Shown here: positions 1 through 46,615 of the stretch, in pieces
How the letters are laid out: the number at the start of each line of letters is the position of its first letter
Numbering within the stretch: position 1 is the first letter of the stretch
Origin: Parcubacteria group bacterium CG1_02_58_44
Lineage (GTDB): Bacteria; Patescibacteriota; Patescibacteriia; SG8-24
NCBI GenBank assembly: GCA_001872545.1
Contig: MNWN01000003.1
Span: 1-46,615 of the forward strand
Direction: 5' to 3'
Length of the DNA stretch: 46,615 nt
Notes under the pieces: model-generated
What the model saw: only the letters and a program-made list of their open reading frames with translations
The model's database searches: none
What the model was told of the DNA's origin: nothing
Position numbers and translations under genes: made by a program

Positions 1-2
1 TC

Positions 3-167
3 AAGAAGAGGTTTCGGTTCATCAGGGGTATGTACGGCGACGGCAACATATGGAGCGTGGGATACTTCTCGTCCACGGTCGGGCTGAACGAGGAGACAAT
101 ACGGAGGTACGTTGAGCACCAAGGAAAGAAGGACCTACCTCAACAGCCCAGCTTTGTGCTCGAATGA
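3..167 (+). CDS. tnpA: IS200/IS605 family transposase TnpA, C-terminal part (truncated by window edge)
   Basis: Frame 3 reads KKRFRFIRGMYGDGNIWSVGYFSSTVGLNEETIRRYVEHQGKKDLPQQPSFVLE*, typical Y1 transposase C-terminus. Confidence 0.75.
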   Translation, partial: KKRFRFIRGMYGDGNIWSVGYFSSTVGLNEETIRRYVEHQGKKDLPQQPSFVLE

Positions 168-174
168 GTAAGGT

Positions 175-210
175 TGGAACCCCCGGACTTTAGTCCGGGG
201 AGGATGTCAT
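175..210 (+). mobile_element. IS200/IS605 right-end hairpin
   Basis: Perfect 8-bp stem CCCCGGAC-TTTA-GTCCGGGG at 181-200 followed by AGGATGTCAT, just after the tnpA stop. Confidence 0.6.
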
Positions 211-353
211 TTTGAAGGAGAGACAGTTGTCAGTTAGTTTTGGGTCTAAATGAATGGCTTATTTCTGTAAGTTTTGGCCATCTGAAGCCTTCCCGTTCGG
301 CTCTCTTCCCGCTACACTCCTAATGACTCCAATTTTCCCGCGTCGCCCTCAAT

Positions 354-740
354 ATGCGCAGCAAAAAGATACTCACTGTCGATGACGATCCCTTCTACGG
401 GAATCTTTACCGGGACATCCTGGAGGCGCATGGCTACAGGACGAAGCAGGCCTTCAATGCCTCGGACGGACTGCGGCTGGCCGGCGAGTTCAGACCGGAC
501 CTTATCATCCTGGACGTCATGATGCCGGAGAGGGAGGGTCTGCTCGACGGCTACGGTCTGCTCGAGGAGCTGCGAAACGAACGGAAGTTTCGGAGTCTGC
601 CGGTGGTCATGGTTACTGCCCTGAACGAGGATGGGGACAGACAACGGGCCTTCGACCTCGGAGCGACCGATTACCTGCCCAAACAGGATTTGAGTCCCGA
701 TGGACTCATTCATTTGATCGAGGCGTATCTAAAACGATAA
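354..740 (+). CDS. Response regulator receiver-domain protein (CheY-like, stand-alone)
   Basis: KKILTVDDDPFYGNLYRDIL, DLIILDVMMPE, VVMVTAL, GATDYLPKQDLS: receiver Asp and Lys motifs. Confidence 0.92.
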   Translation: MRSKKILTVDDDPFYGNLYRDILEAHGYRTKQAFNASDGLRLAGEFRPDLIILDVMMPEREGLLDGYGLLEELRNERKFRSLPVVMVTALNEDGDRQRAFDLGATDYLPKQDLSPDGLIHLIEAYLKR

Positions 741-846
741 GTCGTACAGTTCGGTCCAGCGGGCTGGAAAAGATTCAGCTCGCCGTGCTACGCTCGAATT
801 TAGAGTAAATCTAGCCTTCATCTCGACAATCAAATAGGTTTTGTCT

Positions 847-1203
847 ATGAAGTTAAGAATAGAGAACGACCGCCTCAATATCGAGTTGTCCACTGGAGAG
901 AAGCTCTGCTCCTGTCGGAGGACCCTGTCCGTGTCGCTTCGGAGTGTCCGCTCCATCGAGGACGGCGTGCCGGAGCCGCGTCTTCTGGAAATGCGCGTTC
1001 CCGGGACTTTCATTCCCGGCGTCATCAAGGCCGGGACCTACTGGACCAGAAGGGGAAAGGAGTTCTGGTTCGTGACTCGCGGAAAGAGCGACTACGTTAC
1101 GCTTGAGCTGGACGATTCGGCGTCGTTTCGTCGGATCGTGCTTGGACTGGATCGCGAAAACAGGGCTGTCCTGTCCGGGATCAGACTAATGGAACTGGCC
1201 TAA
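847..1203 (+). CDS. Small PH-like domain protein (hypothetical)
   Basis: Beta-rich 119 aa ORF with PGTFIPGVIKAGTYW..GKEFWFVTRGK..VTLEL pattern; ATG at 847 preferred over TTG 841. Confidence 0.6.
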   Translation: MKLRIENDRLNIELSTGEKLCSCRRTLSVSLRSVRSIEDGVPEPRLLEMRVPGTFIPGVIKAGTYWTRRGKEFWFVTRGKSDYVTLELDDSASFRRIVLGLDRENRAVLSGIRLMELA

Positions 1204-1222
1204 CCGACTTAAACTGGAAAAT

Positions 1223-1576
1223 ATGACCGTAACGGAGATTAGTGGCGAGGAACTGAAGAGACTCATGGACAGTCGGGCCGAATTCTTGCTGGTCGACCTG
1301 CTCGGAGAGAAGTCCTATGCCAGCCTGCATTTGCCGCAGGCGGTGGAGGTGAGTCCGGGCGACGACTTTCTGCCGAGGGTGGATGAGCTGGTCGGCGGCG
1401 ATCACGGACGGAAGGTCGTGGTCTACGGCGCCAGCTTCAAGGATGAGATTTCGACCCGTCAGGCCGAGGAGCTGATGCAGGCCGGCTATACCGACGTGCT
1501 GGACTTTCGCGGCGGACTCAAGGACTGGGCTGCCGAGCTGTTTCCGTTTGAGGGTCAGCGCGCACCCAAGTCTTAA
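1223..1576 (+). CDS. Rhodanese-like domain protein
   Basis: EFLLVDLLGEKSYASLHLPQAVEV ... FRGGLKDWAAE rhodanese pattern; the Cys loop position reads YGASFK. Confidence 0.8.
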   Translation: MTVTEISGEELKRLMDSRAEFLLVDLLGEKSYASLHLPQAVEVSPGDDFLPRVDELVGGDHGRKVVVYGASFKDEISTRQAEELMQAGYTDVLDFRGGLKDWAAELFPFEGQRAPKS

Positions 1577-1598
1577 ATCTTTAATAGAGGGCAATTCT

Positions 1599-1991
1599 AT
1601 GTTCAAGTGGAAGGTAGGCATTCCGATTCTGATCGTGGTCGTGGTCGTGGTTGGCCTGGCCGCCTGGCTGCAGTTGGCCGGTCGTTCGGAGGACCGTCCG
1701 CCGGTTGACGATGGAGGTTCGATCGAGCGGGTAGCCGATGAATCCTCGGACGAAACGTCGGACAGCGAGGCAACGGATGAAGAAATGACCGAGGAGGAGG
1801 TGATCGAACAGATTGATGCCTCTGGCCAGAACGAGATCGGCGTTCAGGCTGACATGTTGGTTGATGCGCTTCTCGACGAGTACGGCGAGACCGAAGCGGC
1901 GGCCGGCGACGGCAGCACTGTGGTTGCAGCCGAGCTGAATGACGGGTCGGACGACAGTGACATCTTTAACGTCGACTATTATGAGGAATAG
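1599..1991 (+). CDS. Single-pass membrane protein with acidic C-terminal domain (hypothetical)
   Basis: MFKWKVGIPILIVVVVVVGLAAWLQLAG TM segment then Asp/Glu-rich tail; upstream purine-rich SD. Confidence 0.6.
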   Translation: MFKWKVGIPILIVVVVVVGLAAWLQLAGRSEDRPPVDDGGSIERVADESSDETSDSEATDEEMTEEEVIEQIDASGQNEIGVQADMLVDALLDEYGETEAAAGDGSTVVAAELNDGSDDSDIFNVDYYEE

Positions 1992-2859
1992 GGCAGTAAA
2001 TCTTTTGGTTATCGGAGCGGTGTTGGTTCAGCTGGCGGCTCCGGTCGCGGTTTCGGCTGTAACTGTTGGCGGCAGCATTTCTACCATGCCTGACACCAGC
2101 GTTTCGGCTGAGCCTGCGGTCAGCGACAGTGGTTCGGGCTTGCCTGACATTGGTCGAAGTGTCAGCGGTTCGTTGCGGATCAACGCCTGCGGCAGCATCG
2201 GAACGTTCGGCGACCGGATGCTGGTGCGCATTGACGAGCAGGCTTCCCATCTGGCGGAACGGAGATCGGGAAGGAACGGACGTCTGGACGAGCGAATAGC
2301 CTCGCAGGAGACTGGCTTGACTCAGGTTCGGACCAGGCAGGACCGGCGACGCGAACGGCGGTTCGATTTGATGGTCGGCCGGGCCGGCGACGAGGACGTC
2401 TTGGCGGCGGTCAGTACCTTCGAGAATGCGGTCGAGCAGGCCCTGTCCGTCAGACGGACGGCGGTCGATACGGCCATGGACGAGTATATGACTGCCCTGG
2501 ATCAGACGGTCATGGATCGGCGGACGGCGTTAGATTCCGAGGTTACGGACTTCAGGTCCGGTGTGGCCGACGCGTTCGAGTCGATTCAGGATAGCTGCAC
2601 GGCCGACGATACTGTGACATCGGTAAGACAGGACATGAACGTCGCCGTACGGTCGGCGCACGAGAATTTCATGACCAACTGGCGTGAGGTCAGGTCACTG
2701 AACGCCGTCGTTAGGGAGGTGGTGTACCGTCGTAATGCGGCCTTTCGCGCGGCTTGGGTCGAGTTCAAGACCTCAATCGAGATAGCTCGGGACGAGCTGA
2801 AGGTCAGACTTCAGGAACTGGCACCGACTGACGGTTCGGCAGATGAGGCGGCCGGCTAG
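1981..2859 (+). CDS. Secreted/anchored helical protein (hypothetical)
   Basis: Signal-like MRNRAVNLLVIGAVLVQLAAPVAVSAV then long Arg/Glu/Ala helical region; overlaps the upstream ORF. Confidence 0.6.
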   Translation: MRNRAVNLLVIGAVLVQLAAPVAVSAVTVGGSISTMPDTSVSAEPAVSDSGSGLPDIGRSVSGSLRINACGSIGTFGDRMLVRIDEQASHLAERRSGRNGRLDERIASQETGLTQVRTRQDRRRERRFDLMVGRAGDEDVLAAVSTFENAVEQALSVRRTAVDTAMDEYMTALDQTVMDRRTALDSEVTDFRSGVADAFESIQDSCTADDTVTSVRQDMNVAVRSAHENFMTNWREVRSLNAVVREVVYRRNAAFRAAWVEFKTSIEIARDELKVRLQELAPTDGSADEAAG

Positions 2860-2893
2860 TCCAGTGGCCCGATAAGTTCATCAGGGTGACCGC

Positions 2894-2922
2894 GGACTCC
2901 CTCAAGGGGGTCCGTTTAGTTT
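2894..2922 (+). terminator. Intrinsic terminator
   Basis: GGACTCCC-TCAAG-GGGGTCC hairpin followed by GTTTAGTTT. Confidence 0.55.
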
Positions 2923-2988
2923 CGTTTGACGGCGATCTCTAAGGGTAGTGGTGCATTGAGTATAGAATCTGGCCCTAAGCTTCGGGCC

Positions 2989-3030
2989 TTGACCGCGACG
3001 TCAAAATCTGCATACTTAATTAAGTATGCA
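2989..3030 (+). promoter_or_regulatory. Sigma70-like promoter overlapped by a perfect 22-bp palindrome (putative operator)
   Basis: TTGACC (2989-2994), 16 bp, CATACT (3011-3016); TGCATACTTAATTAAGTATGCA at 3009-3030 equals its own reverse complement. Confidence 0.5.
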
Positions 3031-3204
3031 TTTAAGCATGTGGACCAATTTTATCTGCAAGACCGACGTCGGCTACCAGCTGCCGGCGGGTTTTGCTTCC
3101 CCGGTCCACATGTCACCTGAATCGCCCATAAATAGCCCGAAATAGGCTGAGGAAAATCGATTCGGATGAGGTGTCGGCTCGGGAAGTTCCCGAGCCTTTC
3201 GTTT
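3031..3204 (+). ncRNA. Candidate structured small RNA
   Basis: CATGTGGACC (3037-3046) pairs with GGTCCACATG (3103-3112); second domain CCTGAATCG/CGATTCGG; ends in a GC-rich hairpin and T-rich tract; no convincing ORF. Confidence 0.35.
3176..3204 (+). terminator. Intrinsic terminator
   Basis: GGCTCGGG-AAGT-TCCCGAGCC followed by TTTCGTTT. Confidence 0.65.
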
Positions 3205-3214
3205 CTTGCGGATC

Positions 3215-3390
3215 CTGTGTGGACGCATTGCATGCAGCTTCACAATTAACTTGCTCGACGTACCAATCATCAGTACGCCTCGCGTCGTCAATTGCTCCAG
3301 CTGCACACACTGCATCCCACACAGAATCCTCTGGACACACTTTGCTTGGTAGGTCTTGTATCGTCCGCTTAAGAAGCGGTACGAAGGAGG
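3215..3390 (+). promoter_or_regulatory. Nested structured 5' leader of the MFS gene
   Basis: Four nested perfect stems: 3215-3222/3317-3324, 3233-3239/3299-3305, 3243-3247/3290-3294, 3259-3263/3273-3277; then a CCGCTT/AAGCGG hairpin before AGGAGG. Confidence 0.4.
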
Positions 3391-3398
3391 AGAGTGGA

Positions 3399-4580
3399 AT
3401 GAGGCCGGATCGAGTTTTCGTTCTTTTCAACTTGTTGTCTGGTTTGGGGATGGGCTTTATTGCGCCGAACTATGCGCCGTTCGTTTTGGGTGTCGGTCTG
3501 ACCATGCCGCAGATAGCACTCATTAATGCCGTGTTCTTTCTGACTATAGTAGTCATGGAACTGCCGACCGGCATGTTGGCCGACGGTCGCAGTCGGGCCT
3601 GGTCGATCTGGATCGGATCTGCGTTCGCTGCCGTCTTTCACTTGGCCTATTCGTTGGTTAGTGGATTCTGGGGCGCGCTCTTTTGCGAGGTGATGGCCGG
3701 CATATCGATGTCTTTCATCTCTGGTGCGCTCGATGCCTGGGTGACTGACGCTTTGGGCGGAGCGGGGGACGGGAAGCAGCTACGAAAGGTGCTGGCCAGC
3801 GGTGCTGTCACCAGCTCGATCGGCTGCTTGGCGGGTGGCGTGGCCGGAGCGTTCTGCGGCGTCTATGACCTGCGTCTGGGTTTCTGGATCGGCGGAGGAT
3901 TTCAGCTGGCGGCGTTCGTCGTTGCCCGACTGTTCATGGACAGACGTGGCGAACCGCTGCAGCGCACCGGCGAGCTGGTCGCGCTCAAGGATAGTCTGAC
4001 GGCACTCTGGAGTAGCCGAAGTCTGGCTTGGGCGGCCATGGCCGCGGCTTCGTCCGGACTAGTCTGCTCGTTCAATCACTATTGGTCGCCGTTCTTCATC
4101 GGACGATTCGGGCGAATTGATCGGCTGTCCCTGGTTTGGGTGGTGATCTACGGCGGCAGCACTCTGGGTTCCTGGGCCATTCGTCGCTGGGCTAGATGTC
4201 ATGGACGCGAGTCGTTGGCCGTGGTCGCCTCGTTGGGACTGACTGGACTGGGATTGGCTTTTACCGCCCTACTGCCCGGACTGTTCTGGCCGCTCATGTT
4301 CGCCTTCGGACACGAGTTCGGTCGTGGCGCCTTCCGGCCGCTCATCAGTACCTTCGTCCAGCGTCGGGTCGGCAGCTCCTTCCGTGCGACCTACGGATCG
4401 CTGCAGTCGTTTATTGAACGGTTCGGTTTCGCTACGGTCCTGTCGCTGGTCTGGTTGCTGACCCGTCATCTGCCTGACGGCGAGCCGCTGATCGCGTTGA
4501 CCTGGACCGTTCAGGGTTCGCTCCTGACACTGATCGCCGGACTGCTATGGTTGTTCCGTCCGCGTCGCCAGTCGGACTAG
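3399..4580 (+). CDS. MFS transporter
   Basis: MRPDRVFVLFNLLSGLGMGFIAPNYAPFVLGVGLTMPQIALINAVFF..., multi-TM; AGGAGG SD; the supplied 3171 start is an upstream extension. Confidence 0.85.
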   Translation: MRPDRVFVLFNLLSGLGMGFIAPNYAPFVLGVGLTMPQIALINAVFFLTIVVMELPTGMLADGRSRAWSIWIGSAFAAVFHLAYSLVSGFWGALFCEVMAGISMSFISGALDAWVTDALGGAGDGKQLRKVLASGAVTSSIGCLAGGVAGAFCGVYDLRLGFWIGGGFQLAAFVVARLFMDRRGEPLQRTGELVALKDSLTALWSSRSLAWAAMAAASSGLVCSFNHYWSPFFIGRFGRIDRLSLVWVVIYGGSTLGSWAIRRWARCHGRESLAVVASLGLTGLGLAFTALLPGLFWPLMFAFGHEFGRGAFRPLISTFVQRRVGSSFRATYGSLQSFIERFGFATVLSLVWLLTRHLPDGEPLIALTWTVQGSLLTLIAGLLWLFRPRRQSD

Positions 4581-4606
4581 CCATTCCAAATTTCTCGGCT
4601 CTTTAG

Positions 4607-4634
4607 GTCGGCCCCTTCTGGGCCGGCTTTTCAT
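4607..4634 (+). terminator. Intrinsic terminator
   Basis: GTCGGCCCC-TTCT-GGGCCGGC-TTTTC. Confidence 0.6.
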
Positions 4635-4724
4635 TCTCTGGCTGAAGACCCATTTCCCCGTCGTGAAGCTCAATCCCCGGACGTTCAGTCTGGTCGGTCT
4701 GCGGCTAGATGCTACACTGCGGGT

Positions 4725-5891
4725 ATGTTTGGTTTTGTCTCGAACCGACGGAATCGTACGGACGGCGATAGTCGGCCAATTTTGGGTATTGATGCCTCCC
4801 GGGCGAACTGTTCCCGGCGGACCGGCATCGAGTGGTATGCCTATCATGTCATCGAACGCCTGAAGGGGATCGTCCCGACCGACGTGCGGGTAGTCCTCTA
4901 TTCGCGCGAGCCGCTCGTTGAGGGGTTGGAGCTGCTGCCACCCAACTGGGAGAGTCGCGTGTTGCTGTGGCCACCCGGCCGTCTATGGACCCAACTGCGT
5001 CTGTCATGGGAGATGCTGGTCAGTCCGCCGGACGTGCTTTACGTGCCGGCCCACGTGCTGCCGCCGGTTCGTCCGCGTCGGTCGGTCACTACGCTGCATG
5101 ACGTGGCGTTCGTGACCGTCCCAGACGCCTACTCGTGGTACGGTCGGGCATTCCTGATTCTTTTCACCCGGCTGGCGGTCAGGTGGGCCGATGCGCTCGT
5201 GACCGTGTCCGAATTCTCGAAGTCGGAGATCGTCCGACTGTTTCGGGCCGATCCGTCGAAGGTTACGGTCGCGCCGTTGGCCTGTGACCCGGAGACGTTC
5301 CGTTCCGACCTTGATCCGGCCGAAACGTCCCGGCGGCTGGCGTGTCTCGGCATCAGGCCGCCCTATTTTCTGTTCGTCGGCCGACTGGAGCGGAAGAAGA
5401 ACCTGTCGCTGCTTCTGGAGGCCTTTTCGTCGGTGCGCGGGAAGCTGGACTGCCGTCTGGTTCTCGCAGGCAAGCGCGGGCGCGGGTTCGAGGATGAGTC
5501 TGCAGCGCTCGACATGCGTTGGTCGGACGAGGTGGTCGAGCTCGGCTACGTTGATCCGCACGACCTGCCGTATCTGTATGCCGGTGCCGAGGCCTTGGTC
5601 TTCCCGTCCCGCTATGAGGGGTTCGGCATCCCGATCCTGGAGTCGTTCGCCAGCGGAACTCCGGTCGTGACGCTGCGGTCCACTTCGATTCCCGAGGTAG
5701 CCGGTGAGGCGGCGATTTACGCCGAGTCCGCCACGGCCGAGGCGTTGGCCAAGTCGATGTTGGCCGTGCGGAACGATGGGGAGCTGCGCCGACGGTTGGT
5801 TTCGGCCGGACTGGAGCGGGTCCGTCAGTTTTCTTGGGACAAGACTTCATTAGGGGTCTGGCGGTCCATTAAGCCGTTTTTGCGTCACTGA
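4725..5891 (+). CDS. Glycosyltransferase family 4 / GT1-type
   Basis: PPYFLFVGRLERKKNLSLLLEAF and YAGAEALVFPSRYEGFGIPILESFASGTPVVT motifs. Confidence 0.92.
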   Translation: MFGFVSNRRNRTDGDSRPILGIDASRANCSRRTGIEWYAYHVIERLKGIVPTDVRVVLYSREPLVEGLELLPPNWESRVLLWPPGRLWTQLRLSWEMLVSPPDVLYVPAHVLPPVRPRRSVTTLHDVAFVTVPDAYSWYGRAFLILFTRLAVRWADALVTVSEFSKSEIVRLFRADPSKVTVAPLACDPETFRSDLDPAETSRRLACLGIRPPYFLFVGRLERKKNLSLLLEAFSSVRGKLDCRLVLAGKRGRGFEDESAALDMRWSDEVVELGYVDPHDLPYLYAGAEALVFPSRYEGFGIPILESFASGTPVVTLRSTSIPEVAGEAAIYAESATAEALAKSMLAVRNDGELRRRLVSAGLERVRQFSWDKTSLGVWRSIKPFLRH

Positions 5892-6226
5892 GCCATTTTC
5901 GTGATGTTATCTCTTTGAGTTCAGGTCGGCCGTCGAAAGATGGTCGATTCTTTATGGTTCGAGTTTTCCCTTATGGACGGACGGGTATTGAAAAACTTAT
6001 CCCACAGGGCTAGTTCAGGCCCCTTGATCTGGTTTCTTGGATGTAAACTACTGTTTGATTTTTATGTTATTTTAAGCTCAATTTAACGTCTTTTAGAGCT
6101 TGACAAATATTTTGAACATGTCATTATGACCGCCCGACATCAGATTAGGTGTTGACGATGGTTAGGAGGGTTTTTGGGACCGTGAACTTCGTCAGACTTA
6201 GTCCATATCGACTTACGTTCATATAG

Positions 6227-6997
6227 ATGGAAGACAGGCTGGTTAAGGAATTGGTCAGCATCGGACTCGGGACAAAAGAGGCTCGGGTCTATTTGGCTGC
6301 CCTGAAGTTAGGTCCGGCCACGGCACAGAACATCGCCGTCAAGTCTCTCGTGAACCGGCCTACGACCTATACGACGATCGAGTCGCTGGTCAATCGCGGT
6401 CTGATGAGCAGGGTCCAGAAGGGCAAAAAGAAGTTTTTTGTGGCGAACGAACCCGGACGGCTTGTAGTTCAGATGGAACAGCAGGAAAAGGACATCAGGG
6501 ATCGAAGGGTGAAATTTTCCTCCTCGTTGGAGGACCTGTTTAGAAACTTTAGTCCCGCGCATCAGTCACAGGTAGAGGTTTTGGAGGACCTGAATTCGCT
6601 GGTCCATCATCAGAACGATCTCGCTTTCGAGTCGTCAAAAATCGAAGAGATCGTCACCGTTACGGCAATGGACGGCAGAGAAAAGACCGGAGAGAGGGCT
6701 TCGATGGAACCGGCTTGGAGGCGTCTCTACGACTCCGAGGTTTCCGTCCGTTCCCTTTACGCCAGTTCAGAAGATCGGCCCGCACACGGCATGACGGTCA
6801 GTTCCAGATGGAAGTCCAAGCGCGTCGACATAGATAGGTTTCCGCTGGAAGGAGAGATTACGATTTGCGGAGACAGGGTGATGATACTTTCCTGCGAAGA
6901 TTCCGTTTTTGGCTTGTCGATCAGAAATCGTTCGATCGCCAACTCGCTTCGGCAGGTTTTCAACTTGGCCTGGCTTGGAGTCGGAATCGGGGAATGA
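6227..6997 (+). CDS. TrmB-family transcriptional regulator
   Basis: LVSIGLGTKEARVYLAALKLGPATAQNIAVKSLVNRPTTYTTIESLVNRGLMSRVQKGKKKFFVA wHTH. Confidence 0.85.
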   Translation: MEDRLVKELVSIGLGTKEARVYLAALKLGPATAQNIAVKSLVNRPTTYTTIESLVNRGLMSRVQKGKKKFFVANEPGRLVVQMEQQEKDIRDRRVKFSSSLEDLFRNFSPAHQSQVEVLEDLNSLVHHQNDLAFESSKIEEIVTVTAMDGREKTGERASMEPAWRRLYDSEVSVRSLYASSEDRPAHGMTVSSRWKSKRVDIDRFPLEGEITICGDRVMILSCEDSVFGLSIRNRSIANSLRQVFNLAWLGVGIGE

Positions 6998-7198
6998 CTC
7001 GAGGCGTATCGGTTCAGGTAGGCGTCTCTGTCGGTACCACGGTGGGGATGTGTCGCAGTTTAGAGTCACGGCTGCGGTGTGACCGTAGGCCTAAAAAAAT
7101 GGAACGGCCGGACACTGTCCTGCTTTGCCGACATGTTCTGAAAGGGGCGATTCGTTAAGCTCATTTTCAAGCCTGTCGTTCCGTGTTACGCTTTCGGC

Positions 7199-8575
7199 AT
7201 GAAATCACTGCTTAAAAAGCTTCTTCCGGCCGCTTTTTTTCGTGCATATCATCGACTGCTGTCCTGGCTGGCGTCGGTCTGTTTCGGTCATCCGTCGGAG
7301 CGGATGGTCGTCATCGGCATCACCGGAACCAACGGCAAGTCGACGGTCGCGAACATGATCGCCTGGCTGTTCGAGCGGTCCGGCCGGAAGGTCGGAATGA
7401 CTACGACCGCCAATTTTAAGGTTGCCGACCGCGAATGGCTGAACGACACCAAGATGACCATGCTCGGCCGGTTTCGTCTGCAGTCCCTTCTGCGTCAGAT
7501 GGTGGCAGCTGACTGCTCGTTGGCGGCAGTCGAGACCTCTTCCGAAGGCATCAGGCAGTACCGACATTCCGGCATAAACTACGACACGGCGGTGTTCACC
7601 AACCTCACGCCCGAGCATATCGAGTCGCACGGCGGGTTCGACAACTATCGGCGGGCCAAGGGCCGGCTTTTCGCCAAGCTGTCGCATGACCGTCACAAGA
7701 GGTTGGAGGGAAGGACTGTCCCCAAGACCAGCGTCGTCAATCTGGGGGACGAGCATGCCGACTTTTTTTTGGGGTTTTCCGCCGACCGTAAGATAGGTTT
7801 CTTCGTGCCGCGAACTGCAGGCGATCGCCCGCCGGAGCGGTCCGACGTAGAGACGGTCCGTACAGAGGACCTGTCAGTCGGTGCCGATGGGTCGTCGTTC
7901 AGGGTTTGCGGCGTTCCGTTCGGTCTGACGATGCCCGGCCGGTTCAATGTCGAGAACGCCATGGCTGCCGTCTGTGTCGGCCTGGCCCATGGCCTGGACT
8001 TGGCCGCCATGTCCGAGTCGTTGCGCATCATGCCGACAGTGCCGGGGAGGATCGAACGTATCGACGAGGGTCAGCCATTCGGCGTCATCGTCGACTATGC
8101 GCCCGAGCCGGAATCCTTCCGTAAGCTGTATGAGGTCGTGGACCTTCTGCCGAAGCGTCGGGTCATCCATGTCTTGGGTTCGACCGGCGGAGGACGTGAC
8201 ACGGACCGCCGTCCGGTACTCGGTCGTCTGGCGGCGGAAAAGGCACAGGTCGTCATCGTCACCAACGAGGATCCGTACGACGACGATCCGCCGACCATCG
8301 TCCGCGACGTGGCAGCCGGCGCCCGTGAGGCCGGTAAGCGCGACGGAGTGGACCTGTTCGAGATACTCGATCGTCGGGAGGCGATCGCCAAGGCGATCGG
8401 TCTGGCCGAAGATGGCGATCTGGTGCTCGTGACCGGCAAGGGCTGCGAGCAGGCCATGGTCGTGGCCGGCGGACGGAAGATTCCCTGGGACGATCGGACT
8501 GAGCTGCGGCGGGCCATCCGCGAACGCTATGGCAGTAAGGCGCGGGAAACTAACGACAGCACCTATGGATTTTGA
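7199..8575 (+). CDS. murE: Mur ligase family, MurE-like UDP-N-acetylmuramyl-tripeptide synthetase
   Basis: VIGITGTNGKSTVANMIAWLFE, AAVETSSEG, VIVDYAPEPESF..., VTNEDPYDDDP. Confidence 0.85.
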   Translation: MKSLLKKLLPAAFFRAYHRLLSWLASVCFGHPSERMVVIGITGTNGKSTVANMIAWLFERSGRKVGMTTTANFKVADREWLNDTKMTMLGRFRLQSLLRQMVAADCSLAAVETSSEGIRQYRHSGINYDTAVFTNLTPEHIESHGGFDNYRRAKGRLFAKLSHDRHKRLEGRTVPKTSVVNLGDEHADFFLGFSADRKIGFFVPRTAGDRPPERSDVETVRTEDLSVGADGSSFRVCGVPFGLTMPGRFNVENAMAAVCVGLAHGLDLAAMSESLRIMPTVPGRIERIDEGQPFGVIVDYAPEPESFRKLYEVVDLLPKRRVIHVLGSTGGGRDTDRRPVLGRLAAEKAQVVIVTNEDPYDDDPPTIVRDVAAGAREAGKRDGVDLFEILDRREAIAKAIGLAEDGDLVLVTGKGCEQAMVVAGGRKIPWDDRTELRRAIRERYGSKARETNDSTYGF

Positions 8576-9242
8576 GCGCATCGTCAGGCTGAAGGAGGGC
8601 GAGTCCATACTGCGGATAGTCCGTTCCTTCTGGTTGGTTCGGCTGCCGCAGGCGATCCTGGCCGGATTGCTGGTAATGGCACCGTTTTTTTTCATGATTC
8701 CGCTCTTCTCGCTTCGAACCTTCGGCTTGGCGGCGTTTCTGCTGTCCGTCCTGACGGGTATCGTATATGCCCTCAGGCTCTACATGGAGTGGAGCCGTAA
8801 CGCTTTCGTGGTCACGACCAGGAGGGTGATCGACGTGGACCAGCGCGGTTTCTTCCGGCGGACCGTCTCTGAGGCCCCGTACGAGAAGCTGCAGGATGTC
8901 TCGTTCACGGTGGCCGGAGTCTGGGGGACGGTCCTGCGCTATGGGACGGTCGTCGTGCAGACGGCCGGATCGCAGGTTGGTCTGGAGCTGCAGTACGTGC
9001 GTTGCCCCCAGGAGCTGCATTACCTGATCACCGAGACGGCCGCCTCCTGCCAGCCGGAAAATGCGGACGGATCGCACAGTCAGAGGGTGACTCATCTGCT
9101 CGACGCGGCCGCCGACCTGAATGACGCCGAGGCGCGGGCTTTCCTGGTCGCCCTGCAGGATGCGGTCAGTCATGGCGGGCAGGAGCATCGGCTTTCCGTA
9201 CGGCCGCTTGAAGAGATCATGACCGACAATGATGAAGGCTAA
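8565..9242 (+). CDS. PH (bPH2-like) domain membrane protein
   Basis: Two TM segments then NAFVVTTRRVIDVDQRGFFRRTVSEAPYEKLQDVSF; ATG 8565 overlaps the upstream stop. Confidence 0.8.
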   Translation: MDFERIVRLKEGESILRIVRSFWLVRLPQAILAGLLVMAPFFFMIPLFSLRTFGLAAFLLSVLTGIVYALRLYMEWSRNAFVVTTRRVIDVDQRGFFRRTVSEAPYEKLQDVSFTVAGVWGTVLRYGTVVVQTAGSQVGLELQYVRCPQELHYLITETAASCQPENADGSHSQRVTHLLDAAADLNDAEARAFLVALQDAVSHGGQEHRLSVRPLEEIMTDNDEG

Positions 9243-9687
9243 CGCAAAAATCACGGAGCGTCGGGGTATCGGACAGGCCCTGCGGCTGCGGCGCGTGCTG
9301 GCGCTGAATCTCGGCGTGCTGCTGCTGGTGGGCTGGGGATTCACCGGCGAGTTTTTGCGCGGACGGAGTATGGAGGAGGAAATCGGCCGTCTGGACGGGC
9401 AGGCCTCGGAGTTGGAGGACCGTAACGTCGAGCTGCGGCGGACGGCAGACCGACTGTCCGGTTCAGCCATGCTCGAGCGCGAGGCCCGCCTGAAGTTGAA
9501 CATGCGTCGTCCCGGCGAAAGCGTGGTCGTGGTCAAGTCCGAGGGTCCTAACGTACAGGGATACCTCTCGTCGGGCATTCCGGCGGCAGATTCCGGATCG
9601 GCCGGCGGTTCGTTTGCCGCGTTTCAAGTTTCCAATTATCATAAGTGGATAAGACATTTTTTTCCACATGATCAACCTTATGACTGA
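9229..9687 (+). CDS. Septum formation initiator family (FtsB/DivIC-like)
   Basis: One TM then coiled coil EEEIGRLDGQASELEDRNVELRRTADRL and LEREARLKLNMRRPGESVVVV. Confidence 0.75.
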   Translation: MMKANAKITERRGIGQALRLRRVLALNLGVLLLVGWGFTGEFLRGRSMEEEIGRLDGQASELEDRNVELRRTADRLSGSAMLEREARLKLNMRRPGESVVVVKSEGPNVQGYLSSGIPAADSGSAGGSFAAFQVSNYHKWIRHFFPHDQPYD

Positions 9688-10645
9688 GATAACGGAAAGG
9701 CCCGAGACCGAAGATACCCGTTCGGCTTCCAACGGCGCAATCAGGGGAATACTTTTGGGTTTGGGGGTGGCGGTCGTGCTGCTGCTGGTCGGTCTGGCTA
9801 TCCTGTTTACCGTCGGCATTTACCGTCTCGGCTGGGACGGTCCGATGGTCAAGAGCGTTCTGAAGGTAGTTCCATTTCCGGTGGCTATGGTCAACGGCGA
9901 GAGTCTGCGCTATTCCGAGCTCATCGAGGATACGGCGACTTTGCAGAGATTTTTCGATCAGCAGGTCAGCGACGGGGCCGACCCGTCGACCATCCCGAGC
10001 GACGAGGAGATCAGACAGAACGCCTTCGACCGTCTGGTCTATTCGACTGTCATGCGACAGGAGGCTAATCAGTACGACCTTGAGGTGACGAAGGAGGATA
10101 TAGAGTCCGAGTACGGACAGCTCGTCACTCAGATGGGCGGCGAGGACCAGGTCAAGGAAGAGCTTATCCAGCTTTACGGTTGGACTCCGGAGAAGTTCAA
10201 GGTCAAGATCCTGGTTCCGTACCTGCTGCAAAAGAAGTTGGGTCAGACAGTGCAGGCCGGTTCTGATGAGGCGATCGAACAGCGGAAAAAGGCGGAGGAC
10301 GTACTGGCCCAGCTGCGTGACGGCGCAGATTTCGGCGAGTTGGCCAAACAGTACAGTGACGATACGGCCTCGGGAGCCAACGGCGGCGACTTGGGCTGGT
10401 TTTCCCGCGGCATGATGGTCGGTCCGTTCGAGGATGCGGCCTTCTCGCTTGAGCCGGGGGTAGTGAGCGATTTGGTCGAGACGGATTTTGGACTGCATAT
10501 CATCATAGTCGACGACGTAAAGGAGGAGGACGGCGTGCGTACCGAGGTCAAGGCCAGACACATCCTGTTCTCTTCCCCTGACGTCAGCGAGTACATTCAG
10601 AAGAAAGTCGACGAGGCTAGGGTCAAGAAGTATATCGAAATCTAG
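9668..10645 (+). CDS. Peptidyl-prolyl isomerase, SurA/PrsA/parvulin type
   Basis: SurA-N-like helices, TM, GADFGELAKQYSDDTASGANGGDLGWFSRGMMVGPFEDAAFSL...FGLHIIIVDD. Confidence 0.9.
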   Translation: MINLMTEITERPETEDTRSASNGAIRGILLGLGVAVVLLLVGLAILFTVGIYRLGWDGPMVKSVLKVVPFPVAMVNGESLRYSELIEDTATLQRFFDQQVSDGADPSTIPSDEEIRQNAFDRLVYSTVMRQEANQYDLEVTKEDIESEYGQLVTQMGGEDQVKEELIQLYGWTPEKFKVKILVPYLLQKKLGQTVQAGSDEAIEQRKKAEDVLAQLRDGADFGELAKQYSDDTASGANGGDLGWFSRGMMVGPFEDAAFSLEPGVVSDLVETDFGLHIIIVDDVKEEDGVRTEVKARHILFSSPDVSEYIQKKVDEARVKKYIEI

Positions 10646-10675
10646 CCGGATTTCGTTGACCGTCTTCGATTGTAT

Positions 10676-10707
10676 AAAAAGCGGTCACTGTCATGGTGAC
10701 CGCTTTT
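10676..10707 (+). terminator. Intrinsic terminator (bidirectional form)
   Basis: AAAAAGCGGTCAC-TGTCATG-GTGACCGCTTTT. Confidence 0.75.
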
Positions 10708-10740
10708 GATTGCGAAGCTACACTTGATCGGTAAAGAAAC

Positions 10741-10767
10741 CACGGGCGTAAGCCAGGGGAGTGTCAT
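10741..10767 (+). mobile_element. Degenerate solo IS200/IS605-like right end
   Basis: CACGGGCGTAAGCCAGGGGAGTGTCAT; 23/27 identical to 29148-29174 and resembling the right end at 181-210. Confidence 0.4.
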
Positions 10768-10833
10768 CGGCGGCTCCTTGTAACACAAAACTCCGCTTTG
10801 GGCGGAGTCTTGTCGTGGAGCCACCTCCGGGGA
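10767..10833. repeat. 67-bp direct repeat copy 1 (tRNA-Thr 3' end plus its terminator)
   Basis: Identical to 11896-11962. Confidence 0.9.
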
Positions 10834-11081
10834 ATCTCACTGCTCGCGACGCGATTTCGTCGGCCGACCAAATCGCTGCTGCGCTTCCGGGAACCTTCGG
10901 GTTCCCGGACAAGCCCTCCTCCGCATCGTGGAGGACACCGGAACCGCTTTAGCCTTAAATGATGGTTCAGTGGCTATCCCGACGCTCACAGGGTCAGATT
11001 CGCTTTATCGGTAAAACAGACAAAAATGCCCACCCCTTTCTGTTGAGGTGGGCCAAGATCCGACCAACAGACACGGAAGGC

Positions 11082-11267
11082 TCAGAGACCGTAGTGCTCC
11101 GGCTCTCCGAACTTGTCGAACAGGTAGCGAAGCAGCGACTCGGGGGTCCGCATGGACCCGAGGGCTCTCTCCAGACTTTCCCCCACGGGAGCCGCCCCGC
11201 AAGGACCATACTTGGTCGGCTGGAAGGTCAGCCCCCAGTCGCTGGCGCGCAGGTCGCTGCTGCTCAT
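11082..11267 (-). CDS. Small hypothetical protein
   Basis: 61 aa ORF between the tRNA-Thr repeats, followed on the minus strand by a CCCACC/GGTGGG terminator-like hairpin. Confidence 0.4.
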   Translation of the reverse strand: MSSSDLRASDWGLTFQPTKYGPCGAAPVGESLERALGSMRTPESLLRYLFDKFGEPEHYGL

Positions 11268-11321
11268 GGCGTTCCTCTCAAGAATGAACCTGTCTTCGGG
11301 GCCGGACGCCTCGATGTTGAG

Positions 11322-11693
11322 TCAGAACCTCCACGAGATGTCGACTTCCGTATCGCCCACTCCGTAGGAGCCGCAAACAAAGCCGAAGAGCTTGAGGCAC
11401 CGCCAACTTGCGCGGGCGCTCGGGCCCCAGGCGTTTTTGTCCTTCTTGTCCTCCCCACAATCTCCGGCCACCGCCTCGAGATAGGCGACAAAACCTGGAT
11501 CAGCCAGAAGTCCGTCCAGGGAGGCCGAGGCACATCCCACCAGCTCCAGAAAGGGCTGAGTCAGCCTCAGTCGCAGCTCCTCCTGTTGTCGAACCTCCAG
11601 TTCCTCGCGTTCGAGCCGGGCCGCCCGTTCGGCCGCTGCCGCTTTCTCTTTCTCCTTTCTGACTGCTTCCCTTACTCTCCCAAAGACGCTCAT
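11322..11693 (-). CDS. Hypothetical protein, Lys/Glu/Ala coiled-coil N-terminus
   Basis: MSVFGRVREAVRKEKEKAAAAERAARLEREELEVRQQEEL...; start set to internal ATG at 11693. Confidence 0.5.
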   Translation of the reverse strand: MSVFGRVREAVRKEKEKAAAAERAARLEREELEVRQQEELRLRLTQPFLELVGCASASLDGLLADPGFVAYLEAVAGDCGEDKKDKNAWGPSARASWRCLKLFGFVCGSYGVGDTEVDISWRF

Positions 11694-11817
11694 GCTCTCC
11701 TCCCGCGTCCGGACAGAAACCGGACGTCGAGACACCTTAACACCGTCGTTCTTGGCTGTCAACGGACTTTGTAGAATGTTCCCAGTTCCAAGTCGCGTGT
11801 GGGGTCAACGAAAAAAC

Positions 11818-11839
11818 GCCCATTTTAAGGGCATTTTTT
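11818..11839. terminator. Bidirectional intrinsic terminator
   Basis: AAAAAAC-GCCC-ATTTTAA-GGGC-ATTTTTTT. Confidence 0.6.
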
Positions 11840-11895
11840 TCTTGGCTCCGCAGGTGGGAACCTCCCGGTTCCCACCACCTCCCCGTTCGATCTCC

Positions 11896-11962
11896 TCGGC
11901 GGCTCCTTGTAACACAAAACTCCGCTTTGGGCGGAGTCTTGTCGTGGAGCCACCTCCGGGGA
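11896..11962. repeat. 67-bp direct repeat copy 2 (overlaps tRNA-Thr 3' end)
   Basis: Identical to 10767-10833; contains the minus-strand terminator ACTCCGCCCAAAGCGGAGTTTTG. Confidence 0.9.
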
Positions 11963-12020
11963 TCGAACCCGGGACCTCTGCTTTACGAAAGCATTGCTCT
12001 GCCAGCTGAGCTAAGGTGGC
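11948..12020 (-). tRNA. tRNA-Thr(CGT)
   Basis: GCCACCTTAGCTCAGCTGGCAGAGCAATGCTTTCGTAAAGCAGAGGTCCCGGGTTCGATCCCCGGAGGTGGCT-CCA; loop TTCGTAA. Confidence 0.95.
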
Positions 12021-12022
12021 AC

Positions 12023-12364
12023 TTATTTTTTCTCCCGTTTGTTTTGGCTGTCGATTCTTTTTTCGAGTTCGTCCATCGTTCGCAGGAACGAATATTCTAG
12101 ATCCACACCATACTTGTCGGCTAGGATCATGATCGACCAGAGACAATCGGACAGTTCGTGTTCGAACTTTTCGTCCATTTCCTCGATGTCCCTGATGCCC
12201 TCCTTGGCCATCACGAGCTTCATCAGGTCACCAACATCTCCGACAAAACCGATCGCTAGGTCTTTACCCGACCACTCATGACCGTACCGGATTTTTTCCA
12301 ACTTGGCGTACTTTCGGCGAACTTCCCGGGCCCTTTCTTTTAGATCTTTGATTTCCATATGCAT
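12023..12364 (-). CDS. MazG-like nucleotide pyrophosphohydrolase
   Basis: GFVGDVGDLMKLVMAKEGIRD...DEKFEHELSDCLWSIMILADKYGVDLEYSF, all-alpha NTP-PPase pattern. Confidence 0.75.
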   Translation of the reverse strand: MHMEIKDLKERAREVRRKYAKLEKIRYGHEWSGKDLAIGFVGDVGDLMKLVMAKEGIRDIEEMDEKFEHELSDCLWSIMILADKYGVDLEYSFLRTMDELEKRIDSQNKREKK

Positions 12365-12376
12365 AAGTCTCCGTGG

Positions 12377-12447
12377 AGCGGGGTACGGGAATCGAACCCG
12401 CGTTGCCTGCTTGGGAAGCAGGTGTTCTGCCATTGAACTAACCCCGC
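12377..12447 (-). tRNA. tRNA-Gly(CCC)
   Basis: GCGGGGTTAGTTCAATGGCAGAACACCTGCTTCCCAAGCAGGCAACGCGGGTTCGATTCCCGTACCCCGCT-CCA. Confidence 0.95.
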
Positions 12448-12615
12448 AGCTGTTCGACGGCTTTGTCGCCTAGCCGCACCGAATGTGCGGCTTCGTTGCC
12501 CGGGTTGGCGCCCGGTCCTGCACTAGTTCGGACCGTTCGGCGCTCGCGTGTTCGCATCTGGACGGACACTCACCGCTCGCTGCCAACCCTTCTCCTTCCC
12601 TTCGGTTTTTTGGAT

Positions 12616-12684
12616 AAGCGGTAGGGCAGTCGAACCGCGTTGCCTGCTTGGGAAGCAGGTGTTCTGCCATTGAACTAACCCCGC
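12616..12684 (-). pseudogene. Degenerate tRNA-Gly copy with intact 5' part and decayed 3' part
   Basis: 5' flank, D arm, anticodon arm identical to tRNA-Gly; T arm and acceptor 3' strand mutated (TTCGACTGCCCTACCGCT). Confidence 0.8.
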
Positions 12685-12874
12685 AGCTGTTCGACGGTTT
12701 TTCGTTCAGTCGTCAGCCTTGTCGGCCAGCAAATGCCTGATGCGCAGCTTCTTCACCTGTACCCGCAACGTCACGTATTATATACTTATCTTGATGCTTT
12801 GCAAGTCTGGAGTCGGGTCCGGTTTTGGGACCGATTTTGAAGTCCGTTTCCGGCTTACATAATCGATTCGGAGG

Positions 12875-13555
12875 ATGATTCGCCTGAAGAACGTGTCGAA
12901 AACCTATCCGGGGAATATCGTCGGCCTGCAGAACGTTAATCTGCACATCAGGCCAGGCGAATTCGTTTCTGTCGTCGGGCAGAGCGGTACCGGAAAGACC
13001 ACATTGGTCAAGCTCCTCATTTCCGAGGAGCGTCCGACCAGCGGCCAGATCGTGATCGGAGGCTGGGACATCTCGTCGGTCAGGTCCTCGGAGGTTCCGC
13101 TGCTGCGTCGTCAGATCGGCGTCGTCTTTCAGGACTTCAAGCTGCTGCCCAAGAAGACCGTCTACGAGAACGTGGCTTTTGCGCTGGAGGTGGCGGGAGT
13201 CCGGTCCAGCCGCATCAGGGCCATCGTACCGCAGGCGCTCAAGATCGTCGGTTTGACCGACAAGGCCGACCGGTTTCCGAGACAGGTTTCCGGCGGCGAA
13301 CAGCAGCGCGTCGTCATCGCCCGTTCTCTGGTGCACCGTCCCAAGATCATCGTGGCAGATGAGCCGACCGGCAACCTAGATTCGATCAACACTTGGGAGA
13401 TCATCGACCTGCTGCGTCGCATCAACGGGTTCGGGACGACGGTCATGCTGGTCACCCATAACCGTGAGGTGGTCAATTCGCTGCAGCGACGGGTCATAAC
13501 CATCGATCGGGGGCTGGTAGTCTCCGACGTCGAGGAAGGCAAGTACGTCCTATGA
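12875..13555 (+). CDS. ftsE: Cell division ATP-binding protein FtsE
   Basis: [46 protein letters not shown]; adjacent to FtsX. Confidence 0.92.
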
Positions 13556-14469
13556 AGCTTTCGTTCCCGATGAGGATCGTGAGGTTCGGTGTCCAGGATT
13601 TCTTCCGCAATTTTTGGCTGTCCGCGGCGACGGTCAGTGTGCTGACACTGACCGTCATATCCATCAATGCCCTGGTCCTGATGAACGTCCTCGGAAAGAT
13701 CGCAGTCACGGTCGTCGAGTCCAAGATCGACGCGAGCGTTCATTTCCGTCAGGACGTCGACGAGAGCCGGGTGAAGACGGTTCGGGTCGCCCTGTTGAGC
13801 CTGCCGGAAGTGAAGGAAGTCGAGTACGTCCCTCCGGAGGAGGCACTGCAGCGGTTCCGTAACGCCAACGGTGAGGGGTCCGAGCTGGTCGAGTCACTCG
13901 AGGAGATTGAGGGCAACCCGTTCGGTGCCACGTTGGTCATCCGGGCACACGACACTTCCGGCTACGCTGCAGTCATGCATACCCTGAACCAGCCGCTGTT
14001 CGCCGGCCTGATCGAGGAAAAGGACTTCTCCGACTACGATGCTATGGTCTCACGTCTCAATGCCATCACCGGAAAGTTGGAGGTGTTCCTGCTGGCTGTC
14101 ACTTGCGCATTCGGTGCGATCGCCCTGATGATCGTGATGAATGCGGTTCGCGTCTCGGTCTACACCCATCGGGAGGAAATATCCATCATGCGGCTGGTCG
14201 GTGCGTCCAATTGGTTCATACGCGGTCCGTTCTATGTAGAGGCGTTTATCTGGACCCTACTGTCGGTCGGGATGACCGTTCTGATTCTCTTTCCGTCGTT
14301 GGCGTTCGCTCAGCCGTTTCTTCAGCGGTTCTTCGGCTCCGGTTCGGTCGATCTGGTCTCTTTCTATGCCGTCAACCTGCTGCCGCTCGTCGGACTGCAG
14401 GCGGCCGGGGTCGCGTTCATGACGCTCGTGACCACTAAGCTGGCCACGGCCAGGTACCTGCGTGTCTAG
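13552..14469 (+). CDS. ftsX: Cell division permease FtsX
   Basis: Overlaps ftsE by 4 nt; FtsX-type topology and [23 protein letters not shown]. Confidence 0.92.
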
Positions 14470-15172
14470 TATGTTCGGCTGGTGCAGAAGGCCAAAATCG
14501 GACGGAACGGTGTTTTTCCTTTTCATTGCCGGATTGGGGACGATCATCTTGGCGTCGGCGATATTGGGGACTGTCCTCGACCGTCGATTGGCTGTCGGCG
14601 ACGATCCGGACATCGTGGCGCTGCTCGGCCGGGGTTTGAACCATGATGAGGTGACGGGAGTCGAGTATCTGGCAATCGAGCCGGTTTCCGACACGCTGCT
14701 GGTCTACGCCTACGTGATCGGCGGACAGCGTCGCGCAGCGCTGGTCGGCTGGGATCGGCAGGCCGGCAGCTATCGGCTCTACGACGACTTGAGTCTTGAT
14801 TTTGACGGCGCACTCGATGTGGAGCTCCGGTCCGAAGCCGTCGTTCAGCGCGATAGGACGCAGGTCATACGAATCTCTGTTGGCAGCAATGTCGGCGAGT
14901 CGGTGGCCTGGGTCGGCACGGACGGGACGAAGCTCTTCGTCTACTCGATCTGCGATTCGGACGAGGACTGCGGTCAGACCATGGTCGTGACCGGTTCCGA
15001 TGACCTGAACCTTCAGGACGTCACCGGTGACGGGCAGGCTGAGCTGCTCGTCAGCAGGGCCGACGGGACAGCCGATGTAGATGTCTATTCTTGGCATTCG
15101 GTTCGGCTTCAGTACGACCAGTCGCTGACCGTGGCCTTGAACTCTCGGGCGGGGATGTTTCCCGAACCGTAG
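14462..15172 (+). CDS. Membrane-anchored hypothetical protein
   Basis: N-terminal TM, extracytoplasmic beta-rich region with VTGDGQAELLVSRADGTADVDVY; GTG 14462 or ATG 14471. Confidence 0.55.
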   Translation: MSSMFGWCRRPKSDGTVFFLFIAGLGTIILASAILGTVLDRRLAVGDDPDIVALLGRGLNHDEVTGVEYLAIEPVSDTLLVYAYVIGGQRRAALVGWDRQAGSYRLYDDLSLDFDGALDVELRSEAVVQRDRTQVIRISVGSNVGESVAWVGTDGTKLFVYSICDSDEDCGQTMVVTGSDDLNLQDVTGDGQAELLVSRADGTADVDVYSWHSVRLQYDQSLTVALNSRAGMFPEP

Positions 15173-15249
15173 TCTCGACGTGGGTAGCCTCCGCCCGGGT
15201 TGATCTGGACGGTTTTTTGATATAAGCTCTGACCGAACCGAAGTGAACC

Positions 15250-15277
15250 GTTCATCTATTCGGGGGTCGTCCAATGG
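15250..15277 (+). repeat. Partial duplicate of tRNA-Gln 5' end and upstream flank
   Basis: GTTCATCTATTCGGGGGTCGTCCAATGG identical to 15413-15440. Confidence 0.9.
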
Positions 15278-15422
15278 GTCGTCCGAAGCGTGGCCGCGAG
15301 CTGGCGCAGCGGCCGAGCCGGACGACGGGCGACAAAAGTCGCCCGGGCAAAGCAAGGTTCAGTTTTTTGATCGAGGCTCTGCCGAGAGATATTCGTCGGT
15401 CAGTCCAAAAAGGTTCATCTAT

Positions 15423-15493
15423 TCGGGGGTCGTCCAATGGTAGGACAGCGGCCTTTGAAGCCGTCAATCCAGGTTCGAATCCTGGCCCCCGAA
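15423..15493 (+). tRNA. tRNA-Gln(TTG)
   Basis: TCGGGGGTCGTCCAATGGTAGGACAGCGGCCTTTGAAGCCGTCAATCCAGGTTCGAATCCTGGCCCCCGAA-CCA; loop CTTTGAA. Confidence 0.95.
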
Positions 15494-15664
15494 CCAAACC
15501 CAAGTTTCATGGACAGTCACAGAACTGGGATTTGATCCTGACTCCGATCGGGGGTCCAGCGATTTGAGACAAGATACGATGCAATGGAGATCGCAAGGCA
15601 AACAGAGGCAATTCCGTCCGTGTGGCATGCCTCTCGAAACCATTCCTCCGAGCTAAACTGACTT

Positions 15665-16141
15665 ATGAAAACCAGAAACGTCATAAAATTTTTTGTGGCC
15701 GTCGTCGTCTCCCAACTGGCCGGAGCCGTCGGCGCGCTGTTTACTGTCTCGTCCGTTTCGACCTGGTACACGGAACTGACCAAGCCAGCTTTTACTCCGC
15801 CGGGCTGGATTTTCGGTCCGGTCTGGACGATGCTTTATCTGCTGATGGGGGTTGCGGCCTTCCTGGTCTGGAAGGAGGGCTGGAGCCGGAACGGTGTCCG
15901 GTTGGCGCTGGGCCTCTTTCTGTTGCAGTTGGCGCTGAACGCTCTCTGGTCGGTGATCTTCTTCGGTCGGAATTTTGTTGGGTGGGCGTTCATCGAGATA
16001 ATTCTTTTGTGGTTGGCTATACTTTCGACGGCACTGTCCTTCAGACGGATTTCCCGTACCGCCTTCTGGCTGATGCTGCCGTATCTGCTGTGGGTGAGCT
16101 TTGCCGGATATCTAAACATTTCGATTTGGTTACTTAATTAG
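15665..16141 (+). CDS. tspO: TspO/MBR family protein
   Basis: WYTELTKPAFTPPGWIFGPVWTMLYLLMG and LNALWSVIFFG, canonical TspO motifs. Confidence 0.95.
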   Translation: MKTRNVIKFFVAVVVSQLAGAVGALFTVSSVSTWYTELTKPAFTPPGWIFGPVWTMLYLLMGVAAFLVWKEGWSRNGVRLALGLFLLQLALNALWSVIFFGRNFVGWAFIEIILLWLAILSTALSFRRISRTAFWLMLPYLLWVSFAGYLNISIWLLN

Positions 16142-16278
16142 CCTTGTTTGGCTGTGGATAACCTAAAGTTGAACCATTTTTTTGTCGAGACGTTTGATTG
16201 CCTGGTTTTCGGTCCAGTCTGGACAGTCCGTTTCTTGAATATTTCCCGTCGCAGAGTTATGGCTTCCTTACTTTTTTC

Positions 16279-16309
16279 GCCACCCACCCTCCGTGGGTGG
16301 CCCTTCTTT
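16279..16309 (+). terminator. Intrinsic terminator
   Basis: GCCACCCAC-CCTCC-GTGGGTGGC then CCTTCTTT. Confidence 0.6.
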
Positions 16310-16420
16310 GTGTATTCGGTGGCCTGCCGAAACATCTGTCTGTACTTGTGGAAAGAAAGACGGGTATTATCTGTCGTTACCTTGACCGCAGCAGCCGAAC
16401 GACCTTTAATTACCTGAGTT

Positions 16421-16747
16421 ATGAGTTGGCCTTGGCGGACGGCAGCAGCGCCGTCGGGAATAGATGCGGAGATCGAGACGACGCCCCATTTCCATGTCTT
16501 CATGGTTCGGTGCGCCGACGGTTCGCTTTTCACCGGCGTGACTTTCGAGTTGGACGACACGCTCCTGAAGATCAATTCGGGCCGGGGACCGCAGTATACT
16601 CGGACGCGCTGTCCGGCCTTTCTCGTCTATAGTGAGGAGTTCATGAACGTGTCCGATGCAGAACGAAGGGCGGAATCCATTCGGCAGCTCGGACGTCGGG
16701 ACAAGGAAGGATTGCTGTCCGAGTCGTCGTTGGCGGTGCTGGAGTAG
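16421..16747 (+). CDS. GIY-YIG-like (UPF0213) protein, degenerate active site
   Basis: HVFMVRCADGSLFTGVTFELDDTLLKINSGRGPQYTRTRCPAFLVYSEEF resembles URI-type GIY-YIG domains. Confidence 0.75.
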   Translation: MSWPWRTAAAPSGIDAEIETTPHFHVFMVRCADGSLFTGVTFELDDTLLKINSGRGPQYTRTRCPAFLVYSEEFMNVSDAERRAESIRQLGRRDKEGLLSESSLAVLE

Positions 16748-16757
16748 GGCTGGTTAG

Positions 16758-16777
16758 GGCGACCTCGGTCGCCTTTT
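16758..16777 (+). terminator. Intrinsic terminator
   Basis: GGCGACC-TC-GGTCGCC-TTTT. Confidence 0.65.
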
Positions 16778-16839
16778 GAGTTTGTGTGCTGGGGAAACGA
16801 GGCCTATACTTAAGCCCGTCAAGTTAATTCGACAACGGA

Positions 16840-17490
16840 ATGAAGATGGACGACAGAACGCATAAGACACGACGTCAGAAGGTGAACCACATCATACTGA
16901 CGATGATCAACACTGACCTGCTGTTCTATCTGGCGGTAGGGCTGACCGGGCCGATCATCGCGATCTTCTATTCCGATCACATACGTGGCGGTAGCGTGGC
17001 CCTGGCCGGTTTGGCAGCGGCGATATTTTGGGTAGTCAAGTCGGTGGTTCAGGTACCGGTATCAATCTACGCTGACCGTCATCCCGGCGAGATCGACGAC
17101 TATACCATGATGCTAGTCGGATTTACGTTGGCTGCTGTGGTTCCACTCTTATACTTTTTGTTCGTGACGGAAGTGTGGCAAGTGCTGTTGATGCAGTCCA
17201 TCAGCGGGGTGGCCTATGGTTTGAGCGTTCCGACGTACCTTTCGATATTTTCTCGTCACATAGACAAGAAAAAGGAAAGTTTTGAATGGACTCTGCAGAG
17301 CAACGCTGTCGGTTTGGGCTATGCTTGTGCTTCCGCCCTAGGCGGTCTTTTGGCGCAGTATTTCGGTTTTCGTGTTCTGTTTTTGATAGCCTCGATAGTC
17401 ATGTTTCTGGCTTCGGTCATGCTGCTGTTCATTCGAAGCGACATAATAATTCGGACCGTCTGGAGTTGGCGTCTGCCGAGACGAATTTGA
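16840..17490 (+). CDS. MFS-like membrane protein, about half size
   Basis: 216 aa, roughly six hydrophobic segments: NTDLLFYLAVGLTGPIIAIFYSDHI...; ISGVAYGLSVPTYLSIFSRH. Confidence 0.65.
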   Translation: MKMDDRTHKTRRQKVNHIILTMINTDLLFYLAVGLTGPIIAIFYSDHIRGGSVALAGLAAAIFWVVKSVVQVPVSIYADRHPGEIDDYTMMLVGFTLAAVVPLLYFLFVTEVWQVLLMQSISGVAYGLSVPTYLSIFSRHIDKKKESFEWTLQSNAVGLGYACASALGGLLAQYFGFRVLFLIASIVMFLASVMLLFIRSDIIIRTVWSWRLPRRI

Positions 17491-17528
17491 CCGGCACCGG
17501 TCTCCCTTCCAAAAATTGATCCTCATCT

Positions 17529-18221
17529 ATGGGCGCATTCTGGCATGACTATCTCTACACTCCGCTCCTGAACTTTCTGATTTTCCTCTACAACGGGCCG
17601 GCGGCCGGTAATTTGGGCATCGCTGTCATCGAGCTGACCGTACTGCTCCGTCTGGCGCTGCTGCCGCTGACGATCGTCGACGAGCGCAACCGTTTCCGTT
17701 ACGAGAAGCTCGATCTCAAGGTGCAGACCATCGAACGTGATTTTAAGGACGATACGGTCAAGATGAAGGAGAAGATCCGTGAGCTACTGCGTCAGCATAA
17801 GGTCAACTATTGGTCGAAGGTCGGATTGTTGGGGGTCCAGGGTCTGGTCTTGGTACTGCTATATCAGGTCTTTGTGGCCGGCGTCAGGCTTACCCGATAC
17901 GAGGTGCTTTATAGTTGGGTCCGTATGCCGCAGAAGGTAAGCTCGATGTTTTTTGGCTCCGATCTTGGACATCGCAGTCTGTTCTGGGCCGGACTGGTTG
18001 CCGGCCTTCTCTTCCTTAATATCTACACAGTGCAGAAGCAGCGCGAGCACCTGGTTACCAAGTCGGACGTCATGTACCTGCTGACCTTTCCATTGGCGAC
18101 CTTCGTCTTGTTGGCCCTCCTGCCCATGGTCAAGTCGGTTTTCGTCTTGACTTCGATGATCTTCACAATGGTGGTTTTTGGGCTAAGGAAGGCCTTTTTT
18201 AGGGTGAAACTGCCGGAATAG
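17529..18221 (+). CDS. YidC/Oxa1-family membrane insertase
   Basis: WHDYLYTPLLNFLIFLYNGPAAGNLGIAVIELTVLLRLALLPLTI... YidC-like core. Confidence 0.85.
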   Translation: MGAFWHDYLYTPLLNFLIFLYNGPAAGNLGIAVIELTVLLRLALLPLTIVDERNRFRYEKLDLKVQTIERDFKDDTVKMKEKIRELLRQHKVNYWSKVGLLGVQGLVLVLLYQVFVAGVRLTRYEVLYSWVRMPQKVSSMFFGSDLGHRSLFWAGLVAGLLFLNIYTVQKQREHLVTKSDVMYLLTFPLATFVLLALLPMVKSVFVLTSMIFTMVVFGLRKAFFRVKLPE

Positions 18222-18314
18222 GATGCTCTTCAGCCTTGACTTCCGAGCCTGTCGCTGGTACGTTGTCCCGTCATTCCTAATGCCGGGTACTGGCCCTATA
18301 GAGAGCAGATCAAT

Positions 18315-18944
18315 ATGTCCGACAGTCTAGACAAGATAATGTACTCATTCGTCGTCGAGGACGTCCTCAAGGGACTGTTCGTTTACGTTCCGCCGGGGTA
18401 CGTGGCCTGCGTCTACGACCTCGGTCGCGGCGTACTGAAGAAGGTCTATACCCCCGGTCTGCATCTCAAGATTCCTTTTTGGCAGAAGGCCAAGCTGTTC
18501 AACACCCAGACGCTGGAGTATTCGGTCAGCAAGGCGTTCAACGAGGACAATGTCCAGGCTTTGGGCGACGTGCCGATTGTAGCTCAGACCAGGGACGGCA
18601 AGCGCATCTCGGTCGAGGGGACCGTACTGCTGCGTCTCGATATTAACCAGATTCCGACCATCTGGCAGACCATCGGCGAGGATTTCGTCACCAAGATCGT
18701 CCGGCCGACGATTCGGAGCCGGATGCGCATGATTTCCTCGCGCTACGACTACAACGATGTCGTCTCCTCGCGGCGCGACTCCGTGGAGGTCGAGGCCAAG
18801 AACGAACTGGAGAGGATCTTCTATCCGCGCGGCATCTTCGTCGAGAACGTGCTGCTGTCGGAGATCAATCACGTTAGCGGACAGCCGGGTGAGCGTGAGT
18901 ACGAGGAGGAGCAGCAGACGCACCGCGAGAACGCTTACGTCTGA
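18315..18944 (+). CDS. SPFH/prohibitin (band 7) domain protein
   Basis: VPPGYVACVYDLGRGVLKKVYTPGLHLKIPFWQ...VEAKNELERIFYPRGIFVENVLLSEI. Confidence 0.85.
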   Translation: MSDSLDKIMYSFVVEDVLKGLFVYVPPGYVACVYDLGRGVLKKVYTPGLHLKIPFWQKAKLFNTQTLEYSVSKAFNEDNVQALGDVPIVAQTRDGKRISVEGTVLLRLDINQIPTIWQTIGEDFVTKIVRPTIRSRMRMISSRYDYNDVVSSRRDSVEVEAKNELERIFYPRGIFVENVLLSEINHVSGQPGEREYEEEQQTHRENAYV

Positions 18945-18967
18945 TTAAACTTCGCATTTTCTAAAGA

Positions 18968-18998
18968 CAAGACGGCCTCCCTTGACGGGAGGTCGTTT
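18968..18998 (+). terminator. Intrinsic terminator
   Basis: GACGGCCTCCC-TTGA-CGGGAGGTCGTTT. Confidence 0.55.
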
Positions 18999-19065
18999 GC
19001 TATAGTCTGGACATAATGAGGCTGGCGTTGTATTTGCGACGCCCAGTGATAAGCGATTCTTTGCC

Positions 19066-20022
19066 ATGAGAAAATTTTTGTTAGTGTTCGTGGTGGCATT
19101 TTTAGTATTGGCGGCGGTTTCGCATTTCAGTGCAGATCAGGAGACGGGGCATCAGGAGATTGATCGCCTAAGTTCGATTCCGGCCGATGCGATCACGTCC
19201 ATGCCGGAGGGGGACATGTATCCGCCGATCCTGTATTCGGATGAGTTCCTGACGCCGGTTCCGGTCGAAGCGATCAGCTCGGCCGGTGTCGAGGATTCGC
19301 CGTTCATTCCGGCCGATCGCGATGAGCTCTATTTCTTCTTTACGCCGGACGTGCGTGTACTGATCGAGAGGCAGATCTCAGATGGAGTGACCGGAATTTA
19401 CGTCTCCCGGCGCGGATCGGACGGGGAGTGGCAGGAGCCGGAAAGGGTTTGGCTGCAGCGTCCGGGCAAGCTGTCGCTCGACGGTTGTGAGTTCGTGTCC
19501 GGCGACTCGATGCTTTTATGCACCGTCCGTGAGGGTTACATCGGACTGCATTGGTTCAGCGCAGAGAGACAGGTCGACGACACTTGGAACGACTGGCAGC
19601 CGTCTGATCTTTTGCCGGAATATGAGGTCGGCGAGCTGCATGTCCATGGCGACGAGCTGTACTACCATTCGGCCCGGGCCGGCGGTCAGGGCGAAAACGA
19701 CATCTGGCGGCTGACCTATAGGGAGGGGGAGTGGCGGGATCCGGAGAACGTCACGGTGGTCAATTCGTCAGGCAACGACGGCTGGCCTTACGTCTCATCG
19801 GACGGGAGCGAGCTGTGGTTTTTGCGGACCTATTTGGGCACGCCGGCGATCTTTCGTTCGCGGCGCGGACCGGACGGAGAATGGAAGGAGCCGGAGATGA
19901 TCGTCTCACGGTTCGCCGGCGAACCGACCTTGGACCGTGACGGCAACCTTTACTTCGTGCATCATTACTACCGCGATGGGGTGATGCTGGAGGCAGATAT
20001 CTATATGGCGAAGCGGAAGTGA
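19066..20022 (+). CDS. Membrane-anchored PD40/TolB-like beta-propeller protein
   Basis: TM near N-terminus; repeated SPFIPADRDELYFFF..., WPYVSSDGSELWFLRTYLGTPAIFRSRRG..., FAGEPTLDRDGNLYFVH. Confidence 0.75.
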   Translation: MRKFLLVFVVAFLVLAAVSHFSADQETGHQEIDRLSSIPADAITSMPEGDMYPPILYSDEFLTPVPVEAISSAGVEDSPFIPADRDELYFFFTPDVRVLIERQISDGVTGIYVSRRGSDGEWQEPERVWLQRPGKLSLDGCEFVSGDSMLLCTVREGYIGLHWFSAERQVDDTWNDWQPSDLLPEYEVGELHVHGDELYYHSARAGGQGENDIWRLTYREGEWRDPENVTVVNSSGNDGWPYVSSDGSELWFLRTYLGTPAIFRSRRGPDGEWKEPEMIVSRFAGEPTLDRDGNLYFVHHYYRDGVMLEADIYMAKRK

Positions 20023-20360
20023 ATCGGTCGGTATGATTGGCACAAAAAGAAAACGGCCAAATTGGCCGTGTGAGTCGGTTGGGTCGGTTGTTGGAGCTTG
20101 TATCTTCCTACAGTAGATGATCATGACTGTAATGTTGATCCATCCGCTCTGATCGACTACAGTCGACATTTGTCGGTCTTTAATGGCAAAGCCTCCTTCG
20201 ACGATCTCTTCCGTCCATTCGTTAATCTTTTTTTTCTAGATTCTTCTTGACCACTAGGTCAGAGGCATCACTCGCCAAAAAAACTTAACCTTCTCCATTT
20301 CTGTCGTCTGGCGACGTTTCTTTATAGCAAAGGTTAGTTTTGAAGTCAATCCCCTAAATT

Positions 20361-20597
20361 ATGTCCATCGAAATAGATCGTGAACGGACGGAAACCTACT
20401 GGGAAAGGAGACGGCTCAATGAGAGCGTCGAGCATGACCTGCTGACCAGGCTTGAGGCCGGCCAGGAGTGCATGCCGGACATCATCAGCTGTCCGGTGGC
20501 TTCGTGTCGCTGTCCGCTGACGGTCAAGTTCTTGGCCGACCGCATCGAGTTGGCCTGTTCCAACTGTGGCTTCCGTCAGACGGTCAAGCGCGGATAG
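20361..20597 (+). CDS. Small Cys-rich (zinc ribbon-like) protein
   Basis: 78 aa; ISCPVASCRCPLTVKFLADRIELACSNCGFRQTVKRG. Confidence 0.6.
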   Translation: MSIEIDRERTETYWERRRLNESVEHDLLTRLEAGQECMPDIISCPVASCRCPLTVKFLADRIELACSNCGFRQTVKRG

Positions 20598-20724
20598 GGA
20601 GACTGTCTTTTTATCCACATCTGGTCGGTTTTTTGTTTGGCTGGTAGGTTCGCGCTGTCGATGGAACGGCTGTGGACAGCTCAGCCGTTAAAGTCGTTTT
20701 TAACTTCAATTAGCCAATCTACTT

Positions 20725-20994
20725 ATGGCTCTCACTAAGATCTGCGAACAGTGCGACATGGAAATGCGTCTCATTCCGGCCGGGATCAGCAAGGCCAAGA
20801 ATAAGCCCTATTCGGCCTTCTGGACCTGCGATAAGCGGACTGGAGGCTGTGGTGCCACGGCCAACGCGGAAGGTGAAAACTCCGCCGCTCCGGCCGCTCA
20901 GTCTCGTTCGGCGGCGAATGCGACCGCTCAACCGGACCGATTGGCCTCAATCGAGTCTAAATTGGACCGGATTTTGGAGTTGTTGGAGAGATAA
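20725..20994 (+). CDS. Zinc-ribbon protein with C-terminal helix
   Basis: ICEQCDMEMRLIPAGISKAKNKPYSAFWTCDKRTGGCGATA...SIESKLDRILELLER. Confidence 0.7.
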   Translation: MALTKICEQCDMEMRLIPAGISKAKNKPYSAFWTCDKRTGGCGATANAEGENSAAPAAQSRSAANATAQPDRLASIESKLDRILELLER

Positions 20995-21002
20995 TTTTGG
21001 CA

Positions 21003-21030
21003 GCAAAAAGAAAACGGCCAAATGGCCGCT
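21003..21030 (-). terminator. Minus-strand intrinsic terminator
   Basis: Minus strand CGGCCATTTGGCCG-TTTTCTTTTTGC; near-copy of 20043-20070. Confidence 0.55.
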
Positions 21031-21048
21031 GATGAAGGTATATCTGTT

Positions 21049-21156
21049 CTACGTCCTCTCAACAAGGATGTAGGTCAGCATGATGACGACCATGACGGTG
21101 GCATGTTTTCCGTCACTTGTCTCTCTAATTGAGAGATGGCTATCTATAATTTTTAT
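21049..21156 (-). CDS. Candidate micro-ORF (about 35 aa, possible ATA start)
   Basis: GAGGGGTG SD-like then IKIIDSHLSIRETSDGKHATVMVVIMLTYILVERT*; minus-strand terminator downstream. Confidence 0.25.
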   Translation of the reverse strand: MKIIDSHLSIRETSDGKHATVMVVIMLTYILVERT

Positions 21157-21432
21157 TTTGTCACCCCTCGAGCTAAGTCAGTTGTTGGCTCTCAGCTCTG
21201 CTTCTTCTATGGCCCTCGATCCATCTTGTTGAGAATAGGTGAGAGTTTCGTGTCCATGAAAAAGTTTGACCTGCTCCATGAAAGGATCCTTTCTGATTGT
21301 GAATCCAACTTAGACTTATCAGATTGATTACGTGCAAGCAAGTTAAAGATAAAATGATCGGAGATAGGTGCGCTTCTGTATTGAAAAAACAGCCGAGCGG
21401 CTGTTTTAGAGAGTTTTGACTGGAATAGAGGG

Positions 21433-21519
21433 TCAGACGGTTTCAAGGTAGGTGACCAAAATAATTGTATCCACTGTGCCGTCTTTACTTTGGAATAGAG
21501 CAATTTGTTTTTTCCTCAT
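21433..21519 (-). CDS. Candidate micro-ORF (28 aa)
   Basis: AAAGGAGTTCCTAA-ATG; MRKKQIALFQSKDGTVDTIILVTYLETV*; terminator AAACAGCCG-CTCGGCTGTTTTTTC downstream. Confidence 0.45.
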   Translation of the reverse strand: MRKKQIALFQSKDGTVDTIILVTYLETV

Positions 21520-21587
21520 TTAGGAACTCCTTTGATCTTTATTTATCATTGATTAGCAGAAGTCTGTAGGCCACGAACATGTGAAAG

Positions 21588-21646
21588 TTGACGTTTTTCA
21601 GGCGAGGATTATACTGCCTTTAGCACTCGGACAATCGGAGTGCTAA
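21588..21646 (+). promoter_or_regulatory. hrcA-operon promoter with CIRCE operator
   Basis: TTGACG-16-TATACT; perfect CIRCE TTAGCACTC-N9-GAGTGCTAA at 21620-21646. Confidence 0.95.
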
Positions 21647-21656
21647 CAGACCAGAC

Positions 21657-22370
21657 ATGCTAATAGAGACCGAAAATCGAAAGTTGCGGGTGCTCGAGGC
21701 TATCGTGCGCGAATATCTGGAGTCGGCCGAACCGGTCGGTTCCGGGACCCTGGTCGAGAAGTACGGCCTGCGGGTCTCTTCGGCTACCGTTCGCAACGAC
21801 ATGGCCGACCTGACCGAGCATGGACTCCTGGAGCAGCCGCACACTTCGGCAGGGCGACGCCCGACTGAGCAGGGCTACCGTGTATTCGTCCGTGAATTCG
21901 TTGGCGACGGCGAGAAATTGGTCGATGAGTTGCTTCGGCAGATAACTGCAGCAGCCAGCGAGATGGCCGTGCGGCGTGAGGCTGCGGCTCGTGATTTCGC
22001 TCGTTACGTAGCCCAACTAACTGGCGAGACGGTCTTCGTCAGCTTCGGAGACGGATCGGCCTTTCTGACCGGCATGTCCAACCTGTTCAGCAAGCCCGAG
22101 TTCCGCGAGCCGGATTTGGTCCGCGAGTTCTCGGACATGTTCGACCGGTTCGATGAGCTGGCGGCGGATACCCTGCGGCAAATGGACAGCGAGCTGGCGG
22201 TCATGATCGGTGACGAGAACCCGTTCTGCAGCCACTTGAGCTCGGTCGTCGCCAGATGGGAATCGGACGGCCTGCCGATCGGTCTGTTCGGCGTGATCGG
22301 ACCGACGCGTATGGACTACGAGCTGAACGTCGGCCTGATGCGGACACTCCGCGAGGAACTTGAAAAGTAA
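21657..22370 (+). CDS. hrcA: Heat-inducible transcription repressor HrcA (short form)
   Basis: [18 protein letters not shown]-like N-terminus, [43 protein letters not shown] upstream, grpE/dnaK downstream. Confidence 0.95.
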
Positions 22371-22387
22371 TTTCTCATATCGAAACT

Positions 22388-22900
22388 ATGGACGATCATC
22401 AGCAGGATGAGGAACAGCCGACGGAAGACGATGTCCGATCCGAGGCTGAAGGCGGCGAAATGACCAGCACAGTTGAGCAGAATCTCGACTACAAGGATTC
22501 GTATCTGAGGGCAGTGGCCGACTACGACAATCTAAAGAAGGAAATCGTCAGATTGCGCGGCGAATACGCACGGTACGCGGCGGTTGAGGTGGTGCGTGAG
22601 TTCCTGCCGGTCTACGACAACCTGAAGAAGGCTCTAGAGCATGCGCCTGCCAGTGACGGCTGCACCAAGTGGACCGAAGGGATCGGCCTGATCGCCGACC
22701 AGTGCGGCAAGGTGCTGGCCGCAGCCGGCGTTCAGGCGGTCGACGAGGTCGGCATGCCGTTCGATCCGACAGTGCATGAGGCGCTCATGCGCGAGAAGCG
22801 CGATGGCGCGGTGACGGATACCGTAGTCAAGGTAGTCGAACCGGGCTACCGTCTGCACGATCGCGTGCTGCGTCCGGCCAAGGTCATCGTGGCCGAATAG
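22388..22900 (+). CDS. grpE: Nucleotide exchange factor GrpE
   Basis: YLRAVADYDNLKKEI..., EFLPVYDNLKKALEH, FDPTVHEALM..., VVKVVEPGYRLHDRVLRPAKVIVAE. Confidence 0.95.
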   Translation: MDDHQQDEEQPTEDDVRSEAEGGEMTSTVEQNLDYKDSYLRAVADYDNLKKEIVRLRGEYARYAAVEVVREFLPVYDNLKKALEHAPASDGCTKWTEGIGLIADQCGKVLAAAGVQAVDEVGMPFDPTVHEALMREKRDGAVTDTVVKVVEPGYRLHDRVLRPAKVIVAE

Positions 22901-22973
22901 TTTTTCGTAAACATTCCGGTCCGCCGTACATTACGGCGGATACGGGGAATCATGACTGATTAAGAAACAAGAT

Positions 22974-24899
22974 ATGCCAAAGATACTCGGAATCGACCTC
23001 GGTACCACCAATTCATGCATGGCCGTGATGGAGGGAGGTCAGCCCAAGGTCCTGGAGAACAAGGAAGGCAACCGCACCACTCCGTCGGTCGTGGCCGTGA
23101 CCAAGAACGGCGAGCGGCTGGTCGGTCAGATGGCCAAACGTCAGGCGGTCGTCAATTCGGAGAACACCCTGTATTCGATCAAGCGCTTTATCGGTCGCCG
23201 CTGGACTGACGATGAGGTCAAGCACGAGAAGGCACTGCTGCCGTTCGCATTGGTTCAGGCTGGCGAGGGTGTGAAGGTCAAGATGGCGGACAAGGAGTAC
23301 ACGCCGCAGGAGATCTCGGCCATGGTGCTGCAGAAGCTCAAGGCCGACGCCGAGGACAAGCTCGGCGAGCCGGTCACCGAGGCGGTCATTACCGTACCGG
23401 CCTATTTCGACGACGCGCAGCGGCAGGCTACTAAGGATGCCGGTGAGATTGCCGGCTTGACCGTCAAGCGCATCATCAACGAGCCGACGGCGGCCGCGTT
23501 AGCTTATGGTTTCGACAAGAAGCAGGGTAAGATCGCGGTCTATGACTTGGGCGGCGGAACCTTCGACGTGTCGGTGCTCGAGGTGGCCGAGGATACTGTC
23601 GAGGTGAAGGCCACGAACGGAGACACGCATTTGGGCGGTGACGACTTCGATCAGATTATCATCCGCTGGATAATCGACGAGTACAAAAAGTCCGAGGGCA
23701 TTGATCTGTCAAAGGACATGCTCGCACTGCAGCGCATAAAGGAGTCGGCCGAGAAGGCCAAGATTGAGCTGTCGACCGCTCAGCAGACAGAGATCAATCA
23801 GCCGTTCATCACCAGCGACGAGAACGGTCCGAAGCATCTGGTGATGACCATCCAACGCTCCAAACTGGAGGAGCTGGTCGGCGATCTGGTCAAGAAGACG
23901 CTCGAGCCGTGCAAGAAGGCGCTCGCCGACGCCGGCTTGGACAAGAAGGACATCAACGAGATCGTGATGGTCGGCGGCATGACGCGCATGCCCCTGGTCC
24001 TGAAGGTGGTCGAGGAGTTCTTCGGCAAGAAGCCGAACGTGACCGTGAATCCGGACGAGGTCGTGGCCCTGGGTGCGGCCGTGCAGGCCGGAGTGCTGCA
24101 GGGCGACGTCAAGGACGTGCTGCTGTTGGACGTGACTCCGCTGTCTTTGGGCATCGAGACCCTGGGCGGCGTGATGACCAAACTGATCGAGCGCAACACC
24201 ACCATTCCGACCTCCAAGTCGCAGGTCTTCTCGACTGCCGCAGACAGTCAGTCCTCGGTGGAGATTCACGTACTGCAGGGCGAGCGTGACTTCAGCAAGG
24301 ATAACAAGACGTTGGGTCGGTTCATTCTGGACGGAATACCGCCGGCGCCGCGCGGCACGCCGCAGGTCGAGGTGTCCTTCGACATTGACGCCAACGGCAT
24401 ACTGTCGGTGTCGGCCAAGGACAAGGCCACCGGCAAGGAACAGAAGATCATCATCACCGCCTCGACCGGACTCTCCAAGGACGAGGTCGAGCGCATGAAG
24501 AAGGATGCCGAGGTGCATGCCGACGAGGACAAGAAAAAGAAGGAGCTGGTTGAGCTGAAGAACAATGCCGAGTCCATGGTCTATACGACGGAGAAGATGC
24601 TCAAGGACTACGAGGGCAAGATCGGCGACGAGGACAAGAAGAAGGTCGAGGAAAAGATCGAGGCCATGAAGAAGGTCAAGGACGGCGAGGACCAGGAGGC
24701 GATCAAGAAGGCGGCCGACGAGCTGACCGATGTGGCGCAGCAGGTCGGTGGCGCGATGTACAAGCAGGAGCAGGAGGCGACTGAGCCGCAGGGCACGCCG
24801 ACCGGCGCCGTTCATGCCTCGAATTCGGGCGACGGTGGCGAAAAGAAGGACGGTGAGCCGATCGACGCCGAGTTTGAGGAGAAGCGACCCGATGCCTAG
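22974..24899 (+). CDS. dnaK: Chaperone DnaK
   Basis: [46 protein letters not shown]. Confidence 0.99.
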
Positions 24900-24971
24900 G
24901 GCTTCGGGTCGTCCCGGAATTCTGAACAACAGTGAAGGATATACGGGAACCAAGAGAATGCCGCAACTACT

Positions 24972-25190
24972 GTCGTCCCGGCCTCCGAGCCGGGACCCAG
25001 GAACTGCCTATCGTGGATCCCGGATACCGCTCGCTGCGCTCGCGGTTCCGGGATGACAATTTGTGGGGGTGTAGGTATCTTGCATCCCGCATCGAAACCC
25101 GCCATGTCATCCCGGGCTTGACCCGGGATCCAGAAACCATTGATCGTGGATCCCGGACATTACTTACTACGTTCGTGATTCCGGAATGAC
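24972..25190. repeat. Two dispersed palindromic intergenic repeats (GTCRTCCCGG...CCGGGATGAC type)
   Basis: 24972-25058 and 25106-25190 share GTCGTCCCGG/GTCATCCCGGG ... ATCGTGGATCCCGGA ... ATGACA. Confidence 0.85.
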
Positions 25191-25201
25191 ATTATTTAAT
25201 A

Positions 25202-25432
25202 ATGCTTGATCAATCCCTAAAGATATTGAATCTTGTAGTGGCAGTTATAACTATTATTTCGGCCATTGGAATTGCTGTCGGGAAGTTCTATAAATGGGCT
25301 TTTCTCAGAGGAGAAGAGAAGAAAAAAATGTTGGAGTTCGAAAAAAGAATACAAAGATTAGAGACTTCGCAATCAACTCAAATTTTTCCGATTGAAACTA
25401 TTCAACAATCAACTAGAAGTAAGTGGAGATAA
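25202..25432 (+). CDS. Small AT-rich single-TM protein (hypothetical)
   Basis: MLDQSLKILNLVVAVITIISAIGIAVGKFYKWAFLRGEEKKKMLEFEKRIQRLE. Confidence 0.55.
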   Translation: MLDQSLKILNLVVAVITIISAIGIAVGKFYKWAFLRGEEKKKMLEFEKRIQRLETSQSTQIFPIETIQQSTRSKWR

Positions 25433-25434
25433 AT

Positions 25435-25734
25435 ATGAATCAACCCAACCAAAACCAGAATCAGATGCAGCTCAAGGTCGATGACGCCATTCTGCGCGGA
25501 GCCTACGCCAATAACATGCAGGTGGCGCACACCAAGGAGGAGTTCGTGATGGACTTCATGAACATGTTCCCGCCGGTGGCCACGCTGAACGCGCGGGTGA
25601 TCGTCTCGCCCGGACACATGAAGCGTATGCTGGCCGCATTGAACGAGAACGTGAAGCGCTACGAGGAAGTGCACGGCACGATCGAGGCCGCCACTTCTCC
25701 GGCTGACAGTGAGATGGGCTTCAAGACGATGTAA
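25435..25734 (+). CDS. DUF3467 family protein
   Basis: GAYANNMQVAHTKEEFVMDFMNMFPPVATLNARVIVSPGHMKRMLAALNENVKRYEE. Confidence 0.85.
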   Translation: MNQPNQNQNQMQLKVDDAILRGAYANNMQVAHTKEEFVMDFMNMFPPVATLNARVIVSPGHMKRMLAALNENVKRYEEVHGTIEAATSPADSEMGFKTM

Positions 25735-26790
25735 ATGAAAGACTACTACGACATCCTGGGGGTGCAGAGGAACGCTTCGTCCGACGACATCAAGCGTGCC
25801 TTTAGGAAACTTGCGCATCAGCACCATCCTGACAAGGCGGGCGGCGACGCGGAGAAGTTCAAGGAGATCAATCGTGCCTATCAGACTTTGGGCGACGAGA
25901 AGAAGCGTACTCAGTACGACCAGCTCGGCTACTCGAACTATGAACAGATGGGCAGCGGCGGCGGTCCGGGACCGGGCGGGTTCGACTTTTCCGGTTTTCG
26001 CAGCGGCGGCGCGCAGGGTTTCGATTTCGGCGACATTTTCGGCGGCGGTGGACGGTCCGGGCGTCAGGCCGAGAAGCGCGGCCGGCATATTGAGATGGAC
26101 TTGCCGCTCACTTTCGAGGAGGCGGCCTTCGGCGTCAGCAGGACCATCGGTCCGCACCGCACCGTAACCTGTCCTGACTGCGAAGGTACCGGCGCGGAGA
26201 AGGGGACGGCGCTCAAGTCCTGCAGCGAGTGCGGCGGCAGCGGCCAGGTCAGGACCGTTCAGCAGACCATCATCGGCAATTTCCAGTCGACACGTACCTG
26301 CTCGCGCTGTCAGGGCGACGGCAAGCTGCCGGAGAAGCCATGCGGCACCTGCTCGGGCGGCGGTGTGGTCAGGCGTTCCAAGAACGTAGAGGTCAGCATT
26401 CCGGCCGGCATCGGCGACGGCGAGGTGCTGCGCGTGTCCGGTGAGGGCGAGGCGGTGAAGGGCGGCCGTTCGGGGGACCTTTACCTGACCGTTCGAATGA
26501 AACGTCATCCGAAATTCGAACGCGAGGGATTCGATGTACACAGCGAGGAGGAGGTCTCTTTTCCTCAAGCCGCACTCGGCACCAAGGTCGACGTCAGTAC
26601 GCTCGACGGCGACGTGTCGCTCAAGATTCCGGCCGGAACCCAGTCGAGTACGGTCATGCGGCTCAAGGGCAAGGGCGTTCCTTTCCTGAAGGGCACCGGC
26701 CGCGGCGATCATTACGTCACCGTACGCGTGGCCGTACCGACTAAGCTGACGCGGCAGCAGCGCAAGGCGCTCGAGGACTGGGGTGAATAA
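25735..26790 (+). CDS. dnaJ: Chaperone DnaJ
   Basis: KDYYDILGVQRNASSDDIKRAFRKLAHQHHPDKAGG; four CxxCxGxG zinc-binding repeats. Confidence 0.98.
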   Translation: MKDYYDILGVQRNASSDDIKRAFRKLAHQHHPDKAGGDAEKFKEINRAYQTLGDEKKRTQYDQLGYSNYEQMGSGGGPGPGGFDFSGFRSGGAQGFDFGDIFGGGGRSGRQAEKRGRHIEMDLPLTFEEAAFGVSRTIGPHRTVTCPDCEGTGAEKGTALKSCSECGGSGQVRTVQQTIIGNFQSTRTCSRCQGDGKLPEKPCGTCSGGGVVRRSKNVEVSIPAGIGDGEVLRVSGEGEAVKGGRSGDLYLTVRMKRHPKFEREGFDVHSEEEVSFPQAALGTKVDVSTLDGDVSLKIPAGTQSSTVMRLKGKGVPFLKGTGRGDHYVTVRVAVPTKLTRQQRKALEDWGE

Positions 26791-26804
26791 ACGAAAGAGG
26801 AAAT

Positions 26805-27515
26805 ATGGCCTTTAATGACTTTGCGGAAAAGCTCGGACGGCTTGGCATCGATCGGGACAGCCTTCCGGAAAAAACTCCGGAAAAGTGGATGTTCGAAAGG
26901 AATGACATACCCGAATATCTTTCGGCGGCACTGTCGCATGCACTGTTAGGACTGACCGAACGACGGATGGACATGCCGTTTCTGCACATAACGCCGACTG
27001 AGACCTTGGATGAAAATGGCGTCAGAACGTCGACGAATTTTGAGCAATCTATTATGAGCCGGGGGTTCGACCGGAACACGAGCGGTATTGTCTTTGTGGA
27101 CCGCAATCCGGACAGAAATTGGGAGGAAGCTCCGCCAGAGCATTTCATCTCTAGGCCGGAACTACTGCTTGAGGATTTGAGGAGGGCCATTCAGAGTTTC
27201 GTTCACCACGGTGTCAGGACAAATAAGGGCATTCTTGGATTTAATGGGAAACGCGGAAGTCGGGAAGCCGACTATTTGGCTCACGGTCAAGGCGTCCCTT
27301 TGGTCATGGTTGGCGACCAGACAGGAATCAGTAGGCGGCGTGGAGTTGACGGCATCGAACACTACATAACCAACGAAGGCATTCCACCGGATAGGATCAT
27401 GGGGAGCCTGGAGATCGCTGCTCTGGACATGGAAAGTAAAGAGGATGTCGTGACACTGGCCAAGGAACTTGCGGAACTCATCAACGGCTATTTGGACAGG
27501 ACCTCAAAACGATGA
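26805..27515 (+). CDS. Hypothetical protein
   Basis: 236 aa ORF with good coding character; no family recognised. Confidence 0.6.
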   Translation: MAFNDFAEKLGRLGIDRDSLPEKTPEKWMFERNDIPEYLSAALSHALLGLTERRMDMPFLHITPTETLDENGVRTSTNFEQSIMSRGFDRNTSGIVFVDRNPDRNWEEAPPEHFISRPELLLEDLRRAIQSFVHHGVRTNKGILGFNGKRGSREADYLAHGQGVPLVMVGDQTGISRRRGVDGIEHYITNEGIPPDRIMGSLEIAALDMESKEDVVTLAKELAELINGYLDRTSKR

Positions 27516-27627
27516 CGATCTGTTTTGACTTTTCATTGTGGATATCCGAACGACGTTGGGTGCAGCCCGTGTTATACTGAAGGCACTTTAAGGAGGAATA
27601 ATCGCGGCTTCGGCCGCCATTTCAATA

Positions 27628-28212
27628 ATGTTCTTGCTGGCAGCGGCGGCGGCAGCAGTCGAGACCGGACCGGGACCGGGACTGGTCAAGGCAGTCGACG
27701 GATTGGTCGGATACGTATCGTCGGTCGATTGGGCGACACCGACCTGGGACCTTTTCATCGTCATCTTCTTTATTGTGACGGTGTTTCTCTACGGCATGTC
27801 CCTTGGACGCGACCGCATCATCGTCATTTTGGTCTCTATCTACATGGCACTGGCGGTGGTGTCGAACATTCCGGTCGTAAGTTCGGCCGGCGGTTCGGCC
27901 AATGTCCTGGTCGGCAACCTTTTCGTACTTAAGGTCACGTCTTTTCTCGGACTGTTCGTCCTGCTGTTCTTTCTGCTGTCGCGTTCGGCATTGATGCGCA
28001 CCTTCGGCAACATGGCCAACGGTTCCTGGTTCCAGGTTTTCCTGTTTTCTATTTTCCACGTCGGACTGCTGGTCAGCATTACACTGTCGTTCCTGCCGCC
28101 GGATGCAGTCGGACATCTGGCGCCGATCACCCGGACGATTTTCGCCTCCGACTGGGCTAAGTTCGCCTGGATCGTGGCGCCAGTCGCCAGCATGATGGTA
28201 CTGAAGGCTTGA
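27628..28212 (+). CDS. Polytopic membrane protein (hypothetical)
   Basis: Multiple hydrophobic segments: WDLFIVIFFIVTVFLYGMSLG, FLGLFVLLFFLLSRSALM, FSIFHVGLLVSITLSFLP. Confidence 0.65.
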   Translation: MFLLAAAAAAVETGPGPGLVKAVDGLVGYVSSVDWATPTWDLFIVIFFIVTVFLYGMSLGRDRIIVILVSIYMALAVVSNIPVVSSAGGSANVLVGNLFVLKVTSFLGLFVLLFFLLSRSALMRTFGNMANGSWFQVFLFSIFHVGLLVSITLSFLPPDAVGHLAPITRTIFASDWAKFAWIVAPVASMMVLKA

Positions 28213-28274
28213 CCTTAGCTCGGTAATGTGATAGTCCTTCCTTCAAGGAGGACTTTCTTTATGGAAAGAAACGA

Positions 28275-29088
28275 ATGAGACTTTTTTCTCACGAGACATT
28301 CAAAGAGACTGACTGATGAAGACCGAGAGTCATCGGAGTTTGTCGGTATCTCCGAGAGTGGCGTCGAGCTGGCGGGGGAGAGGGCCAAGGACATCCTGGC
28401 CCTGTTGGACAGAGCAGAGGAAGAGACCGTCATGTTTCTCGGCGGCAGCTCGGACATCAGACGAACCGCCTCGACTGCCTTGGCTTACGGCGATGAGATC
28501 AGGCGGCTCCTTGAGGAATTGGGACGGCACGATGTCGTAGTTGTGCTGCCCAGCGACATATCGGGGATTTCCAGTGCGATCGGAATGAGGGAGTACCTGC
28601 TTGAATTGGCTGCGTCCAATCCGGGCAAAAAGCTGGTCGTGGATCTGCCTTTGTTCACCAAGGAGCTTTCCTATCGCGGTTCCTTTCAGACTAGAGACGG
28701 AGAATCGACGCCGTACTGGAACGATTGGCTGAAGCGGACCGGCGGTGATGTCGAAGACTGGTTCGAGAACTGGAACCGAGATTCGAAACTCATGGGTCCC
28801 GATCCGAACAAGGTCGCCGAGATGCAGCTTCACGGAATAGGGAGACTGCGGCGGCTTGCGAGCCAATGTTTTCCTGACGGTCGGCCCTTACTTATCGGGG
28901 CGGTCGGTCACAGTCTGACCTTGGATGCTCTGGCGGTTTTTCTCGCCAACGGCGGTGAGGTTACTGTCGATGCGTTCAGGGAATTGGGTGGATTGTTGAT
29001 CGGCGAGACACAGATGATTTCCGTGACTGTTGGTCAGGACGGGAAACAAGTCTTCAGGTACGGAGACGTCGAGATGCCTCTAGAGTAG
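28275..29088 (+). CDS. Histidine phosphatase superfamily-like protein, N-terminal 1-nt frameshift
   Basis: Frame of 28405 ORF extends upstream as ...FLTRHSKRLTDEDRESSEFVGISESGVELAGERAKDI...FLGGSSDIRRTASTA; ATG 28275 joins only if the T6 run 28282-28287 is T5. Confidence 0.6.
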
Positions 29089-29109
29089 AAAGGAAATGAA
29101 GGACTGTAA

Positions 29110-29139
29110 GGTCTCGGGTTAGCCTGAGACCTTTTTTTT
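29110..29139 (+). terminator. Intrinsic terminator
   Basis: GGTCTCGGGTTAGCCTGAGACC-TTTTTTTT. Confidence 0.8.
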
Positions 29140-29147
29140 CGCAGAAT

Positions 29148-29174
29148 CACGGGCATGAGTCAGGGGAGTGTTAT
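29148..29174 (+). mobile_element. Degenerate solo IS200/IS605-like right end
   Basis: CACGGGCATGAGTCAGGGGAGTGTTAT, 23/27 match to 10741-10767. Confidence 0.35.
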
Positions 29175-29297
29175 TTTTCGCCTTAAAATTCATTTTTTGA
29201 ATCGTTTTAGCCTTATTTTTTGGAAAAAGACGATCCGACAGGTCTTTCCCGCCGACAATCAAGGTGTTAGCATGACTTCGTTCACCCTGAACCAACT

Positions 29298-30731
29298 ATG
29301 CTTAAACTTTTCGACTCCTACACCAAGAAGAAGCGTGCCTTCCGTCCGTTACGTAAGGGCAAGGTCACGTTCTACGGCTGCGGACCGACTGTCTACAGCA
29401 GCGTGCACATCGGGAATCTAAGGACCTTCCTTTTCTATGATCTGCTGCGGCGTCTTTTCGAGTTCTCCAAGCTGGAGGTGACGCAGGTGATGAACATCAC
29501 CGATGTCGGGCACATGATGGCTGACGCCGACGAGGGCGAGGACAAGATGGAGGTCTCAGCCAAGGAAAGCGGCCAGTCGCCGCAGGAGGTGGCGGAGTTC
29601 TATGCTCGCCAGTTCTTCCGTGATATTGATCGGCTGAACTTTCGGCGCGCCGACGTCTATCCGAAGGCCAGCGAGCACGTCACCGAAATGATCCGGCTGA
29701 TCGGCCGTCTGCTCGACAGGGGCCATGCCTACAAAGTCAGGCACGGCGACGGCGGAACGAGCGTCTATTTTGACGTCTCGACCTTTCCCGACTACGGCAA
29801 GCTGTCGGGCAACAGGTTGGACGACCTGAATCCGGGAGCCAGGATCGAGGTCCGGGACGAGAAGCGGCATCCGGCCGACTTCTCCCTCTGGATACACAAT
29901 CCCAAGCACTTGATGCAGTGGGAGGCGCCATGGGGCAGCGGTTATCCGGGTTGGCACATTGAGTGTTCGGCCATGGCCATCAAGTACCTGGGCGAGACCA
30001 TCGACGTTCATGCCGGAGGTGAGGATAACAAGTTTCCCCATCACGAATGTGAGATCGCCCAGTCGGAGTGTGCGACTGGACATGAGTTTTCCCGCTATTG
30101 GCTGCATGTGACTCATCTGCTGGTCGACGGGGAGAAGATGTCTAAGTCCAAGGGCAAATTTTTTACGCTGGACGACCTGCTGGAGAAGGGGTTTTCGGCT
30201 AGGGCAGTCCGCTATCTGTTGTTGTCATCGCACTATCGTCAGACACTGAACTTCACCATGCATGGTTTGGATTCGGCTACGGCGACCTTAGACCGACTGG
30301 ACAGCTTCGCCGATACGCTGAACCGTCATTCGGGAAATGGGAAGGGCGTGCGTGTCAACCCGGCGGTCGCGGCCAGGAAGGGGTTCGTCGCCGCATTGAA
30401 CGATGACCTGAACGTCCCGAACGCCCTGGCGGTGCTGTTCGACTACGTGCGCGAGGCCAACGAACGGATGGCTAAAGACGAACTCACTGTCAGTGAGCGT
30501 TCCGACGCCGACCGGCTGATGAAGACGGTAGGTCAGCTGTTGGGATTCACCTTCGGCCGAACGGTCGGCGATGATGACGTTTCGTCTAGCGTCAAAGCGC
30601 TGGTCGAGAAGCGCGAACAGGCCAGAAAGGAGAAGGCCTTTTCTGAGGCCGATCGCATCCGTCTCGAACTGCTCGACAGGGGCTACGAGATCGAGGACAC
30701 TTCCGACGGTCCGGTCATCAAGAGGAAGTAG
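29298..30731 (+). CDS. cysS: Cysteinyl-tRNA synthetase
   Basis: VTFYGCGPTVYSSVHIGNLRTFLFYD; GYPGWHIECSAMA; DVHAGGEDNKFPHHECEIAQSE; KMSKSKG. Confidence 0.98.
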   Translation: MLKLFDSYTKKKRAFRPLRKGKVTFYGCGPTVYSSVHIGNLRTFLFYDLLRRLFEFSKLEVTQVMNITDVGHMMADADEGEDKMEVSAKESGQSPQEVAEFYARQFFRDIDRLNFRRADVYPKASEHVTEMIRLIGRLLDRGHAYKVRHGDGGTSVYFDVSTFPDYGKLSGNRLDDLNPGARIEVRDEKRHPADFSLWIHNPKHLMQWEAPWGSGYPGWHIECSAMAIKYLGETIDVHAGGEDNKFPHHECEIAQSECATGHEFSRYWLHVTHLLVDGEKMSKSKGKFFTLDDLLEKGFSARAVRYLLLSSHYRQTLNFTMHGLDSATATLDRLDSFADTLNRHSGNGKGVRVNPAVAARKGFVAALNDDLNVPNALAVLFDYVREANERMAKDELTVSERSDADRLMKTVGQLLGFTFGRTVGDDDVSSSVKALVEKREQARKEKAFSEADRIRLELLDRGYEIEDTSDGPVIKRK

Positions 30732-30810
30732 TCAGTACATCGGACCGTAACCAAAAGCCCGCGTCGAGAATGCGGGCTTTCGTCTTTTCTTGTCTATAAT
30801 TCGGCTCTTG

Positions 30811-31779
30811 TTAGAGCCAACGTTTCCACTTCAGGAAAGTGAACGTTCCGGCCATTGTGGTCAGAACGAAACCGAGCATGATCCAGAAGTCGTACTGATG
30901 GCCCCGGATCGGCATGGAGTCGACGTCCATGGAGAAGATCGCGGCGACCAGAGTGGTCGGAAATATGATGAGCGCCAGGGCCGCCAGGCGCTGTGAGGCC
31001 TGGCTGGCGTTGTGCGTGATCAGCGAGGTATGCGAATCGTAGACTGCCTCGATAGTATCCTTGTCGTTCTCCAGGTAGTCCCAGATTTCCTTGGTATGGC
31101 CGATCAGGTCGTCGAAACGCAGGTCCATACCGCGCAGGTCGAGCAGCTTTCCGGATCGGTCGATGAACTTGCGGAGAACCGTCTTGTGTCCCTGCATGGA
31201 CTGTCGGCACTGGACGATGTTGCTTTTGATGCGCAGGATCTTCCGGGCCGTCTCGTGTCCGTACTCGTTGAAGATTTCGCGTTCGGCCAGCAGGATGTCG
31301 TTTGACAGCTGAGTCAGCAGCGGAAAGACCGAGATCATCAGCTCGTGCGTCAGGTGGAAGAGCAGCTCCGGCGAGGTCCGTCCCAGGTGGTTCAGGGCAG
31401 TCTTGTCTCCGTTCAGGCACTCCTCGGCCAGCTTCGTGAGTTGCGGCATCTTTTCTGCCTGGCTGGTCACGACGAAGTCCGGGCCGACGAAGAAGTCCAC
31501 CTCGACCGGCATGATCGTACGGGTTCGGCTGTCGTAGACCGGAAAAATCAGGACCATGAACAGGTAGTCCTTACGCTCCAGCAGCTTGGGACGTTGGAAT
31601 GGCGGCAGGCAATCCTGAAGGTCGATGTCCAACAAGAATGGAAAGCGCTTCTGCAGTGACTGCATCGCGCTGGTGGTGGGGCGAAAGACGTTGACCCAGG
31701 TGATCCCGCCCTTGTTTTCCACCACCTGCATGCTCCTCTGCGGCAGCGTGATTGCTGATTTCTTTTTTGGTCTCGTCAT
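30811..31779 (-). CDS. corA: CorA-like Mg2+/metal transporter with altered pore motif
   Basis: MPVEVDFFVGPDFVVTSQ; DLIGHTKEIWDYLENDKDTIEAVYDSHTSLI...; two C-terminal TMs; motif IFSMDV where GMN is expected. Confidence 0.85.
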   Translation of the reverse strand: MTRPKKKSAITLPQRSMQVVENKGGITWVNVFRPTTSAMQSLQKRFPFLLDIDLQDCLPPFQRPKLLERKDYLFMVLIFPVYDSRTRTIMPVEVDFFVGPDFVVTSQAEKMPQLTKLAEECLNGDKTALNHLGRTSPELLFHLTHELMISVFPLLTQLSNDILLAEREIFNEYGHETARKILRIKSNIVQCRQSMQGHKTVLRKFIDRSGKLLDLRGMDLRFDDLIGHTKEIWDYLENDKDTIEAVYDSHTSLITHNASQASQRLAALALIIFPTTLVAAIFSMDVDSMPIRGHQYDFWIMLGFVLTTMAGTFTFLKWKRWL

Positions 31780-31999
31780 GCCTGTGATTATATCACAAGT
31801 TGATCAAGGTTCGGATGCGTGTGAAGTTCATCTTCGATCCAGCACCGTCAGGCCGCACAATACGGACTGTGCCGCAGGCCTTGGTCCGATGCAACCGTCT
31901 GTCTGATTCAGACGTTTGTTGCTAATATGAGTCTTATTCGAGTGTTCGGCCGTCGTCCTCAAAGTACAAAAACAATTTAGCCTGATCATTCTTTTCAAT

Positions 32000-32707
32000 A
32001 TGAAAAGAATTTTAGTCGCCAGTCTGATTACCTTTCTGCTGGCAGTCGTCGTTTCGTTTAGCTCGGCGCTTTTGTTGATCGATAGGCGGTTTGAGGCTCT
32101 GGAAGGTAGGTTGCATCTGCTGGAGTTGAGTAAGGTAAATGCAGAGGTAGAGTCTGAAGAACCGTTCGTCGATTCAATCATTCCGATGCAGGAGGAACAG
32201 GAAGAAGAGATTCCGGTTGTCGGTCCGTTGACCAGTCAGCAGATCGACGCCGCACTTTCGGCCATCGTCAGCGATCCGATCTGGACCATGAGATCTGATG
32301 TGCAGGTTGACGAGTCAGGGGGCCGTTTTGTCGAACAGGTCGTAGATAACGGGGATGGACCGGACAAGGTCTGGCGGGTGAAGGTCGAGACTTTTGGACG
32401 GGACGAACTGGAACAGCTGGGTGTCGGCAACGTGTTCGATCTCGTGACTAAGACTTGCGGCAGCGTAGGCACAAGGCTGATTTCTGTAGGAGACAAGACG
32501 GCCTGCATCTTGACTAGCCGTAACGATACGACCGGAACTTATGAGGAAAACTATTTCATCGCGATAGGCGACTCTCAGTCCGTTCAGATTTACGGCTCCG
32601 AGTGGACCAGAATAGTGGATTCTGATTTTTATCAGAAGTCAGTGGTCAATCCTCGTTCCTTGGTCGATGTCGTGATTAGGGTCTTTGGTCAGGTGATGAG
32701 TCAGTGA
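32000..32707 (+). CDS. Membrane-anchored hypothetical protein
   Basis: MKRILVASLITFLLAVVVSFSSALLLID signal/TM then soluble domain. Confidence 0.6.
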   Translation: MKRILVASLITFLLAVVVSFSSALLLIDRRFEALEGRLHLLELSKVNAEVESEEPFVDSIIPMQEEQEEEIPVVGPLTSQQIDAALSAIVSDPIWTMRSDVQVDESGGRFVEQVVDNGDGPDKVWRVKVETFGRDELEQLGVGNVFDLVTKTCGSVGTRLISVGDKTACILTSRNDTTGTYEENYFIAIGDSQSVQIYGSEWTRIVDSDFYQKSVVNPRSLVDVVIRVFGQVMSQ

Positions 32708-32833
32708 TCTTGTCTGTAGGCAAAAAGTCCGAACAGTCGTCGATCGCCCTGTCCGTTTCGGTCAGGGCGGTTTGATCCTAGGCAGGACAGGCACTGTCGG
32801 GTCACGTCTTCGGTAGGTAAATCGCGTTTTTCA

Positions 32834-33394
32834 ATGAATGTACGGCCGTTCCCCCAAAGCTTTTTTGACCGACCGACGCTCGACGTCGCACGGGAGCTTT
32901 TGGGTGCGCGGCTGGCGATCCGCGACGCGACCGGCCGGATCCGCCGGCAGGCCATCGTCGAAGTCGAGGCCTACGACGGCCCGGACGATCTCGCTTCCCA
33001 TGCTTCCCGCGGTCCGACCGAGAGGAACGCGCCTATGTTCGGTCCTCCCGGACATTGGTACGTCTACCTTTGTTATGGCATGCATTGGATGCTGAACGTA
33101 GTGACCGGTCCGGTCGGCTATCCGGCTGCGGTGCTGATCAGGGGACTTGAGGACATCTCCGGTCCGGCTCGCCTGACCAGACAGCTGGGTATCGACCGGC
33201 GATTCGATTCCTTGGTTGCCAACCGGCACGTCGGACTCTGGATCGAGGCCGGTCCAGCGGTACCTGACGCGGAGACACAGCGTCTGCCCCGCATCGGTGT
33301 CGACTACGCTGGCGATTGGGCCGCTCGTCCGTATCGTCTCGTCGTGTCGTCTCGAACCGTCGAAAAAATGGGCAAAAAGACGCATAAAGCTTAG
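32834..33394 (+). CDS. 3-methyladenine DNA glycosylase (MPG/AAG family)
   Basis: ARELLGARLAIRD...RQAIVEVEAYDGPDDLASHASRGPTERNAPMFGPPGHWYVYLCYGMHWMLNVVT. Confidence 0.95.
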   Translation: MNVRPFPQSFFDRPTLDVARELLGARLAIRDATGRIRRQAIVEVEAYDGPDDLASHASRGPTERNAPMFGPPGHWYVYLCYGMHWMLNVVTGPVGYPAAVLIRGLEDISGPARLTRQLGIDRRFDSLVANRHVGLWIEAGPAVPDAETQRLPRIGVDYAGDWAARPYRLVVSSRTVEKMGKKTHKA

Positions 33395-33494
33395 AATAAG
33401 GATTGACTTGATTTGTGAGTGGCACTTGAGCGGTTGCGGCCCTCCCCATGACTTTTAATTCCCGTTTCCAAGTCAGGAAAGTAAATTACGTTTT

Positions 33495-33755
33495 ATGGAA
33501 GAAAATATTATAGAAATGCCCACCATGGCCACTAACCTGCTTTTCGCCATTCCGTTCATTTTTGCCATGATCGTTCTGGTCGCGGGTATCGTGATTCTGA
33601 ACGGTGTCGCCCTCTGGAAGGCGGCCCGAAACGGGTCCAAGGGGTGGTTCATCGCCTTGCTCCTGACCAATACCATAATTCTGGAGATCCTCTACGTCTT
33701 CGTCTTCAGCAAGTCCGAGGAGACAAGTCGGCTGGTCGACGGTTCCGGCAAGTAA
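33495..33755 (+). CDS. DUF5652-like small membrane protein
   Basis: ALWKAARNGSKGWFIALLLTNTIILEILYVFVFSK. Confidence 0.7.
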   Translation: MEENIIEMPTMATNLLFAIPFIFAMIVLVAGIVILNGVALWKAARNGSKGWFIALLLTNTIILEILYVFVFSKSEETSRLVDGSGK

Positions 33756-33807
33756 CTCCAGCCGTAGGCATCGTCCGTTTCTGATCGTCTTTACCTTGAG
33801 CGCATTT

Positions 33808-34764
33808 ATGGAACTCCTCCTCTTTATATTCCTGGTCGTCATCGGGTTCGTCCTGCTGGTCAAGGGTGCAGACATGTTGGTTTCCGGCGCCTCGTCGCTG
33901 GCCGGAAAGTTGGGCATCTCGACCTTGGTTGTCGGACTGACCGTGGTCGCTCTGGGTACGTCCATGCCGGAACTGGTGGTCAACGTCTATGCGGCTCTGA
34001 CTGGGGTGTCGGACATCGCCATCGGCAACATTGTTGGCAGCAATATCGCCAACATCGCCCTGATTCTCGGACTGTCGGCGGCGCCCTATCCGCTCCATGT
34101 TCAGCGTTCGACCGTCTGGAAGGAGATTCCGTTCGCATTGATGGCAGTTGCCTTGGTGGCCATCATGTCCAGCGACGTTGTCCTGAACGGGATGGTCTCG
34201 AACGTCATCAGCCGCAGCGACGGTTTAATTCTGCTGGCCTTCGCCGTCATCTTTTTCTATTACATTCTGGGAATGGTGCGGAGCGGCAACTCTCCGGTCA
34301 TCGACGGTTCCTCGTCTTCTTCGGCGAGATTGGTCTTTTTCGTGGTCGTCGGCATCGGCCTTTTGGTCGTCGGCGGAAAGCTGGCCGTCGACGGTGCCGT
34401 GGGCATCGCCGCTGCGGCCGGACTCTCCGAGCGGGTCATCGGTCTGACTATCGTGGCCATCGGGACGTCGTTGCCGGAGTTGGTTACGTCCTTGGTCGCC
34501 GCCTACCGAAAACAGCCGGACCTGTCCGTCGGCAATATCGTCGGATCGAACATTCTCAATATCTTTTTGGTCCTCGGATTGAGTTCGGCTATCCGACCCC
34601 TGCCGTTTCAGGGCGAGTCGTTCGTCGACGTCGGGGTGTTGGTCATGCTGACTTTGATGCTGTTTACCTTCATGTTTCTTGGTAGACGCCACGTGCTGGA
34701 GCGCTGGCAGGGGATCGGGTTCGTGGTCATCTACGTGGCCTTTACGGTTCACCTGTTTTTCTGA
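33808..34764 (+). CDS. Calcium/sodium antiporter (CaCA, YrbG-like)
   Basis: Two alpha-repeats: VALGTSMPELVVNVYAALTGVSDIAIGNIVGSNIANI and VAIGTSLPELVTSLVAAYRKQPDLSVGNIVGSNILNI. Confidence 0.95.
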   Translation: MELLLFIFLVVIGFVLLVKGADMLVSGASSLAGKLGISTLVVGLTVVALGTSMPELVVNVYAALTGVSDIAIGNIVGSNIANIALILGLSAAPYPLHVQRSTVWKEIPFALMAVALVAIMSSDVVLNGMVSNVISRSDGLILLAFAVIFFYYILGMVRSGNSPVIDGSSSSSARLVFFVVVGIGLLVVGGKLAVDGAVGIAAAAGLSERVIGLTIVAIGTSLPELVTSLVAAYRKQPDLSVGNIVGSNILNIFLVLGLSSAIRPLPFQGESFVDVGVLVMLTLMLFTFMFLGRRHVLERWQGIGFVVIYVAFTVHLFF

Positions 34765-34775
34765 ATCCGTAGAAC

Positions 34776-37514
34776 ATGTCTGACTTTTCCGTCAAAGACC
34801 CTCATGCTCAGCCGGCCGACGAAGTGGTCAGTCAGCTCTCGGTCGATCCCGTTCACGGCCTGACTCTTGAGGAAGCGGCGTTGCGACTGGCGGAGTGCGG
34901 ACCCAACGAGTTGCCCAAGCCCAAGAAGCGCAGCCCACTGCTGCTCTTTTTCGGTCAGTTCAACAATCGGCTGATCTACATACTGTTGGCGGCGACGGTC
35001 ATTTCCTTTCTGTCCGGGCAGCGCAACGACGCCTACGGAATCCTGCTGGCCGTGCTGGTCAACGCGGTATTCGGGTTCTGGCAGGAACGCAAGGCCGAGG
35101 TGGCGATCGAGCAGCTGCAGGCCATGATAGTTCCGGAGTCGACCGTGCTGCGCGACGGGAACGTCTGCCGTCTGCGTTCGGCCGAGATAGTTCCCGGAGA
35201 CATACTCCTGCTCCAGGAAGGAGATCGCATTCCGGCCGACGGTCGACTGGTCTCGTCGAAGGATCTCCGGACCGACGAGTCGTCGCTGACCGGCGAATCC
35301 GGTTCGGTACGCAAGGGGCCGGAGTCGGTCGGTGCCGCGGTCGGTCGGTCGGACATGACCGACATGGTTTGGATGGGTACGTCCGTCGTGGCCGGAACGG
35401 TTCGGGCGGTGGTGACGGCTACCGGCACGCGGACCGCCTTCGGAGGCATCGCCGTTTCACTGTCGTCCATCAGGGAAGAACCGTCTCCTCTTCAAAAGAG
35501 GATCGATCGGCTGGGCCAGAAGCTGGGACTGGCCTCGGTCGTCTTGGCCGGCGTGGTGTTTATGTTCGGTTGGCTGGATGGCTTCTCCCTCCAGGAGATG
35601 TTCTTCTTCTCTGTGGCGTTGGTGGTGTCGATCATTCCGGAAGGGCTGCCGGCCGTGCTGGCCGTGGTGCTGGCGATCGGCGTACAGAGGATGGCCAAGC
35701 GCAATGCCATCATCCGTCACGTACCTTCGGTCGAGACCTTGGGGGTGACGGACGTGATCTGTACGGACAAGACCGGGACGCTGACCGAGAACAAGATGAC
35801 CGTCCGTCAGCTGCATGTCGACGGACGTGACTGGTCTGTGACCGGCGAGGGCTGGAAGCCGGAGGGCGCCTTCATGATCGGCGGCAGGAAGGTCCATCCG
35901 GCCGAAATGCCGACCCTGAATCGGCTGCTGAAGGCGGGAGTGACCTGCAACCATGCGTTCCTGACCGTCAAGGACGGACGTCCCGACGTCATCGGCGATC
36001 CGACAGAGGCCGCACTGGTCGTGATGGGCGCCAAGGCCGGATTCGATCGGCAGGAGCTGCTGGCCGAATTTAAGCTGGTCGACGAGATTCCGTTCAGCTC
36101 GACGCGCCGCTATCAGGCCCGTCTGGTCGAGAGCCGCAGTCTGGACGGGGTGAGGAAACGTCAGCTGTTCGTCGTCGGGGCCTTTGAGACGCTCAGGTCC
36201 AGGAGCGTCAGCGTCGGCAGTGATGGGGGTCCGCTGTCGTTGGCCGAGGCGGAGGATGATCTGGACGCGGCCGTCGACCGGTTGGGCGAGCGGGCCATGC
36301 GCGTCTTGGCCGTCGCCTGCCGGGCGGTTTCCGCGGATGAGCCGTCATCCATCGGCGACGCCGACGTATACGGACTGGAGCTGCTGGGATTGGTGGGGAT
36401 GGTCGATCCGCCTCGGGTCGGCGTGGCCGAGGCGATCGCCAAGTGCCGACGGGCCGGAGTGCGGGTCATGATGGCCACCGGCGACCACAAGGCCACGGCC
36501 CTGGCCATCGCCCGTCAGGTGGGAATCATCGACGGGGACTGTTCCGTCGGAGGTCCGCGCGGAGTGTTCACCGATCAGGAAGTGGCGACCATGTCAGATG
36601 ACCAGTTCGATTTGGTTTTGGGCAGTGCGTCCGTGTTCGCCCGCGTCTCGCCGGAGACCAAGTTGAGGATCGTCGAACGGCTGGAGCTGGCGGGACACGT
36701 GGTGGCCATGACCGGCGACGGGGTCAATGACGCTCCGGCCCTCAAGCGCGCGTCGATCGGCGTTTCCATGGGCATCGGCGGCACCGACGTGTCCAAGGGG
36801 GTGTCGGACATGGTCTTAGCCGACGACAACTTTATTTCTATCGTAAGTGCCGTCGAGGAGGGCCGTATAATTTTTCGCAACGTGAAGCAGACGGTCGGCT
36901 ACCTGTTCATGACCAATATCGGGGAGGCAGTGACCGTGCTGGTCAGCTTGATCGCTCATTTTCCGTTGCCGCTGCTGCCGGCGCAGATACTCTGGATGAA
37001 TCTGGTCACCGACGGACTGCCTGGCGTGGCCCTGGCCACTGAACGACGGGCCAAGGACGTGCTCGACCGATCGCCGCACAGTCGCGAGGCGCCGATCCTG
37101 ACCCGTCGGGTTCTGTTCCTGACCGTGATCACCGCCGCTCTGATGTGTCTGGGCACGCTGGGGCTGTTCAGCTGGGCCCTGCGGTCGGGTGACTTGTCCT
37201 ATGCTCGGACGGTCGCTTTTACCTCCATGGTCGTCTTCCAGCTATGTAACGTCTTCAGTATGCGGTCGATCAGGACATCCATCTTTAGGCTGGGGTTCCT
37301 GTCGAACGGCTATGTCTTTTTGGCTGTGGTCGCGTCGATGCTGATGCAAGTCGCCGTGCTGTACCTGCCGCCGCTGCAGCGCATCTTCCGGACCGTGCCA
37401 TTGGGCTTAGTCGATTGGGCGGCCATTGTCGTCGTATCCAGTTCGGTCTTCTTTGCCGTTGAGATCTACAAATGGTTCCTTCGCAGGAAAGCCCTGTCGG
37501 ACGGTCGAACCTGA
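34776..37514 (+). CDS. Cation-transporting P-type ATPase (P2 type)
   Basis: TDESSLTGESGSV, ICTDKTGTLTENKMTV, VAMTGDGVNDAPALKRASIGVSMG. Confidence 0.98.
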   Translation: MSDFSVKDPHAQPADEVVSQLSVDPVHGLTLEEAALRLAECGPNELPKPKKRSPLLLFFGQFNNRLIYILLAATVISFLSGQRNDAYGILLAVLVNAVFGFWQERKAEVAIEQLQAMIVPESTVLRDGNVCRLRSAEIVPGDILLLQEGDRIPADGRLVSSKDLRTDESSLTGESGSVRKGPESVGAAVGRSDMTDMVWMGTSVVAGTVRAVVTATGTRTAFGGIAVSLSSIREEPSPLQKRIDRLGQKLGLASVVLAGVVFMFGWLDGFSLQEMFFFSVALVVSIIPEGLPAVLAVVLAIGVQRMAKRNAIIRHVPSVETLGVTDVICTDKTGTLTENKMTVRQLHVDGRDWSVTGEGWKPEGAFMIGGRKVHPAEMPTLNRLLKAGVTCNHAFLTVKDGRPDVIGDPTEAALVVMGAKAGFDRQELLAEFKLVDEIPFSSTRRYQARLVESRSLDGVRKRQLFVVGAFETLRSRSVSVGSDGGPLSLAEAEDDLDAAVDRLGERAMRVLAVACRAVSADEPSSIGDADVYGLELLGLVGMVDPPRVGVAEAIAKCRRAGVRVMMATGDHKATALAIARQVGIIDGDCSVGGPRGVFTDQEVATMSDDQFDLVLGSASVFARVSPETKLRIVERLELAGHVVAMTGDGVNDAPALKRASIGVSMGIGGTDVSKGVSDMVLADDNFISIVSAVEEGRIIFRNVKQTVGYLFMTNIGEAVTVLVSLIAHFPLPLLPAQILWMNLVTDGLPGVALATERRAKDVLDRSPHSREAPILTRRVLFLTVITAALMCLGTLGLFSWALRSGDLSYARTVAFTSMVVFQLCNVFSMRSIRTSIFRLGFLSNGYVFLAVVASMLMQVAVLYLPPLQRIFRTVPLGLVDWAAIVVVSSSVFFAVEIYKWFLRRKALSDGRT

Positions 37515-37638
37515 TGACCTCGTCTGCCGTGCCGTTTCGGCTTTCCTGTATGGGCGGTTGATCTAGCGTTGACTGTCGGACTGGAATACCTCGTAATTTA
37601 GTGTCTTGCTGTCAAGACAGCAGTAACGGAGGAAAAAC

Positions 37639-38216
37639 ATGACCAAAGAAAGTACACGAGAAGATCCGTTCGCGCTCAGGATGCGGGAACTGACGGCGTC
37701 TGTGCCTACGGGAAGGGAAATGAGACCGCCTTCGCTCGCCGTCTGACGGAGGGCCGGCCTACGAGGGACGAGAACCCGGAATCCCATTTTTGTGTCTACT
37801 TCGCCGCCTACGATCCCAAGTCCGGGCGGGTGTTCATCGGTCTGCATAGGAAGTCGGGCCTTTGGCTGTTCAACGGAGGGCATATGGATAGGGGAGAGCT
37901 GCCCGAGGAGGCCTTAAGAAGGGAGATCATGGAGGAATGGGGTCCGGACACGGCCGTCTCGACTGTCGGGAGACCGCGGCTCCTGACCGTTACGGAGATA
38001 AGCAACCGGCCAACGCAGACGTGCCGTATGCATTATGACATCTGGTTCTTCGTCAGCGTCGACGAGAGGAACTTTCGCCCCGATTCGTCCAGAATGTACA
38101 CCGAATTCTCCGAGTTCGGATGGCATTCTTCGGAAGAGGCGAGAGGTAAGGTGACCGACGGCAGTACGCTGGAGGCGATCAGTCTAGTCGAGGGTGATTT
38201 TTTCAGGAATGCATGA
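37639..38216 (+). CDS. Nudix hydrolase, start separated from domain by a frameshift
   Basis: SD GGAGG + ATG 37639 (MTKESTREDPFALRMRELTA...) in one frame; domain frame reads HFCVYFAAYDPKSGRVFIGLHRKSGLWLFNGGHMDRGELPEEALRREIMEEWG with no ATG/GTG/TTG upstream of the first strand. Confidence 0.7.
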
Positions 38217-38363
38217 GGATTTGCGGTTCACGACTTCGGTTTCAAGCTTTTAGCGCAGAAAAGGAGCCGTTCGACCATTTCTTGGCATGTGGATACGGAT
38301 CTAGTTCGTGCAGTCCGGTTTCGCGGTAATATGCTAGACTTAGCTCACTTAGCCACCATTTTT

Positions 38364-38819
38364 ATGGAAAAGAACGCCATTTCACACATCACCTGTGAGC
38401 ACCTGCTTACGATCAAGAAACAGCCTCAGCCCACAGAGCATGTGGTCCTGGATCTGCGCGATCCGTTGGAGTACGACGCCGGGCACATCGAGGGATCCAA
38501 GAACGTGCCGCGGCGCGAGCTGACCGCCAATGTCGTTAACGTCGTGCCTGACAGGAAGCGTCACGTGATCGTAGTGGTCGGACCGACTTTGGAGTCCGAA
38601 ATAGAGACCATCCACGATGACCTGGCAGAACTGGGCTACGAGAAGGTCGAGTTTCTGGCCGGCGGGTTCGACCGCTGGTGCGAGATTTCGATGCCGACGG
38701 TCGAAGACGTTCTGGGCGGGGAGGTGACGCCGGAAGAGGCTGGAGCGGTCAGCAAGGAAGAAGAGCCAGACCTCTATGAGGGTGAGGATCTGGAGGAGAC
38801 CAACGAACCGTTGATGTAA
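38364..38819 (+). CDS. Rhodanese-like domain protein
   Basis: VVLDLRDPLEYDAGHIEGSKNVPRRELT...GYEKVEFLAGGFDRWCE; start at ATG 38364. Confidence 0.8.
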   Translation: MEKNAISHITCEHLLTIKKQPQPTEHVVLDLRDPLEYDAGHIEGSKNVPRRELTANVVNVVPDRKRHVIVVVGPTLESEIETIHDDLAELGYEKVEFLAGGFDRWCEISMPTVEDVLGGEVTPEEAGAVSKEEEPDLYEGEDLEETNEPLM

Positions 38820-38833
38820 CCCCTTTACCCACT

Positions 38834-40192
38834 ATGCCGATGACGGACGAGACAAAAGAGGATTTGATTTCGGTCGATCCGGCTTCGGTCGCGGACGATC
38901 AGCTGTCCGAATTGCCTCAGGCCAGCCCGCACATCCATGAGACCAGAAAGTTCCCCGATGGGTTTCTTTGGGGGACGGCCACTGCCGCCCATCAGGTGGA
39001 GGGTGGCAACGTCAACTGCGACTGGTGCCGTTGGGAGCAGGCCGGCCACGTGCTCAGAGGTCAGGTGTCAGGTCAGGCCTGCGATCAGTTTAATCGATAC
39101 GAGGAGGATTTCGACTTGGCGGCGGAACTTGGCAACAATGCTCATCGGCTGTCGATCGAATGGGCCCGCATCGAGCCGGAGGACGGTCGATTCGACCAGG
39201 AGGCGATCCTGCACTACCGTCGCGTGCTGGAGGCGCTTCGGAAAAGGGGACTCTCCCCCATGGTTACGCTGTGGCACTTCACCCTGCCGCAGTGGTTCGC
39301 CGACCGCGGCGGCTGGGAGTGGTCGGGAGCAGTGTCGAGGTTTGCGCGCTATTCGGAGAAGATGGCGGAAGAGCTCGGCGACTTGATCGACTTGTGGGTG
39401 ACCATCAACGAGCCGATGATCTATCTCGGACAGTCGTACGGAACCGGCGTATGGCCGCCCGGCAAGAAGGGCATCTGGCGGGTACTGCGTGTTTTTAGCC
39501 GACTGGTGCGGGCCCATCGCGCGTCCTACGACCGGCTGCACCGACAGCTGGACCGGGATGGCTATCGGGCTCGGGTCGGAATCGCAAAGAACGTGGTCAC
39601 CTACGAGCCGTACCGCCGCTATTCCGAGCTGGACAGCGTCTTCATTCGTCTGGCGGACCGGCTGTTCAACCATCAGTTCTTCATCTGGACCAGAGGCAAG
39701 CACGACTTCATCGGCGTCAACTACTACTTTCATTACCGCATCAGGTATCGGCCGACCAAGATTTCGTCGTTCTTCCACGAGGTGCACACCGAAAATCGCG
39801 AGGTCAGCGATCTGGGCTGGGAGATCAACCCCGACGGCATGTTCGACACGCTGATGTCGATGAGTCGCTATGGGCTGCCGGTCTACGTGACCGAGAACGG
39901 CATCGCCAGCGCCGACGACGGCAAGCGTCCGCGGGCGCTCGTGTCCATGGTCAAGGAGATCTACCACGCCATAAAGGCCGGGGTGGACGTGCGCGGCTAC
40001 TATCATTGGTCGCTCCTGGACAACTTCGAGTGGGAGAAGGGCTACGACGGGAAGTTCGGTCTGGTCGCCGTCGATTTCAGGAATCAACAGCGTCAACCGC
40101 GACGAAGCTATTACGTCTATCAGGATATTTGCCGCGAGAACGGGATACGTCATGATCTGCTGCGCTTTTTGGGACATGGAGTTCGTTGGTGA
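38834..40192 (+). CDS. Glycoside hydrolase family 1 (beta-glucosidase-like)
   Basis: FPDGFLWGTATAAHQVEGG, WVTINEPMIY, YVTENGIAS, GYYHWSLLDNFEWEKGYDGKFGLVAVDF. Confidence 0.97.
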   Translation: MPMTDETKEDLISVDPASVADDQLSELPQASPHIHETRKFPDGFLWGTATAAHQVEGGNVNCDWCRWEQAGHVLRGQVSGQACDQFNRYEEDFDLAAELGNNAHRLSIEWARIEPEDGRFDQEAILHYRRVLEALRKRGLSPMVTLWHFTLPQWFADRGGWEWSGAVSRFARYSEKMAEELGDLIDLWVTINEPMIYLGQSYGTGVWPPGKKGIWRVLRVFSRLVRAHRASYDRLHRQLDRDGYRARVGIAKNVVTYEPYRRYSELDSVFIRLADRLFNHQFFIWTRGKHDFIGVNYYFHYRIRYRPTKISSFFHEVHTENREVSDLGWEINPDGMFDTLMSMSRYGLPVYVTENGIASADDGKRPRALVSMVKEIYHAIKAGVDVRGYYHWSLLDNFEWEKGYDGKFGLVAVDFRNQQRQPRRSYYVYQDICRENGIRHDLLRFLGHGVRW

Positions 40193-40273
40193 CGGACATT
40201 TCGGTCTGGGGTGGTTCGCTTCAGAATAGACCGATTGGGGAGTTATCTGGGTAGAAATCTGATACGGAAAAAC

Positions 40274-41623
40274 ATGAAACTTACTTTTTACGGTGCGGCC
40301 GGCGAGGTGACCGGCTCCAAGACGCTGATCGAGGCCGGTGGCCGGCGCATACTGCTCGACTGCGGCCTGATTCAGGGTGAGGGGTCCGACCTGCGTAATC
40401 GGGCGCCTTGGGCCTTCGATCCCAAGTCGATCGACGCGGTCATCGTGACCCACGCCCACTTGGATCACATAGGTCTTCTGCCTAGGTTGGTCAAGGACGG
40501 CTATGGCGGTCCGGTTTTCGCCACCGAACCGACCAGGGAGATTTCCCATATCATGTGGGAGGACGAGGCTAAGGTCCGCGACGAGGATACCGAGGCCGGC
40601 ATCGAGCCGCTGTTCGGACAGGAGGAGATCGATGCAACCTACAGATTGTTGAGGGGGGCGAATTATGGCGAGAGTGTTCGGGTGGCGCCGGGTTTCGATG
40701 TTGTCTTTCGCGACGCTGGACATGTCTTGGGTTCGGCCTTCGTCGAGATGCGGGTCGACGGACTGACTTTGGTCGGTTCTGGTGACATCGGCAACGACCG
40801 TGTTCCGATATTGCGCGATACCGAACCGATGGCCGAGGCCGATGCCGTAATTCTTGAGTCGACCTACGGCAACCGGACCCACGACGGCAGCGAGGCCGGA
40901 CGTGAGGATCTGCTGCGTCGGGCCCTGATCCAGACGGCGGAACGAAAGGCAGTGCTGATGATCCCGGCCTTCTCGCTCGAGAGGACGCAGGAGATACTTT
41001 ACGAACTCAATGGCTTGGTGGAGGGCGGAGCGGTTCCCAAGATGCCGATCTTCCTCGACAGTCCGTTGGCCACGTCCCTGTTGCCGATCTTCAAGTCGCA
41101 TCCCGAATGTTTCGACGAACAGGCCAAGGTCTTGCGCGCCATGGGCGACGACTTCTTCAGCTTTCCCGGACTGAAGATTACGCACAATTACCGCAATTCG
41201 TTGGCTATCGACAAGGTCAAGTCCCCCAAAGTGATAATCGCCGGCAGTGGCATGATGAGCGACGGTCGGATCATGCGTCACCTCGGACGTTACCTTCAGG
41301 ACTCGAACAATCTGCTGCTGGTCATCGGTTTCCAGGGGCAGGGGACGATCGGGCGGCAGATCGTCGACGGGGCGGAAGCGGTGATGATTGACGGACACAC
41401 GGTTCCGGTTCGGGCCGAAATGCGGCAGATCGAATCGTTTTCGGCCCATGGCGACCGCGACAAGTTGCTGCACTGGTTGAAGTCCTCGGGACGGACTCCA
41501 GGACACGTTTTTTTGAATCACGGCGAGCCGGAGGCGGCTGAGTCGCTGGCCGAGGGCGTTAGACAGACCGGCGAGGCCGGGCAGGTGGACGTGGCTATGG
41601 AGGGGAAGGAGTACGAGTTTTGA
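40274..41623 (+). CDS. MBL-fold/beta-CASP RNA-processing exonuclease family
   Basis: GAAGEVTGSKTLIEAGGRRILLDCGLIQG, THAHLDHIG, LESTYGNRTH, ESFSAHGDRDKLLHWL. Confidence 0.95.
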   Translation: MKLTFYGAAGEVTGSKTLIEAGGRRILLDCGLIQGEGSDLRNRAPWAFDPKSIDAVIVTHAHLDHIGLLPRLVKDGYGGPVFATEPTREISHIMWEDEAKVRDEDTEAGIEPLFGQEEIDATYRLLRGANYGESVRVAPGFDVVFRDAGHVLGSAFVEMRVDGLTLVGSGDIGNDRVPILRDTEPMAEADAVILESTYGNRTHDGSEAGREDLLRRALIQTAERKAVLMIPAFSLERTQEILYELNGLVEGGAVPKMPIFLDSPLATSLLPIFKSHPECFDEQAKVLRAMGDDFFSFPGLKITHNYRNSLAIDKVKSPKVIIAGSGMMSDGRIMRHLGRYLQDSNNLLLVIGFQGQGTIGRQIVDGAEAVMIDGHTVPVRAEMRQIESFSAHGDRDKLLHWLKSSGRTPGHVFLNHGEPEAAESLAEGVRQTGEAGQVDVAMEGKEYEF

Positions 41624-41689
41624 GGGCTACTTTCGCTTCACCCACTGCCCTGCCAACTCATAAATCGTCTCTGCGAATTCCACCCGTCG

Positions 41690-41726
41690 TCCCGGACCTG
41701 ATCTCGGACCCACGATCGATTTTCGA
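41690..41726. repeat. Degenerate copy of the palindromic repeat at left of accessory island
   Basis: GTCGTCCCGGACCTGATCTCGGACCCACGATCGAT resembles GTCGTCCCGG...GCCGGGACCCAG...ATCGTGGAT. Confidence 0.45.
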
Positions 41727-41855
41727 CCCAACCTTTACCTTCGGCAGACATATCTTCGTCTGATTACGATCCTTTCGGCAGTTGTATCTCGGTTTACGGT
41801 GTTGTAATATCGCACCGCCGCGACGTCACGAGCGGCGAATCTCTGAGGCAGAATT

Positions 41856-42935
41856 ATGGCCAACCAAAATCTTACCAACGCCAAGCGGGCCAAGAACGAC
41901 GAGTTCTATACCCAGTACAGCGACATCCAGAAGGAGATCGAGGCCTACCTGGAATACGACTCCGACGCCTTTCGCGGCAAAATCGTGTACTGCAACTGCG
42001 ACGATCCGTTCGAGAGCAACTTCTTCCGCTATTTCGTGCTCAGCTTCAGGAAGCTGGGACTCAGGCAGCTCATCACCACCAGCTATAGACCCTCGCCGGT
42101 GGCCAACACCCAGTTGGGCCTGTTCGGCGACGACAAGACGCTTGCGGGTCCGAAGGGCCGGCCAAAGGTGACCGCCAACAAGTTCATCGTGAGCGACGTG
42201 GGCGACGTGGACGGCGACGGCGAGTTCACTCTGAAGGACGTGGCCCAGCAGCTGAAGGCGAACCGGCACAACGAGTGGGCGCCGCTTGCGGGCGACGGCG
42301 AGTTCCGGAGCGACGAGTGCGTCGACCTCCTGAAGCGGTCCGACGTCGTGGTGACCAACCCGCCGTTCAGCCTGTTCCGCGAGTACGTCCGGCAGCTGGT
42401 CGACCACGGCAAGAGGTTCGTGATCATCGGCAACATGAACGCGATCACCTACAAGGAAATCTTCCCGTTGATAAAGGAAAACAAGATGTGGTTGGGAAAT
42501 GGTTTTCACGCGGGGAACGCTTACTTCTATACACCAAACGCGCGTGATTTCTCGTCGGGTGTCTATGATGAGAAAACTGGTCTGGTAAAGTTCCGTAATG
42601 TCTGCTGGTTCACCAACCTCGACCATGGGCGTCGCCATCAGCCGCTGCCGCTCATGACGATGGAGGAGAACCTGAAGTACAGCAAGCACAAGGAGATCAG
42701 GAACAGGAAGGCGTACGACCGGTACGACAACTACGACGCCATCGAGGTGCCGTTCACCGACTCAATCCCCAGCGACCACGACGGCGTGATGGGCGTGCCG
42801 ATCAGCTTTTTGGACAAATACAATCCCAGTCAGTTTGATATTCTAAAATTTAGACACGGTAACGACGATAAAGACTTGCGACTAAAGGATGGAAAATGTC
42901 CGTATTTTAGAATTTTAATTAGGCATAAGAAGTAA
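41856..42935 (+). CDS. EcoRI-family adenine-specific DNA methyltransferase
   Basis: NAKRAKNDEFYTQYSDIQKEIEAYL, VYCNCDDPFESNFFRYF, VVVTNPPFSLFREYV, CWFTNLDHGRRHQPLPL. Confidence 0.92.
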   Translation: MANQNLTNAKRAKNDEFYTQYSDIQKEIEAYLEYDSDAFRGKIVYCNCDDPFESNFFRYFVLSFRKLGLRQLITTSYRPSPVANTQLGLFGDDKTLAGPKGRPKVTANKFIVSDVGDVDGDGEFTLKDVAQQLKANRHNEWAPLAGDGEFRSDECVDLLKRSDVVVTNPPFSLFREYVRQLVDHGKRFVIIGNMNAITYKEIFPLIKENKMWLGNGFHAGNAYFYTPNARDFSSGVYDEKTGLVKFRNVCWFTNLDHGRRHQPLPLMTMEENLKYSKHKEIRNRKAYDRYDNYDAIEVPFTDSIPSDHDGVMGVPISFLDKYNPSQFDILKFRHGNDDKDLRLKDGKCPYFRILIRHKK

Positions 42936-42961
42936 AAAATAATTGATGTAGTGTATTTTCT

Positions 42962-43564
42962 ATGGTGAGCAATACATGGAAAGAGGGGGATGTGAAAAAT
43001 ATAAATTTTCATCCGGCTCTAAAAGATATAGAAAACATGTTTTTTCTTTTTCTTCTCTCAGTAAGAATGTTGTCTGATCCCGAAATGCAATCTCTTATTA
43101 AGACAAAAAATTCTATAAATGATGGTTACGAAATTTTTAATGAGATACTCGAAAAAGTTAATCAGTCAATGAATTTAAAAATAGAAATTCATGATCGCAA
43201 ATTTATTTCAAGGCTAGATTTATCTGGCCAAATGGTTTTTTTGGGTAAAGCAATGGCAGTTTTGACCTATGACTATCTTCTTTCTTCGCCATATAACAAT
43301 GTTTTAAGTAACGAAGATCAATTTATTTTTCTTAAATTTATTAGAAATGGAGCTGCTCACCACAACAAATTTAATCTAAAAGATGAAAAAGGTGAGTGGA
43401 AAGTTGCAGAGGGTGAAATTTTTGAATGGGACGGCCTAAAAATAAGCAGAAGTTTACATGGCAAAAAAGTTTTTAATGATTTTATAACATTATTTAATGT
43501 TTTCTCTTTAGCAAAACATTTTTCCGATAGGCTAAAATCAATTGATCTAGCCCCATCTCATTAA
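42962..43564 (+). CDS. AT-rich hypothetical protein, candidate HEPN-domain RNase
   Basis: All-helical-looking 200 aa ORF with FIRNGAAHHNKF (R-x4-H); composition far more AT-rich than flanks. Confidence 0.6.
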   Translation: MVSNTWKEGDVKNINFHPALKDIENMFFLFLLSVRMLSDPEMQSLIKTKNSINDGYEIFNEILEKVNQSMNLKIEIHDRKFISRLDLSGQMVFLGKAMAVLTYDYLLSSPYNNVLSNEDQFIFLKFIRNGAAHHNKFNLKDEKGEWKVAEGEIFEWDGLKISRSLHGKKVFNDFITLFNVFSLAKHFSDRLKSIDLAPSH

Positions 43565-43599
43565 CGAAAACACAGTAAAACAATACATAAGGTGGTCGC

Positions 43600-44613
43600 A
43601 TGAACAAACGAACTCAAAACAACCAAATTATCATCTACAAAACTTCGCATGACGAGGTGGAGTTGAAGGTTCGTTTTGAGAAAGAAGATGTCTGGCTGAC
43701 GCAAAATCAGATTGCCTTGCTTTTCGGAACGCAGCGGCCGGCCATTACCAAGCACCTGAGCAACATCTTTAAGAGTGGTGAACTTGAAGCAGAAGTGGTT
43801 AGTTCCGTTTTGGAACACACCACCAGACACGGCGCGATCCGGGGAAAAATGCAGACCAAGAACGTAAAGTTCTACAATTTGGACGCAATCATCTCGGTCG
43901 GCTATCGGGTCAACTCTCGAAAGGCCACCCAATTTCGCATCTGGGCGACGAGGGTGCTGAGACAGTATCTGGTCCGCGGATATGCCATCAACGAGTGGCG
44001 GCTGCTGGAGGCGAAAAGCAGGTTCGGCGAACTGCAGGAGGCGGTGCTGTTCCTGCAGAGGCAGTCCGGCAGGGAATCGCTGAAGGGGCAGGAGGCGGAG
44101 GTGCTGAACCTGCTGGCCGACTACTCCAAGACGCTGTCCCTGCTGGGGAAATACGACAAGAGAAGGTTGGATGAGGTGAAGGGCACGAAGTCCAAGTCGG
44201 TTCTGCGGTATGAGGACTGCGTCAGAATCATCCGCGAGCTAAAGAAGGGACTGGTCGCCAAGAAAGAGGCTGGTGACCTGTTCGGTTCGGAAAGGGGCCG
44301 GGCCCTCGAGGGCATCGTCGTCGGGCTGTACCAGACGTTCGGCAAGAAGGAACTGTATCCGACCGTCGAGGACAAGGCGGCGCACCTGCTCTACCTGACC
44401 GTCAAGGACCATCCGTTCATCGACGGCAACAAGCGTTCGGCGGCCTTCCTGTTCGTCTACTTTCTGGACCGGTCGAACCATCTGTTCAAGAAGTCCGGCG
44501 GGCGTAAGATCAACGACAACGGCCTGGCCGCACTGTCCCTGCTGGTCGCCGAGAGCGACCCGAAGGAGAAGGAGACAATGATCAAGATCATCAAGAACCT
44601 AATTGCGGAATAA
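43600..44613 (+). CDS. RhuM-Fic/Doc fusion protein
   Basis: DVWLTQNQIALLFGTQRPAITKHLSNIF...AIISVGYRVNSRKATQFRIWATRVLRQYLVRGYAIN plus HPFIDGNKRSAAFLF. Confidence 0.95.
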   Translation: MNKRTQNNQIIIYKTSHDEVELKVRFEKEDVWLTQNQIALLFGTQRPAITKHLSNIFKSGELEAEVVSSVLEHTTRHGAIRGKMQTKNVKFYNLDAIISVGYRVNSRKATQFRIWATRVLRQYLVRGYAINEWRLLEAKSRFGELQEAVLFLQRQSGRESLKGQEAEVLNLLADYSKTLSLLGKYDKRRLDEVKGTKSKSVLRYEDCVRIIRELKKGLVAKKEAGDLFGSERGRALEGIVVGLYQTFGKKELYPTVEDKAAHLLYLTVKDHPFIDGNKRSAAFLFVYFLDRSNHLFKKSGGRKINDNGLAALSLLVAESDPKEKETMIKIIKNLIAE

Positions 44614-44623
44614 GCTTCCTGCC

Positions 44624-45792
44624 ATGAAAACGACCCTAAAAACCGACCTCACCGTCAAGGACATCTGCGAGGGGTTCGTCTACAGCGAACTCGAGGGCAA
44701 GGGCCTGTTTGGCCTGTCCGGCCGGCTGACCGTCCAGCCGGAGTACCAGCGGAACTACATCTACGCCTCGGACGGCGGCAAGCGGGAGATGGCCGTGGTC
44801 GAGTCGGTCCTCAAGGGCTACCCGATCGGGCTGATCTACTTCAACCGGGTCTCTGAAAAGGGCCTAGAGGTCCTGGACGGGCAGCAGCGCATCACCAGCC
44901 TCGGGCGGTTCGTGACCGAGAAGTTCGCCATCCGGGACGAGAACGGGCTGCCGCAGAACTTCAGCGGCCTGGCGAAGGACAAGCGGGACCGGATCATGGG
45001 GACTAGACTCCTCGTCTACGAGTGCGAGGGGACGGAGAGCGAGATCAAGGAATGGTTCAGGACGATCAACATCGCCGGCGTCCCGCTCAACAGCCAGGAG
45101 CTTTTGAACGCGGTGTATTCCGGGCCGTTCGTGACGCTCGCCAAGGAGGAGTTTAGCGACAGCCAGAACGCCAACGTCCAGAAGTGGAGCGCGTACGTGT
45201 CCGGCAGCGCCAACCGGCGGACTTTCTGGAGTGCGCGCTGGACTGGGTGAGCCGGGGCGACGTCGGCGGCTACATGAGCCGTCACCGCTTCGACCGGGAC
45301 ATCGCCGAGCTGAAGAGGTACTTCGGCACCGTGATCGACTGGGTCTCCGGCGTGTTCACCGACGTCGAGGGCGAGATGCGCGGCCTTGAGTGGGGACGGC
45401 TCTACGAGGAGTACCACAAAAAGTCGTATGATCCGGCCGCGGTGTCGGCCGAGATGCACCGGCTCTATGCCGATCCGTATGTGAAGAACCGCCGGGGCGT
45501 CTTCGAGTACGTCCTCGGCGGGTCGGTCGACACAAAACTGCTTGACGTCAGGGTCTTCGACGAGGCGACCAAGAAGTCGGTCTACGCGATACAGACCGCC
45601 AAGGCCAAGGAAAAGGACGAGTCAAACTGTCCGCTGTGTGCCGTTGGACACGACGCCGCCAAGGGTAAGGTCTGGGGCTTCGGCGAGATGGATGCCGACC
45701 ACGTGGCGGCGTGGAGTAAGGGTGGTGCTACCTTAATCAAAAACTGCCAGATGCTCTGCAAGACCCACAATCGGGCCAAGGGCAATCGGTAG
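44624..45792 (+). CDS. DUF262 (ParB/Srx-like) - HNH endonuclease protein, split by a frameshift near 45225
   Basis: ORF 44624-45250: VQPEYQRNYIYASDGGKREMAVVESVLKGYPIGLIYF...EVLDGQQRITSL; next frame to 45792: DFLECALDWVSRG...CPLCAVGHD...MDADHVAAWSKGGATLIKNCQMLCKTHNRAKGNR. Confidence 0.85.
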
Positions 45793-46067
45793 AGAGTGCT
45801 CTCTGGTGGCCGGCCTTCCGGACCGTCTGGTCTGGGAGGTCTTTGCAATTGGTGAGGTCAGACCTCTAGGCAGCCTTGATTGGTCGACCGATCCGACCTT
45901 TAGTCCCTAAACTCATCGTCGTGTGATGGCGGCGAGACCAGAGACAACCTAACTCGGCCCGCGATGATTTCGTTCGCCGTCACAATTCGGTCGGCCGACA
46001 CCGCACCCCCAGAGAGCCGCCCTCCGGGGAAGTTTGCGTTTTTGAATTTCAATTGTTGTTGAATGGT

Positions 46068-46402
46068 TTGGATCCCGGCTCGGGGGCCGGAACGACAGAG
46101 TTTTGTGAAGCAAAGAATCTTATGTCGTCCCGGGCTACGACCCGGGAACAAAAAGTAGAAAAGAACCGAATGACTTCTGGATCCCGGGTCTCGGCCCGGG
46201 ATGACAGATTAGGAAGGGTTACGGTGCCGGGATGACAAACGTTTTTCCTAATCTACTGTCGTCCCGGGCTACGACCCGGGACCCAGGAGCAGAAAGATCG
46301 GATCGGATTCTGGATCCCGGATATTGCTCGCCGCGCTCGCAATTCCGGGATGACAGATTAGGAAGGGTTACGGTGCCGGGATGACAAACGTTTTTTCTAA
46401 TT
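46068..46402. repeat. Array of palindromic repeats with a ~149-bp repeated unit
   Basis: ATGACAGATTAGGAAGGGTTACGGTGCCGGGATGACAAACGTTTTTYCTAAT at 46201-46252 and 46350-46401, interleaved with GTCGTCCCGGGCTACGACCCGGGA modules. Confidence 0.85.
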
Positions 46403-46423
46403 AACTATGGGGAAGGTAAACGT

Positions 46424-46615
46424 TCATCCACCAAATTTCCCGAGGAAGTCGAGCAGTCGCTCGATTTTTTCTTTCTCGGAATCCTTGCGGCGGTTGTACC
46501 GCCACACCTCCTCTGAGACGAACAGGCCGAGCCTATCGCGGCGGATCCCGCCGGTTGTCTTGAGCCCGCGCTTCAGGTAGCCCCAGAAGCCCTCCATGCC
46601 GTTCGAGTGCACCTC
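46424..46615 (-). CDS. IS1595/ISXO2-like transposase, C-terminal part (runs off window)
   Basis: EVHSNGMEGFWGYLKRGLKTTGGIRRDRLGLFVSEEVWRYNRRKDSEKEKIERLLDFLGKFGG*. Confidence 0.8.
   Translation of the reverse strand, partial: EVHSNGMEGFWGYLKRGLKTTGGIRRDRLGLFVSEEVWRYNRRKDSEKEKIERLLDFLGKFGG

What the first reader, a model, noticed from the sequence alone, without database searches (positions are those of the whole stretch)
42962..43564. AT-rich ORF with HEPN-type R-x4-H motif in the slot where a restriction enzyme is expected
Seen: LKFIRNGAAHHNKFNL in a helical 200-aa protein directly after the MTase. RN..AH is the recognised HEPN catalytic signature. No MNT nucleotidyltransferase antitoxin is adjacent. 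It could be a suicide RNase guarding the modification system, conceptually like PrrC/RloC.
Basis: partly seen in the sequence, partly recalled or inferred. Interest (0 to 1): 0.65.

Follow-up and report, generated by a model that had tools for sequence, protein, structure and literature searches.

The report
Suicide-RNase-like gene inside restriction operons
A small protein carrying the signature of HEPN RNA-cutting enzymes sits inside a bacterial DNA-defence operon, and its previously unnamed family turns up repeatedly inside five different types of restriction-modification operon in tiny-genome (Patescibacteria) bacteria, which suggests a shared "second-line" self-shutdown enzyme.

Summary
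The ORF (42962-43564, 200 aa, 30% GC in a 57% GC window) and its R128-N-G-A-A-H133 motif are real. Fifteen independent relatives, all with Patescibacteria titles, as unnamed 'bacterium' MAGs or in the window genome's own phylum, keep F123, I127, R128, N129, A132 and H133 invariant at 34% mean column identity. No Pfam, NCBIfam, PADLOC or PHROG family covers them. Weak motif-centred matches to four HEPN RNase families, plus AlphaFold models with the motif at the end of the third core helix, support HEPN. Foldseek and profile-profile comparison gave no confirmation.

'In the slot where a restriction enzyme is expected' is only half right. The probable cognate enzyme, DUF262-HNH, lies two genes downstream (44603-45792), frame-broken. 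The HEPN gene is inserted between M and R, followed by an intact RhuM-Fic gene.

Six of 15 members directly neighbour R-M genes of five kinds: EcoRI-type MTase (window), Type ISP, Type III (twice, between mod and res), Type I (between hsdS and hsdR) and Eco47II-type. About 0.2 would be expected.

Best reading: a stand-alone HEPN RNase acting as a PrrC-like second line behind R-M. HEPN genes in R-M operons are known (Anantharaman 2013); this family and its indifference to R-M type appear new. Activity is untested.

The parts
41856..42935 (+). EcoRI-family adenine-specific DNA methyltransferase (M); its last ~125 bp are AT-rich like the HEPN gene
   Evidence: Pfam EcoRI_methylase PF13651 E 2.2e-122; PADLOC MTase_II E 2e-107; GC drops from 0.67 to 0.35 near 42800
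42962..43564 (+). HEPN-like predicted RNase, 200 aa, invariant R128-N129-x-x-A132-H133
   Evidence: ORF; 15-member family with invariant motif; AlphaFold2 pLDDT 89.2, pTM 0.83, motif at end of helix 119-132
43600..44613 (+). RhuM N-terminal domain plus Fic/DOC domain with intact HPFIDGNKR motif; PADLOC candidate family PDC-S23
   Evidence: PF13310 E 3e-22, PF02661 E 2e-10; PDC-S23 E 1e-120; motif read from translation
44603..45250 (+). N-terminal half of the probable cognate restriction enzyme (DUF262/GmrSD_N)
   Evidence: PF03235 E 3e-19; PADLOC REase_II PDLC03418 E 6e-41; homologue found in 47-48 of 80 viral-contig loci carrying this MTase type, usually directly downstream as one ORF
45184..45792 (+). 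C-terminal half (HNH) of the same restriction enzyme, in another reading frame: the gene is frame-broken in this assembly
   Evidence: PF01844 E 1e-6; PADLOC PDLC03418 positions 198-371, E 8e-37; continuous ORF in relatives such as L038, L047, L049, L050

Best explanation
The gene encodes a stand-alone HEPN-family endoribonuclease that serves as a second line of defence attached to restriction-modification operons. Shown: an invariant HEPN-type catalytic motif in a compact protein predicted to be mainly helical; recurrent placement inside R-M operons of five unrelated kinds, often between the modification and restriction genes with gaps of 2-30 bp. Inferred: it dimerises, and R128/N129/H133 from the two subunits form a metal-independent RNA-cutting site. 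It is kept quiet while the R-M system is healthy and released when a phage blocks or overwhelms restriction, when unmodified or broken DNA accumulates, or when the operon is lost; it then cuts RNA (tRNA is the obvious candidate) and shuts the cell down. Because its R-M partners share no subunit, the restraint is probably generic (a shared feature such as the MTase fold, or a signal such as DNA breaks or under-modified DNA) rather than one dedicated protein contact.
For: Invariant F123, I127, R128, N129, A132, H133 over 15 relatives at 34% mean column identity. Weak matches to HEPN RNase families: pEK499_p136 in 5 of 12 members, best E 0.001, and Abi_2 E 0.022, AbiD E 0.0012, Cas13e in 3 of 15, E 0.022. 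AlphaFold2 models of two diverged members (pLDDT 89 and 89) put the motif at the end of a helix before a loop with a beta-hairpin and a last helix, as described for HEPN and Csx1 in PMC3710099. R-M neighbours: window M-HEPN-RhuM/Fic-R; L102 Type ISP enzyme then HEPN, 11-bp gap; L103 and L107 mod-HEPN-res; L111 HEPN-hsdR with an hsdS 3' end just upstream; L131 HEPN - Eco47II REase - m5C MTase. 6 of 15 loci, binomial p about 2e-8 at a 1.3% background (background). The R-M association needs at least three changes on the tree.
Against: No significant fold match in three Foldseek searches, no PDB profile hit, and hhalign against one pEK499_p136 protein gave a probability of only 0.7%. Nine of 15 relatives are not directly beside R-M genes. 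In the window the REase is frame-broken, so the system guarded there may be dead or the assembly wrong. RNase activity, dimerisation, toxicity and regulation are untested.
Confidence: 0.58

Rival explanations
1. A HEPN RNase that is an independent mobile defence or toxin cassette (abortive infection on its own trigger) and merely lands in defence islands; R-M neighbours are hitch-hiking partners and do not regulate it.
For: 9 of 15 relatives sit beside other genes: OLD-type ATPase/TOPRIM (L134), AlbA_2 (L109), GIY-YIG T5orf172 (L106), DUF1643 and BRO-N (L108), NYN or NUDIX (L130, L133, L110). The partner R-M proteins are unrelated to each other. The AT-rich segment looks recently recombined in.
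Against: Tight packing inside operons: 2-bp gaps on both sides in L107, apparent overlap with mod in L103, 11 bp in L102, and hsdS-HEPN-hsdR in L111. A landing bias alone would not favour the space between M and R genes.
Confidence: 0.25
2. A HEPN-fold protein that binds RNA or protein without cutting, for example an adaptor or a regulator of R-M gene expression.
For: Some HEPN families lack activity and probably act as RNA binders (PMC3710099). Size and position between M and R would suit a controller.
Against: Families thought to be inactive have usually lost the R-x4-6-H motif (PMC3710099); here R, N and H are invariant.
Confidence: 0.1
3. Not a HEPN domain at all: a helical protein with a coincidental RNxxAH motif.
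For: No significant database, Foldseek or profile-profile match.
Against: The invariant residues are the catalytic ones of HEPN; weak hits in three libraries include HEPN RNase families; the predicted topology and motif position agree with HEPN.
Confidence: 0.07

Closest known systems
PrrC / EcoPrrI latent anticodon nuclease
   Same: HEPN nuclease gene within an R-M operon. L111 has hsdS-HEPN-hsdR, the relative position recalled for prrC (the paper read says only that PrrC is in a neighbourhood encoding hsdMSR). RhuM and Fic/Doc genes keep company with PrrC/RloC in R-M loci (PMC3710099).
   Different: No ABC ATPase domain; 200 aa; found with Type I, II, III and ISP systems; confined to Patescibacteria so far as found here.
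HEPN pEK499_p136 family (PF18736)
   Same: Stand-alone small HEPN with R-N-x-x-A-H; some members in R-M operons (PMC3710099); weak match to 5 of 12 family members, best E 0.001.
   Different: No significant match; hhalign probability 0.7% with the type protein; the present family is longer, with a beta-hairpin region between motif and last helix.
Abi_2/AbiD/AbiF HEPN family
   Same: HEPN RNase of abortive infection, sometimes embedded in R-M operons (PMC3710099); single weak matches.
   Different: Below cut-offs; matched by one member only.
HEPN-MNT toxin-antitoxin modules
   Same: HEPN toxin with the R-x4-H motif.
   Different: No MNT nucleotidyltransferase among the neighbouring genes examined.

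Membership tests
HEPN superfamily | R-[polar]-x3-5-H catalytic motif conserved across the family | tested here: met
   R128-N129-x3-H133 invariant in 15 relatives
HEPN superfamily | Motif at the end of helix 3 / start of the loop to helix 4 of a helical bundle | tested here: met
   AlphaFold2 secondary structure of two members: helix 119-132 with R128 and H133 at its end, last helix 177-196; helix 114-136 with R132/H137 in L107; definition in PMC3710099.
HEPN superfamily | Acidic residue in helix 2 near the motif | tested here: inconclusive
   D104 lies in helix 88-107 and is acidic in 13 of 15 relatives (D in 11, E in 2); proximity to the motif could not be measured
HEPN superfamily | Statistically significant similarity to a known HEPN family or structure | tested here: inconclusive
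   Best E 0.001 in one of 12 members, weak hits to four HEPN families; hhalign and Foldseek negative
HEPN superfamily | Metal-independent RNase activity of a dimer | not testable with these tools
   needs protein; no complex prediction available
PrrC/RloC | N-terminal ABC ATPase fused to the HEPN domain | tested here: not met
   200-aa protein, no ATPase domain found
PrrC/RloC | Gene embedded in an R-M locus (PrrC) | tested here: met
   window and five relatives
HEPN-MNT toxin-antitoxin | Adjacent MNT nucleotidyltransferase antitoxin | tested here: not met
   window neighbours are an MTase and RhuM-Fic; none seen among relatives' neighbours that were scanned
pEK499_p136 (PF18736) | Match above Pfam's gathering score | tested here: not met
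   best E only 0.001 among members; L134 scores 15.1 bits against a cut-off of 26.6; no family hit in 192 genomes of the phylum (its control genomes did not ring either)
EcoRI-type MTase / DUF262-HNH restriction system | DUF262-HNH gene next to the MTase | tested here: met
   homologue in 47-48 of 80 viral-contig loci of this MTase type, usually directly downstream; present at window 44603-45792 but frame-broken and two genes away

The most novel reading that the evidence does not exclude
A Patescibacteria-specific HEPN RNase acts as a universal plug-in guard: the same enzyme family monitors Type I, II, III and ISP restriction systems through a shared signal rather than a dedicated protein partner, and in the window the guard (with RhuM-Fic) may survive as an addiction module although the restriction enzyme is broken.
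Probability: 0.2. Interest if true: 0.75.

Novelty: new member of a known kind. Interest (0 to 1): 0.5.

Why it matters
HEPN RNases guarding R-M systems have been predicted broadly (PMC3710099) but, to my knowledge, shown in detail mainly for PrrC. Here an ATPase-free 200-aa family occurs inside five R-M kinds, including an hsdS-HEPN-hsdR arrangement and two mod-HEPN-res operons with minimal spacing. That makes a compact test set for whether one RNase can be controlled by unrelated R-M machines, and it adds a defence layer to tiny-genome bacteria thought to be poor in defence.

Tried and rejected
HEPN as a replacement REase: rejected, the DUF262-HNH enzyme is present downstream. A known Pfam/NCBIfam/PADLOC/PHROG family: none significant. 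Plasmid, phage or viral-contig homologues: none found; a first genome scan with the single protein also found none. Foldseek against PDB (two models) and BFVD: no meaningful match; the reported TM-scores (about 0.1-0.25, rmsd mostly 10-20 A) are so poor for confident helical models that I treat these searches as uninformative rather than negative. PDB profile search: only NUS1 at E 1, not at the motif. hhalign with pEK499_p136: not significant, but the template was a single sequence. eRF1_1 and MTase_II weak hits to the window protein were dismissed as chance: isolated and away from the motif. Most low-scoring hits (L007-L021) did not join the family on iteration. RhuM-Fic homologues were not found in the viral MTase loci.

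Full report
Observation. The ORF at 42962-43564 (+) is real: 200 codons, ATG start 27 bp after the stop of an EcoRI-family adenine MTase (PF13651, E 2e-122) and 36 bp before a RhuM-Fic gene. It is AT-rich (GC 0.30, GC3 0.24) in a 57% GC window. The low-GC stretch starts near 42800, inside the last ~125 bp of the MTase gene, and stops just after 43600, so the HEPN gene probably arrived together with the 3' end of a related MTase gene (inference). A loose R-x4-6-H is common by chance (47% of shuffles); RNxxAH is not (0.06%).

Family. No curated family covers the protein and no plasmid, phage or viral-contig homologue was found. A search of 380 genomes of the same phylum found relatives, and a profile found more in genome contigs and in the class. 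The named records are Nomurabacteria, Moranbacteria/Moraniibacteriota, Microgenomates, Peregrinibacteria and 'Patescibacteria group'; others are unnamed 'bacterium' MAGs. Matching contig lengths (G178:C2 and VMGD01000018.1, 29583 bp; G226:C33 and PFOM01000036.1, 76198 bp) place the window's own 1.06-Mb genome in the same phylum. Fifteen independent members align with six invariant columns, F123 I127 R128 N129 A132 H133, and near-invariant W156, I161 and L183, at 34% mean column identity.

Fold. AlphaFold2 gave confident monomers for the window protein (pLDDT 89.2, pTM 0.83) and for a 31%-identical member (88.7, 0.83). In both, R/N/H lie at the end of a helix followed by a loop with a short beta-hairpin and a final long helix; an acidic residue (D104; D or E in 13 of 15) is in the preceding long helix. 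Anantharaman et al. [quoted passage not shown] Weak hits in three libraries include HEPN RNase families: pEK499_p136 (5 of 12 members, best E 0.001) and Abi_2, AbiD, Cas13e. Foldseek, a PDB profile search and hhalign against one pEK499_p136 protein did not confirm it. HEPN membership is therefore likely but not statistically proven here. I could not compute the R-H distance or a dimer.

Neighbourhood in the window. Among 80 viral-contig loci carrying this MTase type, 47-48 encode a relative of the DUF262-HNH protein, usually directly downstream and as one ORF. The same gene lies at 44603-45792 in the window, matching PADLOC restriction-enzyme model PDLC03418 in two halves that are in different reading frames, so it is frame-broken here (genuine or assembly error). 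The order is therefore M - HEPN - RhuM/Fic - (broken) R. The HEPN gene is not a stand-in for the restriction enzyme; it is an insertion between M and R. Other cargo can occupy that space: L037 and L044 carry another inserted gene of about 283 codons there. The RhuM-Fic gene keeps an intact Fic motif (HPFIDGNKR).

Neighbourhood in relatives. L102: directly after a Type ISP enzyme (Type_ISP_C E 3e-86; 11-bp gap). L103: between Type III mod and res. L107: between Type III mod and res with 2-bp gaps on both sides. L111: upstream of a Type I hsdR (134-bp gap) and just downstream of a 42-aa hsdS C-terminus (PADLOC Specificity_I E 3e-8); from general knowledge prrC has the same place in EcoPrrI, while the paper read says only that PrrC lies in a neighbourhood that also encodes hsdMSR. 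L131: upstream of an Eco47II-type REase and an m5C MTase. So 6 of 15 loci touch R-M genes of five kinds. From I estimate about three R-M-type genes per ~0.9-Mb genome in this phylum, so about 0.6% of genes would have an R-M neighbour; doubled to 1.3% to be generous, the binomial probability of 6 or more in 15 is 2e-8, and at 3% it is 3e-6. The counts behind this are rough, R-M genes cluster in islands, and L102/L103 are close relatives, but their R-M neighbours differ. On the tree the R-M label is scattered and well-supported branches force at least three changes, so the association recurs rather than being inherited once. The other nine loci have mixed neighbours: OLD-type ATPase-TOPRIM (L134), AlbA_2 (L109), GIY-YIG (L106), DUF1643 and BRO-N (L108), NYN or NUDIX (L130, L133, L110).

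Mechanism. Most likely a HEPN endoribonuclease that stays inactive while the linked R-M system works and attacks cellular RNA when it is blocked, overwhelmed or lost. The motif, fold topology and operon placement are shown or predicted here; RNase activity, target, dimer site and restraint are inferred by analogy to PrrC. Because the R-M partners share no common subunit, a single dedicated contact of the PrrC kind cannot explain all members; a generic signal or a common MTase feature is more economical. A free-standing abortive-infection cassette with hitch-hiking R-M neighbours is the main rival.

Known or new. HEPN genes in R-M operons, also together with RhuM and Fic/Doc, were described in 2013: at least 16 HEPN clades linked to R-M (PMC3710099). 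My literature searches found no report of HEPN in Patescibacteria R-M operons (open-access library only). This is a new, unnamed family of a known kind; its ATPase-free form and indifference to R-M type are the interesting parts.

Noticed in passing
window 44603-45792: The DUF262-HNH restriction enzyme gene is split into two frames near 45200-45250, while viral-contig relatives (e.g. L047, L049) have one continuous ORF; the MTase may be an orphan here, or the MAG has an indel error.
   Followed up: partly
window 42800-42935: The 3' end of the otherwise GC-rich MTase gene has the low GC of the HEPN gene, suggesting recombination within the MTase gene brought in the HEPN gene.
   Followed up: partly
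window 43600-44613: RhuM-Fic fusion with intact Fic motif, matching PADLOC candidate defence family PDC-S23 (E 1e-120).
   Followed up: no
L037 2469-3320, L044 5762-6613: Another gene of about 283 codons, near-identical in both, is inserted between EcoRI-type MTase and DUF262-HNH, so this inter-gene space takes different cargo. By eye it resembles BRO-N-type proteins; no family scan was run on it.
   Followed up: no
window 46424-46615: IS1595-like transposase fragment on the - strand at the contig end (weak, E 0.0015).
   Followed up: no
L134 7441-9129: A relative of the HEPN gene is followed by an OLD-family ATPase-TOPRIM gene, a possible separate two-gene defence unit.
   Followed up: no
window 39068-41521 (-): An 817-aa open frame antisense to the GH1 and beta-CASP genes; most likely a GC-driven spurious ORF.
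   Followed up: no
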